From an uncultured Pseudomonadota bacterium (GTDB lineage: Bacteria > Pseudomonadota > Gammaproteobacteria > CAJXQU01): 64,000 nt of DNA. Of the stretch, positions 1 through 64,000 are shown one piece after another. The translations under genes and the position numbers were made by a program. How positions within the stretch are numbered: position 1 is the first letter of the stretch; every line of letters starts with the position of its first letter. The stretch is taken from NCBI GenBank assembly GCA_913058255.1, contig CAJXQU010000002.1:62001-126000 (forward strand). The letters run 5' to 3'. The notes under the pieces were generated by a model. The model was not told where the DNA came from and ran no database searches. It was given only the letters and a program-made list of their open reading frames with translations.

Positions 1-518
1 TTGGTTTGGTTGAACTTGATCGCATTTTGGTCGGATAGATCTAATAAGCGTCCTGGTGTGGAAACCAAAACATCGGCACCGCCGCGTAAGGCCTTCATCT
101 GAGGGTTGATTTTGACCCCGCCATAGACACTTAGACAACGGAGGGGAGGGGTTACTTTTTCGGCTATTTGTTCAAAAACTTCCCTCACTTGGATAGCCAA
201 CTCACGTGTCGGAACGAGAACTAAGACCTGTATACAGTTGCTACTGGCTCGAAGTGTCCCATCGTAGCGACTGTGAGTGTCTTTATTGCCATAGATGCTC
301 AAGTTTGTCAGCTGAGATATTAGTGGTAAAACAAAGGCTGCCGTTTTACCTGAGCCTGTTTCTGCACGAGCTAAAACATCTCGACCCTCTAGGATGGCTG
401 GAATTGCTTCGGATTGAATATCCGTTGGTGTAGTAAAGCCTGCCTTGTCGATAGCAGACAAAATAACTTGTGAAAATGAGAAGGATGAAAAGTTAGCTTT
501 TGAATGGTCTGTTTTCAT
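1..518 (-). CDS. DEAD-box ATP-dependent RNA helicase, N-terminal part (cut by window edge)
   Basis: The reverse strand reads open from an ATG at 518 to the window edge (172 codons). The helicase core motifs appear in order: a Q motif (GFTTPTDIQSEAIP, about residues 28-41), motif I AETGSGKT, motif Ia PTRELAIQ, a GG dipeptide, and motif Ib TPGRLLD. This order and the short N-terminus fit the RhlE-type group of DEAD-box proteins, which unwind short RNA duplexes in ribosome assembly or RNA decay. The DEAD box itself and the second RecA-like domain lie outside the window, so the subfamily is not fixed. It is divergent from the chemotaxis pair, with about 145 bp between them for both promoters. Confidence 0.9.
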   Translation of the reverse strand, partial: MKTDHSKANFSSFSFSQVILSAIDKAGFTTPTDIQSEAIPAILEGRDVLARAETGSGKTAAFVLPLISQLTNLSIYGNKDTHSRYDGTLRASSNCIQVLVLVPTRELAIQVREVFEQIAEKVTPPLRCLSVYGGVKINPQMKALRGGADVLVSTPGRLLDLSDQNAIKFNQT

Positions 519-663
519 GGCGTCTCTTTGAAACTGTGATAATCGACCATTCTAACTGAAATCCTTGATTCTGGCTGAGTTATCTCGGGGTGATTTAATA
601 AGTCTTTAATTATTAAAGAAACTAGCATATTGCGACGCTAACTAGATAATAGCTATAGAAACT

Positions 664-1197
664 GTGTTGGGAATTGTAAAGTTGACGAGTACTAAAGATA
701 AATTTAAGCCTGTGAAACCAGACGATCTGCTCGTTTCAAAAACAGATCTGCAAGGAAATATCACCTATTGTAATTCCAATTTTTTGATTTATTCAGGCTA
801 CTCCTCTGAAAAGCTGATTGGTAAAACGATATTTTCAATCGCGCATATTGATATGCCGCAATCAATTTTTAGGCATATTTGGTCAGAACTTAAAGGCTTT
901 AACGAAGTGTGCAGCTTGGTTAAGACTCAAAGTAAAGGTGGAGAGTTTTATTGGACATTTATGAATGCAACACCTAGCTTTGATTCTGATAGCCAGCTGA
1001 TAGGCTACTTTTTTGTACAAAGAAGCGCTTCGGCAGAAGCCATAAGCTATTTTGAAGCCTTATATCGCGACATGCTGGCTGTGGAGTCAAAATCAGACCC
1101 AGACATTTCAGCAATGGATGCTTCTTTCCAAATTTTGGATGATATTGCAGCAACACAAGGAGGGCATAATGAATTTGTCTTTTCCTATTACGTTTAA
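664..1197 (+). CDS. Aer-like PAS domain protein (sensor half of a split energy-taxis receptor)
   Basis: A 177-residue soluble protein made almost wholly of one PAS domain of the Aer type. Seen: [13 protein letters not shown] near residue 25, [17 protein letters not shown], and [13 protein letters not shown] helical tail ([12 protein letters not shown]) resembles the stretch that follows the PAS domain in Aer. In E. coli Aer this domain binds FAD and reports respiratory redox state. Here the Arg before the HxDMP histidine is Ala, and the Trp ahead of the VK motif is absent, so FAD binding is not assured. It has no membrane segment and no signalling domain; these are in the next gene, which overlaps it by 29 bp. 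The GTG at 664 has a weak ribosome site, and a TTG at 682 is possible. Confidence 0.8.
1157..1164 (+). promoter_or_regulatory. Strong ribosome binding site fixing the chemoreceptor start
   Basis: AAGGAGGG lies four bases before the ATG at 1169, inside the end of the upstream PAS gene. The reading frame stays open a further 39 codons upstream, but that part encodes no recognisable domain and lies inside the PAS gene. This site therefore sets the start at 1169 and implies translational coupling of the two genes. Confidence 0.8.
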
Positions 1198-2671
1198 AAA
1201 TGTATTGCTGGTGAATTTCTTCCTGTTGTTGTTCGTTAGTATCTTTTGCATTGCACAATATGGTGCTAGCACATGGCTGCTCATCGCACCTTTAATCACC
1301 TGCGGTTTATATCTACTCGCAACGATGGGTTCTGAGCCGAAGCATGACGATGTGTTAGAGAAGATCCAGACCATGGTTGATGAAGTTAACAATGGTAATC
1401 TTGACCATCGAATAATGGGGGTTGCATGGGAGCATCCTTTAAATAGCTTAGTTACGGAGTTGAACGAAGTACTTGATCAGTTTGAAGCCTACGCAAGAGA
1501 AGTTGATAGTGTATTTCGCCTTGCACGCAAAGGTGAGTTTTATCGACGGACCTTGCATCGGGGTTTGCAAGGGCGGTTTAGATTAGGTCTGCAACGTATA
1601 GATGATTCACTTGAGCTCATGGAGCATGGTCACAGGCAACAACAGTTAGATACTACGTTTGCCAGCTTAGGCCAGTTAAAATCTAATAATCTGTTAGATA
1701 ATTTAGTTAATAGTCAAACTGATCTAAACTCTATTATGAGTGAGATGAATCACATTGAGTCTATTTCTAAATCATCTGCAGAAACTTCGATCAATAACCA
1801 AAGGTTAGTAGATTCTGTTGCAAGCCAATTAGCCACTGTTATCGATCAATCAACCGAAGTGTGTGCTGATACAGAAAAGCTCTCTAGAGAAAGTCATGAA
1901 ATTGCGGATATGGCCAGCATGATCACAGGCGTTGCAGAGCAGACTAACCTGTTGGCTTTAAACGCTGCGATAGAAGCAGCACGAGCAGGTGAACATGGAA
2001 GAGGCTTCGCCGTTGTTGCCGATGAAGTAAAAAATCTGGCAGAAACGACTAAAGTGGCTGCTAATAAAATTGTGGCAACGACTAAGAAGTTTATTAAAGC
2101 GAGTGACCAGATGACAATTAACACCTCAAACATGGTAACGGCCGCTGAGGAATCACGTGGAATTATTACTGATTTTGAAGTGAGTTTTGATAATTTTGCG
2201 AAGACCTCACAAGAAACGTATGAAAATGTTTCAGCTGTAAAGGTAATATGTGATGCCGCCTTGATTAAGGTTGATCATGTTATCTATATGCAAAAAGCCT
2301 ATCGTTCAGTAGAAAGTAAAACGCCTCAAGCTAGTGATATCGAATGTGTCATTAAGACGAGTGAGGAGTGTTGTTTTGGTCAGTGGTATCATGAGGGCAA
2401 CGGTCACCAAGATTACAGTCATCTACCTGCTTATGCCGGTATTTCTACACCGCATCAAGGGGTTCACGATAGCGTTCATAATGTGCTTAATATAGTTAAT
2501 AATTCGAGTTGGAAGAGTTCTGCAAGTGCACAACAACTCATTCTGGGTGAGTTTAAACAGGCAGAAAATTGTAGCGATCAATTAATGCGTTTGGTTGATC
2601 AGCTAGTGCAAGAAAAGAGTAAGTTTGAGTCTTCATCTAACGAAGAACTCGGGGAAATCGAGCTTTTTTGA
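1169..2671 (+). CDS. Methyl-accepting chemotaxis protein with C-terminal CZB (zinc-binding) domain
   Basis: A 500-residue chemoreceptor with no large periplasmic domain. Two adjacent membrane helices (about 11-30 and 35-52) are joined by a very short loop. They are followed by a HAMP-like and coiled-coil region, and by the conserved kinase-control tip [21 protein letters not shown] continuing to about residue 287. The C-terminus carries a chemoreceptor zinc-binding domain with H370, C401 (CxFGxWY), H429 and H433 as likely ligands. A receptor without a ligand domain fits a partner that takes its signal from the preceding Aer-like PAS protein. It would act at the inner membrane on CheA/CheW. 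Zinc domains of this kind sense zinc or hypochlorous acid in some bacteria; its role here is inference. Confidence 0.9.
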
Positions 2672-2699
2672 GTCGTATCGCTGGGGTAGTAAACAGGAA

Positions 2700-3998
2700 C
2701 TAATCTTCTTTGGGGATCTCAATATCGTTATCATTTTCGTGAGTAATTGCTTCGATCTTAACAGATTTTATTGCCTGCTTACTCGATTGTAGGATTTCTA
2801 TTACGTAGTCACCAATGCGCAAACTAGTACCCGTTTCGGGGATATTTTCTAGTGTTTCTATAATGAGGCCATTGATGGTTTTAGGGCCTTCGGTATTTAG
2901 GTTCCAGTTTAGGCTTTTGTTTATCTCGCGAATATTCGCGCTGGCATCTATTAAATAGCTACCATCGTCAAGCGTTCTAATATCTTGGTTGTAACTCGGA
3001 TCCGTTGTAAATTCACCGACGATTTCTTCCAGAATATCTTCTAGTGTAACAAGCCCCTGAATATCACCATATTCATCAATAACAAAGCCTATTCGATTTT
3101 TTTCGCGCTGAAAGTTTCCTAGCTGTGTATGAAGCGGGGTTCCTATAGGAACATAATAGGGATCTACAGATTTATATTTTATTTTATCGGCGCTCAAAGC
3201 GGTTTTTAACCCAAGTAGCGCTGGAATGTTTCTGACATGCATAACCCCGACAATATCATCTAAACTTCCGTTGAAAAGAGGGATGCGAGTGTGGCTACAA
3301 TTAAGAAGCTGAACTTCAAGGCCTCTCAGATCGTTATCCAGATCGATACCGCTGACTTCGCTTCTAGGGATCATAATATCTTCAACGGTGACTTTTTCGA
3401 GATCTAATATACCGAACAACATCTGTTGATGCCGTTGTGGGATCATCGAACCAGCTTCTTTCACGACAGTTCTCAATTCTTCACGACTTAAGGCCATCGT
3501 ATCGTTGTCATCTGAGGGTGAAATACCGAGTGTTTTAAGTACAGCATTGGCCAGCAGGTTGACTAACCAGACCAGCGGGTAAAGTAGTTTTAACAATGGT
3601 TTAAGTACAACAGAAACCGAAAAAGCAATCATTTCTGGTCGAAATGCAGCAAGTGTTTTGGGAGTGACTTCAGCAAAGATCAATATAACAAGAGTTAGTA
3701 ATAGCGCTGCTATAGCAATTCCAACTTCACCATAAAGTCGTATAGCGATGATGGTTGAGATAGAGGATGCAAGGATGTTGACAAAGTTATTGCCCAATAG
3801 AATGAGACCAATCAGGCGATCAGGTTTTTCTAGTAGTTCACTCGCACGTAGGGCTGCTTTGTGGTTTTGATCACACAAGTGCTTCAAACGATAGCGGTTT
3901 AAGGCCATCATGGCTGTCTCTGAGCCAGAGAAAAAAGCAGAGATTAAGATGAGAACTGCAAGGGCTGCAAATAGCAAACCTATCGGTATTTCGTCCAA
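2700..3998 (-). CDS. corB: CorB/CorC (HlyC) family CBS-domain membrane transporter
   Basis: 432 residues in the usual order of this family: an N-terminal DUF21 (CNNM) membrane domain with about four hydrophobic segments (residues 1-190), paired CBS domains (about 200-330; VEDIMIPRSEVSGI starts the first), and a C-terminal CorC_HlyC domain. GFVIDEYGDIQGLVTLEDILEEIVGE bridges the second CBS repeat and its acidic stretch. Members are linked to magnesium and cobalt homeostasis. It follows the ypjD-type gene on the same strand, as the E. coli homologues do, with an 65-bp gap, so the two are probably cotranscribed. The start ATG at 3998 gives a full-length family member. Confidence 0.92.
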   Translation of the reverse strand: MDEIPIGLLFAALAVLILISAFFSGSETAMMALNRYRLKHLCDQNHKAALRASELLEKPDRLIGLILLGNNFVNILASSISTIIAIRLYGEVGIAIAALLLTLVILIFAEVTPKTLAAFRPEMIAFSVSVVLKPLLKLLYPLVWLVNLLANAVLKTLGISPSDDNDTMALSREELRTVVKEAGSMIPQRHQQMLFGILDLEKVTVEDIMIPRSEVSGIDLDNDLRGLEVQLLNCSHTRIPLFNGSLDDIVGVMHVRNIPALLGLKTALSADKIKYKSVDPYYVPIGTPLHTQLGNFQREKNRIGFVIDEYGDIQGLVTLEDILEEIVGEFTTDPSYNQDIRTLDDGSYLIDASANIREINKSLNWNLNTEGPKTINGLIIETLENIPETGTSLRIGDYVIEILQSSKQAIKSVKIEAITHENDNDIEIPKED

Positions 3999-4063
3999 GT
4001 AAAACTGGCCTCTAATATGAATATGGCACTATTGTTGGTCGCACTCGTGATCTAAGTCAAGTA

Positions 4064-4879
4064 TTAAGCTGTATGTAAGATCAATTCTAAAACGGCTTTA
4101 CTGCCAAAGTAAGCGAGTAAAAGGGTGATCATTCCTGCTAGAGTGAAGCGTATGGCCATACGACCACGCCAACCAAAGCGCAATCTACCGCACAATAGGA
4201 TGGCAAATACGATCCATGCAATAACGGATAAAACAGTTTTATGAATAAGGTGTTGTCCCAAAATATCATCAATGAATGGGAAGCCTGTGATGAGTGAGAT
4301 GGTGAGAAGAGTGAAGCCTAGCCAGATTAAGAGGAACAGATGAGTTTCCATCTTTTGTAGCGGTGGTAACACTCGCATTAAAGGCATAGGGTGTCGATTT
4401 TTAAGGCGTGCGTCGGCTATTGCTAACAACATGGCTTGTAATGCCGCAATGCTCAGTAAACTATATGAAAGCACTGAGAATAAAATATGTAACTGTAGTC
4501 CGAGAGCTAAACCAGAGGCAATTTGCTCTTGCTCCGGCACCAACTGCTCGACGATAAGGCAAAGCGCGGCGACCGGGAAAAAAATGATCGCAAGACTTTC
4601 CATGGGCTGTTTAATTGAGCCGATTAATAAGAGTGCAGCAATGAGCCAAGCGACGAGGGATGCAACATTAACAAGATTGAGGTTAATCCCATGTGTGGCC
4701 ATTAAGCCGGTATGAAGAACAAAGGCATGCAGTGTTAATCCCGCTGTCCCCAAAAGTAAGGCAAATGTTTTGTCTTTTTGGTCAATCGATTGTTCATTAA
4801 ATAACTTTCTTGCAATTAATAATGCTGCAATTAGGTAAAAAATGATTGATGAGAAGGCCAATATATGTGTTCCTGTCAT
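4064..4879 (-). CDS. ypjD: YpjD/CcsA-like cytochrome c assembly family inner-membrane protein
   Basis: About 271 residues of nearly continuous membrane helices (seven or eight). The C-terminal half carries the family hallmarks KTVLSVIAWIVFAILL and GWRGRMAIRF, ending in LAYFGSKAVLELIL. It belongs to the CcsA/CcmC-like group, but in gammaproteobacteria this paralogue lies beside corB and is thought to act in metal or membrane stress rather than in haem delivery. I chose the ATG at 4879, where a membrane helix starts at once. A TTG at 4948 would extend it by 23 residues, but it lies close to the divergent neighbour and has no clear ribosome site. The usual neighbour ffh is not here. Confidence 0.85.
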   Translation of the reverse strand: MTGTHILAFSSIIFYLIAALLIARKLFNEQSIDQKDKTFALLLGTAGLTLHAFVLHTGLMATHGINLNLVNVASLVAWLIAALLLIGSIKQPMESLAIIFFPVAALCLIVEQLVPEQEQIASGLALGLQLHILFSVLSYSLLSIAALQAMLLAIADARLKNRHPMPLMRVLPPLQKMETHLFLLIWLGFTLLTISLITGFPFIDDILGQHLIHKTVLSVIAWIVFAILLCGRLRFGWRGRMAIRFTLAGMITLLLAYFGSKAVLELILHTA

Positions 4880-4960
4880 AATAAAGATGATGACATAATC
4901 TAGGGACAATGAGAAACTGATTTTTCGACCAAAACAACTAAGACTCAAAAGGAGTTCAAA

Positions 4961-5584
4961 ATGAGTGATGCATTGAATTATCTAATTGAGGCTCGTCCCG
5001 AAGCGATGACCGCCTACTTTAAATTTATTAAACAGGCTGGAGAACATCTTGATCCTAAAACGCGATCTTTAATTTCCGTGATCACTAAGGTCGCAACTCA
5101 AACGGAGAAGGGCTTTAAACAATATCTAAAAAGAGCTTTACGTGATGGCGCAAGTGCTAATGAAATTTTAGATGCTTTATTGATGGCTTTTCCTGTTTTA
5201 GGCTTATCGAAGACTATTTGGGCCATTGAGCAATTACAAGAAATGGGCTTACCTGAGTTTGATATTGAAGCACTTAAGCTCAAACCTCAGTGGCATGACG
5301 TTATTATGATCGATGAATTGGTTGAAGGTACAAAAAAGCTTGTTTGTGATGGCCTTGATCTATTTGTTCATAAGCAAGGTGAAGAAATCAAAGTCTACGA
5401 TAGTCATTGCCCACATCAATCAACCAGTATGACGGAACTTGCGGTAGAGAATGATAGGTTAGTTTGTCCAACGCATCACTGGTGTTTCGACCTTAATTCA
5501 GGAGACTGCATCGAGAAGGGCAATAAGCCACTCAGTATTTTCAAAACACAACAATTTGAAGGTTGTCTTCAAGCATGGTGGTAA
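4961..5584 (+). CDS. Carboxymuconolactone decarboxylase-like domain fused to a Rieske [2Fe-2S] domain
   Basis: 207 residues with two domains. Residues 10-100 are all-helical and match the CMD/AhpD-like fold (LDPKTRSLISVITKVATQTEKG; DGASANEILDALLMAFPVLG), but they lack the CxxC pair of peroxidase-type AhpD. Residues 110-207 form a Rieske domain with the iron-sulfur ligands C150-x-H152 and C169-x2-H172. Small Rieske proteins of this type are ferredoxins for oxygenases or reductases; what this one reduces is unknown. The start is well supported by AGGAG before the ATG at 4961. It is divergent from ypjD and followed by a hairpin, so it is probably transcribed alone. The domain pairing is unusual. 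Confidence 0.82.
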   Translation: MSDALNYLIEARPEAMTAYFKFIKQAGEHLDPKTRSLISVITKVATQTEKGFKQYLKRALRDGASANEILDALLMAFPVLGLSKTIWAIEQLQEMGLPEFDIEALKLKPQWHDVIMIDELVEGTKKLVCDGLDLFVHKQGEEIKVYDSHCPHQSTSMTELAVENDRLVCPTHHWCFDLNSGDCIEKGNKPLSIFKTQQFEGCLQAWW

Positions 5585-5603
5585 TGGATTAGTGAAGTTA
5601 TTG

Positions 5604-5633
5604 CTTTCAATGCCGATAGATTAGCATTGAAAG
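5604..5633 (+). terminator. Hairpin after the CMD-Rieske gene
   Basis: A perfect 10-bp inverted repeat, CTTTCAATGC (5604-5613) and GCATTGAAAG (5624-5633), with a 10-base loop, starts 20 bp after the stop codon. No T-run follows, so it may be a weak terminator or an RNA-stabilising element. The remaining 235 bp up to the next gene are AT-rich and show nothing I can name. Confidence 0.5.
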
Positions 5634-5868
5634 TAGCTAGTTCAAGGATCTTCAAGCTGCACACTTTGCTTAGCATTAAAATCTATTTATATCAATAAGA
5701 TACAATCCTTTATCTCCTTTCTGTTTTATAAACGTTCTTTTTTGTAAGCAAGTTCACAAAGTGGCTAATAAATGCTTAACGAAACTAAAGTTTCTCACTC
5801 ATAGGTCGATTAATCATTCATAACTCATATAAAAATGGATTTAATGTGAGTCAATCAGGAGCAAGAAA

Positions 5869-6243
5869 TTGGAAATGGAAGTCGATACAAAGCCAACGGT
5901 AATTAATGGGAAGGATACTGAATCAAAGGTCGAGTCTTTTAGCCTTGATAGCCTACCAGATAATGATCCGCAGCTAATTAATGTTCATAGATTAGCTGAT
6001 TCAAAACCTGGGAAAGAAACTCCTATTGATTTGGAGCAGCTAGTTATAGATGAAAACGGGTATGTACAAACTGTGAAAAGAGAATTACGAGTAAGTGTCG
6101 ATCACCTTAGTGGTGATACGGTTGTATCTGTTATCGATGGCCAGAACAAAGATGTCATTCGTCAGATCCCTCAGGATGAAGTGTTAGCGGTTGAGCGATT
6201 GATCACTGCACCAGCAGGTATGTTATTTCGCTCACATGCTTGA
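5869..6243 (+). CDS. flaG: FlaG family protein (orphan)
   Basis: 124 residues. The last 55 residues match the FlaG family: RELRVSVDHLSGDTVVSVID, then VIRQIPQDEVLAVERL, ending GMLF. FlaG proteins affect flagellar filament length or motility and normally sit beside fliD or flagellin genes, but none is present here. The first 65 residues are acidic and poorly conserved. The start is most likely the TTG at 5869, seven bases after AGGAG; the in-frame ATG at 5875 would be 13 bases away. It is probably transcribed alone, since the flanking genes are unrelated. Confidence 0.8.
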   Translation: MEMEVDTKPTVINGKDTESKVESFSLDSLPDNDPQLINVHRLADSKPGKETPIDLEQLVIDENGYVQTVKRELRVSVDHLSGDTVVSVIDGQNKDVIRQIPQDEVLAVERLITAPAGMLFRSHA

Positions 6244-6408
6244 ATGAAGTATAAGTTACATAGAGGAGAGTGGCTGCGCTTTATAAGCGTAGCCATTTTT
6301 TGAGAATGTTAATGCGTTAGAGAGTTATCCACATCTCATTGATATTCTTTACCTATTGACGACTAATGAAGTAGAGCGTTATTTGTCTCTCACAACACCG
6401 CTAGATGT

Positions 6409-8538
6409 CTAAAATCCACCAAGGTTTTCTACCGGAAATTTCAGCGGTTCATTATCATTTATTTTTATTATTGTTTTTTCGATAATATCTACATCGTTAT
6501 CAAAAGATCCATGAGCCAGCTCAATACTGTCACCCTCTAACGATGTCTGTACTTCACTTTTGGATTTATCATACTCAAAGGATTTAACCCTAGATGATCG
6601 GCCTCTGGCAAACTCAGACCATTTTTTAATTTCATTATGCTGGCTCGTATTAAACATTCCATCGTCTTGTTCGGTGTTACTGGTGTCCCAAGCTGCGGCC
6701 ATGCCGAGAATCGGCATTTTATGAATACCTTCAAGCGCTCGACTAACAAGGTAGAGTAAAGACTTTCCATAAGGCCCAACACTATCTGCTTTTTCACGTT
6801 CATCACTCATCATATGGATCGTTAGATCCGTCTTTTTGAGAATCCCTTTGCTACAGGCGTTAACATAATGTCGGTTGGCAAATTCAAGTGTACAAGCGGG
6901 GGCGAGAAGCGTTGCAGATTTTATACTTAATTTCCTTTTGACTAATTCATCAAGCCAGTGTCCAAATAAAATGGAACCAGCTGAATGGCAGATTAAGTGA
7001 GTTTCAAAGCTGTGTTTCTTTTGTAAGTCTTTCAATGCTTTTGACAAAACAACCATTCCACCAGGTCGAACATTACCTTGTTGAGGGAAGCCTCGTACAG
7101 CACGGTCACTGGCGAAAAGAGCATTTTCTTTCATCTCGGTCCAAACACCTTTAACCAGAACTTGTTGCGATATTTTTTCTATTCCACGATCAATAGAATC
7201 ACGTAAACGATCAAAAATTCCTTGGGCTCGACTACTAGCAGGATCAATTCCCGCCTTGTTGAAAGTACTGTGAATATAGTCTTTTAGTTGATTGTTGATC
7301 GACTCCATAAAACCTGTTTTCCAAGTAATGAAAATTGGATAGATTCCATTACTTTTGAAATAAGGCGCCATTACTCGGACGCGATTGATTGAATCTTCTT
7401 CAGAGTTCAAACCACCGTGGGCATAGATCACTACTTTTTTATTATTAGGGCTTTCTTTGAACCAGGCTTCTAGATTTTGATAACAGATGATGCGCGCCGA
7501 AGCATCAGGATCAGCCGCGGTAATCAAAGTGAGTTTTGGTCTACCGTTATTCTCAATAACGAGCGAGTGTTGATAGGCCCGTTCTTCGCTCCATGGTCTG
7601 ACCTGAGGATTTTTATAGTCATATTTTAGCGCTTTGGAGATCTTGCTACTGACGCGCTGGGTGGATTCTGTTGAGATCGATTGTAATGAGTGGTTAGAAA
7701 ATGTTTGTGGTGATGTTTTTCGAACAGGAGCACCCCTAACGGCTACCCAAGCATCACTGCCATTTTCTACCCAGTCTGAGTATGTTAATACAGAAAAACC
7801 ATTGAACCCCCAATTTTCGCCCCATGAATTTTGTACGATAAAACCGTCTGCGTTGTAACCAATGATGGCGAAAGCATGGCCACCGATTGATTGACTATTG
7901 CTACTGATCAAAGACAAGGCTTTATCGTTTTCACGCCACCAACCTTTGTGAATAGAAGCACAGCAGTAAATAGCGCCAACTTCATGAATCGCACTTTGCA
8001 TATCGACGACAGAGTCATTATTAATTCGGTAATAAGCACCGAGTGGGTTGAGTGTTGCCTCAGTGGACCAAGACGGGTCGGGGAGTTTTTTACCAGCAAC
8101 AGAGTATGGCCAAGTCTTATCACGACAAACCCCATGACGATGCCAACCTTTCATGGCACCACGACAGCTTGACCCTTCATAATCTTCACCATCCCATTCA
8201 TCATAAACACGCGCCATGTTATAGAGCATGCGCGTACTTACTTTTTGCTCTATTCCATTACGGGGGCAGAGAATTTCAGAGTCTTTTACGGTGATAGCTT
8301 CACGCCAGTTTAAATAATTGATCACGGCTGCCAGACCAAAACCGGTACAAGCACCTTCTCCGAGCTGATTTAAAATCATCCCATCGTTGGTGTAACAGCT
8401 GAGTAATTTATTGATATGAATATTTAAGGGCCACTGTGGAGGAAGTGAGCGAAGAGGAGGGCGATACTCACGATCTCTTAAGTCAAGCCGATCAGGACGT
8501 GCATCAAATGTTTGATTTCTATGAGTGGTTTTTGGCAT
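6409..8538 (-). CDS. Papain-like (C1) peptidase fused to an alpha/beta serine hydrolase
   Basis: 709 residues with two catalytic domains. Residues 10-275 are a C1 papain-fold peptidase with the full set: oxyanion Q58, nucleophile C64 (in NQLGEGACTGFG), H221 (GGHAFAIIGY) and N237 (VQNSWGENWG). Residues 365-709 look like an alpha/beta hydrolase: a strand followed by YAHGGLNSEED, the nucleophile elbow CHSAGS with S519, and a candidate catalytic His at H676 in AHGSFDND. No signal peptide or membrane segment is visible, so it appears cytoplasmic unless it uses a specialised secretion route. There is no inhibitory propeptide of classical papain length. The neighbours (flaG and an exported hydrolase) give no clear role. 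Substrates are unknown. Confidence 0.82.
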   Translation of the reverse strand: MPKTTHRNQTFDARPDRLDLRDREYRPPLRSLPPQWPLNIHINKLLSCYTNDGMILNQLGEGACTGFGLAAVINYLNWREAITVKDSEILCPRNGIEQKVSTRMLYNMARVYDEWDGEDYEGSSCRGAMKGWHRHGVCRDKTWPYSVAGKKLPDPSWSTEATLNPLGAYYRINNDSVVDMQSAIHEVGAIYCCASIHKGWWRENDKALSLISSNSQSIGGHAFAIIGYNADGFIVQNSWGENWGFNGFSVLTYSDWVENGSDAWVAVRGAPVRKTSPQTFSNHSLQSISTESTQRVSSKISKALKYDYKNPQVRPWSEERAYQHSLVIENNGRPKLTLITAADPDASARIICYQNLEAWFKESPNNKKVVIYAHGGLNSEEDSINRVRVMAPYFKSNGIYPIFITWKTGFMESINNQLKDYIHSTFNKAGIDPASSRAQGIFDRLRDSIDRGIEKISQQVLVKGVWTEMKENALFASDRAVRGFPQQGNVRPGGMVVLSKALKDLQKKHSFETHLICHSAGSILFGHWLDELVKRKLSIKSATLLAPACTLEFANRHYVNACSKGILKKTDLTIHMMSDEREKADSVGPYGKSLLYLVSRALEGIHKMPILGMAAAWDTSNTEQDDGMFNTSQHNEIKKWSEFARGRSSRVKSFEYDKSKSEVQTSLEGDSIELAHGSFDNDVDIIEKTIIKINDNEPLKFPVENLGGF

Positions 8539-8752
8539 TAACTTCTCTCTCAGTGTACCTACAGAGTTTTACTTATAATTTCATTTTTCGTTTGCGTCAA
8601 GTAATAAGATGGGAATGAGTTTCGATCGATATTAATTTTTTTGACTTTGAAAAGCGGTACGACATCTAGAAATTGAGCTAGACTTATTTAAGATCATTAA
8701 AAAAATAATAAAGAGTTTGAAGTTGTTCTCGAGGAGCAATCGATTAAACATT

Positions 8753-9739
8753 ATGATATTCGATAAACAACATTGCTTCTTATTCACTAGTTTGTTTTTA
8801 TTATCATCACCGATAGCGCTTAAAGCTGATCCAGAGCTACAGTCAGTTTGGGAACCACCTGGAGAGTTGATTAAAGTGGGGCAGCATCGTCTACATATTA
8901 ATTGTCAGGGTAATCAAAATAATATGCCTACGGTGATCATTGATTCTGGTCTTGGAGGTTTTTCACTGGAGTGGCAAAATCTACAAACAAGCCTATCAAA
9001 ACGCTATAAAATTTGTAGTTATGATCGAGCCGGTTACGGTTGGAGTGATCCTGGTCCTTTCCCTCGTACAACAAAAAAAATCGTAGCTGAGCTGAAAACT
9101 CTTATGCAGCGATCTGATCTATCACCACCCTACATATTGCTAGGGCATTCTTTTGGTGGCTACAATATGATGTATTTTTCTAAGGCCTATCCTGAAGAGG
9201 TGGTTGGTCTTATCTTGATCGACTCTTCACATCCGGAACAAGCAAACTGGTTTCCCCGCGTGTTTCCAGATCTTCCTCATAGTGGGCGTCAAGCTAGATT
9301 TATATCGACACCAAAGTTACCAGCGAACTACCCGTATGAATATAAAAAGATTGCCTATCATTTAATGCGTGCAAAAAAGGCCCGTAATGCCTTACGTTAT
9401 GAGAGCATGAATTTTGAAATCAGTGGCAAGCAGGTTCTTAGTTTAGGCCAGTTGTCGAATATTCCCTTAGTGGTATTAACCCGTGGAGAACGTGCATGGC
9501 CAAAAACGACGACTGGTGAACAGCTAGAAACCACATGGTTGAGATTACAAAATCAATTAGCAAGAATGTCCAAAAGATCGTCGCATGTCATGGCTGATTT
9601 CAGTGGCCATTTTATACATCTTGATCAACCTTCTTTAGTTGAGCAGGCAATTGAAATAGTCGTCAAGCAATTACCGTGTAAGAAATTAAAAAATATTTAT
9701 GCCGATGTGGAAAGCCGAAAAGGGCTGGGAGAATGCTGA
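8753..9739 (+). CDS. Exported alpha/beta hydrolase
   Basis: About 328 residues: a signal peptide (hydrophobic core LFTSLFLLSSPIAL, likely cut after LKA) followed by an alpha/beta hydrolase fold. Visible are the oxyanion-side DSGLGG, SYDRAGYGWSD, the nucleophile elbow GHSFGG, and a late GHFIHLDQP that supplies the histidine. These features match proline-iminopeptidase and haloalkane-dehalogenase-like hydrolases, but the substrate cannot be read from sequence. It should act in the periplasm. I chose the ATG at 8753 because the signal peptide starts there. A GAGGAG lies 16 bases upstream, a long spacing, and a TTG at 8717 is possible. It is divergent from the protease fusion. Confidence 0.82.
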   Translation: MIFDKQHCFLFTSLFLLSSPIALKADPELQSVWEPPGELIKVGQHRLHINCQGNQNNMPTVIIDSGLGGFSLEWQNLQTSLSKRYKICSYDRAGYGWSDPGPFPRTTKKIVAELKTLMQRSDLSPPYILLGHSFGGYNMMYFSKAYPEEVVGLILIDSSHPEQANWFPRVFPDLPHSGRQARFISTPKLPANYPYEYKKIAYHLMRAKKARNALRYESMNFEISGKQVLSLGQLSNIPLVVLTRGERAWPKTTTGEQLETTWLRLQNQLARMSKRSSHVMADFSGHFIHLDQPSLVEQAIEIVVKQLPCKKLKNIYADVESRKGLGEC

Positions 9740-9779
9740 AAAAAGAGCCATTGTTCAAGAATGATCAACGGCTCTTTTT
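9740..9779. terminator. Bidirectional intrinsic terminator
   Basis: AAAAAGAGCC (9740-9749) pairs with GGCTCTTTTT (9770-9779) right after the hydrolase stop codon. T-runs are present on both strands, so it can end both the hydrolase gene and the converging FKBP gene. Confidence 0.85.
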
Positions 9780-9815
9780 GTGACGGTTATTTAAAGTAGG
9801 TCTACTCTTTAAATA

Positions 9816-10514
9816 TTATTTTTTAATGCTTAGTAGTTCTATTTCGAAAATTAAAGTTTCATTTTTTCCAATTTTCTCACCCGCTGATTTAGGGCCGTAA
9901 GCAAGATCCGACGGAACAAAAATTTCCCACTTGCCGCCTTCTTTCATCATCGGTAAAGCTTCTTGCCATCCTTTGATAACGCCGTTAAGTGGAAATGTTG
10001 CTGGTTGTTCACGTTTGTAAGAGCTATCAAATTCTTCACCATCGATGAGAGTACCGCGATAATGAACGGTAACGGTATCGGCCGCGGTTGGTTTAGGCCC
10101 TTTACCTTCGGTAATAATGCGGTATTGCAAACCACTTTCTGTTGATTCAATGCCTGATTTTTTCTTATTTTCAGCAAGAAACTCTTGACCTATTTTCAGA
10201 TTTTTTTCAGCATCTAGAGAACCTTTTTGTTCGGCTTTTTGTTGTTCAGCCGCCATAACACGTTGTAACTCAGCTGTAGGTACTCGAGGTTCTTTACCTT
10301 CGATTGCATCTTTGATGGCTAAAGATAATGCAGCCTGATCGACTTCAAAGTCTTGTTGGGCAAGACTATTACCAATTTGAAGGCCTATTGCGTAGCTGAA
10401 TTTCTGAAGATCAGTTTCTACCTTGGTATCAGCCGCGGTTGCGGTTGACGTCATAAACAAGCTACTCGCGAGAATTGTTGCAGCTGAAGTAGCAAGGACA
10501 AGTTGTTTTTTCAT
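9816..10514 (-). CDS. Periplasmic FKBP-type peptidyl-prolyl isomerase (Mip/FkpA-like)
   Basis: 232 residues. A signal peptide (KKQLVLATSAATILASSLF, cut near TATA-A) is followed by the helical FKBP_N dimerisation domain (about 30-125, FSYAIGLQIGNSLA) and the FKBP_C isomerase domain (about 128-230). The latter contains VTVHYRGTLIDGEEFDSSY, FPLNGVIKGWQEAL and VPSDLAYGP. It speeds proline isomerisation in folding envelope proteins. The start ATG at 10514 has AGGAG nearby (GGGTTCTCC on the plus strand). It is a single gene, bounded downstream by the terminator at 9740-9779. Confidence 0.93.
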   Translation of the reverse strand: MKKQLVLATSAATILASSLFMTSTATAADTKVETDLQKFSYAIGLQIGNSLAQQDFEVDQAALSLAIKDAIEGKEPRVPTAELQRVMAAEQQKAEQKGSLDAEKNLKIGQEFLAENKKKSGIESTESGLQYRIITEGKGPKPTAADTVTVHYRGTLIDGEEFDSSYKREQPATFPLNGVIKGWQEALPMMKEGGKWEIFVPSDLAYGPKSAGEKIGKNETLIFEIELLSIKK

Positions 10515-10608
10515 CGGGTTCTCCTAAAAGTGAATCGCTATCTTCCCATAATCTAGGGAATCTTGACAAGATCAGTCGAGTTCTGTGACCATCAAAACTT
10601 GATCGAGT

Positions 10609-11166
10609 TCAGTGTTTAACCGGATGTTTTTGTAATTTTCGTTGTAGCGTACGTCTATGCATGCCTAATCTTCGAGCGGCTTCAGATATGTTTCCTTCGC
10701 AGTTAACTAGGACTTTTTGTATGTGTTCCCATTCCAACCGATTTACGGAAATTGGGGTATTTGAAATAGGTATGTAACGGTCGCCACTTTCTCGCTCAAA
10801 AGCGGCAACAATTTCATCGGCATCAGCCGGTTTGGTTAGATAATGGGTTGCACCGAGCTTTATCGCCTCTACAGCGGTGGCTATGCTGGCGTAGCTGGTT
10901 AAGACGATGATCTTAGTCTCTGGATGGATTTTATGTAGATGCGTGACTAACTCTAATCCAGATGGACCGGGCATTTTTAAGTCTACGATTGCATAATTAG
11001 GGTTTAGATATTCCAATACAATTAAAGCAGAAGGAACATCATGGGCGAGTGTTACGACAAAGTTTCGATCTGCCAATGAATCACCTAAGACTTCACTGTA
11101 GATTAGGTCATCATCAACCAGCAGGAGTTGCTCTGTAGGAGAAGGGTTGCTCATCTTGTTAGTCAT
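10609..11166 (-). CDS. regA: RegA/PrrA/ActR-type redox response regulator
   Basis: 185 residues: a receiver domain with acidic pocket DDD (18-20), phosphoacceptor D62 (AIVDLKMPG) and the lysine in YLTKPAD. A Fis-type helix-turn-helix follows at the C-terminus (GNISEAARRLGMHRRTLQRKL). This short architecture without an ATPase domain, together with the cognate kinase, identifies RegA. In purple bacteria RegA controls photosynthesis, respiration and carbon and nitrogen fixation in response to redox; the regulon here is unknown. It overlaps the kinase gene by 8 bp and is cotranscribed after it. Confidence 0.93.
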   Translation of the reverse strand: MTNKMSNPSPTEQLLLVDDDLIYSEVLGDSLADRNFVVTLAHDVPSALIVLEYLNPNYAIVDLKMPGPSGLELVTHLHKIHPETKIIVLTSYASIATAVEAIKLGATHYLTKPADADEIVAAFERESGDRYIPISNTPISVNRLEWEHIQKVLVNCEGNISEAARRLGMHRRTLQRKLQKHPVKH

Positions 11167-12448
11167 GAGTTAGCAGTTGGTCAAGGGGTAAAGTGATTTC
11201 TACGGTTACGCCTTTCTCATTTGTCCGGTTGTTTAAAGAGATATGGCCGCCTAAGCGAGCTAGCGTTGTTTTTGCTAAATAAAGCCCAAGTCCCAAACCT
11301 TTTTCAGCTGATTTTGTGGTTAAAAAAGGCTCTTCCCCAATTCTGTCTTCTAATCCTTTCGGTAACCCTTTCCCTGTATCGTGTACTTTAATCCGTAGAT
11401 ACTGCTCATCCCAACCACCGTCGATTTTAATGAGTTGTGAAGATGCATCTGCGGCATTGTTTAGAATATTTAAAATAGCTTGTGTTACGGTATGATCGGC
11501 AAGAATTTTGGGGGCTGGTTGAGGGCCTGAGAATAGACTTTCTGTTGTTACGTTAGGTCTGGTATCCAGCCAGTCTTCAATGATCTTTTTCAGGTACTGA
11601 TCAACACTGACAATCTGACCTGATTCTGCACGAGACTGATCGGTTGAATCTGACATTCTTGATAAGATCTCTTTACAACGTCTCACTTGCCCGCGTAACA
11701 ACCCTAATTTTTTACTGATTTTAGGGTTCTCATTGAGCGTGGCATTTTCTAGATCTTTTGAAAGGATGGCAATGGTCGCTAGAGGAGTGCCCAGCTCATG
11801 AGCGGTGCCTGTAGCTAAGGAACCAAGTGCAACAATCTTTTCAGACTTTAATGCCTGTTCACGTGCTTCAGCAAGTAATAGGTCATTCTTTCTAAGCGTA
11901 TTTCCTATCAAAGAAACGAAATAGGCGACAAGGCCGGCAGAAAGTAGGAAAGCGGCCCACATGCCCCAAACATGTAAGGTAAATCCATGTCCATGATGCT
12001 GCCATAAGGTCATTGGAATGTAGTAATACATCAAAGATGTATAACAAGTGACAGCAGCAAACACTACGATAGCTATATGAATGGGTCTTAACATAGCTGC
12101 CGCGAACGTAACGGGTAACATAAAGAGTGAAACAAAAGGGTTAGACGAACCTCCTGTTAGATACAGAAGAATAGATAAGGTGAATATATCTACAAGCAGC
12201 TGCCCCAAAACAAAGTTATTACTAACAATGCCTCTTCTTTGTGTCCAAAACCAGCCTGCTCCCGTAAATAAGCCGAGGATGATTAATACGGTGAGCACCG
12301 GTGTAAAGGAGAATGGTTGTTCTAGTAAGAATGTAAGTAACCATAAAATAGATATATGCCCCCAAAAAGCAATCGAACGAAGCAGTAATGCATAGTGCAT
12401 GCACAAGCTTGTTAGATCATGTGAGCGTTCAGGGTATTTCATGAGCAT
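11159..12448 (-). CDS. regB: RegB/PrrB-type redox sensor histidine kinase
   Basis: 429 residues with about six membrane helices (residues 22-182), then DHp and ATPase domains. Two RegB-specific features are visible. One is the quinone-binding heptad GGSSNPF at 99-105. The other is the redox-active cysteine in QVRRCKEIL (C258) in the dimerisation region. The phosphoacceptor is H217 in GTAHELGTPLATI, and the ATPase G-boxes are DTGKGLP and GLGLGLYLAK. From work on RegB, oxidation of the cysteine and quinone binding turn the kinase off; the residues are conserved here. It is the first gene of the regB-regA operon. Half-sites for RegA may lie just upstream. Confidence 0.94.
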   Translation of the reverse strand: MLMKYPERSHDLTSLCMHYALLLRSIAFWGHISILWLLTFLLEQPFSFTPVLTVLIILGLFTGAGWFWTQRRGIVSNNFVLGQLLVDIFTLSILLYLTGGSSNPFVSLFMLPVTFAAAMLRPIHIAIVVFAAVTCYTSLMYYYIPMTLWQHHGHGFTLHVWGMWAAFLLSAGLVAYFVSLIGNTLRKNDLLLAEAREQALKSEKIVALGSLATGTAHELGTPLATIAILSKDLENATLNENPKISKKLGLLRGQVRRCKEILSRMSDSTDQSRAESGQIVSVDQYLKKIIEDWLDTRPNVTTESLFSGPQPAPKILADHTVTQAILNILNNAADASSQLIKIDGGWDEQYLRIKVHDTGKGLPKGLEDRIGEEPFLTTKSAEKGLGLGLYLAKTTLARLGGHISLNNRTNEKGVTVEITLPLDQLLTHD

Positions 12449-12478
12449 AAATGTATCACTTTGCTATTTATTGTGTAC

Positions 12479-12502
12479 TGCGGCAAAAGGTCACATGCGA
12501 CA
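12479..12502. promoter_or_regulatory. Possible RegA half-sites upstream of regB
   Basis: TGCGGCA (12479-12485) and TGCGACA (12496-12502) are directly repeated 17 bp apart, 31-54 bp before the regB start. Both fit the YGCGRCR half-site that I recall for RegA/PrrA. This suggests autoregulation but is inference from short motifs. Confidence 0.35.
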
Positions 12503-12615
12503 TAATGCCATCCTGTTCTATGTGATTGATGGGTACATATTGTTTATCTATTAAATAAAAAAATAGAAGAATGAGCAATAAGAAAAATCATCAGTTGTAG
12601 CAATTGGGCAGTTAT

Positions 12616-12825
12616 TTATAACAAGTATGCCATGGCAACAGACGAAACACGTGATGAACCTGCAGGGGAATAGTCCTGAGTACCATTATTAATGGTGTAG
12701 AAGCTGCCGTTGATGCAAACAAGATCTGATGCAATCTTGGTAAAAGGTTGGCCAGTAAGAACCAAGTCATTAATGCATAATGATAGTGATGAGATCACTA
12801 TTGATAATAGAGTTATCTGGGACAT
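12616..12825 (-). CDS. Possible small exported peptide, unrecognised
   Basis: A 69-codon frame with an N-terminal hydrophobic stretch (ITLLSIVISSLSLCI) that could be a signal peptide, then a polar tail with one further cysteine (residue 37). It lies alone in the 471-bp gap between regB and the M23 peptidase gene. The ribosome site is weak (AGAG eight or so bases before the ATG). I do not recognise a family. Apart from this and the possible RegA sites, I see nothing else in the gap. Confidence 0.3.
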   Translation of the reverse strand: MSQITLLSIVISSLSLCINDLVLTGQPFTKIASDLVCINGSFYTINNGTQDYSPAGSSRVSSVAMAYLL

Positions 12826-12919
12826 GCTGATCTCTACTGAATGTTTCCAAGTTTAATCATGTCTAAATGTGCTGACGAATATTCTATAATTACGTTAGAA
12901 TGCATTTTGCTATTTATAT

Positions 12920-13753
12920 GTGAAGATATTCGATATGTTGTTGTTTCGAACGTTCGTTTTGATACTACTTATGTCAATACAAAGTCCAAGTCAGGCTTTT
13001 ACCGTTAGTAATGTTCCTGGTGGCGTTGCAGCATTTATTTTTGAGTCCGATCAAAAACCTTCAGCATGGTATCAAGAACAAAAAATTATGGTTATTCCTG
13101 ACGATGTTAAAGGTCGCTGGAAAATAATTATTGGCATCCCTTTATCTGCTACAGTGGGGCAACATGAGTTTCAAATTAGTAAAGAGGGTCTAACAAACAA
13201 GTATTTTTTTATTGTTGAAGAAAAAGAATATAAGGCACAGTATCTAACGATAAAAAATAAGCGTAAGGTTAACCCTAACCAACAAGATCTGGATCGGATA
13301 ATGAAAGAGTCCGTAAAAATTAAAGCAGCAAAAAAATATTGGAGTGACGTTACGCAGCCTCCTTTAAATTTACAACTGCCTGTGCAAGGGCGCTTTAGTA
13401 GCCCTTTTGGATTAAAAAGGTTCTTTAATAACCAGGCTCGTAACCCCCACACTGGTTTAGACATCACGTCACCAATAGGTACACCGATAGCAGCGGCAGC
13501 GACAGGCACTGTGATAAATACAGGCTCATATTTTTTTAATGGCAAAACGGTATTTATTGATCATGGCCAAGGTATGATTACTATGTACTGCCATATGAAC
13601 AAAATTCTTGTTGATAAGGGTGATCTTGTTTCAATTGGGGAAACAATTGGCAAGGTAGGGAAGACCGGCCGTGTCACAGGACCACATTTACACTGGAGTG
13701 TTATTTTAAATAATACAATGGTCGATCCTAGCCTGTTTATTAAATCTAACTAA
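12920..13753 (+). CDS. Exported M23 (LytM-type) metallopeptidase
   Basis: 277 residues: signal peptide (LILLMSIQSPSQA, cut near residue 26), a beta-rich region of about 100 residues, a Lys-rich linker, and a C-terminal M23 domain. The zinc ligands are H177 and D181 (HTGLD) and H258 (in GPHLHW), with H225 in MYCHM. All catalytic residues are present, so it is likely an active peptidoglycan endopeptidase rather than an EnvC/NlpD-type activator. The GTG at 12920 or the ATG at 12935 may be the start; neither has a strong ribosome site. It is transcribed away from regB. Confidence 0.88.
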   Translation: MKIFDMLLFRTFVLILLMSIQSPSQAFTVSNVPGGVAAFIFESDQKPSAWYQEQKIMVIPDDVKGRWKIIIGIPLSATVGQHEFQISKEGLTNKYFFIVEEKEYKAQYLTIKNKRKVNPNQQDLDRIMKESVKIKAAKKYWSDVTQPPLNLQLPVQGRFSSPFGLKRFFNNQARNPHTGLDITSPIGTPIAAAATGTVINTGSYFFNGKTVFIDHGQGMITMYCHMNKILVDKGDLVSIGETIGKVGKTGRVTGPHLHWSVILNNTMVDPSLFIKSN

Positions 13754-13762
13754 GATTTAATA
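13738..13762 (+). terminator. AT-rich hairpin spanning the M23 gene stop codon
   Basis: TATTAAATCT (13738-13747) and AGATTTAATA (13753-13762) form a perfect 10-bp stem with loop AACTA. The stop codon TAA (13751-13753) sits at the loop edge. The stem is AT-rich with no T-run after it, so termination would be weak. Confidence 0.4.
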
Positions 13763-13948
13763 AGGAAAGTATTTCTTGTGAAGATATTATTGGATTTACT
13801 ATCTTTAAATTAATGCTTAATGCTTATTTGTTACCGACTGGGTGATTTTTTATAGTAATTATTTGTTTAAATAGATTTCAATCTATGTTTGGGTTAGATA
13901 CAGAATTAATTGGAAATTGATAGTCGACCTAGGTAAGAGGAGAGGTAG

Positions 13949-14863
13949 ATGCGGAACATACTAGTTATTAACTATTCGCAGACAGGGCAATTAACTCGAA
14001 TTACAGAATCTATATTAAGTCCTTTAAAATTCGATGATAATTTAACCATTGAAACGATTACTTTAAAACCAGATAAACCCTTTCCATTTCCTTGGTCTTT
14101 CTTTAGTTTTTTTCAGCTTATGCCTGAAGCGGTCTATATGAAGCCCATTCCTCTTGAAGTGCCAGCAGTTAAGCAACATCAATATGATTTAATCGTTCTT
14201 ACCTATCAAGTATGGTTTTTATCTCCCTCTTTACCTACCTCTAGTTTTCTACAATCGGAACAAGCAAAAATCATATTTAATACTGCACCGGTCATGACGG
14301 TCATAGGTTGTCGAGGAATGTGGCTGACGGCTCAAGAAAAAGTTAAGTTTTTGTTAGAAAAATTAAATGCGAAGCTTGTCGATAATGTAGTACTCACGGA
14401 TGATTGTGGATCAGGCTTTAGTTTTTTAGCAACGCCGCTTTGGATGTTCACGGGCAAAAAAAAATCATTGACATGGGTTCCTCAGGCTGGAGTTTCTGAA
14501 GATGATATTTATCAGGCTAGACGTTTTGGTGATGCAATCAAAAAGCGACTAGATCAAGATCCGACCCCCATTACTGAACCTATTTTAACAGGACTTCAAG
14601 CGGTAACAATAAATGAAAAATTAATTCTCAGTGAACAAATCGGACATCGTAGTTTTAAAGTCTGGGGAAAGATTTTGATGTTTTTGGGCGCTTCAGGAAC
14701 TGTTTCTCGAAAAATAGGTATCTGCTTTTATGTGAGTTTTTTGTTCGTACTTATTTTAACGGTTGTACCCTTAACAGCGCTATTCATTAAATTACTGTCC
14801 CCATTGCTTCATAGATATATTACCCATCAAAGAGCGTACTTTGCTCAGCCATCAGGAGAATAG
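13949..14863 (+). CDS. darA: Flavodoxin-like, DarA-type protein with C-terminal membrane segment
   Basis: 304 residues. The N-terminus is a flavodoxin-fold strand and phosphate loop (NILVINYSQTGQLTR), with later core strands YDLIVLTYQVWFL and PVMTVIGCRGMW. Near the C-terminus a hydrophobic stretch (YVSFLFVLILTVVPLTALFI) probably anchors it to the membrane. It is followed after 8 bp by a KAS III-like gene, and this pairing resembles the dialkylresorcinol (DAR/flexirubin) gene pairs in which such a protein is annotated DarA. There it is thought to help convert the condensed product to the aromatic ring; I am not certain of that role. AGGAGAGG precedes the ATG. It could instead be another NAD(P)H-dependent oxidoreductase. 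Confidence 0.62.
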   Translation: MRNILVINYSQTGQLTRITESILSPLKFDDNLTIETITLKPDKPFPFPWSFFSFFQLMPEAVYMKPIPLEVPAVKQHQYDLIVLTYQVWFLSPSLPTSSFLQSEQAKIIFNTAPVMTVIGCRGMWLTAQEKVKFLLEKLNAKLVDNVVLTDDCGSGFSFLATPLWMFTGKKKSLTWVPQAGVSEDDIYQARRFGDAIKKRLDQDPTPITEPILTGLQAVTINEKLILSEQIGHRSFKVWGKILMFLGASGTVSRKIGICFYVSFLFVLILTVVPLTALFIKLLSPLLHRYITHQRAYFAQPSGE

Positions 14864-14871
14864 AAGAAATC

Positions 14872-16026
14872 ATGACAAACTCAGTCTATATCAATAATAT
14901 TTCTGTAGCACTACCTAATAGCAAAGTCTCTAATGAACAAATGGAAGATGTTTTGGGCAAAGTTGGGGGGAAAAGGTCCAGAGCAAAATCTATTGTTCTT
15001 CGTAGCAATGGTATTAAGTCTAGATACTATGCAATTGATCCTGTAACGGGTGAGCAAAATTATACAAATGCATCATTAGCTGCTGAAGCGGTTAGGGGAC
15101 TTTTTGATGATGAAAATAGTATCGAAAATATTGATTGTTTGGTTGCTGGAACGTCTATTCCTGACCAAGTGATGCCAGGACATGGAGTGATGATTCATGG
15201 TGAGTTAAAAAATCCTCCCTGTGAAGTTATTTCTACTTCGGGTGTTTGTGTCTGTGGTGTGACAGCACTTAAATATGCTTTTTTAAATATTAAAGCCGGA
15301 GAGAGTAGCAACAATGTCGCAGTAGCCAGTGAACTGGCATCTGCTGTTTTACGATCAGATAATTTTGAAGCAGAAAGCCAATATAAACTCGATAAACTTG
15401 ATGCTAAACCTGAGATTGCTTTTGAAAAAGATTTTCTACGCTGGATGCTGTCTGATGGAGCGGGCGCTGTTTTAGTTTCAGATACAGCAAATAAAGAGAA
15501 ACTTTCTTTAAAAATAGATTGGATCGATATTTTGTCTTATGCCGACACGATGGAGCCTTGCATGTATACCGGTGCTGAAAAAGAAGAAGGTAAGTTTCAA
15601 GGTTGGTCGCGTTTTTCTGAGAAACAGCGCGCTCAACGATCAGTGATGACTATTAAGCAGGATGTGAAGCTCCTTAACGAGAATATAGTTAAGGTAACTT
15701 TGGAGCAAGCCTTATCTGAAGTGGCTAAAAAGCGAAAGCTTAATGTGGAAGAGATTGATTATTTTTTACCGCATTTTTCTTCAAATTATTTTAAAGAAAA
15801 GGTGCATGCCGGTTTAGAAAAAATAGGTCTCCCAATTCCTTATGAGAAATGGTTTACCAATCTCACTGAGAAAGGTAATACTGGGTCAGCATCTATTTTT
15901 ATCATGCTGGGGGAACTGTTTGATTCAGGAAGGTTAAAAGACGGACAGAAACTGCTTTGTTTCATACCTGAAAGTGGACGTTTTTCAAGTGCATTTATTC
16001 ATTTAACCGCCGTAGAGCCGGCCTAG
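14872..16026 (+). CDS. darB: KAS III-like ketosynthase, DarB-type
   Basis: 384 residues of thiolase fold. H301 (LPHFSSNYF) and N336 (GNTGSAS) complete a KAS III-type triad. The cysteine lies in STSGVCVCGVTALKYA, either C126 or C128. The usual C-x-G spacing is not met exactly by either, so the nucleophile needs checking. The N-terminal VGGKRSRAKSIVLRSNGIKSRYYAID fits DarB-type enzymes, which join two beta-ketoacyl chains into a cyclohexanedione that becomes a dialkylresorcinol. It follows the flavodoxin-like gene in the same operon. No dedicated acyl carrier protein gene is visible nearby. Housekeeping FabH is shorter (about 320 residues). Confidence 0.7.
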   Translation: MTNSVYINNISVALPNSKVSNEQMEDVLGKVGGKRSRAKSIVLRSNGIKSRYYAIDPVTGEQNYTNASLAAEAVRGLFDDENSIENIDCLVAGTSIPDQVMPGHGVMIHGELKNPPCEVISTSGVCVCGVTALKYAFLNIKAGESSNNVAVASELASAVLRSDNFEAESQYKLDKLDAKPEIAFEKDFLRWMLSDGAGAVLVSDTANKEKLSLKIDWIDILSYADTMEPCMYTGAEKEEGKFQGWSRFSEKQRAQRSVMTIKQDVKLLNENIVKVTLEQALSEVAKKRKLNVEEIDYFLPHFSSNYFKEKVHAGLEKIGLPIPYEKWFTNLTEKGNTGSASIFIMLGELFDSGRLKDGQKLLCFIPESGRFSSAFIHLTAVEPA

Positions 16027-16056
16027 TTTTACGACAGCGTTAGTTCTAGGCTAAAT

Positions 16057-16077
16057 CATGGTTACATGAAAACCATG
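16057..16077 (+). terminator. Small hairpin after darB-like gene
   Basis: CATGGTT (16057-16063) and AACCATG (16071-16077) flank a 7-base loop. A second short repeat, GCCTAG (16021-16026) with CTAGGC (16046-16051), lies just before it and includes the stop codon. There is no strong T-run, so termination is only possible. Confidence 0.3.
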
Positions 16078-16255
16078 TTAGGAATACTGGACAGATATCT
16101 TGGTTATTGATTTCGCCAAGGTATCTATAACCATAGCAACAACGGTTAATTTCGTAAGTTGAGTATTATCAACAAACTACATTAGTTCGCGCCATTTACA
16201 CAATCATCATGTTATTATTGGTAGATATCATTTTTAATCGTACAAAGAGTAATCA

Positions 16256-16813
16256 ATGGCAGGTTCATTAAGAGATCAATTGTTGAAAGCTGGCCTCGTC
16301 GACAAGAACAAGGCTAAAAAGTCACAACATCAAGAGCGCAAGACTAATACGCAGAATAGACAAGCGGTTAAGTCTGGGAAAAAAGTAAAGGCCAAAGGTC
16401 AGGATATTCAACAGAAAATCCTTAAAGAACAGCGAGCTAAGCAAAAAAGAGATCACGAGCTGAATAAACAACGTGATTTAGAACAGGCAAAAAAAGCCAT
16501 GAACGCAGAGGTTCGTCAGATTATTTTGCAAAACCTCGTTGATGTTCCAAAGAATGCTGAGACGGAATATCACTTTACCCACGATAAGAAAGTCAAAAAA
16601 ATCTATATTACAGACGAGCAACAGCAGCAACTAGTAAAGAGCCAACTCGCCATAGTTTTTTTTGATCTTCAATATAAACTTATCCCTGATAGTGTTGCTG
16701 AGAAGGTTGAAGATCGTATACCCGATTTGTTAATTCGAATAAAACCAGATGTCAGCTTGGATAAAGATGATCCTTATGCCGACTTTCAGGTCCCTGATGA
16801 TTTGCAATGGTAA
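16256..16813 (+). CDS. yaiL: DUF2058 family protein YaiL
   Basis: 185 residues, highly basic and Gln/Lys-rich in the first 90 residues (charged helix KILKEQRAKQKRDHELNKQR), then a compact C-terminal domain (TEYHFTHDKKVKKIYITDEQ; AIVFFDLQYKLIPDSVAEKV). The start MAGSLRDQLLKAGLVDKNKAKK is typical of the DUF2058/YaiL family, described as nucleoid- or polynucleotide-associated; its function is not established. It is monocistronic in appearance, with 229 bp before it. Confidence 0.88.
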   Translation: MAGSLRDQLLKAGLVDKNKAKKSQHQERKTNTQNRQAVKSGKKVKAKGQDIQQKILKEQRAKQKRDHELNKQRDLEQAKKAMNAEVRQIILQNLVDVPKNAETEYHFTHDKKVKKIYITDEQQQQLVKSQLAIVFFDLQYKLIPDSVAEKVEDRIPDLLIRIKPDVSLDKDDPYADFQVPDDLQW

Positions 16814-16870
16814 CCGTTGTTTGGTGTGCTGACTTAGTAATATTGCTCGATTAAGATTAAATAATACGAC

Positions 16871-17485
16871 ATGTCGATCTATCAGCTAAAATCTAGTTTT
16901 CAGAATTTATTACAGCCTATTTGTGATTGGCTTGCTGCGAGGAGGGTGACAGCAAATCAAGTTACTGTTGCTGCGATGATCTTGTCCTTATTTGCAGGAT
17001 TGTTCATCTTTTTCAAACCAACAATAATGGCACCACTTATTCTGTTACCGTTGGTTTTACTGATCCGAATGGCATTAAATGCGATAGATGGCATGTTAGC
17101 GCGAGAGCATAATATGCAATCAAACCTCGGTGCTATCTTAAATGAACTCGGCGATGTCATTTCTGATGTCGTTCTATTTTTACCATTAGCATTAGTCCCA
17201 GTTCTGAATGCTTATTTAATGCTTGCGATCGTTATAATGGCCATTCTGACTGAAATGATGGGTGTCGTAGCTATCCAAATTGGTACTAACCGCCGTTATG
17301 ATGGGCCTATGGGTAAAAGCGATCGAGCTTTTATTTTCGGTGTATTAGGCTTACTAATAGGCTGTGGGTGGCTAACATCAGTAGTCTGGTGCAACATCAT
17401 TTTAAGTACGGTCTTAGTTTTGACTTTTCTTACGGTGCTCAATCGAGCAGCAAAGGCTTTAAAAGAGGCAGCCATTGCCGACTAA
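16871..17485 (+). CDS. ynbA: CDP-alcohol phosphatidyltransferase YnbA
   Basis: 204 residues, about six membrane helices. The CDP-alcohol phosphotransferase signature is present at NAIDGMLAREHN through GAILNELGDVISD. In it the first and third of the four canonical aspartates are Asn (N-x2-DG-x2-AR-x8-G-x3-N-x3-D), which should affect metal binding. From memory E. coli YnbA shows the same changes, so this may be a family trait. Such enzymes move a phosphoalcohol from a CDP-lipid to an acceptor alcohol; the acceptor here is unknown. It overlaps ynbB by 11 bp and starts the ynbABCD block, which has the gene order and sizes of the E. coli operon. Confidence 0.9.
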   Translation: MSIYQLKSSFQNLLQPICDWLAARRVTANQVTVAAMILSLFAGLFIFFKPTIMAPLILLPLVLLIRMALNAIDGMLAREHNMQSNLGAILNELGDVISDVVLFLPLALVPVLNAYLMLAIVIMAILTEMMGVVAIQIGTNRRYDGPMGKSDRAFIFGVLGLLIGCGWLTSVVWCNIILSTVLVLTFLTVLNRAAKALKEAAIAD

Positions 17486-18401
17486 TCAAGTTTTGATATT
17501 CTTACTCGCTATCATGTTGATGATCGTACTGGCGTCAACGGTCATGTTTTTTATAGCTAAAAAATCTCCTCAAAAGGATTACACCGAACTAAACGCAAGG
17601 ATTAACAGTTGGTGGGTCATGTTTGGGATTGTTAGTGTCTGTGTTTTCTTAGGTGAAATGGCTTTGATCTGTCTTTTTGCCGTGATCAGTTTTCTTGCCC
17701 TCAATGAGTATTTTTCTCTTAATAACAAAACACTAACAGATAAGCCCCTCAAAACCTGTGCTTACATTGCAATACCGATCCAGTATTTTTGGGTGAGTAT
17801 TGAATGGTATGGACTTTTTGTTATTTTCATTCCTGTCTATATGTTCCTTTTTATACCTTTTGTTAAGGTATTTCGGGGAGAAACAGAAGGTTTTTTAAAA
17901 ATTGTCGGGACAATGCATTGGGGCTTAATGCTGGCAGTGTTTAGTTTGAGCCACTTGGCTTATTTGATCGTACTTCCAGAATCAGTCAATCCTGCGGGTA
18001 GTATTGCTCTCATGCTATTTTTGCTGGTGTTAACTCAGTTTAATGATGTTGCTCAGTTTCTTTGGGGAAAGCTTCTCGGAAAACACAAGATCAGTCCGCA
18101 TGTTAGTCCCAATAAAACGACTGCAGGACTTAACGGTGGTATTGTAACAATTACCTTACTGGCTAGTTTTATTGGCCCTTGGTTGACTCCTATGAATGTT
18201 GTTCAGTCCGTTGGAGCAGGTTTGATCATCTCTATTGGCGGTTTTATTGGTGATCTGACGATGTCGGCCATCAAACGTGATATAGGCATTAAAGATACAG
18301 GAAGCCTATTACCTGGACATGGTGGTATTTTAGATCGTGTCGATAGCTTAACCTTCAGCGCTCCTTTATTCTTTCACTACCTTTATTACCTGCACTATTA
18401 A
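17475..18401 (+). CDS. ynbB: CdsA-like phosphatidate cytidylyltransferase YnbB
   Basis: 308 residues with eight or so membrane helices. The CTP:phosphatidate cytidylyltransferase signature is intact near the C-terminus: SAIKRDIGIKDTGSLLPGHGG followed by DRVDS. It should make a CDP-lipid, presumably the substrate of YnbA, whose gene it overlaps. It is a second CdsA-type enzyme beside the housekeeping one expected elsewhere. The start overlaps the end of ynbA, so the two are translationally coupled. After it there is a 168-bp gap before ynbC. Confidence 0.9.
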   Translation: MPTNQVLIFLLAIMLMIVLASTVMFFIAKKSPQKDYTELNARINSWWVMFGIVSVCVFLGEMALICLFAVISFLALNEYFSLNNKTLTDKPLKTCAYIAIPIQYFWVSIEWYGLFVIFIPVYMFLFIPFVKVFRGETEGFLKIVGTMHWGLMLAVFSLSHLAYLIVLPESVNPAGSIALMLFLLVLTQFNDVAQFLWGKLLGKHKISPHVSPNKTTAGLNGGIVTITLLASFIGPWLTPMNVVQSVGAGLIISIGGFIGDLTMSAIKRDIGIKDTGSLLPGHGGILDRVDSLTFSAPLFFHYLYYLHY

Positions 18402-18569
18402 CAGCATATAAAATGCTGCTTTCCTGCGAGCAATAACATCATTGAACGATAAGTGTGCAGTATTTGATACTACAGGTCTTATAACTTGAAACTTCTTCAG
18501 TTTAAGTATTATTTATAGATACCGAATGCTAACTTTACGTCTCACAAATTAATAACGAATAAAAATATT

Positions 18570-20342
18570 ATGACGAACCCAATACAAAATAGTATGGAAG
18601 CTAGTATTCATAACTTCGCCACCTTCGATGATAGTGAGTTGTTTTATCGAGCTTGGTTGCCTAATGAACAACGCACTAATCAGCTGAGTGAAAAAGCATT
18701 GATCTTATTTCATGGAGGCCACGAACATTCTGGCCGCTTTCAAGATCTTGTCGAGCGTTTAGCCCTCGATAATGTTTCTATTTTTGCATGGGACGCACGT
18801 GGTCACGGACGTTCACCAGGTGTGCGTGGTTATGCTGATCACTATATGGATGTTGTGCGTGACGTTGATGCTTTTATCAAACACATCGAAAGACAGTACA
18901 ACATACCTTCTTCACAAATGGTTGTTATGGGCCATAGTGTAGGCAGTGTAACGTTGGCCACATGGTTACATGATTATGCGCCTAACGTACTTGGTGCCGT
19001 GCTCGGTTCACCGGCTTTTGACGTCAAACTTTATGTTCCCTTGGCATATCCATCATTACGATTATGGCAAAAGGTCAAAGCGAATGGTTTCGTTAGCAGT
19101 TATGTAAAGCCGAAGATGCTAACGCATGATCAAGAAGAGGCAGAGTCGCGTGAAAATGATGAGTTAATTTCGCCAGATATTGCGATCAGAGTACTAATCA
19201 GTCTTTATGACACTGCGCGGCGTGTGATCGCAGATGCGCATACGATCAAAACGCCTGTCTTATTACTTTCCGCGGGTAAAGACTGGGTCGTGAAACAGAC
19301 AGCACAACAAAAATTCATTCAACAGCTCGGCAGCACAAATAAAGAGATGTCACTTTACCCCGGCTTTTTTCACGAGATTTACCATGAAGCAGAGCGTGCA
19401 AGACCCATCGCTAGAGCAAAAGCCTTTATCGAAGATTGTTTTGCTGCAGAGCCTGATCAAACAAAGGGAGACTTGATAGAGCAGGGTGAAAATATGGCTA
19501 TCTATGAATCCCTACAACAACCCTTGTCCAGCTCTTGCTGGAAAAAATACTATTATGCTGTGACAGCATTCGTATTAAAGAATATCGGAGGGAAACTTAG
19601 CGAAGGTATGAAAATAGGTTGGAAGCATGGTTTTGATTCTGGCGTAATGCTTAATTATGTGTACGAAAATAAAGCCAAGGGTAGGACAGCTATCGGTCAG
19701 TTTATTGATCGAATCTATTTAGACTCACCAGGGTGGGCTGGGATCCGCCAACGCGGTGAACACTTGCAGCAGAGTTTGATCGTGTCAATTAAAGAAAAGA
19801 AACGAGATCAAAATAAAGTGACAGTTATGGATGTTGCTGCAGGACCGGGGCGTTACCTGTTAAATGTTTTGGAAGATCTTAACGATCCATCAGTGAGTGC
19901 CATATGTCGAGATCTTGATGTGGTTGGTTTGCAAGAAGGGCAGACATTGGCCAAACAAAAGGGCCTTAATGAATCGGTCATTTATTTACAAGGCGATGCT
20001 TTTGATCCTGAGTCATTACGAGACACTATCGATCAGCCTGACATCATTATTGTCTCTGGTCTGTATGAACTTTTCTCGGATAATAAAATGCTGACTAAAT
20101 CGTTACAGGGAATTTATGATCTCCTGCCTGAAAACGGTACCTTGATTTATACTAATCAACCGTGGCATCCACAACTAGAATTGATCGCTAGAACATTAAT
20201 TAATCGTGAGCAAAAACCTTGGGTCATGCGCCCAAGATCACAGAAAGAAATGAATCAACTCGTTGAAAATGTTGGGTTTACACCAGAAAAAATGTTGATT
20301 GATAACGAGGGTATTTTCACGGTAAGTATTGCCAGAAAATAA
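18570..20342 (+). CDS. ynbC: Fused alpha/beta hydrolase - SAM-dependent methyltransferase YnbC
   Basis: 590 residues, two enzymes. Residues 15-300 form a monoacylglycerol-lipase-like hydrolase: FHGGHEHSGRF, DARGHGRS, nucleophile S123 in GHSVGS, and the histidine in GFFHEIYHE. Residues 390-590 form a class I methyltransferase with the SAM-binding motif VMDVAAGPGRYLL and a late IIIVSGLYELF. The length and order match E. coli YnbC (about 585 residues). The substrates are unknown; context suggests lipid head-group or acyl-chain remodelling. No clear ribosome site precedes the ATG at 18570. The next gene follows after 21 bp. Confidence 0.9.
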   Translation: MTNPIQNSMEASIHNFATFDDSELFYRAWLPNEQRTNQLSEKALILFHGGHEHSGRFQDLVERLALDNVSIFAWDARGHGRSPGVRGYADHYMDVVRDVDAFIKHIERQYNIPSSQMVVMGHSVGSVTLATWLHDYAPNVLGAVLGSPAFDVKLYVPLAYPSLRLWQKVKANGFVSSYVKPKMLTHDQEEAESRENDELISPDIAIRVLISLYDTARRVIADAHTIKTPVLLLSAGKDWVVKQTAQQKFIQQLGSTNKEMSLYPGFFHEIYHEAERARPIARAKAFIEDCFAAEPDQTKGDLIEQGENMAIYESLQQPLSSSCWKKYYYAVTAFVLKNIGGKLSEGMKIGWKHGFDSGVMLNYVYENKAKGRTAIGQFIDRIYLDSPGWAGIRQRGEHLQQSLIVSIKEKKRDQNKVTVMDVAAGPGRYLLNVLEDLNDPSVSAICRDLDVVGLQEGQTLAKQKGLNESVIYLQGDAFDPESLRDTIDQPDIIIVSGLYELFSDNKMLTKSLQGIYDLLPENGTLIYTNQPWHPQLELIARTLINREQKPWVMRPRSQKEMNQLVENVGFTPEKMLIDNEGIFTVSIARK

Positions 20343-20363
20343 AAAAAATCGGGAAAACACAGC

Positions 20364-21701
20364 ATGCTATTTAATGCCGCAAAGGATGCGCCTCCGATAT
20401 TTAAAGAACGATTCTTATGGTTGTTATTACTAGCACCTTTTTTCTTTCTTTTATACGGAGGTGCTAATCAAATCGTCAGTCACTTCAAAGACGTGCCGAG
20501 TATTGCTTTTGGTTGGGAAAGTCAGATCCCTTTCATCGCAGAAATGATTGTTCCTTACATGTTATTAGATCTGTTTTTTGGTTTGAGTTTTTTAATACCA
20601 AAGACTAGACAAACACTACAACAGCATGCTGTTAGACTAGGTTTCACCATCGCAATCTCGATGGTCATATTTATTCTCTACCCATTGCAATTTACGTTTG
20701 AAAAACCGGAAGTAATCGGCTGGTTAGCGCCACTGTTTGAAGCCTTAAAGAATGACTTGCCATACAACCAACTGCCATCTTTACATGTCAGTTTGAGTAT
20801 GGTCGTAGGTTATCAATTTATACAACACTCAAAGGGTGTTATTAAGGTGATCTATGGTTTATTTTTCAGCTCTATAATTGTTTCTGTTCTCTTTGTCTAT
20901 CAACACCATTTTATTGACATACCCAGTGGAGTACTGATCGGTTTTTTAGCCTTTTTTGTTATTCCGAAAAGTGGCAAGCAACGCTTATGCTTGAACTTTG
21001 TGAGCCCTAAACATATTGGTATGGCAATTAAGTATTTAATTGTGGCGATTATTGCGATCGTTTGTGCTTTTAAGTTTCCTAAACTTTGTTGGTTGTTCGC
21101 TTGGCTAGGCTTGAGTATGTTGCTACTTTCTACGGCTTATGCTTTAGGAATAAACCGAATTAGTCACAAGAAAAATGGGAAGCTAAGCTATTTTTTTCTT
21201 ATATTATTTTGGCCTTATTTTTTAGGTAGTTTCTTAACATGGAAGTATTGGCATAATAAGCTATCAAGTCTTAAGCACGTTGATGATGATTTATTAATTG
21301 GTATGAGTCTAGGCCGTAAATCAGCCATTAATCTCGATAGTGAAAATATTAAAACGGTGATCGATCTCGCTCCAGAATTAAACAGTCATGTTCCTTTGGA
21401 TAAACACTATTATTTCCTACCATTATTAGATCTCTCGATCCCCGATCCAAACTGTTTGATGAAGGTTGTGGAACAAATTGAGCAATCAAAAAAACACGGC
21501 AAGGTATTGGTGCATTGTAAGTTAGGCCTTTCGAGGAGTGTGATGGTTGCAGGTGCTTGGTTGATCGCAAAAAAAGGGTTTACTGCAGAGAAGGTTTGGT
21601 CAGAATTAAAACGGATCCAACCACGCTGTCCCGATCGGACTTATATGCTGATCGCACTGCAATTATTTGAGGCGAAAATGAAAGATGAACTCCGTTCGTA
21701 A
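20364..21701 (+). CDS. ynbD: PAP2-like / dual-specificity phosphatase fusion YnbD
   Basis: 445 residues. The N-terminal 290 residues hold about eight membrane helices with PAP2-type phosphatase elements (LPSLHVSLSMVVGYQF; later HHFIDIPSGVLIGF). The cytoplasmic C-terminus (about 310-440) is a dual-specificity protein phosphatase domain with the CX5R loop HCKLGLSRSVMVAG. PAP2 enzymes remove phosphate from phosphatidate or polyprenyl phosphates. The fused second phosphatase may act on a phosphoinositol-like lipid or a protein; neither is shown. It is the last gene of ynbABCD, and a hairpin spans its stop codon. Confidence 0.9.
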   Translation: MLFNAAKDAPPIFKERFLWLLLLAPFFFLLYGGANQIVSHFKDVPSIAFGWESQIPFIAEMIVPYMLLDLFFGLSFLIPKTRQTLQQHAVRLGFTIAISMVIFILYPLQFTFEKPEVIGWLAPLFEALKNDLPYNQLPSLHVSLSMVVGYQFIQHSKGVIKVIYGLFFSSIIVSVLFVYQHHFIDIPSGVLIGFLAFFVIPKSGKQRLCLNFVSPKHIGMAIKYLIVAIIAIVCAFKFPKLCWLFAWLGLSMLLLSTAYALGINRISHKKNGKLSYFFLILFWPYFLGSFLTWKYWHNKLSSLKHVDDDLLIGMSLGRKSAINLDSENIKTVIDLAPELNSHVPLDKHYYFLPLLDLSIPDPNCLMKVVEQIEQSKKHGKVLVHCKLGLSRSVMVAGAWLIAKKGFTAEKVWSELKRIQPRCPDRTYMLIALQLFEAKMKDELRS

Positions 21702-21716
21702 AGAGTGAGTTCATCT
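21683..21716. terminator. Hairpin between converging ynbD and the NTF2-like gene
   Basis: AGATGAACTC (21683-21692) and GAGTTCATCT (21707-21716) form a perfect 10-bp stem with a 14-base loop that contains the ynbD stop codon. On the minus strand it is followed by a T-rich stretch (TTTCATTTT), so it may serve best as terminator for the converging gene. Confidence 0.55.
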
Positions 21717-21758
21717 AGGCTAGGTATATTCAAATCCTGTAACTGATCAAGTGAAGGT

Positions 21759-22352
21759 TTATACTTTTTTACGCCATAAAAAGAAGCCGATAAGTAAACC
21801 TATCAAGAGACCAACGAAGGTTCCTAATATTCCTAAGTTGGTTAGAGACTTACGACTTTCATGAAAGATCGGGTTATCATAGAAATTCGTACCTAAATGT
21901 AGGCTTAAGACTTTCCACTTTCCATCATCACTTTTAAGTAAGGTCGCAGTCCAACGTGTATTTAAATCGAAAGCTCGACCATCGATTAATTTGTATTTTT
22001 CGATACCACTACCGCGCACAATACCCATCGTTTTATTATGGTATAACTCGGTCAGCGCATCCGGTGTCAAAGTCATGTGTAAAGATTGCAGATAACCACC
22101 TTCTCCAAACCAGTCAGCAAAGTAGCTATCAATCTCATCAAGTGAAAAAATAGTATTTTGATTAACCGTGGTCACTCTTACTTTTGTATGAAAATAGGGC
22201 TTTAGATCAGCAAAATTTTCTGTGTTAATGGCGGTTTCAATACCTGACAGCAGTGTTCGTAACTCAGAGTGAATTGCATGATCGGCCTCCTCAGGTTGCG
22301 CTGGGGCAACTAAACCCAAAAAAAGTAGTGAGAAATATATATATTTGACCAT
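21759..22352 (-). CDS. Exported NTF2-like protein with C-terminal membrane anchor
   Basis: About 197 residues from the ATG at 22352: a signal peptide (YIYFSLLFLGLVAPA), a SnoaL/NTF2-like fold (LRTLLSGIETAINTENFADLK; FSLDEIDSYF; WTATLLKSDDGKWKVLSLHLG), and a C-terminal helix (LGTFVGLLIGLLIGFFLWRKK) ending in basic residues. It is thus probably a periplasmic domain tethered to the inner membrane. The fold is used for binding small ligands or as a catalytic shell; I see no diagnostic active site. An ATG at 22397 would add 15 residues ahead of the signal peptide and is less likely. The C-terminus lacks a PEP motif, so it is not a PEP-CTERM protein. Confidence 0.7.
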   Translation of the reverse strand: MVKYIYFSLLFLGLVAPAQPEEADHAIHSELRTLLSGIETAINTENFADLKPYFHTKVRVTTVNQNTIFSLDEIDSYFADWFGEGGYLQSLHMTLTPDALTELYHNKTMGIVRGSGIEKYKLIDGRAFDLNTRWTATLLKSDDGKWKVLSLHLGTNFYDNPIFHESRKSLTNLGILGTFVGLLIGLLIGFFLWRKKV

Positions 22353-22443
22353 TATTGTTTCCGTTACACAAAGATAGGATCTAAAATTATGATGCATAGA
22401 GCACCTGTTGGGTAGTCGTATTTTGCGGAGTTTTACTACGCTG

Positions 22444-22493
22444 AGATTCCTACTGATATAGGTCTTATAACCAGCAAAAGCTAGATTCCTACT
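22444..22493 (+). repeat. Two copies of an 11-bp direct repeat upstream of gyrA
   Basis: AGATTCCTACT occurs at 22444-22454 and 22483-22493, start-to-start 39 bp, between the divergent NTF2-like gene and gyrA, whose start is at 22584. It may be a regulator site or chance. Confidence 0.4.
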
Positions 22494-22583
22494 AAAACAG
22501 TTGCAAACGTGTATAACGACATATTTTATGGTAATATTAACCGAATAACCTACTCACAATAATAACCAACGAATCAAGCATAT

Positions 22584-25238
22584 ATGTCCGATTTCGCGAA
22601 GAATCTATCGCAGATAAATATAGAAGATGAAATGAAAGAGTCGTACCTCGCTTACGCTATGAGCGTAATTGTAGGTCGAGCCTTACCGGATGCCCGTGAT
22701 GGGCTCAAACCCGTTCATCGCCGCTCGCTCTATGCTATGCATGAGCAAAACAACGACTGGAACAAACCGTATAAGAAGTCTGCGCGTATTGTCGGTGACG
22801 TCATGGGTAAATATCACCCTCATGGTGATAGCGCTATCTACGATACGATTGTTCGTATGGCACAGCCTTTTTCCTTGCGTTACATGCTAGTCGATGGACA
22901 AGGTAACTTTGGTTCAGTCGATGGTGATGCACCTGCTGCGATGCGATATACCGAAGTGCGGATGTCGAAGATCGCGCATGAGTTGATTGCCGATATTGAT
23001 AAAGAAACCGTCGATTTCCAGCCGAATTATGACGAGTCTGAACACGAACCGTTGGTTTTCCCGACGCGAGTTCCCAACCTTCTTATTAACGGTTCTAGCG
23101 GTATTGCTGTGGGTATGGCAACGAATATTCCACCGCACAATCTGACGGAAGTCGTGAGTGCTTGTATTGCTTTGGTGGACAACCCAGACCTCGATATTGA
23201 TGGACTGATGGAATACATTCCTGGACCTGATTTCCCTACCGCTGCGATCATCAATGGTTCGCAGGGAATTCGTGAGGCATATCACACAGGAAAGGGACGA
23301 GTGCATATGCGCTCACGAGTTGAGATTGAAGGTGATGATGACGATGATAAAGCTCGTCTTGCCATTGTTGTCCGTGAACTGCCTTATCAAGTCAACAAAG
23401 CACGTTTGATCGAAAAGATAGCTGAGCTGGTTAAAGATAAAAAGATCGAAGGTATAAGACCTGATGGCTTGCGAGATGAGTCTGATAAAGACGGCATGCG
23501 TTTGGTTATCGAGCTTAAAAGAGGTGAGTCTGCAGAAGTCTTACTGAATAACTTATACAAGCAAACTCAGATGCAAACGGTGTTTGGTATTAACTGTGTA
23601 GCACTGATTGAAAACCAACCGCGACTTTTAAATCTAAAACAGCTGATTGAAGCTTTTGTTAGGCATCGTCGTGAAGTTGTTACTCGTAGAACGATTTATG
23701 ATCTGCGCAAGGCAAGAGAACGAGCGCATATATTAGAAGGCTGGGCGATTGCCTTGGCCAATATTGATCCCATTATCGTATTGATCAAAAACTCAGCAAA
23801 CCCTGCCGAAGCAAAAGTAGGCTTGATGAGCAAGGTTTGGGAAGCCGGTGTTGTCGGTGACCTTCTCGACCGTGCTGATGCTGATGCTTCACGACCTGAC
23901 GGCTTAGGGACAGAGTTTGGTTTAACGAAAAAAGGCTATCAATTATCTGAAGCTCAGGCACAAGCCATTCTTGAATTACGTCTGCATCGTTTGACTGGTC
24001 TAGAGCAAGATAAAATTGTTGCGGATTATAAAGAACTTATTGAGATCATTAATGATCTGCTAGATATTTTGGCTCGTCCAGAAAGATTGATGAATGTTAT
24101 TCGAGCCGAGCTAGTCGCTATTAATGAGCAGTTTGGTGACGAGCGTCGCACTGAAATTCTTGAGAATCATCTTGATCTCAGTTTAGAAGACTTGATCAAT
24201 GAAGAAGATATGGTTGTAACCTTGTCTCACGCAGGTTACGCAAAAGCTCAGTCGTTAGAACTTTACCGTTCACAACGACGTGGCGGTAAGGGCAAAGCGG
24301 CTACGGCAATGAAAGAAGAAGACTTTGTCGATCAGTTGTTTATTGCTAATACGCACGACACTATCTTATGTTTCTCTTCACGCGGAAAACTCTATTGGAA
24401 GAAAGTGTACGAGTTGCCTCAGGCTGGTCGAACAGCGCGTGGCAAACCCATCGTAAATCTATTACCACTTGAAGAAGGTGAGAAGATCACGACGGTATTA
24501 CCTATTAGAGAGTTCACTGAAGATCAGTTTATTTTCATGGCAACAAGCTCGGGTACTGTGAAGAAAACTTCGTTGATGGATTTTTCACGGCCAAGAGCTA
24601 ACGGTATTATCGCGATTGATCTGAATGAAGATGATCAATTAATCGGCGTTGCTATCACTAGCGGACATGACCAAGTCATGCTGTTTAACAGCAATGGTAA
24701 GGCGATTTGCTTTAATGAAGATGATGTTCGAGCCATGGGTAGAACTGCTCGTGGTGTTCGTGGTATTCGTCTTGCGGAAGGACAAGAGGTTATCTCTTTG
24801 ATTGTTGTCGATCAGCAGACTGATGAAGAAGGTGATGTTGTTGAAGAAACAAGAAAAGTTCTGACGGCAACGGAACATGGTTTCGGTAAGCGTACCAAGG
24901 TTGCAGAGTACTCTGTGCAAGGACGTGGAGGTCAAGGTTTGATCGCAATCCAAACATCTGAAAGAAATGGTGATGCAATTGGTGCTGTGTTGGTTGATGA
25001 TGATGACGAAATTATGTTGATCAGTAATAAGGGAACATTGGTTCGTACACCGGTTAAAGATGTCTCTGTTGTCGGTCGTAATACTCAAGGTGTTAACCTA
25101 ATTACCTTGAGTAAAAAAGAAGCGTTAGTCGGCCTTGAACGTATCATGGATGTTGGTGATGATAGCGACGACGAGGAAGTTGATAGTGAAAGTGACCAAG
25201 ATACCAACGACAGTAGCCCTTCACCCGAAGCAGAATAA
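22584..25238 (+). CDS. gyrA: DNA gyrase subunit A
   Basis: 884 residues. Catalytic Y122 ([10 protein letters not shown]) breaks and rejoins DNA. The quinolone-determining region reads [15 protein letters not shown] with S83 and D87 both in the sensitive form. The C-terminal wrapping domain begins with the GyrA box QRRGGKG and ends in a long acidic tail ([15 protein letters not shown]). With GyrB it adds negative supercoils. pheA begins 8 bp after the stop codon. The serC gene that often sits between gyrA and pheA in relatives is absent. An 11-bp repeat pair lies upstream. Confidence 0.98.
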
Positions 25239-25246
25239 TAAGAAGA

Positions 25247-26332
25247 ATGACCGATCAAGAAGCGCTCAACAAACTCAGAATAAAAATAGATGAAATCGAC
25301 GATCAGCTCTTAGAGCTGATCAGCGAGCGTGGTAAAGTCGCCAAAGCAGTCGCTGAAGCGAAAGGTGAGCCGCCCAAGCAGGGAGGTTATTACCGTCCTG
25401 ATCGTGAAGCCTCAATTCTGCGACGGATCTTGGAACAAAATCAAGGTCCGCTCGCTGATGAAGAAATGGCACGTTTATTTCGTGAGATTATTTCCGCTTG
25501 TTTGGCGCTAGAAAAACCACTAAAAATTGCCTACCTTGGACCTGCTGGTACCTTTACACAGGGGGCAGCTTTAAAACATTTCGGTCACTCTATCGTTTCA
25601 GAACCACTAGATGCTATCGATGAGGTTTTTCGTGAAGTCGAGGCTGGTGGTTGTGATTTTGGTGTGGTGCCTGTAGAAAACTCTATAGAAGGTGTGATCA
25701 ATCACACTTTGGATAGTTTTGTCCGTTCACCATTGAAAATTTGTGGTGAAGTGGCTTTACGCATCCATCATCATTTATTAACCAATGAAACCGATCTGAA
25801 AGCGTGTAAAAAGGTGATTGCTCATCAACAAGCACTGGCTCAGTGTCGCCAATGGTTAAACCATAATATGCCGAATGCAGAACGTGTTGCGGTTAGCAGT
25901 AACGCTGAAGCCGCTAGGCAAGCCTCGAAGCTAGAAGGGGTTGCAGCTATAGCCGGTGAATCAGCAGCCGAATTGTATGGAATTAAGATTCTCGTCAATA
26001 GTATTGAAGATGAGTCTTCAAATACTACTCGGTTCTTGATCTTGGGCAATGCTAATGTTCCTGCGACAGGTGAAGATAAAACCTCCTTATTATTTTCTAC
26101 GCATAATAAGCCTGGTTCTTTGTTTCAAACGCTTGGTGTGTTTGATAAATATAAGATCAGCATGATGAAAATTGAGTCACGTCCATCACGACAAGAAATC
26201 TGGGATTATCTATTCTTTGTTGATCTTGACGGACATCTTGAAAACGAAGATATCATTAAAGCCTTAAATGATTTGAAAGATCATACCTCGATGTTGAAGG
26301 TCTTAGGCTCATATCCAAAAGCGGTACTATAA
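25247..26332 (+). CDS. pheA: Bifunctional chorismate mutase / prephenate dehydratase (P-protein)
   Basis: 361 residues in the standard order: AroQ-type chorismate mutase (1-90, LRIKIDEIDDQLLELISERG), prephenate dehydratase (about 93-270, YLGPAGTFTQGAA and NTTRFLILG), and an ACT regulatory domain (about 278-355) with the Phe-binding ESRPS motif. It turns chorismate into phenylpyruvate, and feedback control by phenylalanine is expected. The next gene hisC begins immediately after the stop codon, so this is one operon of pheA-hisC-tyrA-aroA-cmk. Confidence 0.97.
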   Translation: MTDQEALNKLRIKIDEIDDQLLELISERGKVAKAVAEAKGEPPKQGGYYRPDREASILRRILEQNQGPLADEEMARLFREIISACLALEKPLKIAYLGPAGTFTQGAALKHFGHSIVSEPLDAIDEVFREVEAGGCDFGVVPVENSIEGVINHTLDSFVRSPLKICGEVALRIHHHLLTNETDLKACKKVIAHQQALAQCRQWLNHNMPNAERVAVSSNAEAARQASKLEGVAAIAGESAAELYGIKILVNSIEDESSNTTRFLILGNANVPATGEDKTSLLFSTHNKPGSLFQTLGVFDKYKISMMKIESRPSRQEIWDYLFFVDLDGHLENEDIIKALNDLKDHTSMLKVLGSYPKAVL

Positions 26333-27433
26333 ATGTCGAATGACTTTCTCTCACTGACAGCGCCCGGCGTTGCTGGTTTGCACCCCTATCAAGCAGGAAA
26401 ACCTGTTGATGAATTAGAGCGTGAATACGGTGTGTCTAATGCCTTGAAACTGGCTTCAAATGAGAACCCTTTAGGTGCAGGGAAACTTGCGCTAGAAGCG
26501 ATGCGTCAGGCTGGAAAAGAGGTGGCTCGATATCCAGATGGAAATGGTTTTCGACTTAAGACACTACTTGCAGAACAGTTAGGTATTAACCGCAATAATA
26601 TTACGTTAGGTAATGGCTCGAGTGAAATTCTTGAATTGGTTATGCGCACGTTTGTGACACCCGAAAACCAAGTTATCTTTTCAGAGCATGCTTTTGCTGT
26701 ATACCCTATTTTGACTCAGTCTGTCGGTGCTCAGGCCGTCGTTACGCCAGCGAAAAACTGGGGACATGATCTGGATGCTATGCGTGACGCAGTGACAGAT
26801 CAAACACGTTTGATCTTTATTGCGAATCCAAATAACCCAACGGGCAATTGGATTAAACGTGAAGAATTACAGATTTTTATGGCTGCGATCCCTGCTCATG
26901 TTTTAGTACTCGTAGACGAAGCCTATTTTGAATACGTTGAAGAAGCTGAGTACCCAGATACCATTAAGTGGTTGGGTGAGTTTCCTAACTTAATCATCAC
27001 ACGTACTTTTTCAAAAATTCACGGCTTAGCTGGGTTACGTGTAGGTTATGGTATTTCTCACCCTGATCTTGCTGAATTATTAAACCGTGTACGTCAGCCA
27101 TTTAACACGAACTCTTTTGCGCTAGATGCTGCCGAAGCGGCTTTGCAAGATCACGAGCATATACAAAAAAGTATTGATACCAATAGAGCGGGCTTAAAGC
27201 AATTGATGAGTGCGTTCGAAGAGATGGATTTAGCTTATATACCATCCGTGGGTAACTTTATTTGTGTTGAGTTTGAACAAACGGGTGCGGAAATTTATGA
27301 GGCGCTATTACACAAAGGCGTGATCGTTCGTCCCATCGGTGTTTATGGCATGCCAAACTATCTACGCGTAACGGTCGGTAGCGAAGCCGAGAATGCGGTT
27401 TTCATTGCTGCGCTGAAAGTCGTCCTAACATGA
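26333..27433 (+). CDS. hisC: Histidinol-phosphate / aromatic aminotransferase
   Basis: 366 residues, class II PLP-dependent aminotransferase. Visible are SNENPLG, NGSSEILELVMR, ANPNNPTGNW, the aspartate in VLVDEAYFEY and the PLP lysine in TRTFSKIHGLAGLRVGYG. It lies between pheA and tyrA rather than in a his operon. This position suggests it is the HisC2-type enzyme that also transaminates phenylpyruvate or hydroxyphenylpyruvate. It overlaps tyrA by 4 bp (ATGA). Confidence 0.95.
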   Translation: MSNDFLSLTAPGVAGLHPYQAGKPVDELEREYGVSNALKLASNENPLGAGKLALEAMRQAGKEVARYPDGNGFRLKTLLAEQLGINRNNITLGNGSSEILELVMRTFVTPENQVIFSEHAFAVYPILTQSVGAQAVVTPAKNWGHDLDAMRDAVTDQTRLIFIANPNNPTGNWIKREELQIFMAAIPAHVLVLVDEAYFEYVEEAEYPDTIKWLGEFPNLIITRTFSKIHGLAGLRVGYGISHPDLAELLNRVRQPFNTNSFALDAAEAALQDHEHIQKSIDTNRAGLKQLMSAFEEMDLAYIPSVGNFICVEFEQTGAEIYEALLHKGVIVRPIGVYGMPNYLRVTVGSEAENAVFIAALKVVLT

Positions 27434-28338
27434 AGATAAATCACCTGACCATTATTGGTATTGGGCTGATAGGGGGGTCTTTTGCACGAGCACTAAGAAG
27501 GGCCAATGTTTGTCAGCGTATAACAGGCTGTGCCCGATCAATTAATGAGCTTAAAAAAGCTGTTGAACTCGGTGTTATAGACGATTATTCAACTGATCCA
27601 GCAGAAGCAGTTGAGGGTGCTGATCTCGTTTTCGTCTCAATCCCTCTTGGGGCTTGTAGCGAAATTTTCGAAATCATTGCGCCAGCTTTGGGCGATCAAA
27701 CAATTGTCACGGATGCAGGAAGCGTCAAAGGCAGTGTAGTTGAATCTGCGCGTAGATATCTTGGTGAGAATTTTTCTAATTTTGTCGCAGGCCATCCCAT
27801 TGCTGGAACAGAAAAGAGTGGTGTGGACGCTTCTTTTGCGGAGCTTTACGATAACCATCGAGTCATCCTTACACCTGTTGAAGAAACGTCCTCCGAAGCC
27901 ATTGATTGTGTACGCGAGTTATGGGAGTTAGCGGGAGCAGATGTCGATATGATGGATGTGGAACGTCATGATGAGGTACTCGCAGCCACCAGTCACCTAC
28001 CACACGTTATGGCATATTCTCTCGTGAATACGCTATCTAAAATGGAAAAATCCGGTGATGTATTTCGATTCGCAGCGGGAGGCTTTGCTGATTTCACGCG
28101 AATAGCTTCGAGCAGCCCACAAATGTGGCACGACATCGTATTTGCCAATCGTAATGCTGTTCTCGAATTATTACAGCAGTACGAAGATGGAATTGATGAA
28201 CTCAAAGAAGCTTTGGTTAAGAATGACAGTACATTTGTAATGAATATGTTAACCGATGCTAAACAAGCCAGAGATATATTTGCGGATAATCGTCTCCAGC
28301 GTCAAGTCAACCCAGATACAGAAGAAGGTGAAGAATAA
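27430..28338 (+). CDS. tyrA: Prephenate dehydrogenase
   Basis: 302 residues: an N-terminal NAD(P)-binding Rossmann fold (TIIGIGLIGGSFARALRR) and a C-terminal helical dimer domain with the HPIAGTEKSG motif that holds the substrate-binding histidine and SHLPHVMAY. It oxidises prephenate (or arogenate) to the tyrosine precursor. There is no chorismate mutase or ACT domain. In some relatives tyrA and aroA are fused; here aroA follows as a separate gene after 5 bp. Confidence 0.95.
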   Translation: MKINHLTIIGIGLIGGSFARALRRANVCQRITGCARSINELKKAVELGVIDDYSTDPAEAVEGADLVFVSIPLGACSEIFEIIAPALGDQTIVTDAGSVKGSVVESARRYLGENFSNFVAGHPIAGTEKSGVDASFAELYDNHRVILTPVEETSSEAIDCVRELWELAGADVDMMDVERHDEVLAATSHLPHVMAYSLVNTLSKMEKSGDVFRFAAGGFADFTRIASSSPQMWHDIVFANRNAVLELLQQYEDGIDELKEALVKNDSTFVMNMLTDAKQARDIFADNRLQRQVNPDTEEGEE

Positions 28339-28343
28339 GATTT

Positions 28344-29651
28344 ATGGCTAAAGAAATACTTGTAAAGCCGCAGGGAAGTTTTCAGGGAACGATTAAAATC
28401 CCTGGTGATAAATCCATTTCGCATCGCGCTATTATGCTCGGCGCTATTGCCGAAGGTGTGACTAAAATCAGTGGTTTTCTAGAGGCAGAAGATACCCTCG
28501 CAACGCTCGCCGTATTTGAAGCACTTGGGGTGAAAATTGAAAGGCCAGCCAAAGGTGAAGTGATCATCCAGGGTGTCGGAATGCACGGCCTAAGAGCACC
28601 AACGAAATCTTTAGATGTAGGTAACTCAGGTACTTCAATGCGCCTATTGAGTGGTTTGTTTTCAAGCCAACCATTTGATGTGGAGCTGTCGGGTGATAAA
28701 TCACTTTCCGTTCGGCCTATGCGTCGTGTAACTGATCCATTGAACGAAATGGGTGCTGAAATTGCGTGTGAAGAAGATGGAACCCCTCCTTTGAAAATAT
28801 CAGGCGGAAATAAACTTAAGGGTATGATTTACGATTTGCCGATGGCCAGTGCACAGGTGAAATCTGCTGTTTTACTTGCAGGAATATATGCTGAAGGTGA
28901 AACACAGGTTAATGAAAAAGGTATCTTGCGTGATCACACCGAACGCATGTTAGAAGGCTTTGGTTATGACATTCGTTATGGTGATGGTTCAGCTAAACTC
29001 TCCGGTGGTGGTAAATTAACAGCTCAATCGATAGTCGTTCCCGGTGATATTTCATCGTCTGCATTTTTTATTGTAGGTGCTTGTATTGCTGAAGACTCTG
29101 ATCTTGTTTTAGAAAATGTCGGTATCAATCCTACGCGTGATGGCGTGATCAGAATTCTTAAATTGATGGGGGCTGATATAGAGATTGTGCGTGAGTATCA
29201 GGCAGGTGGCGAGCCAGTGGCTGATCTCAGAATTAAATATGCGCCATTGAAAGGTATTGTCATACCAGAAGAGTGGGTTCCTTTAGCGATTGATGAGTTT
29301 CCTGCGATCTTTATCGCTGCTGCTTGTGCAGAAGGGGAAACGGTTCTACGCGGCGCGGCAGAAATGCGTGTAAAAGAAAGCGATCGCATTCAAGTCATGC
29401 AAGAAGGTCTCGTCAAATTAGGCGTTGATGCAGAAACGTTACCTGATGGGATGATCATCCAAGGAAGCCAAATTCAATCGGGCACTGTTGATAGCCATGG
29501 TGATCATCGTATAGCAATGGCTTTTGCTATAGCAGCATTACGATCGGCTGGCGATATTCATATTCTTGACTGTGAAAATGTGGATACCTCATTTCCTGAG
29601 TTTGTTAGCCTAACGCGTGAAGTCGGTTTGAATATTTCTGAACTTTCATGA
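28344..29651 (+). CDS. aroA: 3-phosphoshikimate 1-carboxyvinyltransferase (EPSP synthase)
   Basis: 435 residues of the twofold EPSP synthase fold. Signature segments are IPGDKSISHRA near the N-terminus, LDVGNSGTSMRLLSG, and later RVKESDRI with DHRIAMAFA. It joins phosphoenolpyruvate to shikimate-3-phosphate. The alanine at the position after GNSGT-S-M matters for glyphosate class, but I cannot assign class by eye. It overlaps cmk by 4 bp. Confidence 0.97.
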   Translation: MAKEILVKPQGSFQGTIKIPGDKSISHRAIMLGAIAEGVTKISGFLEAEDTLATLAVFEALGVKIERPAKGEVIIQGVGMHGLRAPTKSLDVGNSGTSMRLLSGLFSSQPFDVELSGDKSLSVRPMRRVTDPLNEMGAEIACEEDGTPPLKISGGNKLKGMIYDLPMASAQVKSAVLLAGIYAEGETQVNEKGILRDHTERMLEGFGYDIRYGDGSAKLSGGGKLTAQSIVVPGDISSSAFFIVGACIAEDSDLVLENVGINPTRDGVIRILKLMGADIEIVREYQAGGEPVADLRIKYAPLKGIVIPEEWVPLAIDEFPAIFIAAACAEGETVLRGAAEMRVKESDRIQVMQEGLVKLGVDAETLPDGMIIQGSQIQSGTVDSHGDHRIAMAFAIAALRSAGDIHILDCENVDTSFPEFVSLTREVGLNISELS

Positions 29652-30334
29652 CGAACAATAATATCCCTGTAATAACAGTCGATGGACCCAGTGGTACAGG
29701 TAAAGGCTCCCTATGCGGTCGACTGGCCGAAACTCTTGGGTTTCATCTATTAGATAGTGGCTCACTTTATAGGGTTCTTGCTTATGTTGTTAGCAAAGAA
29801 AAGATATCAATAGAGGATATAGCCTCTATTGTTGAACAAGCTGGTAAACTTGATCTGAGCTTTGAGAAAAAGGGCGAGTTGGTATCGATCTTGCTCTCTG
29901 GAGAGGATGTTTCGGCACAGATTCGTACAGAAGAAAGTGGTAACAAAGCTTCAAAAATCGCTATAATTCCTGACGTTAGAGCTGCGTTATTTGAACGACA
30001 AAAGGCATTTCAAATGAGCCCGGGCTTGATTGCTGATGGACGCGATATGGGAACGGTTGTTTTCCCAAAAGCTGATCTGAAAATTTATCTGACAGCCAGC
30101 GCTGAACAAAGGGCCAAAAGACGACATAAGCAGTTGAAAGACAAGGGGAATGATGTTACTGTCGCGCAGCTTCTCAATGATATTGCGGAGCGAGATCAGC
30201 GTGATAGTCAACGTCAGGTTGCGCCATTAAAACCGGCCGCTGATGCTATTGTCATTGATACCACAAATTTAGGTATTGAAGAAGTTGAAGCTCAAGTGCG
30301 AGCATTGATAGAAGAAAGAGGACTTTCTTCATAG
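29648..30334 (+). CDS. cmk: Cytidylate kinase
   Basis: 228 residues with the Walker A motif GPSGTGKGSL at the N-terminus, the DSGSLYRVLAY region, and ADGRDMGTVVFP for CMP binding. It phosphorylates CMP and dCMP. It is the last gene of the aromatic operon; a hairpin with a T-run follows before rpsA. The cmk-rpsA order is conserved across gammaproteobacteria. Confidence 0.97.
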   Translation: MTNNNIPVITVDGPSGTGKGSLCGRLAETLGFHLLDSGSLYRVLAYVVSKEKISIEDIASIVEQAGKLDLSFEKKGELVSILLSGEDVSAQIRTEESGNKASKIAIIPDVRAALFERQKAFQMSPGLIADGRDMGTVVFPKADLKIYLTASAEQRAKRRHKQLKDKGNDVTVAQLLNDIAERDQRDSQRQVAPLKPAADAIVIDTTNLGIEEVEAQVRALIEERGLSS

Positions 30335-30395
30335 AGTTACAAGCTCTAGCTGGAGTCCTTTAATATAATATTTATTAAGCTATAACAACAGGTTG

Positions 30396-30421
30396 ACTGA
30401 GCATGAACTCAGTTATTTTTT
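30396..30421 (+). terminator. Terminator or attenuator between cmk and rpsA
   Basis: ACTGAG (30396-30401) and CTCAGT (30408-30413) with a 6-base loop are followed by TATTTTTT. This lies 67 bp before the rpsA start, so it could end the aromatic operon or act in the rpsA leader. Confidence 0.55.
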
Positions 30422-30487
30422 AACTATAAACCGCTTTATGCGGAAGTGGATTCGACACAAAAAGTTGAGTCTGGAGTCTAATTAATC

Positions 30488-32155
30488 ATGTCCGAAAGTT
30501 TCGCGGAATTATTTGAACAAAGTCAAGTAGAATTAAACATCGCTACGGGTGCAATTGTCACCGGTACGGTTTTGGAAGTAGGACCTAAGTTCGTTGTTAT
30601 CAACGCGGGTCTGAAGTCAGAAGGGATGATCCCAACAGAACAGTTTTACGATGAGCAAGGTGAGCTCGAAGTGGTTGTTGGTGACAAGGTCGACGTTGCA
30701 TTAGAAGCGTTTGAAGATGGCTATGGTGCCACTCGACTATCCCGAGAAAAAGCTAAGCGAGCAATGGCTTGGATAAGTCTTGAAAAAGCTCACGAAGATA
30801 ATGAAACTATCACTGGTATTATTACTGATAAGGTTAAAGGTGGTTTCACCGTTGATGTGCATAATATCCGCGCATTCCTACCGGGTTCATTGGTTGATGT
30901 TCGTCCAGTTCGAGATACAAGTTACCTCGAAGGCAAGCCATTAGAATTTAAAGTTATTAAAGTTGATCAAAAACGTAACAATGTTGTTGTTTCACGTCGT
31001 GCTGTTGTTGAAAGCGAAAGCTCAGCGGATCGTGAAGAGTTACTCAATAGTCTTGAAGAAGGCATCACTATTAAAGGTCTGGTTAAAAACCTTACTGACT
31101 ACGGCGCATTCGTTGACCTTGGTGGTATTGATGGTCTACTACATATTACTGATATGGCTTGGAAACGTGTTAGTCATCCAAGCGAAGTGGTTACTATTGG
31201 CGATGAAATCGAAGTTAAGGTTCTTAAATTCGATAAAGAGAAAACTCGTGTATCACTAGGTTTGAAACAGCTGGGCGAAGATCCTTGGGTTGATATTGCA
31301 CGTCGTTATCCAGAAGGTTTCCGCTTGTCTGGTAAAGTTACTAACCTCGCGGACTATGGTTGTTTCGTTGAAATTGAAGAAGGCGTTGAAGGTTTGGTTC
31401 ACGTTTCTGAAATGGATTGGACTAACAAAAACGTACATCCTTCAAAACTTGTTCATCTTGGTCAAGAAGTTGAGGTTGCTGTTCTTGATATCGACGAAGA
31501 AAGACGTCGAATTTCTTTGGGCATGAAACAATGTCTTAACAACCCTTGGGATGAATTCGCAGCGACACATGCTCGTGGCGATAAAGTGTCTGGTGCGATT
31601 AAATCTATTACGGACTTCGGCGTATTCATCGGTCTCGATGGTGGCATTGATGGTCTCGTACACCTTTCTGATATTTCTTGGAATGATTCAGGTGAAGACA
31701 TCGCGCGTAACTACAACAAAGGTGATGAGCTAGAAACGGTCATCCTTGCGATTGATGCTGAGCGTGAGCGAATCTCACTAGGTATCAAACAAATGGACGG
31801 CGATCCCATCAGTGATTACATGAACGAGCATCCAAAAGGTAAACTTGTGAATGGTACCGTTGTTGAAGTTGATGCACGTGGCGCTGAAATTGAACTTGCA
31901 GAAGGCGTTATTGCTTACATGCGTGCTTCTGAAATGTCACTTGATCAAGTAGACGATGCCCGTAAATTGTTTAAAGAAGGTGACAAGGTTGAAGCTATGC
32001 TAGTAGGTGTTGATCGTAAGAAACGCTCGATCAACCTTTCAATCAAGGCGAAAGATTCTAAAGATGAGAAAGATGCCATCAAAGAATACAGTTCAGCTTC
32101 TGATACTGGTGCTACAACACTGGGTGATTTGCTAAAAGAGCAAATGGATAAATAA
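30488..32155 (+). CDS. rpsA: 30S ribosomal protein S1
   Basis: 555 residues with six S1 OB-fold repeats. The first two bind the ribosome and the remaining four bind mRNA. Repeats 3-6 are clearest at [61 protein letters not shown] and a more divergent last copy. It helps mRNA with weak ribosome sites enter the 30S subunit. The 153-bp leader includes a hairpin, and S1 represses its own translation in E. coli. GGAG lies about 10 bases before the ATG. Confidence 0.97.
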
Positions 32156-32174
32156 TCCCAAGTACTAAGCTAGT

Positions 32175-32208
32175 TCTGGATGATGGGTATGTTTGCCTGT
32201 CATCCAGA
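32175..32208 (+). terminator. Hairpin after rpsA
   Basis: TCTGGATGA (32175-32183) pairs with TCATCCAGA (32200-32208), with the inner bases able to extend the stem. The T/A-rich TTAATTAG follows. It is a likely rpsA terminator. Confidence 0.6.
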
Positions 32209-32254
32209 TTAATTAGCTAAACTACTATCCAGAATTCAATCTAGAGAATAAAAA

Positions 32255-32548
32255 ATGACAAAATCAGAACTGATTGATGTTCTAGCAAGCAAACAAACAC
32301 ACTTACGATACAATGATGTTGAGTCCTCAGTTAAATCAATGCTTGAACATATGGCAAATACTCTTGCAAACGGTGAACGTATTGAAATACGAGGTTTTGG
32401 TAGCTTTTCGTTAAATTTCAGGCCACCAAGAGTCGGACGCAACCCAAAATCAGGAGAGCAGGTCTCATTGCCAGGAAAACATGTCCCTCATTTCAAACCA
32501 GGAAAAGAGCTACGTGAACGCGTTAATGATTCTCTTAAAAAAGATTAA
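32255..32548 (+). CDS. ihfB: Integration host factor beta subunit
   Basis: 97 residues of the HU/IHF fold: [20 protein letters not shown], then [20 protein letters not shown] and RNPKSGEQV with the DNA-intercalating proline arm. Together with IhfA it bends DNA sharply at specific sites. The location after rpsA is the usual one. The length of 97 residues fits IhfB rather than HU (about 90). Confidence 0.95.
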
Positions 32549-32655
32549 GTAATAACACTAATTATTTAGTGATTTGATGAGCAGCAACGGGTATTATCAA
32601 GTTTCAAATTTAAAGAAACGTTGTCTTTTAAAAACTATTCATACAGGGGGAGAAG

Positions 32656-32949
32656 ATGATAGGATTTCTTAAACTTCTTTTTGTTATCGTAATTGTTGCC
32701 ATTGGTTTGGCATTTCACTCAAATAATACTGAACTAGTTACAATTAATTATTATCTAGGGCAGACAGAGTTAAGTATTTCATTCCTTGTAATAGGATCTA
32801 TTCTTATTGGTGCAATACTTGGTTTTTTAACCAGTTTTGGCATTATTTTGCCTTTGCGCCGTGAGCGTTCAAAACTTAAAAAATCAGTCAAAACAGCGGA
32901 GCAGGAAGTATCAAACTTAAGATCTATCCCTTTGCAGGATGCCGACTGA
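32656..32949 (+). CDS. lapA: LapA, lipopolysaccharide assembly protein A
   Basis: 97 residues, two membrane helices (about 3-19 and 40-64) and a short charged cytoplasmic tail (RRERSKLKKSVKTAEQEV). GGGGGAGAAG gives a strong ribosome site before the ATG. LapA is the small partner of LapB in controlling LPS assembly and LpxC breakdown. It overlaps lapB by 11 bp. Confidence 0.92.
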   Translation: MIGFLKLLFVIVIVAIGLAFHSNNTELVTINYYLGQTELSISFLVIGSILIGAILGFLTSFGIILPLRRERSKLKKSVKTAEQEVSNLRSIPLQDAD

Positions 32950-34120
32950 GTTATTAGGTGGGTTATTATTCCTGTTACTGCCAGTCGCCGCTGGCAGTGG
33001 TTGGTATTTTGCTCGGAAGAAGTATTTTAATCCATCGAGTTATGTAGAAGATGTAGCCCCAGAATATTATAAGGGGCTGCGTTACATTATTGACGAGCAA
33101 CCTGATAAGGCGATTGAAGTCTTTTTAAAGTTACTTGAAGTCGATAGCGAAACAGTAGAAGTTCATCTCGCTTTAGGGAATCTCTTCCGCCGTCGAGGGG
33201 AAGTTGACAGAGCTGTTCGTGTACATCAAAACCTCATTGCAAGACCCACCTTAAGTACCGAGCAACGATCTCAAGCACTTGTTGAACTGGGCGTTGATTA
33301 TCTACGCTCAGGATTGCTCGATCGTGCAGAAGTTATGTTTGAAAGTTTACTTACAACAGCATATAAATCTCGTGCTGCTTTATATCTAGTGGAAATTTAT
33401 GAGGAAGAGCAGGATTGGGACAAAGCCGTAGAATGCGCTCGTATCTGGCAACAGAATTCATCACATAAACTCAATAAACGTATTGCTCATTACTACAGCA
33501 AAAAAGCTGAGGAATGTTTAGCGGATAACGATCTTAAACCAGCGCGTGAGTTTATCAAGTTAGCTTTAAAAGAAGATTCAAACTGTGCCCATGCAAGTAT
33601 GGTTGAAGGTCATCTTGAGATGTTAGAGAAGAATTATAAAGCTGCTATAAAAGCATTTAAAAGGATAGAAAAACAGGCACCAGAATTTATAAGCGAAGTC
33701 TTAATTCCACTAAAAACCTGTTACAGAAATTTGGATAAGAGTCACAAATTTCTTGAGTATTTACATGAACTTCCCACGTCTCAAACAGGTGTTAATCAAA
33801 TAATAGAGCTGTCAGATTTCATTGAGGAAAATGAAGGCAGTGATAATGCGATTCGTTTCTTGATTGATAAAGCAGAGGAATTACCTTCAGTCAGAATGCT
33901 CGATCGATTAGTCGATCTTTCATTGATTGCAGAAGAGGGTGAGAATAAAACTAAGCTCGAATGCTTTAAAAGGCTAACAGGTAAACTTGTAGAAGTTAAA
34001 TCTGCCTTTAAGTGTAGCCACTGTGGTTATCGAGCACGATCAATTTATTGGCAGTGTCCTGCATGTAAGAACTGGGATACTGTCAAACCAATACAAGGTG
34101 TAGTTAGTGAACAATTCTAA
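32939..34120 (+). CDS. lapB: LapB (YciM), LPS assembly regulator with TPRs and a rubredoxin-like knot
   Basis: 393 residues: an N-terminal membrane helix ([20 protein letters not shown]), a series of TPR repeats to about residue 330, and a C-terminal rubredoxin-type metal site (CSHCGY and CPACKNW, four cysteines). It recruits LpxC to the FtsH protease and so balances LPS and phospholipid synthesis. The start ATG lies within the end of lapA. It overlaps pyrF by 14 bp. Confidence 0.96.
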
Positions 34121-34805
34121 AGTGATAATCGCTCTTGATTTTAATAATATGGGCACGGCTCTTTCGTTTGTACTCCAGCTTGATCCACAAAAATGTCGTA
34201 TCAAGGTGGGTAAGGAGCTATTCACTAGCGCAGGGCCAAAAATAGTTGAGCGTTTTGTTGGAATGGGCTTTGATGTTTTTCTTGATCTCAAATTTCATGA
34301 TATCCCTAATACGGTAGCGAAGGCCTGTGCTGAAGCTGCTAAGCTAGGTGTCTGGATGGTTAATGTTCATGCTAGTGGTGGCCGTAGCATGATGATTGCT
34401 GCCCGCGAAGCGATTGATCAGTGTGAGAACAAACCATTACTTATTGGTGTGACAGTTTTAACTAGTTTATCGGCCATAGAACTGCAAGAAGTTGGAGTGC
34501 AAGGGACACCAGAAGAAGCGGTAGAGAGGCTCGCTAAGTTGGCTCAATCAACGGGGCTTGATGGCGTTGTCTGTTCGCCACTTGAAACGGCTAAGTTACG
34601 CAAATCTTGTGGTGATGGTTTCTTATTGGTGACCCCTGGGGTTAGACCTAAAGGTAGTGCTCAAGATGATCAAACTCGTATTCTGACACCAGAAGATGCA
34701 ATCAATAATGGTTCTGACTACCTTGTTATTGGCCGGCCGATAACTCAAGCTGATGATCCTGCAGCGGCATTGAATGTAATTTCAACAGCGTTACCATCTC
34801 TATAA
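34107..34805 (+). CDS. pyrF: Orotidine 5'-phosphate decarboxylase
   Basis: 232 residues, TIM-barrel OMP decarboxylase. The catalytic lysines and aspartate lie in [14 protein letters not shown], with [10 protein letters not shown] near the N-terminus and TPGVRPKGS late. It makes UMP. The start is GTG at 34107, within the end of lapB, with AAGGTG seven bases upstream. The lapAB-pyrF cluster is common in gammaproteobacteria. Confidence 0.97.
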
Positions 34806-34859
34806 ATTGATCACACTAGCAACAACTAGTTTAATTAAGTATGAAGTTAGATAAGTACT

Positions 34860-37800
34860 ATGAATGATAAGGTTTCACTGAGTCCCTTTCAGCCCCCCCT
34901 CCCAAAAGCTAAAGGTGACCGATTACGCTGGACATGTTTGTACGGTTCCAGCAAAGCACTTGCGATAGCGAGTGCGTTAGAAAAACACCAATCGCCATTA
35001 TTGGTCATTACCTCAGATACCTTGATTGCAGAACGCTTGGCTAGTGAATTGGCATTTTTCTGTTCAGATAAAGATCTGCCTATTAAGGTTTTCCCTGACT
35101 GGGAAACATTGCCCTACGATCAGTTTTCACCTTATCACGATATTATTTCTGATCGTTTATCGATACTTTCGAAACTACCAACAGAACAGCAAGGTGTGTT
35201 GATAGTCTCGATATCGACCTTGATGCATCGATTACCACCACAAGAATATGTAAACAGTAATAGTTTTTCTATAGCGGTCGGCGAAACGCTTGATCAAGAT
35301 AATTTTCGTAGGCAGCTGGAATTGAGTGGCTATCGGTATGTTTCACAGGTACTCGAGCATGGTGATTTTACTATCAGGGGATCGTTGCTTGATGTATTTC
35401 CTATGGGGAGTAAAGCTCCTGTCAGGATTGATCTATTTGATGAAGAGGTCGAAACGCTGCGTTACTTCGATCCTGAGACCCAGCGTTCGACAGAGACTCT
35501 CGATAAACTGGAGATCTTGCCCGGCCACGAATTTCCGTTAACTGAAGAAGGCATAACTCACTTCAGGCAGGCTTGGCGCGATCAATTTGAAGGAGTGCCC
35601 GGTGATTGTTCAGTTTACCGTGATATCAGTGATGGTTTGGTCGCACCGGGAATAGAATATTATTTACCCTTGTTCTTCGATCAAACGAGCACGCTGTTTG
35701 ATTTTCTTCCGACTGATACTATGATCATGTTCGATGATAGGGTAGAAGAGTCAGCAGAACATTTTTGGAATGAAGTAACTGAGCGTCACAAACAATTTCA
35801 GCATGATGCGAATCGCCCCATTTTGGATCCAGATACGATTGTATTACGTGTTAATGAAGTATTTGAAGCGATAAAACAGACACCCTCTATTCAAATAGCC
35901 GGTATGGATACTGAACAAGAAGATACTGGTAGTAAAGGCAATCGGATTAGTTTCGCAACAACGATGCCGATGAAAATTCCTGTCGATCCGCGCGCTGAAG
36001 ATCCTTTGGGATTATTAAAAAGGTTTTTGGATAACTTTGATGGTCGTGTCCTTATTGCCGCAGATTCTGCAGGCCGTCGTGAGACCTTGTTAGACACTTT
36101 CCGTCGACATGATCTACGTCCTGTCGTGTTTGAGAACTGGAACGAATTTTTAGTTGCAGACTTATCTGAAGCTAAGGTGGGGATCACCGTTGCGTCATTG
36201 GAGCAGGGTGTGCAAATTGATGCTCCTGCTGTCGCAGTCATTAGTGAAACACAGATGTTTGGTGAACGTGTTTCACAAAAACGTCGCCGCAGGCGATCGG
36301 GTCGTGGCGATCCTGATGCGATTGTAAAAAATCTAACCGAGTTAACTATTGGTTCCCCTGTTATTCATGAGGATCATGGTGTCGGGCGTTATTTGGGGTT
36401 AACGACGCTGTCTGCTGTTGAAGTGACGGATGAATATTTAGAACTTGAATATGCTGATGGTGATAAGTTGTTTGTGCCGGTTGCCTCCTTGCATCTGATC
36501 AGCCGCTTCTCTGGCGTCGATCCGGATCATGCTCCATTACACAAACTAGGCAGCGGCCAGTGGCAAAAAGCGAAATCAAAAGCCGCGCAGCGAGTACATG
36601 ATGTTGCAGCTGAGTTGTTGGAGATCTATGCTCGCCGTGAAGCACGCAAAGGTTATGCTTTTACCGTGGATGAAGATGGCTATCGCGCATTCTCACAAGC
36701 TTTTCCATTCGAAGAAACGCCGGATCAATATACCACGATAGAAGCCGTTTTAGAGGACATGCAGGCTGAACGACCGATGGATCGCTTAGTCTGTGGAGAT
36801 GTCGGTTTTGGTAAAACTGAAGTTGCTATGCGTGCAGCATTCGTGGCGATTAGTGCAGGCAAGCAGGTGTCTATACTGGTTCCGACGACGTTATTGGCTC
36901 AACAACATTATGAAAACTTTAAAGATCGTTTTGCGGACTGGCCTGTTCGTGTAGAACAGCTATCACGTTTTAGTGGATCAAAAGGGGCTCGCGAAACAAT
37001 TGAAGGATTAGCTAGCGGTACTGTCGATATTGTTATCGGTACACACAAGCTGATCCAGAATGACATTAAGTACAAACAGCTTGGTTTGTTGATCATCGAT
37101 GAAGAGCATCGTTTCGGTGTTCGTCAGAAAGAAAAAATGAAGTCGTTGCGAACAGAAGTCGACATCCTTACATTAACGGCGACACCGATTCCACGTTCTT
37201 TGAACATGGCGTTGACGGGGACTCGTGAGCTATCGATTATTGCGACGCCACCAGCACGGCGGCTAGCCATCAAAACGTTTGTTAGAGACTGGAAAAACGA
37301 GGTTATCAAAGAGGCAATCTTGCGTGAGATCAGTCGCGGTGGGCAAGTTTATCTTTTACATAATAATGTCGAAACTATCGAGAAAATGGCGGCTGACATA
37401 GCGGCGTTAGTGCCAGAAGCACGTGTACAGCACGCTCATGGTCAGATGCGAGAACGTGCACTCGAAAGCGTGATGAAGGACTTTTACCATCGACGATTTA
37501 ATGTTTTAGTTTGTAGCACGATCATCGAAACGGGAATTGATATACCCAACGCTAACACGATTATTATTAATCGTGCGGATAAGTTTGGTTTGGCGCAGCT
37601 TTATCAGTTACGTGGCCGAGTAGGGCGATCTCATCATCGTGCTTATGCTTACCTTGTCGTCCCTGATGTAAAAAACCTTACTGATGATGCGCGTAAACGA
37701 CTAGAGGCAATCGAATCGTTGGAAGATCTTGGCGTAGGTTTCACCATCGCAACACATGATCTGGAGATTCGTGGTGCGGGTGAAATCCTTGGAGACGATC

Positions 37801-38357
37801 AGAGCGGACATATTCAAGAGATTGGGTTTGGAATGTACACCGATATGCTTGATCGTGCAGTCAAAGCATTGAAAGCAGGTAAACAACCTCAGCTTGATCG
37901 ACCACTTGATCACGGCACAGAAATCGATGTCCATGTTGCTTCCTTGATCCCAGAAGATTACTTGCCGGATGTACATACACGGTTGATAATGTATAAACGT
38001 ATAGCCAGTGCAGAAGATGAGTTAGCGCTGCGAGAACTTCGTGAAGAGATTATTGATCGTTTCGGTATGATGCCTGAACAAGCCTTAAACTTATTCGCTT
38101 TAACCAGCCTTAAGATAAAGGCAACCCCAATGGGCATTAAGAAAATTGATTTTGGTGCGAGTGGTGGTCGAATGATCTTTAATGAGGAGCCCAATATTGA
38201 TCCGGCTTTAATCATCCGACTGATCCAAACAGAACCCTATAACTACAAGTTAGAGAATACCAAGTTACGTGTGCTAAAAGAAATGCCAGATCCTTCACAA
38301 AGATTTGAGGAAATACACAGCTTGCTGGATCGATTATTGAAGGATCCAGCCAGTTAA
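34860..38357 (+). CDS. mfd: Transcription-repair coupling factor Mfd
   Basis: 1165 residues. In order: a UvrB-like N-terminal module that contacts UvrA, a CarD-like RNA-polymerase-interacting domain (about 495-560, GSPVIHEDHGVGRYLG), the RecG-like translocase (Walker A GDVGFGKTEVA near 643; DEEH box in IIDEEHRFG; TATPIPRSLNMA), and the C-terminal TRCF domain. It removes RNA polymerase stalled at lesions and recruits excision repair. The length is normal. csiV follows after 34 bp, an order also known in other gammaproteobacteria. Confidence 0.98.
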   Translation: MNDKVSLSPFQPPLPKAKGDRLRWTCLYGSSKALAIASALEKHQSPLLVITSDTLIAERLASELAFFCSDKDLPIKVFPDWETLPYDQFSPYHDIISDRLSILSKLPTEQQGVLIVSISTLMHRLPPQEYVNSNSFSIAVGETLDQDNFRRQLELSGYRYVSQVLEHGDFTIRGSLLDVFPMGSKAPVRIDLFDEEVETLRYFDPETQRSTETLDKLEILPGHEFPLTEEGITHFRQAWRDQFEGVPGDCSVYRDISDGLVAPGIEYYLPLFFDQTSTLFDFLPTDTMIMFDDRVEESAEHFWNEVTERHKQFQHDANRPILDPDTIVLRVNEVFEAIKQTPSIQIAGMDTEQEDTGSKGNRISFATTMPMKIPVDPRAEDPLGLLKRFLDNFDGRVLIAADSAGRRETLLDTFRRHDLRPVVFENWNEFLVADLSEAKVGITVASLEQGVQIDAPAVAVISETQMFGERVSQKRRRRRSGRGDPDAIVKNLTELTIGSPVIHEDHGVGRYLGLTTLSAVEVTDEYLELEYADGDKLFVPVASLHLISRFSGVDPDHAPLHKLGSGQWQKAKSKAAQRVHDVAAELLEIYARREARKGYAFTVDEDGYRAFSQAFPFEETPDQYTTIEAVLEDMQAERPMDRLVCGDVGFGKTEVAMRAAFVAISAGKQVSILVPTTLLAQQHYENFKDRFADWPVRVEQLSRFSGSKGARETIEGLASGTVDIVIGTHKLIQNDIKYKQLGLLIIDEEHRFGVRQKEKMKSLRTEVDILTLTATPIPRSLNMALTGTRELSIIATPPARRLAIKTFVRDWKNEVIKEAILREISRGGQVYLLHNNVETIEKMAADIAALVPEARVQHAHGQMRERALESVMKDFYHRRFNVLVCSTIIETGIDIPNANTIIINRADKFGLAQLYQLRGRVGRSHHRAYAYLVVPDVKNLTDDARKRLEAIESLEDLGVGFTIATHDLEIRGAGEILGDDQSGHIQEIGFGMYTDMLDRAVKALKAGKQPQLDRPLDHGTEIDVHVASLIPEDYLPDVHTRLIMYKRIASAEDELALRELREEIIDRFGMMPEQALNLFALTSLKIKATPMGIKKIDFGASGGRMIFNEEPNIDPALIIRLIQTEPYNYKLENTKLRVLKEMPDPSQRFEEIHSLLDRLLKDPAS

Positions 38358-38391
38358 CTCGCTAGTTTGAATGGACAATAAGGGTATTAAT

Positions 38392-38922
38392 ATGAAAAAA
38401 GTCACCTCGCTATTGTTTCTACTTTGTCTATTACCTACTGTTGTATCCGCTGCGAGCTACAAAGTTGAAGTATTAGTGTTTGAACACGCAAATCGAATAG
38501 CTATTGATCAAGAGCAATGGCGTGAGCTGATAGAAGCACCTTCTTCTTGGGGCGCGATTCCGGTTGAAAGTGGTGGAGAGGGAAATGTTATCAAACGGCT
38601 GCCGAGCTCATCGTTAAACCTTGCACAGGTTCGAGCAAAACTTGAATTATCCAAAAAATACCGTGTGCTCTATCACAAAGGTTGGAACCAGCCAGTTTTT
38701 TCTAAAGATGATGAAGCCTCTGCTTGGATTGATGTACCTGGGCTCCTCGAAGGTTCAATCAAGTTATATAAAAAGAAGTACTTACACATCAATGTTAATC
38801 TACTTTATACCAGTCTTGAAGGCCGTGTTCGTTTACAACAGAATCGTCGTTTGAAGTCGAAAGAACTCCATTATCTTGATCATCCCTTGTTTGGTGTGTT
38901 GATCAGAGTCGTTCGGCTATAA
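38392..38922 (+). CDS. csiV: CsiV-like envelope protein
   Basis: 176 residues with a signal peptide (VTSLLFLLCLLPTVVSA) and a soluble domain containing SYKVEVLVFEHAN and YLHINVNLLY. The position directly after mfd and the family features fit CsiV, a peptidoglycan-binding periplasmic protein described in Vibrio. I chose the ATG at 38392, where the signal peptide begins with MKK after an AAGGG. An upstream start at 38371 would add seven polar residues. Confidence 0.8.
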   Translation: MKKVTSLLFLLCLLPTVVSAASYKVEVLVFEHANRIAIDQEQWRELIEAPSSWGAIPVESGGEGNVIKRLPSSSLNLAQVRAKLELSKKYRVLYHKGWNQPVFSKDDEASAWIDVPGLLEGSIKLYKKKYLHINVNLLYTSLEGRVRLQQNRRLKSKELHYLDHPLFGVLIRVVRL

Positions 38923-38940
38923 GGACAATTTGTTAATAAG

Positions 38941-39486
38941 GTGTCTGAGAATAATCAAGAGTTGTCTCGCCGGGAACTGCGCAATAAAGCGATCAAGCGG
39001 TATGAAAAAGAACGGTTGCGTAATCGACTTTTGGCTGAACCCGGAGCGCATGAGCTTGTATTGGTGTTGGATAGTCTAAAATCTGGATTTAATGTACCCA
39101 AACTTTTTCGCAGTGCTGAGGCCTTTGGTGCTCGTGAAGTTCATTTGATCGATATTGGATTTTTTGATCCAGCGCCTGCAAAAGGGGCTTTTCGTAAGGT
39201 TCCAGCAAAATTTCACGAAACATTTGATCAATGCTATCAGTTGCTAAAGAAAGAAGGTTATGCGGTTTATGCCTTGAATTTTGATACTGATGTAGTTTTA
39301 CAGGAAGTTGTGTTTCCTGATAAGAGTGCGTTTATTCTTGGTAATGAAGAGCTGGGGATTAGTATCGATCTAAAGGATTATCCGGATATTCAAACGATTA
39401 GAATTGCCCAACATGGTAACGTGCAGAGTCTTAATGTCAGCATTGCAGGTTCGATTGTGATGTATGAATACCTACGGCAACGATAA
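38941..39486 (+). CDS. SpoU/TrmH family RNA methyltransferase
   Basis: 181 residues with the three SPOUT knot motifs: a diverged motif 1 (SLKSGFNVPKLFRSAEAFGA), motif 2 FILGNEELGIS, and motif 3 QHGNVQSLNVSIAGSI. It methylates ribose 2'-OH in tRNA or rRNA; the target cannot be read from sequence. The start is GTG at 38941, with AAGGA 15 bases upstream. A hairpin contains its stop codon. It lies in line with csiV and may share its transcript. Confidence 0.88.
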   Translation: MSENNQELSRRELRNKAIKRYEKERLRNRLLAEPGAHELVLVLDSLKSGFNVPKLFRSAEAFGAREVHLIDIGFFDPAPAKGAFRKVPAKFHETFDQCYQLLKKEGYAVYALNFDTDVVLQEVVFPDKSAFILGNEELGISIDLKDYPDIQTIRIAQHGNVQSLNVSIAGSIVMYEYLRQR

Positions 39487-39498
39487 CGTTGCCGTAGG
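39471..39498. terminator. Perfect 12-bp hairpin with the stop codon in its loop
   Basis: CCTACGGCAACG (39471-39482) and CGTTGCCGTAGG (39487-39498) pair perfectly around a four-base loop ATAA. The loop holds most of the methyltransferase stop codon TAA (39484-39486). It lies between converging genes and probably blocks transcription both ways. Confidence 0.75.
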
Positions 39499-39509
39499 TT
39501 GTAAAAGTC

Positions 39510-41105
39510 TTACTGGATGCCTTGGCTAGCAAGGTATTCTTCATAAGTACCCGCAAAGTCAATGATTCCATTTTCAGTCATATCAAAGATACGTGTAGCT
39601 AATGATCCTACGAACTCACGATCATGACTGACGAAGAATAGCGTTCCTTCATATTGCTCTAGCGCCATGTTTAAAGACTCGATCGATTCCATATCCATGT
39701 GATTGGTTGGCTCATCCATGATCAGAACATTTGGGTTTTGTAACATTAACTTACCAAACATCATTCGACCTTTTTCTCCACCAGAAAGCACGCTGACTTT
39801 CTTGTCGATCGTTTTTCCTGAAAACAGCAGTCGCCCTAAAATACCTCGGATAGATTGCTCATCATCTTCTGTTGATCCCCATTGAGACATCCAATCATAT
39901 AGGTTGATGTCTTTTTCAAAGAAGTGTTCATGATCTTGTGCATAATAACCAATATTAGAATTTTCAGACCATTTAATAGCGCCTGTTTTTGGCGGTAATT
40001 CACCAGAGAGTGTCTTAACAAAGGTAGATTTACCGATACCATTGGGTCCGATGATGGCGATGCGTTCACCAACCTCTGTCATAAAGTCGAGTTTTTTGAA
40101 TAAAGGCTCGCCGTCATCGTAACCTTGACTTATATTCTCAACCTCAAGAGCATTTCTGAAGAGTTTTTTATCTTGGTTAAAACGGATAAAAGGATTCACA
40201 CGACTTGATGGTTTGATGTCATCAAGTTGGATCTTATCCAATTGTTTCGCTCTAGATGTGGCTTGCTTTGCTTTTGATGCATTGGCTGAGAAGCGAGCAA
40301 CAAAGGCTTGAAGTTCTTGAATTTGTACTTTTTTCTTGGCGTTATCAGATAATTGACGTTGACGAGCTTGTGACGAAGCGAGCATGTACTCATCATAATT
40401 ACCGGGGTAAACACGTAACTCGCCAAAGTCCATATCAGCCATGTGCGTACAGACACTGTTTAAGAAATGTCTGTCATGCGAGATGATGACCATTGTGCTA
40501 TCACGCTGATTGATCACTTCTTCTAGCCAGCGAATCGTGCTGATGTCCAAGTGGTTGGTTGGCTCGTCGAGTAAGAGAATATCTGGATCAGCGAATAAGA
40601 CTTGAGAAAGTAGAATACGTAACTTCCAGCCCGGTGCTATCTCGCTCATTGGCCCGTAATGTTGTTCTGTTGGGATGCCGACACCAAGAAGTAGTTCGCC
40701 AGCACGTGACTCCGCGGTATAACCATCTAATTCAGCGTATTCGCCTTCTAATTCAGCGACCTTAATACCATCTTCATCAGACATTTCTGGTAAGTTGTAG
40801 ATGCGATCACGTTCATGATGAACTTCCCATAAGCGAGGACTTCCCATGATCACGACGTCGATAACGCGTTGTTCCTCATAAGCGAACTGATCTTGCTTCA
40901 AAACTGCAAAGCTTTCGTTGACGTCAATACTGACATTACCCGAGGTTGCTTCGAGTTCACCAGAGATAATTTTCATGAAAGTAGATTTACCACAACCATT
41001 CGCACCGATTAGGCCATAACGATTACCCCCACCGAATTTAATTGAGACGTTTTCAAATAAGGGCTTAGCCCCGAATTGCATGGTGATATTAGCTGTAGTG
41101 AGCAA
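39510..41105 (-). CDS. ybiT: ABC-F ATPase YbiT
   Basis: 531 residues with two ABC ATPase cassettes and no membrane domain. Walker A sites are GANGCGKST and GPNGIGKST, with [11 protein letters not shown] and [11 protein letters not shown], and a charged linker between them (about 240-290). The family length (E. coli YbiT about 530) and N-terminus agree. ABC-F proteins act on the ribosome in translation. The start is a TTG at 41105; the homologous N-terminus MLxxxNxTMQFG aligns with it, and AGGT lies upstream. Confidence 0.94.
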
Positions 41106-41489
41106 GATTTTTTACCTATGATAGTGTTACCGGATTTGCTAACATGCGAACCCGAAAAAGCGCGACATTATACATGCTTATGTGCTGGAAAGATAAGCAT
41201 GTACTTCCGTAGTTTTTTCAATCAATCTAGTAAAACTGAAGATATTTCACACTACTTTTCAATTGAATGACTTAGAATGTGAAGGATGGTCATTAATTCT
41301 TTATTTTGATTGCTGTTTTTGAAATTTACTTTTACCATTTCTCACACGGGCAACGAAATTCATATATATCAGTATTAGGTATTAGTATTTAGGTTATGAG
41401 TCACAAAACAAACTATTACACGAAACAACATATGTTGTTTCGCTTCGATGCTGTAAATTGCATCTAAATATAAGTAGACCTGATATTTA
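41106..41489. other. 384-bp intergenic region with promoter of the exopolysaccharide gene
   Basis: This AT-rich gap separates ybiT from the divergent WecA-like gene. It contains the perfect palindrome at 41421-41442. No convincing gene is seen; a 64-codon frame on the plus strand overlapping ybiT is not coding-like. Confidence 0.6.
41421..41442. promoter_or_regulatory. Perfect 22-bp palindrome upstream of the WecA-like gene
   Basis: CGAAACAACAT (41421-41431) is followed directly by its reverse complement (41432-41442), with no spacer. It lies 48-69 bp before the WecA-like start at 41490. A palindrome of this length with no T-run suits a dimeric repressor or activator site more than a terminator. 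The regulator is unknown. Confidence 0.6.
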
Positions 41490-43145
41490 ATGATCGAAAC
41501 TAATACGGATATTATTCACGAAACAATTCCCTTGGTCGCGCTAATGATAGCAATGGCAATGAGCCTGCTGGTCATTCCTATTGTGTGGCGATTTGCTGGC
41601 TTCCTCGGCATGATTGATGAACCCGATTATCGAAAGGTGCATAGTCAAGCTATCCCTAGGGTTGGGGGACTGGGAATTATTGCTGGATCCTTACTTGCTA
41701 TTTTTTCACTCTTAAATCTATCGCAGACAGTTATCGCATTTTTGCTAGGGGCTGTTGTTATCATCTTCTTTGGAATCTGGGATGATATTTATCAGGTCAA
41801 GCCAAAGATAAAGTTTGCGGGACAAATTATTGCTATTTCTATTATCGTTTTCTACGGTGATATTTGGATTTCGCACCTGCCTTTTACAGAGATCGATAGC
41901 GTTCCTGCATGGATAGGCATTCCTTTTACCTATTTCGCTATAATCGGTATGACCAATGCGGTAAACACTTCTGATGGTTTGGATGGTTTAGCCGGTGGTG
42001 AAGCTTTATTAAGCCTCCTTGTGATCGCCTTCTTGGCATTTATTGCTGGTGGTATGGAAGCTTGTATCATAGCGGCGAGCTGCATTGGTGGGATTTTAGG
42101 TTTTCTCCGTTATAACACCCATCCAGCGCAAATCTTTATGGGTGATGCCGGTAGCCAGTTCTTAGGTTACTCTTTAGGTTTTTTAGCGATACTTTTAACC
42201 CAAGATGTATATCCATCACTTAGCCCAACACTTACCTTGTTATTCTTGGGTTTGCCTGTGATTGATCTGTTTTTTGTCATGATCATACGTGTCAAAAATG
42301 GCCATAGTCCTTTTCATGCAGATAAAAGCCATATTCATCATCGGCTGTTAGAAGTTGGTTTTGATCATTACGAAACAGTCATCGTTATCTATTCTATCCA
42401 AGCATTGCTAGTCATTAGTGCGATATTTTTACGTTATCAAAGTGACTTATTGATTATCTTTTTGTATATCTCAACAGCTATATCGATTTTTGCATTGTTA
42501 GCCTACGCAGAAAAAACAGGTTGGCGTACAGATATTCAGTCGCGAACGACGTTATTTTCCACCGCTCATTATGTTCGAGAAAATAGTATTGATATCATTC
42601 GTATTGCACTGATTATCATAGAATTTACACTGCCAGCTTACTTTATCTTCGCCAGTATCTTTGTAGAAAGTATTCCTAGAGATTTTGGAATGATATCGGG
42701 TGTCTTGTTTATTGTTATGTTTGTAGAAATGTTTTATTACAGACAAAAGAACGGATTCTCTTTAAGGGGAGGTGTCTACATTGCGGGAATGTTTTCAGTC
42801 TACCTAGTTTCTAAATCTGAACGCATCACCCATGCCGCATACTTGGATATTGTACCATTTGTATTACTAGCAGCGTCGATTGCTATTGTTGTCAGATATG
42901 CGATGGATAAGAAGTTTCAAACGTCACCGATGGATTATTTGATAGTCTTTGGTGTGTTTGCAGTGGCTGTTTTTGGAGGACGTTACTTACAAATACAAGA
43001 AGTTGGAGTACTTGTCGTTAAAAGCATTATTGTACTTTATGGCTGTGAATTACTTCTGATGCGGAAGGATAAGCGTCTTAATAGCTTAAATATAACAGCA
43101 TTGATTACGATGGTTATACTTACTTATAGAGGTTTGATAGGCTGA
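41490..43145 (+). CDS. WecA/MraY-family undecaprenyl-phosphate glycosyl-1-phosphate transferase, long form
   Basis: 551 residues, mostly membrane helices. The N-terminal 330 residues match the WecA/MraY family: HSQAIPRVGGLGI, aspartates in FFGIWDDIYQVKPKIKFAGQ, NTSDGLDGLAGG (159-170), GDAGSQFLGYSLGF, and HIHHRLLEVGF. It would put the first sugar phosphate on undecaprenyl phosphate. The remaining 220 residues add several more membrane helices, as in transferases of XrtA/PEP-CTERM exopolysaccharide loci. A perfect palindrome lies upstream, and the PrsT-type lipoprotein gene follows 199 bp later. Confidence 0.85.
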   Translation: MIETNTDIIHETIPLVALMIAMAMSLLVIPIVWRFAGFLGMIDEPDYRKVHSQAIPRVGGLGIIAGSLLAIFSLLNLSQTVIAFLLGAVVIIFFGIWDDIYQVKPKIKFAGQIIAISIIVFYGDIWISHLPFTEIDSVPAWIGIPFTYFAIIGMTNAVNTSDGLDGLAGGEALLSLLVIAFLAFIAGGMEACIIAASCIGGILGFLRYNTHPAQIFMGDAGSQFLGYSLGFLAILLTQDVYPSLSPTLTLLFLGLPVIDLFFVMIIRVKNGHSPFHADKSHIHHRLLEVGFDHYETVIVIYSIQALLVISAIFLRYQSDLLIIFLYISTAISIFALLAYAEKTGWRTDIQSRTTLFSTAHYVRENSIDIIRIALIIIEFTLPAYFIFASIFVESIPRDFGMISGVLFIVMFVEMFYYRQKNGFSLRGGVYIAGMFSVYLVSKSERITHAAYLDIVPFVLLAASIAIVVRYAMDKKFQTSPMDYLIVFGVFAVAVFGGRYLQIQEVGVLVVKSIIVLYGCELLLMRKDKRLNSLNITALITMVILTYRGLIG

Positions 43146-43344
43146 TAAATATAAGATCTTGTGAGTTGATTTTTAGATACAGGTTGAACTAAGCCTTAGA
43201 TATGTAATCAGTAATGTAGTCGATATGAAAAGAGGGAATTGGTCGTTGTTTTTTCATTTATCAAAAATAGTCACTTGCAGTCGGCTAGACTCTGCGAGAC
43301 TATCAGTTTTGGATTTTAGTAGTTAACACTTTAGGAATTAATAT

Positions 43345-45729
43345 ATGTTTAAATTCAACCGATTAGCTTGTTTATCTGTTCTTATGCTGATGTTATCTGC
43401 CTGTGGCGGTGCTGATGAGCGTAAAACTGCTTATTTAGAGCGCGGCATACAGCTTGTTGAGGAAGGTAACTTTGAGAAGGCTAAGCTTGAATTTAAGAAT
43501 GCCTTGCAAATTGATCCCAAAGATGCTGAAGCACACTATCAACTGGGTCTAGTGTTAGAAAAACTGGGTGAGTGGCGTCCAGCGATGGGGCAGTTTTTAG
43601 CCGTAATTAAAAATGATGCATCACACGTAGGCGGGCATATCCATGCAGGCCAAATATATCTTCTGAGTAATGCACTTGATTTGGCGTTAGAAGAAGCGGA
43701 AACAGCAGTCAAGCTCGATCCGAATAGCGCTGATGCACTTGTCTTACGCGGTGGTATAAAGGCTCGAAACTCTGACATTACCGGTGGTTTTTCAGATGGC
43801 CTTGCCGCGCTGAAATTAGATGCGGGTCATATCAATAGTATTGCTCTTTTATCATCGTTACATCTGACAAAACAAGAGTATACCGAGGCGGTATTGTTAA
43901 TAAATGGAGGTCTTGAAAAACATCCTGGGAATACCAACTTGCTATCGATTAAGGCCAAAGTTCTTATGTTTCAAAAGGATTTTGCCGGAACAGGCGCTAT
44001 TCTTGACGAAATTATAGTGTCTGAACCTGACAATTTGATGCATCGTTTTCGTCTCGGTAGCTTCTATATCAGTCAAAAGAAACTTGATAAAGCAGAGGTT
44101 GTTTTAAGAGAAGCAGCAAATCATGAGAAGAGTGACGACAAAGCAAAATTAATGTTGATGGAATTCTTAGCTAAATATCGCAGTTTTGAAGCCGCCGAGA
44201 AAGAATTACAACTGGCGATAGAAAAGTCCCCTGAAAATAGTGTATTCCAATTTGGTTTGGCCTCTTTGTACAAGAGCAAAGATGTTGATAAGAGTATTAA
44301 GGTTTTGAATACGATTGTTGATCAAAATAAATATGGTGAAGCGGATGGTCTTAAGGCCAAATCGCAAATTGCTGTACTAGAAATGGGACGTAAGAATATT
44401 GAGGAAGCGAAAAGGTTAGCGGATGAAGTTCTTGAAGAAAACCCTAAAGATGTTGATTCGCTAACGGTTAGAGGCAGTATTGCTTTAGCAAAAAAAGAAG
44501 CGAGTAAGGCGATCCAAGATATTCGCTCGGTATTAAGCTCATACCCTTCTTCTGTAAAACACCTACGTCTACTAGCTCATGCCCATAGACTTAATGGCGA
44601 GGTAGAACTAGCAAGGGTTGCGTTAGAGAAAGCGGTAGCGGTTGATCCAAAAGATCCTGCGGTTCGTTCAGAACTTGCTGAGTCATTATTACGCTCAGGT
44701 AAACCTGAACTTGCGATTGAGCAGGTTCAAAAAATACTGGCGATCGCACCTGATAATGCTGCGGCTTTAGAAACCTTGTTCAAGCTACAGTCAGCGAAAC
44801 AAGATTGGAAGGCAGCTCTGACGACTGCCGAGAAGATCAAAGAAGCTTTTCCTGACAGTGGAGAAGGGGATCATTTGATTGGTTTAGTTCATCAGGTTGA
44901 TCAAGATTTTACTGCGAGTATTGATCATTACACGAGAGCTCTTGAAAAATCACCGAATGCTATACAGCCTTTGGCGCAATTAGTACGGGGGTACTTATCT
45001 GAAGATAAGGCAGATGAAGCACTTGAGCGTGTAAATAAGGTCATCAGCGAGAACCCTGAAAACTATATAGCTCTCAATATGAAAGGTGAGATTTTAATGT
45101 TTCAGAAAAAACTTTCTGAAGCCCGTGATGTTTTCAGAAGTGTTATTAAAGCGAAACCAGACTTTAGAACGCCTTATTCACGATTAGCGAATACTTATGC
45201 GGTAGAAAGAAATACCGATGAAATGGTTAAGATTTATGAAGCTGGTTTAGAAGCGCTTCCAGGTGATATTACGTTTATAACGGGGTTGGCTGGTGTTTAT
45301 GAACAAACTGGTAAGCTTGAAAAAGCACAAAGTCTATATGAAAAAGTGCTGGTAAGTGATCCTGATAATATTATCGTATCGAATAACCTAGCCATGTTAT
45401 ATGTTGACACTGATGGCAGTGAAGAAGCTTTAGCTAAGGCTGAAAAATTAACAAAAGTACTTGTTAACTCAAAGAATGCAGCATTTTTGGATACGATTGG
45501 TTGGGTGCGTTACAAAACAGGTGATTACAACAGCGCCATTTCTTTACTTGAAGATGCAATTGCTAAGGCTCCAAAAGAACCCGTGCTTCACTATCATCTT
45601 GGTATGGCGTACTTTAAACAAGGTAAGATTATGGAAGTAGCAAAAAAACATTTAGAAACAGCTGTTAATAACGGTAGAGATTTTGAAGGTAAGGTTGAAG
45701 CTCAAGCAGCTTTGGACACCCTTCGATAG
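43345..45729 (+). CDS. prsT: PrsT-type TPR-repeat lipoprotein (XrtA/PEP-CTERM system)
   Basis: 794 residues: a lipoprotein signal peptide with lipobox LSAC (cysteine 20), then TPR repeats over nearly the whole length, starting with the array KAKLEFKNALQIDPKDAEAHYQLGLVLEKLGEW. Length and architecture match the large TPR lipoprotein PrsT found with PEP-CTERM/exosortase exopolysaccharide loci. It would sit on the outer or inner membrane facing the periplasm as a scaffold. AGGA lies 8 bases before the ATG. Other large TPR lipoproteins are possible. The main export operon lies about 13 kb away. Confidence 0.75.
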   Translation: MFKFNRLACLSVLMLMLSACGGADERKTAYLERGIQLVEEGNFEKAKLEFKNALQIDPKDAEAHYQLGLVLEKLGEWRPAMGQFLAVIKNDASHVGGHIHAGQIYLLSNALDLALEEAETAVKLDPNSADALVLRGGIKARNSDITGGFSDGLAALKLDAGHINSIALLSSLHLTKQEYTEAVLLINGGLEKHPGNTNLLSIKAKVLMFQKDFAGTGAILDEIIVSEPDNLMHRFRLGSFYISQKKLDKAEVVLREAANHEKSDDKAKLMLMEFLAKYRSFEAAEKELQLAIEKSPENSVFQFGLASLYKSKDVDKSIKVLNTIVDQNKYGEADGLKAKSQIAVLEMGRKNIEEAKRLADEVLEENPKDVDSLTVRGSIALAKKEASKAIQDIRSVLSSYPSSVKHLRLLAHAHRLNGEVELARVALEKAVAVDPKDPAVRSELAESLLRSGKPELAIEQVQKILAIAPDNAAALETLFKLQSAKQDWKAALTTAEKIKEAFPDSGEGDHLIGLVHQVDQDFTASIDHYTRALEKSPNAIQPLAQLVRGYLSEDKADEALERVNKVISENPENYIALNMKGEILMFQKKLSEARDVFRSVIKAKPDFRTPYSRLANTYAVERNTDEMVKIYEAGLEALPGDITFITGLAGVYEQTGKLEKAQSLYEKVLVSDPDNIIVSNNLAMLYVDTDGSEEALAKAEKLTKVLVNSKNAAFLDTIGWVRYKTGDYNSAISLLEDAIAKAPKEPVLHYHLGMAYFKQGKIMEVAKKHLETAVNNGRDFEGKVEAQAALDTLR

Positions 45730-45740
45730 ATAAGTTACTT

Positions 45741-45785
45741 AACGATCAAATGTTGAACTGTTTATCGTTTCAGTATTTGATCGTT
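45741..45785 (+). terminator. Hairpin after prsT-type gene
   Basis: AACGATCAAAT (45741-45751) pairs with ATTTGATCGTT (45775-45785), 11 bp, and ACTG/CAGT can extend it inward past a 5-base bulge. It is a likely terminator, though the following T-run is short. Confidence 0.55.
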
Positions 45786-45803
45786 TATCGAACGGATATT
45801 CTT

Positions 45804-45833
45804 AGTTTCAGTTTCAGTTTCAGTTTCAGTTTC
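45804..45833 (+). repeat. Five tandem copies of AGTTTC
   Basis: The hexamer AGTTTC is repeated exactly five times in the 165-bp gap between the prsT-type gene and the M18 aminopeptidase gene. Short repeats of this kind can change copy number by slippage. Confidence 0.9.
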
Positions 45834-45894
45834 AATGACTTTCCTTAGTTTTTTACTAAAATAGTATTTTTCGCTAAAGCTCATCCAACAGCCT

Positions 45895-47214
45895 ATGAAT
45901 AAACAAAACTTTAATAATAATTTAATTGAGTTTATCGAAGACTCACCGACACCTTTTCATGCGACATCTACATTAAAAGAGAAGCTAATTGAAGCTGGTT
46001 TTTCTCAGTTATATGAACAAGATCCATGGTCGTTAACGGCGAATAGCAAACATTTTGTTATTAGGAATGATTCTTCCATTGTTGCATTTAGACTAGGCTC
46101 AAGTTCACCTATTGAGTCTGGTTTTCGGATGGTTGGTGCACATACAGACAGTCCATGTTTTAAAGTAAAACCCCAGCCAGAAATTGAGAGTAAAGGTTAC
46201 AATCAGCTTGGTGTCGAGGTCTATGGTGGAGTTTTACTGAACCCTTGGTTTGATCGGGATCTATCGTTAGCGGGCCGTGTCACATTACGGACAAAGGAAG
46301 GTCATTTAGAGAATCGGTTAATTGATTTTAAAAAAGCGATTGCGATTATTCCTAGCTTAGCAATACATCTTGATCGTGAGGCAAATGATAAGCGTACTGT
46401 TAATAAGCAGACCTATTTACCCCCCATCATTAACCTGACGACTGATCAGCCATTTGAACTTAAAAAAGAATTGATAAAACAGTTAAGTGAGTCAGATCCA
46501 AGTCTCACCGAAGCTGTTATTCTTGATTATGAGTTATCTTTTTATGGAGTTGAGAAGCCTGCGATAATAGGTTTAGAGCAGCAGTTTTTAGCGAGCGCTA
46601 GGCTCGATAATCTGCTCAGTTGTTATACCGGACTGCAAGCTTTAATTGAAAATGATGATGACTCCTGTCAATTGTTGGTTTGCAATGATCATGAAGAGGT
46701 TGGAAGTGGATCTGCTGCTGGCGCACGTGGAAATTTATTAGCAAGTATTCTCAAACGCGTGACGACGAGTTTTTCTGATCAGGATGAAGATTATGCTCGT
46801 ATGATGACTCATTCGATGTTGATCTCTACAGATAACGCGCATGGCGTGCACCCTAATTTTTCTGATAAGCATGATCCTAATCATGGGGCAGTAATAAACT
46901 CTGGCCCTGTCATTAAAATCAACAGTAATCAAGCCTATGCTACTAATAGTGAATCATCAGCTATATTCAGGCATATGGCCGAACTTGTTGGAGTTCCTAC
47001 ACAGTCGTTTGTTTCACGATCAGACACTCGTTGCGGTAGCACCATTGGGCCACATATTTCGACAGCATTAGGCGTAAGGGCGATTGATGTTGGCGTGCCT
47101 ACTTTTGCAATGCACTCGATTCGTGAACTTGCTGGAAGTGATGATGCGCATTATCTCTTTCAAATACTGCAAAGTTTTTTTGCATTAACAGACTTGTCCG
47201 TCAAACCTGCTTAA
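45895..47214 (+). CDS. apeB: M18 family aminopeptidase (aspartyl aminopeptidase-like)
   Basis: 439 residues of the M18 zinc aminopeptidase family. Metal and catalytic residues are seen in GAHTDSPCFKVKP, ARLDNLLSCYTG, CNDHEEVGSGS, STDNAHGVHPN and the late MHSIREL. It forms large tetrahedral assemblies in other organisms and removes acidic N-terminal residues in the cytoplasm. No signal peptide. The start ATG at 45895 has only a weak ribosome site. It is probably monocistronic. Confidence 0.93.
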   Translation: MNKQNFNNNLIEFIEDSPTPFHATSTLKEKLIEAGFSQLYEQDPWSLTANSKHFVIRNDSSIVAFRLGSSSPIESGFRMVGAHTDSPCFKVKPQPEIESKGYNQLGVEVYGGVLLNPWFDRDLSLAGRVTLRTKEGHLENRLIDFKKAIAIIPSLAIHLDREANDKRTVNKQTYLPPIINLTTDQPFELKKELIKQLSESDPSLTEAVILDYELSFYGVEKPAIIGLEQQFLASARLDNLLSCYTGLQALIENDDDSCQLLVCNDHEEVGSGSAAGARGNLLASILKRVTTSFSDQDEDYARMMTHSMLISTDNAHGVHPNFSDKHDPNHGAVINSGPVIKINSNQAYATNSESSAIFRHMAELVGVPTQSFVSRSDTRCGSTIGPHISTALGVRAIDVGVPTFAMHSIRELAGSDDAHYLFQILQSFFALTDLSVKPA

Positions 47215-47259
47215 GCGGATCATTCACTTTCACACCAACCCATAATCTAAACTAGGTAC

Positions 47260-47288
47260 TGAATAATGAATATATTATTGATTATTCA
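47260..47288. promoter_or_regulatory. Inverted repeat upstream of the TetR-family gene
   Basis: TGAATAAT (47260-47267) and ATTATTCA (47281-47288) flank a 13-base AT-rich spacer and end 24 bp before the TetR start. Size and place fit a TetR operator controlling its own gene and perhaps the export genes. Confidence 0.5.
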
Positions 47289-47312
47289 CTATTAGCAGAT
47301 TAATATGCTCCT

Positions 47313-47918
47313 ATGAGCCCAGCAATTCCTAATGAAACCATGGATGATAATCGTCGTCAGATCATAGATGCGGCAGAAAACCGTTATCGTAACTATGGTT
47401 ATGGGAAAACTACCATGGCTGAAATCGCCGAAGATGTAGGCATGTCTGCCGCGAACCTTTATCGCTACTTCAAAAATAAGCATGAGATAGGTAGTGCCTG
47501 TGCCCAACGTTGTATGGCAGAGCGCATCGATCAATTATCTGTCATAGTCCGAAAGCCAGGCCTGAATGCACACGAGAAGCTGCGCTCTTATGTTATAGAA
47601 AACCTTATGTACAATTACCAGAATGCTGGTGTTGACCAAAAAATTAACGAATTAGTACAAATCATCGTCAATGAGAATAAAGACGTTGTTTATAAACAAG
47701 TTGAAAAGGAAATTGGTCTGCTAGCCGAAATCTTATCTCAAGGAAATAGTAGCAAAGAGTTTGCTATCGAGAATGTACTAAGGACGGCGAGAAGTATCCA
47801 ATCAGCGACTATTATGTTCAATGTACCAACGTTTCTCGGCCTGTATCCAATAGAACAGTTTCAAGAAATGGCTAATGGAGTTGTAGATTTAATTTTGACT
47901 GGTATTTCTAAAAGGTAG
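47313..47918 (+). CDS. TetR-family transcriptional regulator
   Basis: 201 residues: an N-terminal TetR helix-turn-helix (ENRYRNYGYGKTTMAEIAEDVGMSAANLYRYFKNK, about 18-52) and a C-terminal helical ligand domain. It probably regulates the RND/LolA-like/barrel genes that follow 81 bp later. An inverted repeat just upstream may be its operator. No clear ribosome site is seen before the ATG at 47313; an in-frame ATG at 47340 would still keep the DNA-binding domain. Confidence 0.88.
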   Translation: MSPAIPNETMDDNRRQIIDAAENRYRNYGYGKTTMAEIAEDVGMSAANLYRYFKNKHEIGSACAQRCMAERIDQLSVIVRKPGLNAHEKLRSYVIENLMYNYQNAGVDQKINELVQIIVNENKDVVYKQVEKEIGLLAEILSQGNSSKEFAIENVLRTARSIQSATIMFNVPTFLGLYPIEQFQEMANGVVDLILTGISKR

Positions 47919-47999
47919 TTTTTATTGGTTTGAAGGTAAATAATTACTGAAATATTTAGTATTCACTAAAGGGTTATATGAAATTTTCGAGGGTAAGTG

Positions 48000-50306
48000 A
48001 TGAAACGTTTAGAAGATAAGCTTGGTGACTTTGTTATAAGGTACCGTTGGTTCGTGGTTGTCTTATCATTAGTTCTTGTGGGGCTTGCGGCTAGTGGCGG
48101 TAAATTTTTAAAATTCACTAATGACTATCGTGTCTTTTTTAGTGCTGATAATCCTGAATTACTAGCTTTTGAGGAGCTAGAGAAAAAATATTCTAAAATA
48201 GACAATGTGATGTTTATTTTAGAGCCTGACAATGGTGATGTTTTTAGTCAGGATGTTCTAGCTGCCGTTGAAGAGCTCACAGAGGAATCTTGGCAAATAC
48301 CTTATTCATCACGGGTTGATTCAATATCTAACTATCAGCATACAGAAGCAGAAGAAGATGATCTTATCGTAAGAGACCTCTATGAAGATGCCAATAATTT
48401 ATCAGCAGAAGATGTTAATAAGATAAAAGATGTTGCCTTAAATGAACCCTTGTTGGTTAAACGTTTAGTCTCTGAAAAAGGCCATGTAACAGGTGTTAAT
48501 GTAACGATACTTTTACCTGGGCTTGATGAAAATACTGAAACGCCTGAAGTTGTAAAGATTGTTAGAGCCATGGCTGAAAAAGTAGAAAGTGAACATAGTA
48601 ATATCAAGGTCCATTTGACCGGAATGGTTATGATGAATAATGCATTCGGCGAAGCTTCGCGTAATGACTTTTCAACATTAGTACCGCTTAGTTTCGGCCT
48701 GATGATAATTATGCTGTTACTTTTAACGCGTAGTTTTTCAGGTACTTTTTTAACCGTCTTCGTTATTTTATTTTCAATTCTAGCTGCAATGGGACTGGGG
48801 GGAAGAATTGGTTTTCCGATTACACCACCATCAGCATCTGCTCCGACTATGATTTTGACTATGGCCATAGCAAACTCAGTACATGTTATTGTCAGTTTTT
48901 TACATTTCATGCATCAGGGTAAGGAGAAGATAGAGGCGCTTAAAGAAAGTGTTAGGGTAAATCTTCAGCCTGTTTTCCTTGCAAGTATCACGACATGTAT
49001 TGGCTTCCTAAGCATGAACTTCTCTGATGCGCCTCCTTTTAGACATTTAGGAAACTTTGTCGCGATGGGTGTTGCGGCTGCATTTATATTATCAATGACA
49101 TTTTTGCCAGCGATGTTATCTATCATGCCTGTACGTACGAGAAAAATGGCTGAAAATGATGATGCTATTATGACGCGTTTGGGGCAGTTTGTTGTTAGAA
49201 AAAGATCACCATTACTTTGGATAATGTCAGCTATCGTTATTACGTTATCTGTCATGATCCCTAAGAATGAATTGAATGATATTTTCGTCCAATATTTTGA
49301 TGAGTCTATTACGTTTAGAGCGGACTCTGATTTCATGGTTGATAATATGACAGGACTTGATTCTATTGAATATTCTTTAGAGTCTGGGGAAGAGTTTGGT
49401 ATCAATAATCCTGAATATTTAAAAGAAGTGGAAGCGTTCGTAGAATGGTACCGAGCTCAACCAAAAGTTATTCATGTTACAACTTTTACTGACATCATGA
49501 GCCGTTTAAATAAAAATATGCATGGTGATAATCCTGAGTTTTATAAACTACCCGAACAGCGTGATCTAGCTGCGCAATATCTCCTGCTCTATGAGATGTC
49601 ACTGCCATATGGTTTAGATCTTAATAATCAAATTGATGTACCTAAGTCTTCGATTAGAATTATTCCGAATTTTGATACGATGTCGAGTAACGACATTATC
49701 GAGATTGATGAACGTGCTTATCAGTGGTTACAAGATAATACTTCGCATATTGAGCTTAAACGTAATCCAGCTTCTGGAACATCGAAAATGTTTGCAAACA
49801 TAGGTAAACGGAATATTCAGAGCATGTTGGTAGGTACAACATTGGCGCTTATCTTAATTTCTCTGATACTTGTTGTTGCTTTCCGCTCAGTAAAGATTGG
49901 ATTAATCAGTCTTATACCTAATCTAGTACCTGCTGCTATGGGCTTTGGTTTATGGGCGTTGTTGGTTGGTCAGGTTGGTCTCGCACTTTCAGTCGTTACA
50001 GGGATGACATTGGGTATTGTTGTTGATGATACCGTTCACTTTTTAAGTAAGTACCTGCGGGCACGACGTGAAAAAGGTCTTAATTCAGCAGATGCTGTTG
50101 TCTATGCATTTAGTACTGTTGGACGAGCACTGGTTGTTACTTCAGTGGTATTAATCGCAGGTTTTCTAGTGTTATCTCAATCAACTTTTGAGCTGAATTC
50201 AGGTATGGGTTTATTAACGGCGATGGTTATAGCTTTAGCTTTGATTGCTGACTTTTTATTACTGCCACCATTATTAATGAAGTTTGAGGGAAAAAAAGAT
50301 GTATAA
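48000..50306 (+). CDS. RND superfamily exporter (MMPL-like)
   Basis: 768 residues in two similar halves, each with one membrane helix, a periplasmic domain of about 190 residues and five more helices (12 in all). It resembles MMPL/HpnN-type exporters rather than AcrB, being shorter. FTNDYRVFFSADNPELLAFEELE opens the first periplasmic domain, and GIVVDDTVHFLSKYLRARRE lies in the C-terminal half with the aspartates of the proton relay. Such proteins move lipids or other hydrophobic molecules from the inner membrane. The ATG at 48000 follows a GAGGG; a GTG directly before it is less likely. Its end overlaps the next gene by 8 bp. Confidence 0.9.
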   Translation: MKRLEDKLGDFVIRYRWFVVVLSLVLVGLAASGGKFLKFTNDYRVFFSADNPELLAFEELEKKYSKIDNVMFILEPDNGDVFSQDVLAAVEELTEESWQIPYSSRVDSISNYQHTEAEEDDLIVRDLYEDANNLSAEDVNKIKDVALNEPLLVKRLVSEKGHVTGVNVTILLPGLDENTETPEVVKIVRAMAEKVESEHSNIKVHLTGMVMMNNAFGEASRNDFSTLVPLSFGLMIIMLLLLTRSFSGTFLTVFVILFSILAAMGLGGRIGFPITPPSASAPTMILTMAIANSVHVIVSFLHFMHQGKEKIEALKESVRVNLQPVFLASITTCIGFLSMNFSDAPPFRHLGNFVAMGVAAAFILSMTFLPAMLSIMPVRTRKMAENDDAIMTRLGQFVVRKRSPLLWIMSAIVITLSVMIPKNELNDIFVQYFDESITFRADSDFMVDNMTGLDSIEYSLESGEEFGINNPEYLKEVEAFVEWYRAQPKVIHVTTFTDIMSRLNKNMHGDNPEFYKLPEQRDLAAQYLLLYEMSLPYGLDLNNQIDVPKSSIRIIPNFDTMSSNDIIEIDERAYQWLQDNTSHIELKRNPASGTSKMFANIGKRNIQSMLVGTTLALILISLILVVAFRSVKIGLISLIPNLVPAAMGFGLWALLVGQVGLALSVVTGMTLGIVVDDTVHFLSKYLRARREKGLNSADAVVYAFSTVGRALVVTSVVLIAGFLVLSQSTFELNSGMGLLTAMVIALALIADFLLLPPLLMKFEGKKDV

Positions 50307-51078
50307 ATTAATATCTGTTTTGTTGTTGTCGCTAACAGCGTTCAACGTTGTTGCAGAAACACCCGAAGAAAAGGGCTTAGCCATAGCGATAGAAGCTGAT
50401 AAAAGAAATAGTGGTTGGGTTGATTCGACGATTGATTTACAAATGATATTGCGCAATGCTCAAGGACAAGAAAGTAAGCGCCAGATCAGGTTAAGATCGT
50501 TAGAGATCGACGGTGATGGTGATAAAAGTCTCAGTATTTTTGATACACCACGCGATGTAAAGGGGACCGCTTTTTTAAGTTTTACTCATCCGGTAAAAGC
50601 TGACGATCAATGGTTATATTTACCCGCACTAAAGCGGGTTAAACGTATTTCATCATCGAATAAATCAGGCCCATTTATGGGCAGTGAGTTTGCTTTTGAA
50701 GACTTAAGCTCTCAAGAAGTTGCAAAATATAAATACAAATGGCTACGTGATGAAATGGTTGATGGCAAAGAAGCTTTTGTTTCTGAAGCTTACCCTCAAT
50801 ACAAACATTCTGGTTATAAGAAAGTAGTGATCTGGTTAGATAAAACCATCTATATGCCGGTAAAAATAGAGTTTTACGATCGTAAGGACTCTTTATTAAA
50901 GACATTAACTAATAAAGAATACAAGTCATATCTTGATCAGTATTGGCGAGCTGATAGGCAGAATATGGTTAATCATCAAAGCAAAAAAAGCACCGAGTTG
51001 ATCTGGAGTAGCTATAAATTCAAAACGGGTTTAACGGGGCGGGATTTTGATAAAAATTCGTTAAAACGCGCTAGATAA
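50299..51078 (+). CDS. LolA-like outer-membrane lipoprotein-sorting family protein
   Basis: About 259 residues with a signal peptide (LISVLLLSLTAFNVVA) and a LolA-like half-barrel: RSLEIDGDGDKSLSIFDTPRDVKGTAFLSFTH, QWLYLPALKRVKRIS, GSEFAFEDL, and WLDKTIYMPVKIEFYD. This fold in the periplasm carries lipids or acyl groups. GAGGG at 50286-50290 sets the ATG at 50299, inside the last codons of the exporter gene. So it is translationally coupled with the RND protein and is probably its periplasmic carrier. Confidence 0.85.
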   Translation: MYKLISVLLLSLTAFNVVAETPEEKGLAIAIEADKRNSGWVDSTIDLQMILRNAQGQESKRQIRLRSLEIDGDGDKSLSIFDTPRDVKGTAFLSFTHPVKADDQWLYLPALKRVKRISSSNKSGPFMGSEFAFEDLSSQEVAKYKYKWLRDEMVDGKEAFVSEAYPQYKHSGYKKVVIWLDKTIYMPVKIEFYDRKDSLLKTLTNKEYKSYLDQYWRADRQNMVNHQSKKSTELIWSSYKFKTGLTGRDFDKNSLKRAR

Positions 51079-51084
51079 TTTTTT

Positions 51085-52284
51085 ATGAAACAAATCATTC
51101 TCACGACTGTGTTGTTAGCTTTGCCGTTACTCAGTGTATCGGCAGAGTGGTCTGGCTATGTGGGTAGTGAAGCACGTTTATTCACAGGTACCGCACTTGA
51201 TCCGATTCAAGATCACTCGAACAATTGGTCGTTACTTACTGAGCCAGAGTTTTATCATGAATGGGATGATGGACAACAAAGTTTTACTTTTGTCCCATTT
51301 CTTAGAATCGATCAGCAGGACAGTGAAAGAACGCATGCAGATATTCGTGAGTTAACCTGGTTAACAGTAGCTGAGAATTGGGAACTACGAATTGGTTTAA
51401 GGCAAGTCTTCTGGGGTGTGGCGGAATCGAATCATTTGGTCGATATTATTAATCAGACGGATCTAATCGAAAGCTTAGATGGCGAAGATAAACTGGGCCA
51501 ACCAATGATTAACTTTGCTTTGATCAAAGATTGGGGCACGGTCGATTTTTTTGTAATGTCTGGTTTTCGTGAACGTACTTTTCCGGGAGTTAAGGGTAGG
51601 TTAAGAACACAACCGAGAGTGGATACGGATGCGCCCATTTATGAGTCTAGCTCTGAAAGATCTCATATTGATCTTGCTGTACGTTGGTCACATGTAATGG
51701 GTGATTTTGATATTGGTGTTTCACATTTTTATGGGACCAGCCGCGATCCTAGATTCGTTTTGGGTTTAAATGGATCAGAACCAGTTTTGAGACCGTATTA
51801 CGATATCATCAACCAGACAGGAATTGATCTACAGGCGACGAAAGAAGACTGGTTGTGGAAGCTAGAAATGATCTATCGTTCAGGACAAGTTGACAGTCGT
51901 GGTGATGATAGTTATTTAGCGATGACCGGTGGTTTTGAATATAGCTTCGTTGGGGCATTTGAAACAGATATTGACGTCGGAATTGTCTCTGAATATTTAT
52001 TTGATAATCGAGATGAGTATGCACTGACACCTTTTGAAGACGATATTCTGATCGGCGTCAGGCTGGCTATGAATGACGTACAAAGTACGGACTTGCTAGC
52101 AGGGGTGATCTTTGATCGAGACAGTAGTGCTAAATCATTTAGTTTAGAGGCAAGCCGACGTTTAGGCGAAAGTTGGAAGGTTGAGTTTGAAGCACGCTTC
52201 TTTAGTGATATCCCTTCGAATGATCTCCAATATGTTTACCGTAATGAAGACTACTTACAAATTTTTCTTGCTCGGTACTTTTAG
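51085..52284 (+). CDS. Outer-membrane beta-barrel protein of the RND/LolA-like operon
   Basis: 399 residues with a signal peptide (IILTTVLLALPLLSVSA) and alternating amphipathic strands to a final aromatic residue (ILQIFLARYF), as in outer-membrane barrels. It is rich in RSGQVDSRGDD-type turns. It starts 6 bp after the LolA-like gene, so all three are one operon. I take it as the outer-membrane end of the system. The family resembles DUF1302-like barrels but I cannot fix it. Confidence 0.78.
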   Translation: MKQIILTTVLLALPLLSVSAEWSGYVGSEARLFTGTALDPIQDHSNNWSLLTEPEFYHEWDDGQQSFTFVPFLRIDQQDSERTHADIRELTWLTVAENWELRIGLRQVFWGVAESNHLVDIINQTDLIESLDGEDKLGQPMINFALIKDWGTVDFFVMSGFRERTFPGVKGRLRTQPRVDTDAPIYESSSERSHIDLAVRWSHVMGDFDIGVSHFYGTSRDPRFVLGLNGSEPVLRPYYDIINQTGIDLQATKEDWLWKLEMIYRSGQVDSRGDDSYLAMTGGFEYSFVGAFETDIDVGIVSEYLFDNRDEYALTPFEDDILIGVRLAMNDVQSTDLLAGVIFDRDSSAKSFSLEASRRLGESWKVEFEARFFSDIPSNDLQYVYRNEDYLQIFLARYF

Positions 52285-52325
52285 TAATTTACATAAAGTT
52301 AAGACTCTATAGTCAGATCTATTTA

Positions 52326-53501
52326 TCAAGAAAACTGATGTTTTGTTTTCTGGCAATATTTGACTAGTGCGAGCATTAAAGGCACTTCGATCAACACCCC
52401 AATAACTGTAGCTAGTGCTGCGCCTGATGATAATCCAAATAACATTACCGCTGTTGCTATGGCCACTTCAAAGTGATTTGATGCGCCGATCAATGCAGAG
52501 GGTGCTGCATCTTCATAGGAAAGCCCGATCTTTTTTGCGGCATAATAGGTAATCGCAAAGATAAAGAGTGTTTGAATAAATAGTGGGATCGCGATCCATA
52601 AAATAGTTAAAGGGTTTGCAAGTATCACTTCGCCTTTAAATGAAAATAATAATATTAGTGTGAGTAGTAAAGCGATAATAGTGATTGGAGTGAGGCGATG
52701 TAGAAACTTCTCTTCAAACCATTCTTGCCCCTTGTTAGCGATGATCCACTTTCTTGAGCAGTAACCTGAAAACAAAGGTAATACCACGTATACACCGATG
52801 GATAAGAGTAGTGCTTCCCAAGGCACTGGTAACTGTCCGACACCTAATAAGAAGCCGCCGATTAATCCAAAAAGAATAAGCATTACCAGAGAGTTGATCG
52901 CAACCATCACTAATGTGTGTCCAGGATTACCTTTCGCTAGATATCCCCAAACAAGTACCATTGCTGTGCAGGGTGCGACGCCTAATAAAATGCAGCCAGC
53001 TAAGTAACTTCTCCAAAGCGGAATAGCAAGCATTTTTACACCACCTTCCGAAACGACGATGCCAGCTCCATATTGACTACCCACAGGGAGATCCAGACCA
53101 AATGGTAGTTTGACGAGATCGAGAGCATCTTCACCAATAAATTGCCGAAATAATAGACCTAAAAAAACATAAGCAATGACATACATTGTGAAGGGTTTGA
53201 TCAACCAATTTACGATTAAGGTTAAGCTGACAGGCTTAATACTTTTTCCAGCTTTAACGACTTCACCGAAATCTATTTTGACCATGATCGGATACATCAT
53301 AAAAAATAAACAAATGGCGATGGGTACAGAGACAACTGGTGCGCCATTGATATTGAGGCTCATCGCATCCAAAGTTTTTGCAAGATTAGGAGCAACGGCT
53401 CCTAATGCGAGCCCGAAGACAATACACAGACCAACCCAAACCGTAAGGTAACGTTCAAATACGCCTATTTCATGTGGTACTATTTTTTCTTCTGTAGACA
53501 T
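52326..53501 (-). CDS. acr3: Arsenite efflux pump Acr3
   Basis: 391 residues, ten membrane helices. The conserved cysteine of Acr3 is in [13 protein letters not shown], and later [18 protein letters not shown] contains the conserved Glu region. It exports arsenite by proton antiport. It is the last gene of arsR-arsI-arsC-acr3 and starts where arsC ends (TAATG overlap). Confidence 0.95.
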
Positions 53502-53974
53502 TAGATTGCTCCAATTTTATTTAATTGATCAACAAGTGTCTGATCAGATATTTCATCGAAAGATAGCGCGAGCATTTTATTGATTCGGGTTTCTAATGCA
53601 GTATAGGTCTCTTCAAAAGCAACCATAATCTCATCAGTAGTACCTGTTACATGAGCCGGATCAGGCAAGCCCCAATGAACACGAATCGCATCGCTTAAGT
53701 ATAACGGGCATGTTTCTCCAGCGGCATTGTCACAAACGGTGATGACGATATCGATGTTCTGATCAGAAAAATCATCCCATGACTGACTACAATAACTTTC
53801 AGTTGATAAGTTGTGATTAGCCAATGTTTTCAGTGCATTCTGATTGACTTTTCCAACGGGAAAGCTTCCGGCAGAAAAGGCTTGGAATTGATCAACCGCG
53901 AGATGGTTGATCAAGGCTTCACCTAGAATACTTCGACAAGAGTTTCCGGTGCAAAGTACTAAAATATTCTTCAT
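53501..53974 (-). CDS. arsC: Arsenate reductase, thioredoxin-coupled (LMW-phosphatase fold)
   Basis: 157 residues with the phosphatase loop CTGNSCRS at the N-terminus and a later redox pair region ([15 protein letters not shown]). It reduces arsenate to arsenite, which Acr3 then exports. The family is of the S. aureus pI258 type, not the glutaredoxin-coupled ArsC of E. coli. It starts 17 bp after arsI. Confidence 0.95.
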
Positions 53975-53991
53975 TGTTCAGGCTATCTCTA

Positions 53992-54435
53992 TCAACAGCA
54001 AGAAGGTTGATCATCAGAAGGTGGGGCACAGCAGGATGATGGTTCTTCTTCTTTCGACGCTTCATTAAACGTTGGAAAGTCTGATAGTGAATGAAATGAT
54101 TCCCAAGCTATACCTTGTGGATCGGTAACCCAGTGTTTATCTGACTTCATGTAACAACAGGCTGTGTTCTCTTGTGATTCAATATTAAGCTCTGCTTTTT
54201 CTAAGCGCTGTTTGATTGCGTCGAGCTCGCCTTCTTCTTCTGTTTGTAGACCCAGATGATCAATACCTGCTTTTGCTCCGCGCGCGGAAATAGCAAAGTT
54301 TATCCGTGGATCGTCAAGCATCCATTTTGCGTAGTCTTCGTGTTGCACTGTTGGCTCGGTGGCAAATAAAGTATTGTAAAATGCTATATTCTTATTGAGA
54401 TCATCAACATTAAGGTGGATGTGCATTCTTTTCAT
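53992..54435 (-). CDS. arsI: ArsI/CadI-type VOC-fold dioxygenase (C-As lyase family)
   Basis: 147 residues of the vicinal-oxygen-chelate fold: MHIHLNVDDLNKNIAFYN, IDHLGLQ, the vicinal cysteines in ENTACCYMKSDKHWVTDPQG and the acidic AWESF. These agree with the residues required in ArsI, which cleaves the carbon-arsenic bond of methylarsenite. The C-terminus adds a Cys-rich tail (SSCCAPPSDDQPSCC). The start at 54435 is set by AAGGAG six bases upstream. The shorter CadI annotation is also used for this family, and substrate choice is not proven. Confidence 0.88.
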   Translation of the reverse strand: MKRMHIHLNVDDLNKNIAFYNTLFATEPTVQHEDYAKWMLDDPRINFAISARGAKAGIDHLGLQTEEEGELDAIKQRLEKAELNIESQENTACCYMKSDKHWVTDPQGIAWESFHSLSDFPTFNEASKEEEPSSCCAPPSDDQPSCC

Positions 54436-54447
54436 GGTTAACTCCTT

Positions 54448-54470
54448 TATGGATATGCGTATAAGCATAT
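54448..54470. promoter_or_regulatory. ArsR-type operator between arsR and arsI
   Basis: A perfect 6-6-6 palindrome, ATATGC then GTATAA then GCATAT (54453-54470), is preceded by TATGG. The 18 bases 54448-54465 recur exactly at 54858-54875 ahead of arsR. On the operon strand it sits right before the arsI ribosome site, which suggests an internal ArsR-controlled promoter. Confidence 0.65.
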
Positions 54471-54493
54471 GTATTTTGTTGAAAAAATAACGT

Positions 54494-54844
54494 CTAGCAG
54501 CATGTATTCATATCTGGTCTATCTGTCATCTGGCTCAATCGTTTTTGATCGCGCATAAACATGTCATTATTACTAGCTGCTGTTACAGATTCATCGAGAA
54601 TTTTCACTGTCCAATCAGCTAGATCAGGGTTCATTCGATAATAAACCCATTGACCATTTCGTCGATCTAGCAACAAGCCAACTTGTCTTAGGTACGCGAG
54701 ATGACGTGAGATTTTTGGTTGTGATAGATCTAATGCTTCTGTCAGTTCGCAAACACATAACTCAGACTGAGCTTGTATTAAGACGAGACAGCGTAAACGC
54801 GTTTCATCTGAAAGAGATTTAAAAAAACTTGTAATAGTTAGCAT
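54494..54844 (-). CDS. arsR: ArsR-family arsenic-responsive repressor
   Basis: 116 residues, winged helix. The metal site ELCVCELTEALDL (CxC) and the recognition helix LSQPKISRHLAYLRQVGLL are clear. A C-terminal CC could also bind arsenite. It represses the operon until arsenite binds. It is the first gene; operator-like repeats lie in front of it and between it and arsI. Confidence 0.95.
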   Translation of the reverse strand: MLTITSFFKSLSDETRLRCLVLIQAQSELCVCELTEALDLSQPKISRHLAYLRQVGLLLDRRNGQWVYYRMNPDLADWTVKILDESVTAASNNDMFMRDQKRLSQMTDRPDMNTCC

Positions 54845-54857
54845 TTAGATCTATATA

Positions 54858-54880
54858 TATGGATATGCGTATAAGTATTA
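54858..54880. promoter_or_regulatory. ArsR-type operator upstream of arsR
   Basis: The same 18 bases as at 54448-54465 (TATGGATATGCGTATAAG) occur here 14 bp before the arsR start, with an imperfect second half (GTATTA). Confidence 0.65.
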
Positions 54881-54983
54881 ATTGAGGCGTGCGCTATGTC
54901 AAGTAGTAAGAGAAAAGGGCGACGCTCAAGTAAATTAAATATTGGCCGCTAAACTTGTGTGGTTTTTATTATGGCATAGGATT

Positions 54984-55697
54984 ATGCAAATAAGCTCGTC
55001 TTCACAAGGAAAAGCATCGCACTATTTAGTGACCACGCTTACTCGATCTTCACAAGATAAATCACAAAGCCCCGAAGCTGTCACAAAAGTAAACAAAGCA
55101 ACCGAACTTAGCACTGAAGAAGAACAGCAGCTGAGACAAATGAAGGCGCGTGATCGTGAAGTTCGTGCGCATGAACAAGCTCATAAATCTGCTGCAGGCG
55201 GGCTTGCGAGTGGCGGTGCTACTTTTGAATATCAAACCGGCCCTGATGGTAAGCAGTATGCTATTGCAGGGGAAGTTCAGATTGATACGTCACCTGTTCT
55301 TGGAAATCCTGAAGCTACGGCAAGAAAGGCCGAAAAAATCCAACGTGCGGCCACTGCGCCTATAGAGCCGTCCTCACAAGACCTGCAAGTTGCTGCAGAA
55401 GCTTTTGCTATGAAGCAAGAAGCTGATTCTCAAAAAAGGAAAGAGACCGCCGAGGAAGCTGAAGGAAGTAAGCTGGGAATTTTAAGTTCTAAAGGTAATA
55501 ATCCTACTAGTTCTGATCAGCTTAACCCTGAAAAGCAAAATAGTATGTCTAGTGATGAAGATGCAAAATGTGCGGTATGTGGTGGGCAACACTCAGGAGA
55601 CACGCATACACAAGTGAATGTAGAAAAGATAAATAAGGTTTTTGAGCTGGCTGAAGTCTCCGAGGGCAGGGCATCAATTTTTAGTGTCATTGCATGA
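54984..55697 (+). CDS. SprA-related family protein (putative metalloprotease catalytic domain)
   Basis: About 237 residues. The core (about 55-150) contains REVRAHEQAHKSAAGGLASG, with a HExxH-like HEQAH, and EYQTGPDGKQYAIAGEVQIDTSP and EVQ, matching the SprA-related/putative metalloprotease family (PF12118-type). The rest is charged and low-complexity, with a CAVCGGQHSG motif near the end. No signal peptide is visible. Its role is not established. The ATG at 54984 is preferred; a TTG at 54942 would add 14 residues. Its stop codon lies in a hairpin. Confidence 0.75.
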   Translation: MQISSSSQGKASHYLVTTLTRSSQDKSQSPEAVTKVNKATELSTEEEQQLRQMKARDREVRAHEQAHKSAAGGLASGGATFEYQTGPDGKQYAIAGEVQIDTSPVLGNPEATARKAEKIQRAATAPIEPSSQDLQVAAEAFAMKQEADSQKRKETAEEAEGSKLGILSSKGNNPTSSDQLNPEKQNSMSSDEDAKCAVCGGQHSGDTHTQVNVEKINKVFELAEVSEGRASIFSVIA

Positions 55698-55735
55698 AAA
55701 GACAATGAACGGGTTGTTAGTTGTCTTGCAATGAC
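55686..55735 (+). terminator. Long hairpin over the SprA-related gene stop
   Basis: GTCATTGC (55686-55693) pairs with GCAATGAC (55728-55735), and AAGACAA (55699-55705) with TTGTCTT (55721-55727) inside it. The stop TGA lies in the bulge between the two stems. Confidence 0.5.
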
Positions 55736-55746
55736 GAGACTTAAAC

Positions 55747-55780
55747 GGGACAAACAACAAAGATCAACTGTCCCTTTTTT
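55747..55780 (+). terminator. Intrinsic terminator
   Basis: GGGACA (55747-55752) and TGTCCC (55769-55774) are followed by six T. It ends the SprA-related transcript. Confidence 0.7.
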
Positions 55781-56031
55781 AATGACTAATGGTTAGACAT
55801 TTTTTAAAGCTTTTGAGCTTCTTCTTTATTAGAAACGAACATTTTTGATAGACGATGGTGTATAAATATTCAGCCGAAAAAGTTCGGCTAGCGTTGAGTA
55901 TAAATTAGAAGGTGGATCCGGGGAAGAATATTTTTTGGTTAAAGAACTCCTATACAAAAAGTAATTTACAAGACTCGGAATAACGATTTACGACAATAAT
56001 TATCCGATTGTTTTAAATCTTATTTTAAGGG
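55781..56031. other. Gap before moeA with a short hairpin
   Basis: The only structure seen is AGCCGAA (55872-55878) with TTCGGCT (55883-55889) around a tetraloop. No T-run follows on either strand. It may be a weak element at the 3' end of moeA. Nothing else is recognised. Confidence 0.4.
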
Positions 56032-57297
56032 CTAGATAAGCCCCGAAAAAGGCTGAATATTAACGATGCTCTCGGGCTCAATTCCGCTTGATTTTTTTTC
56101 TAACACAATAAAACAGTTGGCCTCTGACATTGAACGTAAAATACCTGAACCTTGCTGCCCAGCAATAGAAACAACGAGATCGCCATTATCATCAGTTTCC
56201 ATGATGCCACGTTGAAACTCCGTTCGGCCTGGGCGTTTACCTAGTTTGCTAGTACAACGTGCTTTTAATGTTAATGGTTTAGTATGGGTTGCCCCCATCA
56301 TTTTGCGTAAGGCAGGCAAAACGAATTGGTAAAAGGTTACCATCACCGAAACAGGGTTACCTGGAAGTCCAAAAAAAGTGGCATTATCTATTTGACCAAA
56401 CGTTAATGGACGCCCCGGTTTCATGGCGACTTTCCAAAAGTTAACTTGACCAAGTTCTTCTAAAGTTTCTTTGACGTAGTCTGCTTCGCCGACAGAAACA
56501 CCGCCCGAAGAAATAACAACATCGGAAATTTTCGATGCTTGAACAAAGGCTTCTCGTACAGCCTCACGTGTATCTTTGATCACGCCCATATCGATAATAT
56601 CTAGGCCTAACCGTGTCAACATCCCAAATAAGGTATAGCGGTTACTATCGTAAATATCGCCTTCACCTAATGTTTCACCAATCGAACGAAGTTCATCACC
56701 AGTCGAAAAAAATGCAACTCGCAGCTGGCGTTTGATCGGTAGCTCGCCCATGCCTAGTGATGAAATTAAACCTAGATCAGAGGGATCAATAGCACAACCT
56801 GCGGTTAGCACGAGCTGACCTGTTTTCAGATCTTCCCCAGCTTGACGAACATTCTGTCGAGCACTGTGATCTATCCCTATTTTGATTGTTTTATCATCGC
56901 GTTCGATATGCTCTTGCATGATCACAGTATCAGTGCCGGCAGGCATCACTGCACCTGTCATGATCCTCACACATTCGTTTTTCTCAACATGACCCTGCCA
57001 TGGCCTACCTGCGAAAGAAGTTCCTATAAGTATAAAATCATTAATGGAATCGATGGGTAGATCTTGGCTACGTATCGCGTAACCATCCATTGCTGAGTTT
57101 GTATGAGAAGGGACGTCTATTGGAGAGAATATATCCTCGGCTAAGATACGACCTAAAGTCGATCGTATGGCAAGTCTTTCTATACCTTTAATAGGTTCTA
57201 TCTGATCAAGGATCAACTGTTTGGCGAGAGCGCAATCAAGTGAGTTTGGATCATAATCATCCGCACAACTTCGGGCTTGTTTGATTTTATTGTTCAT
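56032..57297 (-). CDS. moeA: Molybdopterin molybdenumtransferase MoeA
   Basis: 421 residues with all the family hallmarks: SAMDGYAI near residue 67 (NSAMDGYA), GTDTVIMQEH, FSTGDEL, GDIYDSNRY, SSGGVSVGEADYVK, MKPGRPLTFG and FGLPGNPVSVMV. It inserts molybdate into the adenylylated pterin. It overlaps the mobAB gene by 11 bp on the same strand, so both belong to one operon for molybdenum cofactor. Confidence 0.96.
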   Translation of the reverse strand: MNNKIKQARSCADDYDPNSLDCALAKQLILDQIEPIKGIERLAIRSTLGRILAEDIFSPIDVPSHTNSAMDGYAIRSQDLPIDSINDFILIGTSFAGRPWQGHVEKNECVRIMTGAVMPAGTDTVIMQEHIERDDKTIKIGIDHSARQNVRQAGEDLKTGQLVLTAGCAIDPSDLGLISSLGMGELPIKRQLRVAFFSTGDELRSIGETLGEGDIYDSNRYTLFGMLTRLGLDIIDMGVIKDTREAVREAFVQASKISDVVISSGGVSVGEADYVKETLEELGQVNFWKVAMKPGRPLTFGQIDNATFFGLPGNPVSVMVTFYQFVLPALRKMMGATHTKPLTLKARCTSKLGKRPGRTEFQRGIMETDDNGDLVVSIAGQQGSGILRSMSEANCFIVLEKKSSGIEPESIVNIQPFSGLI

Positions 57298-58447
57298 AAT
57301 TATTTTTCATGTCGATTTGCGCTAGGATAAATCGGGCAATTTCATCAATATTATTCAGATCTAAAATGGTCATTTGTTGATCTGATGGTGTTAAGCCCGC
57401 TAAAGGTTCATCCGTAGCGACAGCGATAAAATCAGCGTGATCTATTGATAAACGTTCTTTTTTTAAAGAAGGACGAAATACTTCGATTTTAGGGATGTTT
57501 TCTAATTTGAAGCCTTCAACGAGGATTAGATCTAAAGAATCATGATCAAAATGATTAATAAGCTTAGCCAGTGATGGTTTCTCTTCAGACGTAGGTGTTT
57601 CAACAATGTGCGCCCAGCGAAGTTGAGAGCCTACTATCACTTGAGTCGCACCTGCTTTACGCAGTTCATAACTATCTTTGCCGGGGTGATCGATTTCGAA
57701 ACCATGATGAGCATGTTTGACTAGACCTATTCGCAATGATTTTGCTTTAAGTGCTGGGATTAATTTAGTCAACAGAGTCGTTTTACCAGAGCCACTATGT
57801 GCAGCAAACCCTAACAACGGGGTATTGATATTCTTGAGTACCATTTGCATTTCAGCATTTCGTAATTCTTCAGGCGTATTGATATTGATAAAAGTTTCGG
57901 GAACATCTGAGAAATCAACCGTTGTCATCTGTTGCTGTTTATACCACGTGTCTATTTTATGATTTCCGGCATCAAGATACGTTAATAGAGAGGGTAAGGT
58001 TTTGATATTGATCAAGGCAAATACAGGTTGCAAGCGCTGTCCGTCATGCGCGACACAAATATCAGCATTAGTTTGTGAGTACGCTGTCACAAAACGTGAG
58101 ACTAAGTCATCCGTAATAAAAGGCGAATCGCATGGAACAACAAGGATATGTGAGCTAGTAGCAGCCTGTAACCCTGCTGCTATGCCAGCTAAAGGGCCTG
58201 CAAAACCATCTAGACGATCGGTTATGACAGGGAACCCAAGTTGATCAAATTTCTTGAGATTTTGGTTGGCATTAATTAGAATCTCATCTAGGGAGACTTT
58301 AAGATTCTTTAAGATATATTGGATGAGTGCTTTGTCTAGAATTTTGAGGAAAGCTTTGTTTTTCCCACCCATTCTACGAGCAAGCCCTCCAGCGAGAATC
58401 ACGCCGGTAATACTTATAGATTGTTTACACACAGGGCTATACGTCAT
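57287..58447 (-). CDS. mobA: MobA-MobB fusion (molybdenum cofactor guanylyltransferase plus GTP-binding MobB)
   Basis: 386 residues. Residues 12-200 are MobA: GVILAGGLARRMGGKNKA, PCDSPFITDDLV and FININTPEEL, which adds GMP to the cofactor. Residues 210-386 are MobB: Walker A AAHSGSGKTTLL, KHAHHGFEIDHPGKDSYELRKAGA and LILVEGFK. Separate mobA and mobB genes are common; the fusion occurs in some bacteria. It is upstream of moeA in the same transcript. No molybdoenzyme gene is in the window. Confidence 0.94.
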   Translation of the reverse strand: MTYSPVCKQSISITGVILAGGLARRMGGKNKAFLKILDKALIQYILKNLKVSLDEILINANQNLKKFDQLGFPVITDRLDGFAGPLAGIAAGLQAATSSHILVVPCDSPFITDDLVSRFVTAYSQTNADICVAHDGQRLQPVFALINIKTLPSLLTYLDAGNHKIDTWYKQQQMTTVDFSDVPETFININTPEELRNAEMQMVLKNINTPLLGFAAHSGSGKTTLLTKLIPALKAKSLRIGLVKHAHHGFEIDHPGKDSYELRKAGATQVIVGSQLRWAHIVETPTSEEKPSLAKLINHFDHDSLDLILVEGFKLENIPKIEVFRPSLKKERLSIDHADFIAVATDEPLAGLTPSDQQMTILDLNNIDEIARFILAQIDMKNNYEQ

Positions 58448-58568
58448 GTGCTTAAATTCTACCGTTTAATTTTTTTTAAATCTATTCCAAAAGCAGGGAG
58501 TTTCAGTTATAGTTAAAGTAGTTGTAGAACATTTCTGCTGCGGAATATTAACTTGTAGGGATAAAGTA

Positions 58569-59147
58569 ATGATTATAAACAAAATATTTAATTTGAAAAT
58601 GCTACTAATTACAGTGCTTTCGTTTTGTGCTTTGGGCAATGCGAATGCTGAAAGCCAATCGCAAAACTACACAGTTCAACCAGGAGATGTGCTCCATGTT
58701 GCTGTTTGGAAAGAAGAAGACTTAACGCTTGATGTTTTAGTACGTCCAGACGGTCATTTTTCATTTCCGCTTGCTGGTGACATCAATGGTAATGGCAAGA
58801 ATGCTCAACAAATAACAGCAGAGCTTGCGAAAAAGATAAAAAAATATATACCTGACCCCGTTATTACCGTTTCAGTCGTGCAAATTTTAGGAAATAAAAT
58901 ATTTGTTATCGGCAAAGTAAATGATCCAGGTGAGTTCATCATGAGTCATGATATTGATGTTATGCAAGCAATGAGTATGGCTGGTGGAGCATCAACGTTT
59001 GCAGGGTTAAATAAGATTAAAATTCTGCGCAGAAATGAGGCAGGTCAACAAACAGCTATATCCTTTAGATATGCTGATGTTGAAGCGGGTAGAAATCTTG
59101 ATCAAAATATTCTGTTGCAACCAGGTGATGTTGTTGTTGTTCCATAG
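58569..59147 (+). CDS. Wza-like polysaccharide export protein (XrtA system type)
   Basis: 192 residues: a signal peptide (LITVLSFCALGNANA; the Cys is not in a lipobox), a poly_export domain (YTVQPGDVLHVAVWKEEDLT; FSFPLAGDINGNGKNA), and an SLBB-like region (IFVIGKVNDPGEFIM; MQAMSMAGGAS). Length is short compared with Wza and fits the PEP-CTERM-associated exporter form. It would form or plug the polysaccharide channel. It starts the export operon; a barrel gene follows after 37 bp. Confidence 0.88.
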   Translation: MIINKIFNLKMLLITVLSFCALGNANAESQSQNYTVQPGDVLHVAVWKEEDLTLDVLVRPDGHFSFPLAGDINGNGKNAQQITAELAKKIKKYIPDPVITVSVVQILGNKIFVIGKVNDPGEFIMSHDIDVMQAMSMAGGASTFAGLNKIKILRRNEAGQQTAISFRYADVEAGRNLDQNILLQPGDVVVVP

Positions 59148-59184
59148 TCTATATACTTGTTGCAAATTTTTAGGGGATAGAGAG

Positions 59185-60648
59185 ATGAGAGTTAAAATTC
59201 GAGCGCCATTTTCGGTAATGATGCTGGCGGCATCAGTTTCAGTTCAAGCTGGAGAGTATTCGGTAACACCTTTTGCGAGTGCTCGTACTGAGGTCGATAC
59301 TAATAGAAGACTGGTGCAAGACAGTGATACGAACTTTGGAGTAACTGCTAGTGCGGGTGCTTTATTTAGAGCGAGTTCGGATGAGTCTTCTCTATCTATA
59401 ACCCCGAGTGTTAGTTTAAAACAGTTTACTGATGATGGTACCGATATTGATCAAGACACGGAAGATTATTTTCTAGATATGAGAGCTGATCATCGCATCA
59501 ATGATAAGTTCTCAGTTGGCGCATACTTCTCTTATGATAACGTTGGTGTAGTTGACAGCGAACTAGAAGATCTTGGTATTACATTTGGGGGTAACGATAT
59601 AGCATCAACAGGTTTTGAACTGCCTAATGAGAACTTTTCTGTTGAAACAATTAGTGCTGGACCATCCATCACATATGTAATATCAGAAAAAAATAGCCTT
59701 ATTTTTGGAGGCAGTTATACACAAGCTGAGTATGAGAATCAGGATACTCAATTATCCGACTATACAAATTACTCCATCGATGCGTCATGGGTAAGACAGT
59801 TATCATTAACGGATCAATTTATTGTTTCAATATTTACATCTAAAAATGATCCAGACTTGAATTCTTTAGAGCGAGGTAGTGTTAATGCTGGTCGGGCATT
59901 TGCTAATGATGGTATTACCAATGTAAATACTCTAAATGATGAGTTTGATGAAACAGGTATCAACTTGGGTTATGTAAGAGCTTTTAGTGATACATTAACG
60001 GCTAATTTCACCATTGGTGTTAGAAAAACTAAAGGTGAATTCCCCGATCTAACGGATTTTGATATCCGCTTAAGTCAAGTTTCAGCTGCAACTTTGCAGG
60101 GCCAAAGAGGTGGTGCATTAACAACTACAATTAATAGATTAGATCCTATCTTGTCTGACATAGCCTTTTTAAATGCAAACCCAGGTTTTCTCACAAATTC
60201 TAGCCAAGCAAACCATACGTACAAACAAGGCAGCGTTGATAGTACCGGTTTGTTGTTAGACCTTAGTGTAGAGAAAAAATACAATGATCGAACTTTACTG
60301 ACAGCAGGGCTTACTAAAGCAACATACCCAACTGGACGAGGATTGGTTGATAGAGAAGAAGTTTCGTTTGGAGCGAATCATAGCTTCACCGATCGAATTA
60401 TTGGAAAGAGTAAGCTCAGATATTTCAGGACTGACACTGTTTCTGAAGAAACACTTGACCTTAGTAATCAGGCTTCTGATCAAATTCGTCTTGAGGCGGG
60501 AGTAGATTGGCGCATGACGGAGTTTTGGACTCTAGGTGGTGGTTATAGCTATCGAAGTCGTAGCCCTGAACAAGGAGAATCCGCTGATAGCCATGGTTTA
60601 TTCCTAACCGTTGGTTATAACGGCAATAAATACGCGGTTTCAAGATAG
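59185..60648 (+). CDS. Outer-membrane beta-barrel protein of the exopolysaccharide locus
   Basis: 488 residues with a signal peptide (APFSVMMLAASVSVQA) and repeated amphipathic strands to the end (YNGNKYAVSR). It resembles the large barrel proteins that accompany XrtA polysaccharide genes, though I cannot confirm the family. The start at 59185 is set by the signal peptide and a GGGGATAGAGAG upstream. The frame is open a further 50 codons upstream, inside the previous gene, and that part is not signal-like. Confidence 0.75.
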   Translation: MRVKIRAPFSVMMLAASVSVQAGEYSVTPFASARTEVDTNRRLVQDSDTNFGVTASAGALFRASSDESSLSITPSVSLKQFTDDGTDIDQDTEDYFLDMRADHRINDKFSVGAYFSYDNVGVVDSELEDLGITFGGNDIASTGFELPNENFSVETISAGPSITYVISEKNSLIFGGSYTQAEYENQDTQLSDYTNYSIDASWVRQLSLTDQFIVSIFTSKNDPDLNSLERGSVNAGRAFANDGITNVNTLNDEFDETGINLGYVRAFSDTLTANFTIGVRKTKGEFPDLTDFDIRLSQVSAATLQGQRGGALTTTINRLDPILSDIAFLNANPGFLTNSSQANHTYKQGSVDSTGLLLDLSVEKKYNDRTLLTAGLTKATYPTGRGLVDREEVSFGANHSFTDRIIGKSKLRYFRTDTVSEETLDLSNQASDQIRLEAGVDWRMTEFWTLGGGYSYRSRSPEQGESADSHGLFLTVGYNGNKYAVSR

Positions 60649-61080
60649 ACTATCTATTATATTTCAGAATTACTGACTCGATAAAATACATAATACTGTT
60701 TGGAACCAGTAGAAGGCTTCTGGTTCTAAACAAGTAGGTCAAACATTCGCATCATTAAGACACGAAAATAGAAGTCCAGCTGCAACCTAGTCATAATTAA
60801 GCACATCTACTTCAGCAACTACTCGTGAGCAAGAAACTAACAGTCATTAAGGGAAGATAGCCTGCAAATATTAGCTGTTTTATCTTAAGATCTATAAATA
60901 TTGAAAAATATTGAAGCTAGTCACAATAAATTTTCTTGTAATGTTCCTAAACATCGGTAATATTGCTCAATCTATAACTGCATACGCCCCAAATTTGCAG
61001 AAAAAACCCTAGTAAAAACTAACAATTACGTGTTTAATTGTAGTATTTACCTACATTAGTAATTTTGAGTGAGCTAAAGA
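60649..61080. other. 432-bp gap in the exopolysaccharide locus
   Basis: The gap contains a 7-bp hairpin GAACCAG (60703-60709) / CTGGTTC (60720-60726) that could end the upstream transcript, and a direct AATATTGAA repeat near 60897. I see no gene. The promoter of the chain-length gene should lie here; no RpoN-type TGGC-N-TTGC is evident. Confidence 0.5.
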
Positions 61081-62982
61081 ATGACTACAACAATGGAAGA
61101 GCAAGAAAAAAGCATCGGTGATTACCTAAGTATTTTAGGTCGATATAAAGGCCTGATGTTCCTTGTAATGTCGTTAATACTAGTCGCGAGTTTGGCAATA
61201 GCTTTTATGCTTCCTGCTGTTTATAAATCAACTTCAACAATCCTTATTGAGCAACAAGAAGTTCCTCAGGATTTTGTTCGAACACTTGTAACCAGTTTTG
61301 CTGAACAACGTATCCAAGTCATTAGCCAAAAAATTCTTTCTACGAAAAATTTAATTCCACTCATAGAAAAGTACAATCTTTACAGTGAAGAGAGGGAAGT
61401 AAACCCAATCGATACTGTTATTGAAGAAATGAGGGAAAAAATTAGTCTTGAGATGATCAGTGCTGATGTGATTGATCCTCGAAGCGGTCAAGCGCGTTCA
61501 GCCACTATAGCCTTTACACTTTCTTTTGAAGATAATTCCGCGAAACAAGCACAAAGTGTTACGAATGAGTTAACAAATTTATTTCTTGAAGAAAATATAA
61601 AAAATCGGACTGAAACAGCAATTGAAGCGTCAGCTTTCTTAGAAGTTGAGTCACAAAAATTAAGCTCTAATATCAGTAAGCTTGAAGCTAAACTTGCCGT
61701 TTTTAAAGAGAAAAATTCAGATACATTACCTGAGTTAGCTGAGTTAAATGTTCAGATGATGAACCGGACTGAACAAGAAACTCTAGAAGTAAAACGTCAA
61801 ATCTCTGGAATACATGAACGCAAGATTTATCTCACAGCAGAGCTTGCGCAACAGCCGGAAACAATCGACGAGCAACGTTATAATCCTGCATACGATATTC
61901 AGCGTCAGAAATATGAAATGTCATTACAACGTCATCAATTCAAGATGCAACAAGATCAGATGGATCTCCAAAGACGAACGGGAGTAGGGCAGCTACAACC
62001 AGATACTCGACTAGAAGCACTACAGCAAGAATACATTGCATCAGCTTCTAAATATTCAGCGGGTCACCCAGATGTTCAGCGCTTAAAAAGGGAAATTGAT
62101 TCTTTAAGAACAAGTGTTGGTTCAAGTTCTTCAGATACGACTCTGCTAGATAGTCGCATAGCTAATTTAAATCAGACACTTTCATCAGCTAAAGATCGTT
62201 ATTCATCTGACCATCCCGATGTACGTCGTTACGAAAGGGAGCTTAATCAGCTAGAGACACAACGAAATTCAACGGTTATTAAATTTAATAAAACCAGAAA
62301 ATCTGGCAGTTTTCCTGGCTATAACATTACTGAACCGCAATATTTGATTCAGATTAAACCTAATCCTGCACATGTTCAGCTCAAAGCACAATTAGATGCA
62401 GCAGATACTGATCTAACTTCATTAAATGTGAAAATTATTGAGCTAGAAGCCAAGTTTAGTGATTACGAATCTCGAATGATGAGAACACCTCAAGTGGAAC
62501 GTGAATATCGTGAACTAACACGAGACTTTGATACTGCGACTGATAAGTACCGTGAAGTTTCAGCTAAGAAATTGGAGGCTGAACTTGCAGAGTCCTTAGA
62601 ATCTGGTCAAAAAGGAGAGAAATTCACATTAATCGAACCACCTATATTTCCTGAGAAACCATACAAACCAAATAGGTTAGCTATCGCATTTCTTGGCTTC
62701 GTATTTTCTTTAGCCGGAGGATTAGGTGCTGCATCTTTAGCGGAAGCTCTTAATGATACTGTTCGTGGACGGCGAGGTGTGACTGAAATTCTAGGAGAGC
62801 CACCTTTAGCACTTGTTCCATACATAACAACGATACAAGATGTAAGAAAGAAAATACTACAAAGGAGTATGTTTGCTTTTGGTGCAATTGCATCTATTTT
62901 GGTGGTTGCAGTGTTAATACACACTTATTTTATGCCACTTGATGTACTTTGGTATAAAAGTATAAGAAAAGCGGGTATGTAA
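61081..62982 (+). CDS. Wzc-like polysaccharide chain-length determinant (no kinase domain)
   Basis: 633 residues: Wzz domain with a first membrane helix (about 21-45), a long periplasmic coiled-coil region (about 190-480), and a second helix (about 540-562), then a short cytoplasmic part with a third hydrophobic segment near the end (FGAIASILVVAVLIHTYF). The coiled coil contains two related segments, KYSAGHPDVQRLKREIDSL and RYSSDHPDVRRYEREL. The kinase is encoded separately next, as in XrtA/PEP-CTERM loci. It sets polymer length and couples to export. Confidence 0.9.
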   Translation: MTTTMEEQEKSIGDYLSILGRYKGLMFLVMSLILVASLAIAFMLPAVYKSTSTILIEQQEVPQDFVRTLVTSFAEQRIQVISQKILSTKNLIPLIEKYNLYSEEREVNPIDTVIEEMREKISLEMISADVIDPRSGQARSATIAFTLSFEDNSAKQAQSVTNELTNLFLEENIKNRTETAIEASAFLEVESQKLSSNISKLEAKLAVFKEKNSDTLPELAELNVQMMNRTEQETLEVKRQISGIHERKIYLTAELAQQPETIDEQRYNPAYDIQRQKYEMSLQRHQFKMQQDQMDLQRRTGVGQLQPDTRLEALQQEYIASASKYSAGHPDVQRLKREIDSLRTSVGSSSSDTTLLDSRIANLNQTLSSAKDRYSSDHPDVRRYERELNQLETQRNSTVIKFNKTRKSGSFPGYNITEPQYLIQIKPNPAHVQLKAQLDAADTDLTSLNVKIIELEAKFSDYESRMMRTPQVEREYRELTRDFDTATDKYREVSAKKLEAELAESLESGQKGEKFTLIEPPIFPEKPYKPNRLAIAFLGFVFSLAGGLGAASLAEALNDTVRGRRGVTEILGEPPLALVPYITTIQDVRKKILQRSMFAFGAIASILVVAVLIHTYFMPLDVLWYKSIRKAGM

Positions 62983-63046
62983 TTTCATTGATAAGTAGTT
63001 AGACCAACTAGTTTATTGTAAGGGTAATTTAAAGAAGGTAAGTTGA

Positions 63047-63868
63047 ATGGAAAGGATTAAGCAAGCATTAACTCGTGCAAGAGAAGAACAGAACAAACGA
63101 GGCAACTTTACATTAGCGGAGGTTAAAGAACATCCCGCGTCAACAACGACAGACTTAGAGTACGATTATACGCAAACTAAAGTTGTTGAATTGAACTCTA
63201 AAGTTTTACATAAGAACCGGGTTCTTTTTGATAAAGATAATGATCGTGCAAATACAGCTTATAAACTGTTAAGAACCCAAGTTGAGCAGCGAATGCTTGC
63301 TAAGGGGTGGAACACATTAGCTGTTACTAGTCCTAGTCCTGGCCAAGGTAAGTCATTAACGAGTATCAATCTTGCTATAAGTCTAGCTCGTTCAAAACAT
63401 AATAGTGTTTTACTTGTGGATCTTGATTTAAGAAGGCCCTCTATTCATCGATATTTTGGCTATGAACCAGAAAATGGTGTGGCTGATTGCCTGTCAAACG
63501 ATCTACCAGTGAGTGAGATCCTTTTCAACCCTGGTTTAGAAAGGCTTGTTGTCGCTCCAGGTAAGCAATCAGTTTATAACTCCTCCGAAATACTAGCCTC
63601 ACCACGTATGGGAAGTTTTGTTAACGAACTGAAAAACCGATATAAATCTAGGTATATTATTTTCGATTTACCTCCTGTACTCGCGACGGATGATGCGATG
63701 GCTTTTTCTCCGTATGTTGATGCAACATTGCTTGTAATTGAAGATGAAGTAACGACTAATGATCAGTTAAAGCAAACACTACAAATGCTCGAAGGTACTA
63801 ATATCGTCGGTACCGTGCTTAATAAAGCGAAAAGTAACAGTGGCAATTATTACTACTATTATAATTAG
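63047..63868 (+). CDS. BY-type tyrosine kinase of the XrtA exopolysaccharide system
   Basis: 273 residues of CpsD/CapB type. Walker A is in PSPGQGKSLTSINLA, Walker A' in VLLVDLDLRRPS, and Walker B in YIIFDLPPVLAT. The C-terminus ends NYYYYYN, a tyrosine cluster for autophosphorylation. With the preceding Wzc-like protein it should control polymer synthesis. AAGAAGG precedes the ATG. A 112-bp gap leads to the last, partial gene. Confidence 0.92.
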   Translation: MERIKQALTRAREEQNKRGNFTLAEVKEHPASTTTDLEYDYTQTKVVELNSKVLHKNRVLFDKDNDRANTAYKLLRTQVEQRMLAKGWNTLAVTSPSPGQGKSLTSINLAISLARSKHNSVLLVDLDLRRPSIHRYFGYEPENGVADCLSNDLPVSEILFNPGLERLVVAPGKQSVYNSSEILASPRMGSFVNELKNRYKSRYIIFDLPPVLATDDAMAFSPYVDATLLVIEDEVTTNDQLKQTLQMLEGTNIVGTVLNKAKSNSGNYYYYYN

Positions 63869-63980
63869 TTTGTATTTCATATAGAATATGTAGCAGATGT
63901 GACAAATATTCACATTTATGACTGATATACCATTATTAGTCTATTTTTAAATACATAAATTTTGAAAGAAGAAACCTAAT

Positions 63981-64000
63981 ATGTACGAAAATTTTTTTGA
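63981..64000 (+). CDS. Start of a likely XrtA-associated AAA ATPase gene (cut by window edge)
   Basis: Only six full codons fit: ATG then Y-E-N-F-F. MYExFF begins the ExeA-like ATPases that follow the kinase gene in XrtA/PEP-CTERM loci, and the position fits. A six-residue match is weak evidence, so this rests mainly on gene order. Confidence 0.45.

Follow-up and report, generated by a model that had tools for sequence, protein, structure and literature searches.

A leaderless papain-family protease joined to an alpha/beta hydrolase, with a possible role in cell lysis

The protein described here has a chain of 709 amino acid residues, in which a xylellain-type cysteine protease (C1A) is followed by a predicted serine hydrolase of the lipase/esterase type with a probable helical lid. 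Its gene lies in the window, a stretch of 64,000 nucleotides of DNA from an uncultured Pseudomonadota bacterium, and its features are collected in Table 1. The best explanation we can offer, a serious possibility somewhat short of probable, is that it is a leaderless two-domain enzyme from a modular family that dismantles cells, with a role in cell lysis. The strongest functional clue is the repeated joining of the hydrolase to peptidoglycan hydrolases in related proteins. The protein would be cytoplasmic. It has no signal peptide, as the initial annotation had stated, the best N-terminal hydrophobicity window being -0.16. An N-terminal hydrophobic stretch in one relative (L044) was rejected as a start-site artefact; it matches small open reading frames located upstream of related genes.

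Table 1. Features of the fusion gene and its protein (window coordinates)
Feature	Position	Strand	Basis
Whole gene: leaderless 709-residue C1A protease / alpha-beta hydrolase fusion	6409..8538	-	ORF, Pfam, conservation, selection
Papain-family (C1A, xylellain-like) domain, about residues 12-270, including N-terminal D-A-R-P-D-x-x-D-x-R-D segment	7729..8505	-	PF00112, 3ois
Q58, oxyanion-hole Gln of protease	8365..8367	-	Q in 83/83 ungapped homologues
C64, protease nucleophile	8347..8349	-	C in 83/83 ungapped homologues
H221, protease general base	7876..7878	-	85/85 homologues
N237, in NSWG	7828..7830	-	85/85 homologues
Linker between domains, about residues 271-309	7612..7728	-	pLDDT 42-53 at residues 271-300, low confidence at start
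C-terminal alpha/beta hydrolase region, residues 310-709	6412..7611	-	own model; lipases, esterases, thioesterases at Z 10-12
H374 of HGG oxyanion motif (374-376)	7417..7419	-	H in 84/85, GG in 85/85
Helical insertion, residues 410-476, probable lid/cap	7111..7311	-	helices 410-429, 442-459, 462-476 between core strands (model)
S519, hydrolase nucleophile in CHSAGS after strand 512-518	6982..6984	-	85/85, but preselected by scan pattern
D585, best catalytic-acid candidate	6784..6786	-	85/85; past strand 572-577
H676, hydrolase catalytic His in HGSFDN	6511..6513	-	84/84 ungapped

The open reading frame, which begins with ATG, is a real gene, as had been stated earlier. Its GC content of 42 % against 40 % for the window indicates a native composition. 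In the comparison with a genome of the same genus (G001), the synonymous differences are saturated (pS 0.81-0.84) and the nonsynonymous ones are few (pN 0.13-0.14), with similar values for the N-terminal and C-terminal halves. Judged by these substitutions, both halves are under strong purifying selection. The saturated pS with low pN, together with the catalytic residues kept in 85 two-domain homologues, indicates that the reading frame did not arise by chance. Promoter patterns around the gene were below the shuffled background and terminator patterns were near it.

The locus is syntenic in the genus: a flaG-like gene, the fusion gene and a secreted alpha/beta hydrolase gene are followed by FKBP-like and two-component genes, and the first and third of these are the neighbours of the fusion gene in the window. 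The second alpha/beta hydrolase gene (window 8717-9739, plus strand) is divergent from the adjoining fusion gene, has a signal-peptide-like start and keeps its place in the genus. In G001 the fusion gene is carried on two contigs, and a gene for an astacin-type protease is found between it and flaG. In a further genome of the genus (G002) all that remains of the fusion gene at the corresponding chromosomal place are fragments, so that it has been lost in one of three genomes. The syntenic position and these fragments make the gene look ancestral in the genus and lost once. The remnants (G002:C60:11550-12050; L004, L129) show internal deletions and frame breaks, and the astacin-type gene of this genome (G002:C2:76026-77004) is also broken. 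Two other regions of the window were noted by eye. At 18570-20342 (plus strand) a lysophospholipase-like hydrolase forms the N-terminal part of a fusion with a class I methyltransferase-like half; genes resembling CDP-alcohol and phosphatidate transferases precede it and a PAP2/dual-specificity phosphatase-like gene follows. A pair resembling DarA/DarB (dialkylresorcinol condensing enzyme and ketosynthase III) is located at 13949-16026 (plus strand).

The N-terminal half is assigned to the papain family (C1A) by its modelled fold and its Gln/Cys/His/Asn set, in agreement with the initial annotation, and proteolytic activity is predicted for it. Peptidase_C1 (PF00112) matches this half with an E-value of 4e-8 and 33.9 bits, the Pfam cut-off being 20.7. 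Xylellain (PDB code 3ois) matches it both in sequence (E 4e-9) and in fold (Z 23.3, rmsd 3.1, 234 residues).

The C-terminal half is, according to its model, an alpha/beta hydrolase, as had also been proposed from the sequence. Residues 310-709 modelled alone gave a pLDDT of 88 and a pTM of 0.89. All the fold matches listed for this half are alpha/beta hydrolases, with Z from 10 to 12.2 over 160-226 residues. The best are dienelactone hydrolase (Z 12.2) and lysosomal phospholipase A2 (11.5); a Mycobacterium thioesterase (11.3), an archaeal lipase (11.3), hornet phospholipase A1 (11.1) and the PahZ1 depolymerase are also found. The scores do not discriminate between lipases, thioesterases and dienelactone hydrolases, and a lipase or phospholipase acting on envelope lipid would be one candidate. 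A Foldseek comparison of the hydrolase with the PDB gave nothing below 1e-3, a library of viral structures gave weak matches only, and a family profile search found no sequence relative in the PDB. In Pfam, DUF900 (PF05990) reaches 18.9 bits for the whole protein and 21.0 bits for the domain alone, the gathering cut-off being 20.5, and it matches 16 of 53 members of the hydrolase family even at E 0.01. The family thus appears to be covered by Pfam marginally, and through DUF900 only.

The elements of the hydrolase occur in the canonical order for this fold: the HGG motif, Ser519, an acid region at residues 579-585, and His676 near the C-terminus. The initial annotation placed Gln58, Cys64, His221, Asn237, Ser519 and His676 correctly and missed the oxyanion motif beginning with His374 and the acid candidates Asp579, Glu582 and Asp585. 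Glu582 is invariant and Asp579 is present in 78 of 85 sequences. Conservation was counted over 85 homologues having both domains, with Ser519 preselected by the pattern used in the genome scan; the elbow serine is also kept in relatives obtained by tblastn or by the profile survey. Asp680 is invariant or nearly so among the 85. Intact catalytic sets are present in 83-85 of these homologues; a routine loss of one set, which would have refuted the initial annotation, was not seen. The exception is a trypsin-C1 protein from Roseivivax, whose hydrolase region can no longer be recognised. The helical insertion is probably a lid or cap, to judge from its position in the model.

Attention had been drawn earlier to the elbow sequence CHSAGS, which starts with Cys. 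This feature is real, and the significance attached to it was rejected: the Cys at position 517 is unique to the window sequence among those compared, Gly being present in 82 of 85 homologues, Ala in two, and Gly again (GHSAG) in the congener G001. Given the Gly in these sequences, the substitution is best regarded as a lineage-specific change of no known functional weight.

The initial annotation considered the fusion unusual. Instead, the architecture is widespread, and a genome scan confirmed 460 relatives across phyla. Eighty of these were kept, and nearly all of the kept loci encode the fusion. Whole-genome profile surveys found the hydrolase in 15 of 398 Pseudomonadota genomes and in 16 of 294 Planctomycetota genomes, and tblastn located the fusion on plasmids as well, rhizobial and others. 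A phage origin was rejected, with no relative in 50,697 phage records and one in viral contigs. The annotated copies are labelled only 'C1 family peptidase' at NCBI, leaving the larger half unannotated; hundreds of genomes carry the fusion under this C1-only name. The literature searched contained no description of the fusion. A distant subfamily of stand-alone hydrolases of about 500 residues (L157, L163, L109, L110) has a long insertion and a conserved Ser elbow; two of its members, L109 and L110, gave no Pfam match.

It is important to consider the modules to which the hydrolase is joined in its relatives. Ten relatives carry an N-terminal domain of the GH19 lysozyme/chitinase type, several of them with PG_binding_1 in addition. 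One relative has an N-terminal N-acetylmuramidase (PF11860, E 7e-53), and another an N-terminal GH24-like fragment, a weak match below the Pfam cut-off. Three proteins (Kovacikia L014, L107, L108) lack a C1 domain and have the order Amidase_2, hydrolase, caspase. The tree separates L102 from the main clade of GH19 fusions, which thus occupy two positions, and it puts the muramidase and GH24-like fusions at two others. These four positions, plus the Amidase_2 architecture, indicate that the hydrolase has been coupled to putative wall-cutting modules in at least five lineages or architectures, one of them through the weak GH24 match. Such repeated joining suggests that the family is a tool for taking bacterial cells apart. 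The window protein itself has no wall-hydrolase module and none is found among its gene neighbours; a search of its genome for GH19 gave no match, with the search controls also silent.

In the proposed mechanism the hydrolase would be the constant module of the family. The interchangeable ones would be proteases (C1, caspase) and peptidoglycan hydrolases (GH19, N-acetylmuramidase, Amidase_2), with CHAP or lysozyme-like enzymes supplied by partner genes. Upon lysis or attack the lipid and protein of the envelope would be broken down alongside hydrolysis of the wall. The target could be the cell itself, in regulated death or defence, or a neighbour reached after release by lysis. Only the protease and hydrolase modules are present in the organism of the window. 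A broader proposal, to which we give rather less credence, is that of an undescribed, cross-phylum leaderless family that attacks wall, protein and lipid together, from one polypeptide or one gene cluster. The hydrolase would then have been joined several times to wall hydrolases and to cathepsin-like or caspase proteases, and with the trypsin-like, astacin and haem-peroxidase genes nearby the ensemble might be a bacterial counterpart of the granule set of phagocytes. If the lytic role is correct, the breakdown of wall, protein and lipid is coupled in this enzyme family. The family would offer a route to how bacteria dismantle cells with such enzymes in the absence of signal peptides or injection, and to asking whether suicide, defence or attack is served. 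The family is also a candidate source of leaderless enzymes with predicted envelope-degrading activity.

The neighbouring genes point in a similar direction. A PG_binding-CHAP gene is located directly downstream in six Burkholderiales-type loci, all of one clade, and lysozyme-like genes occur in two Rhizobium loci (L009, L012). In R. leguminosarum (L009) a GDSL-caspase, a trypsin and a YLATT membrane protein adjoin the gene. The GDSL-like lipase fused to the caspase (L009:2087-3994, minus strand) lies beside the YLATT protein on a Rhizobium plasmid, and its GDSL-like N-terminal part is common to the trypsin protein of L124. At L124 a Trypsin_2 protein and an animal-type haem peroxidase are encoded upstream. 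Haem peroxidase genes near the fusion were placed at L124:4816-6714 (by Pfam) and L012:9584-11272 (by eye). The Sulfurovum locus L027, placed with the clade of the window on the tree, has a caspase gene 13 bases upstream. Astacin-type proteases are found near the gene in G001, L025, L071, L072 and L014, adjacent in G001 and L025, and a Tle1-like phospholipase adjoins L125. The fusion gene of a Planctomycetales MAG is directly preceded by a second, single-domain C1 peptidase gene (L019:3091-3903, plus strand). Most copies with the two domains stand by themselves among unrelated genes: a Pfam search of 72 direct neighbours gave mainly unrelated metabolic genes, and none of the partner genes sought was present beside the Planctomycetota copies. 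No immunity gene, holin or regulator recurs among the neighbours. A conserved operon was rejected after clustering the five nearest reading frames on each side, which showed neighbours common to close relatives only; no operon is obvious around the fusion gene of the window either, as had been said earlier.

The initial annotation suggested a toxin, a defence enzyme or a secreted effector, and each of these is unproved for the window protein. It is unlikely, in our estimate, that the protein serves as the effector in a cytoplasmic system of conflict or programmed death, in which the protease, perhaps after cleavage by a caspase or trypsin, activates or aids the hydrolase and the infected cell is killed; such an action has been proposed for pairs of a caspase and an alpha/beta hydrolase in bacterial conflict systems. 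This proposal would account for the caspase adjacent in L027 and fused in L014, L107 and L108, and for the GDSL-caspase, trypsin and YLATT genes of the Rhizobium locus L009. It also has parallels in the literature: the caspase domains of VMAP systems are reported always to be neighboured by an alpha/beta hydrolase (Kaur et al. 2020, PMC7159879), and the CARD-NLR-like LypABC illustrates that bacterial peptidase systems can control lysis of the host cell (PMC13236601). However, PADLOC matched the protein to no family, so a known anti-phage defence system was rejected; it gave only two matches among the 72 direct neighbours of relatives, one of them a caspase. There is no recurring NTPase or sensor partner, and no caspase domain was found in the genome of the window. 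Injection as an antibacterial effector by a type VI or other contractile system, in the manner of TseP and the Tle lipases, is considerably more doubtful. The leaderless combination of wall hydrolase and lipase-like chemistry does resemble type VI effectors such as TseP, a chimeric amidase-lysozyme (PMC11893102), and a Tle1-like phospholipase lies beside L125. In the 42 genomes searched (that of the window and 41 carriers), VipB is present in 17 and a sheath in 19. However, no match to VipB or Phage_sheath_1 was found in the genome of the window (96 % complete), which argues against an injected effector there. Both are likewise absent from several carriers, including G001 and two genomes with the Amidase_2-hydrolase-caspase protein (G131, G043). 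Delivery by such systems was therefore rejected as a general rule, injection not being a general requirement. Of the direct neighbours with an annotation or a Pfam match, none was recognised as VgrG, PAAR or an immunity gene.

An ordinary intracellular enzyme of catabolism or processing, acting on proteins, esters or a storage compound and unrelated to lysis, has about the same low likelihood as the conflict-system effector. It agrees with the solely metabolic neighbours of most two-domain copies, with the sporadic distribution and the loss in one congener, and with the dienelactone hydrolase, thioesterase and PahZ1 depolymerase among the fold matches. However, it leaves unexplained the repeated, independent fusions to wall hydrolases of several kinds and the caspase, trypsin and haem peroxidase partners. 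Less likely than any of these would be a self-processing zymogen, in which the C1 half frees or activates the hydrolase, or the hydrolase regulates the protease, so that only one half acts on substrates other than the protein itself. The low-confidence linker between two separate domains and the alignment of the N-terminal segment with that of xylellain are consistent with it. So is the occurrence of the modules apart, the hydrolase without C1 in L109, L110 and L014 and the C1 domain with an unrecognisable hydrolase in Roseivivax. The invariance of both catalytic sets and the similar selection on the two halves argue against it. A lytic enzyme of a modular family is the explanation we continue to prefer.

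It remains to compare the protein with known enzymes and systems. Xylellain from Xylella fastidiosa is the best PDB relative of residues 7-270 in both sequence and fold; it shares the N-terminal PDxxDxRD segment and the same Cys/His/Asn set. However, it is a single-domain enzyme lacking the hydrolase half, and the identity is about 25 %. The C-terminal half has the GxSxG-type elbow, the HGG oxyanion motif, the order Ser, acid, His and the fold in common with DUF900 and generic lipase-esterase hydrolases, whereas the whole protein scores under the DUF900 cut-off and its hydrolase family has no sequence relative in the PDB. The VMAP pairs, LypABC and TseP are to be taken as analogies, none of them being the same system as the fusion. 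The VMAP/MoxR-vWA and GAP1-N1 systems (PMC7159879) may be likened to it in the coupling of hydrolase and caspase, fused in L014, L107 and L108 and located nearby in L027 and L009; no MoxR, vWA, VMAP or GAP1 partner was seen. In comparison with TseP (PMC11893102) and the Tle1-like lipases, the fusion differs in having a proteinase, with no immunity gene seen and no type VI or sheath match in the genome of the window, while it resembles them in being leaderless and in the several envelope-degrading activities predicted for the family (GH19, muramidase and amidase relatives). The window protein itself is a variant of known enzyme families, and the architectural convergence within the wider family is of more interest.
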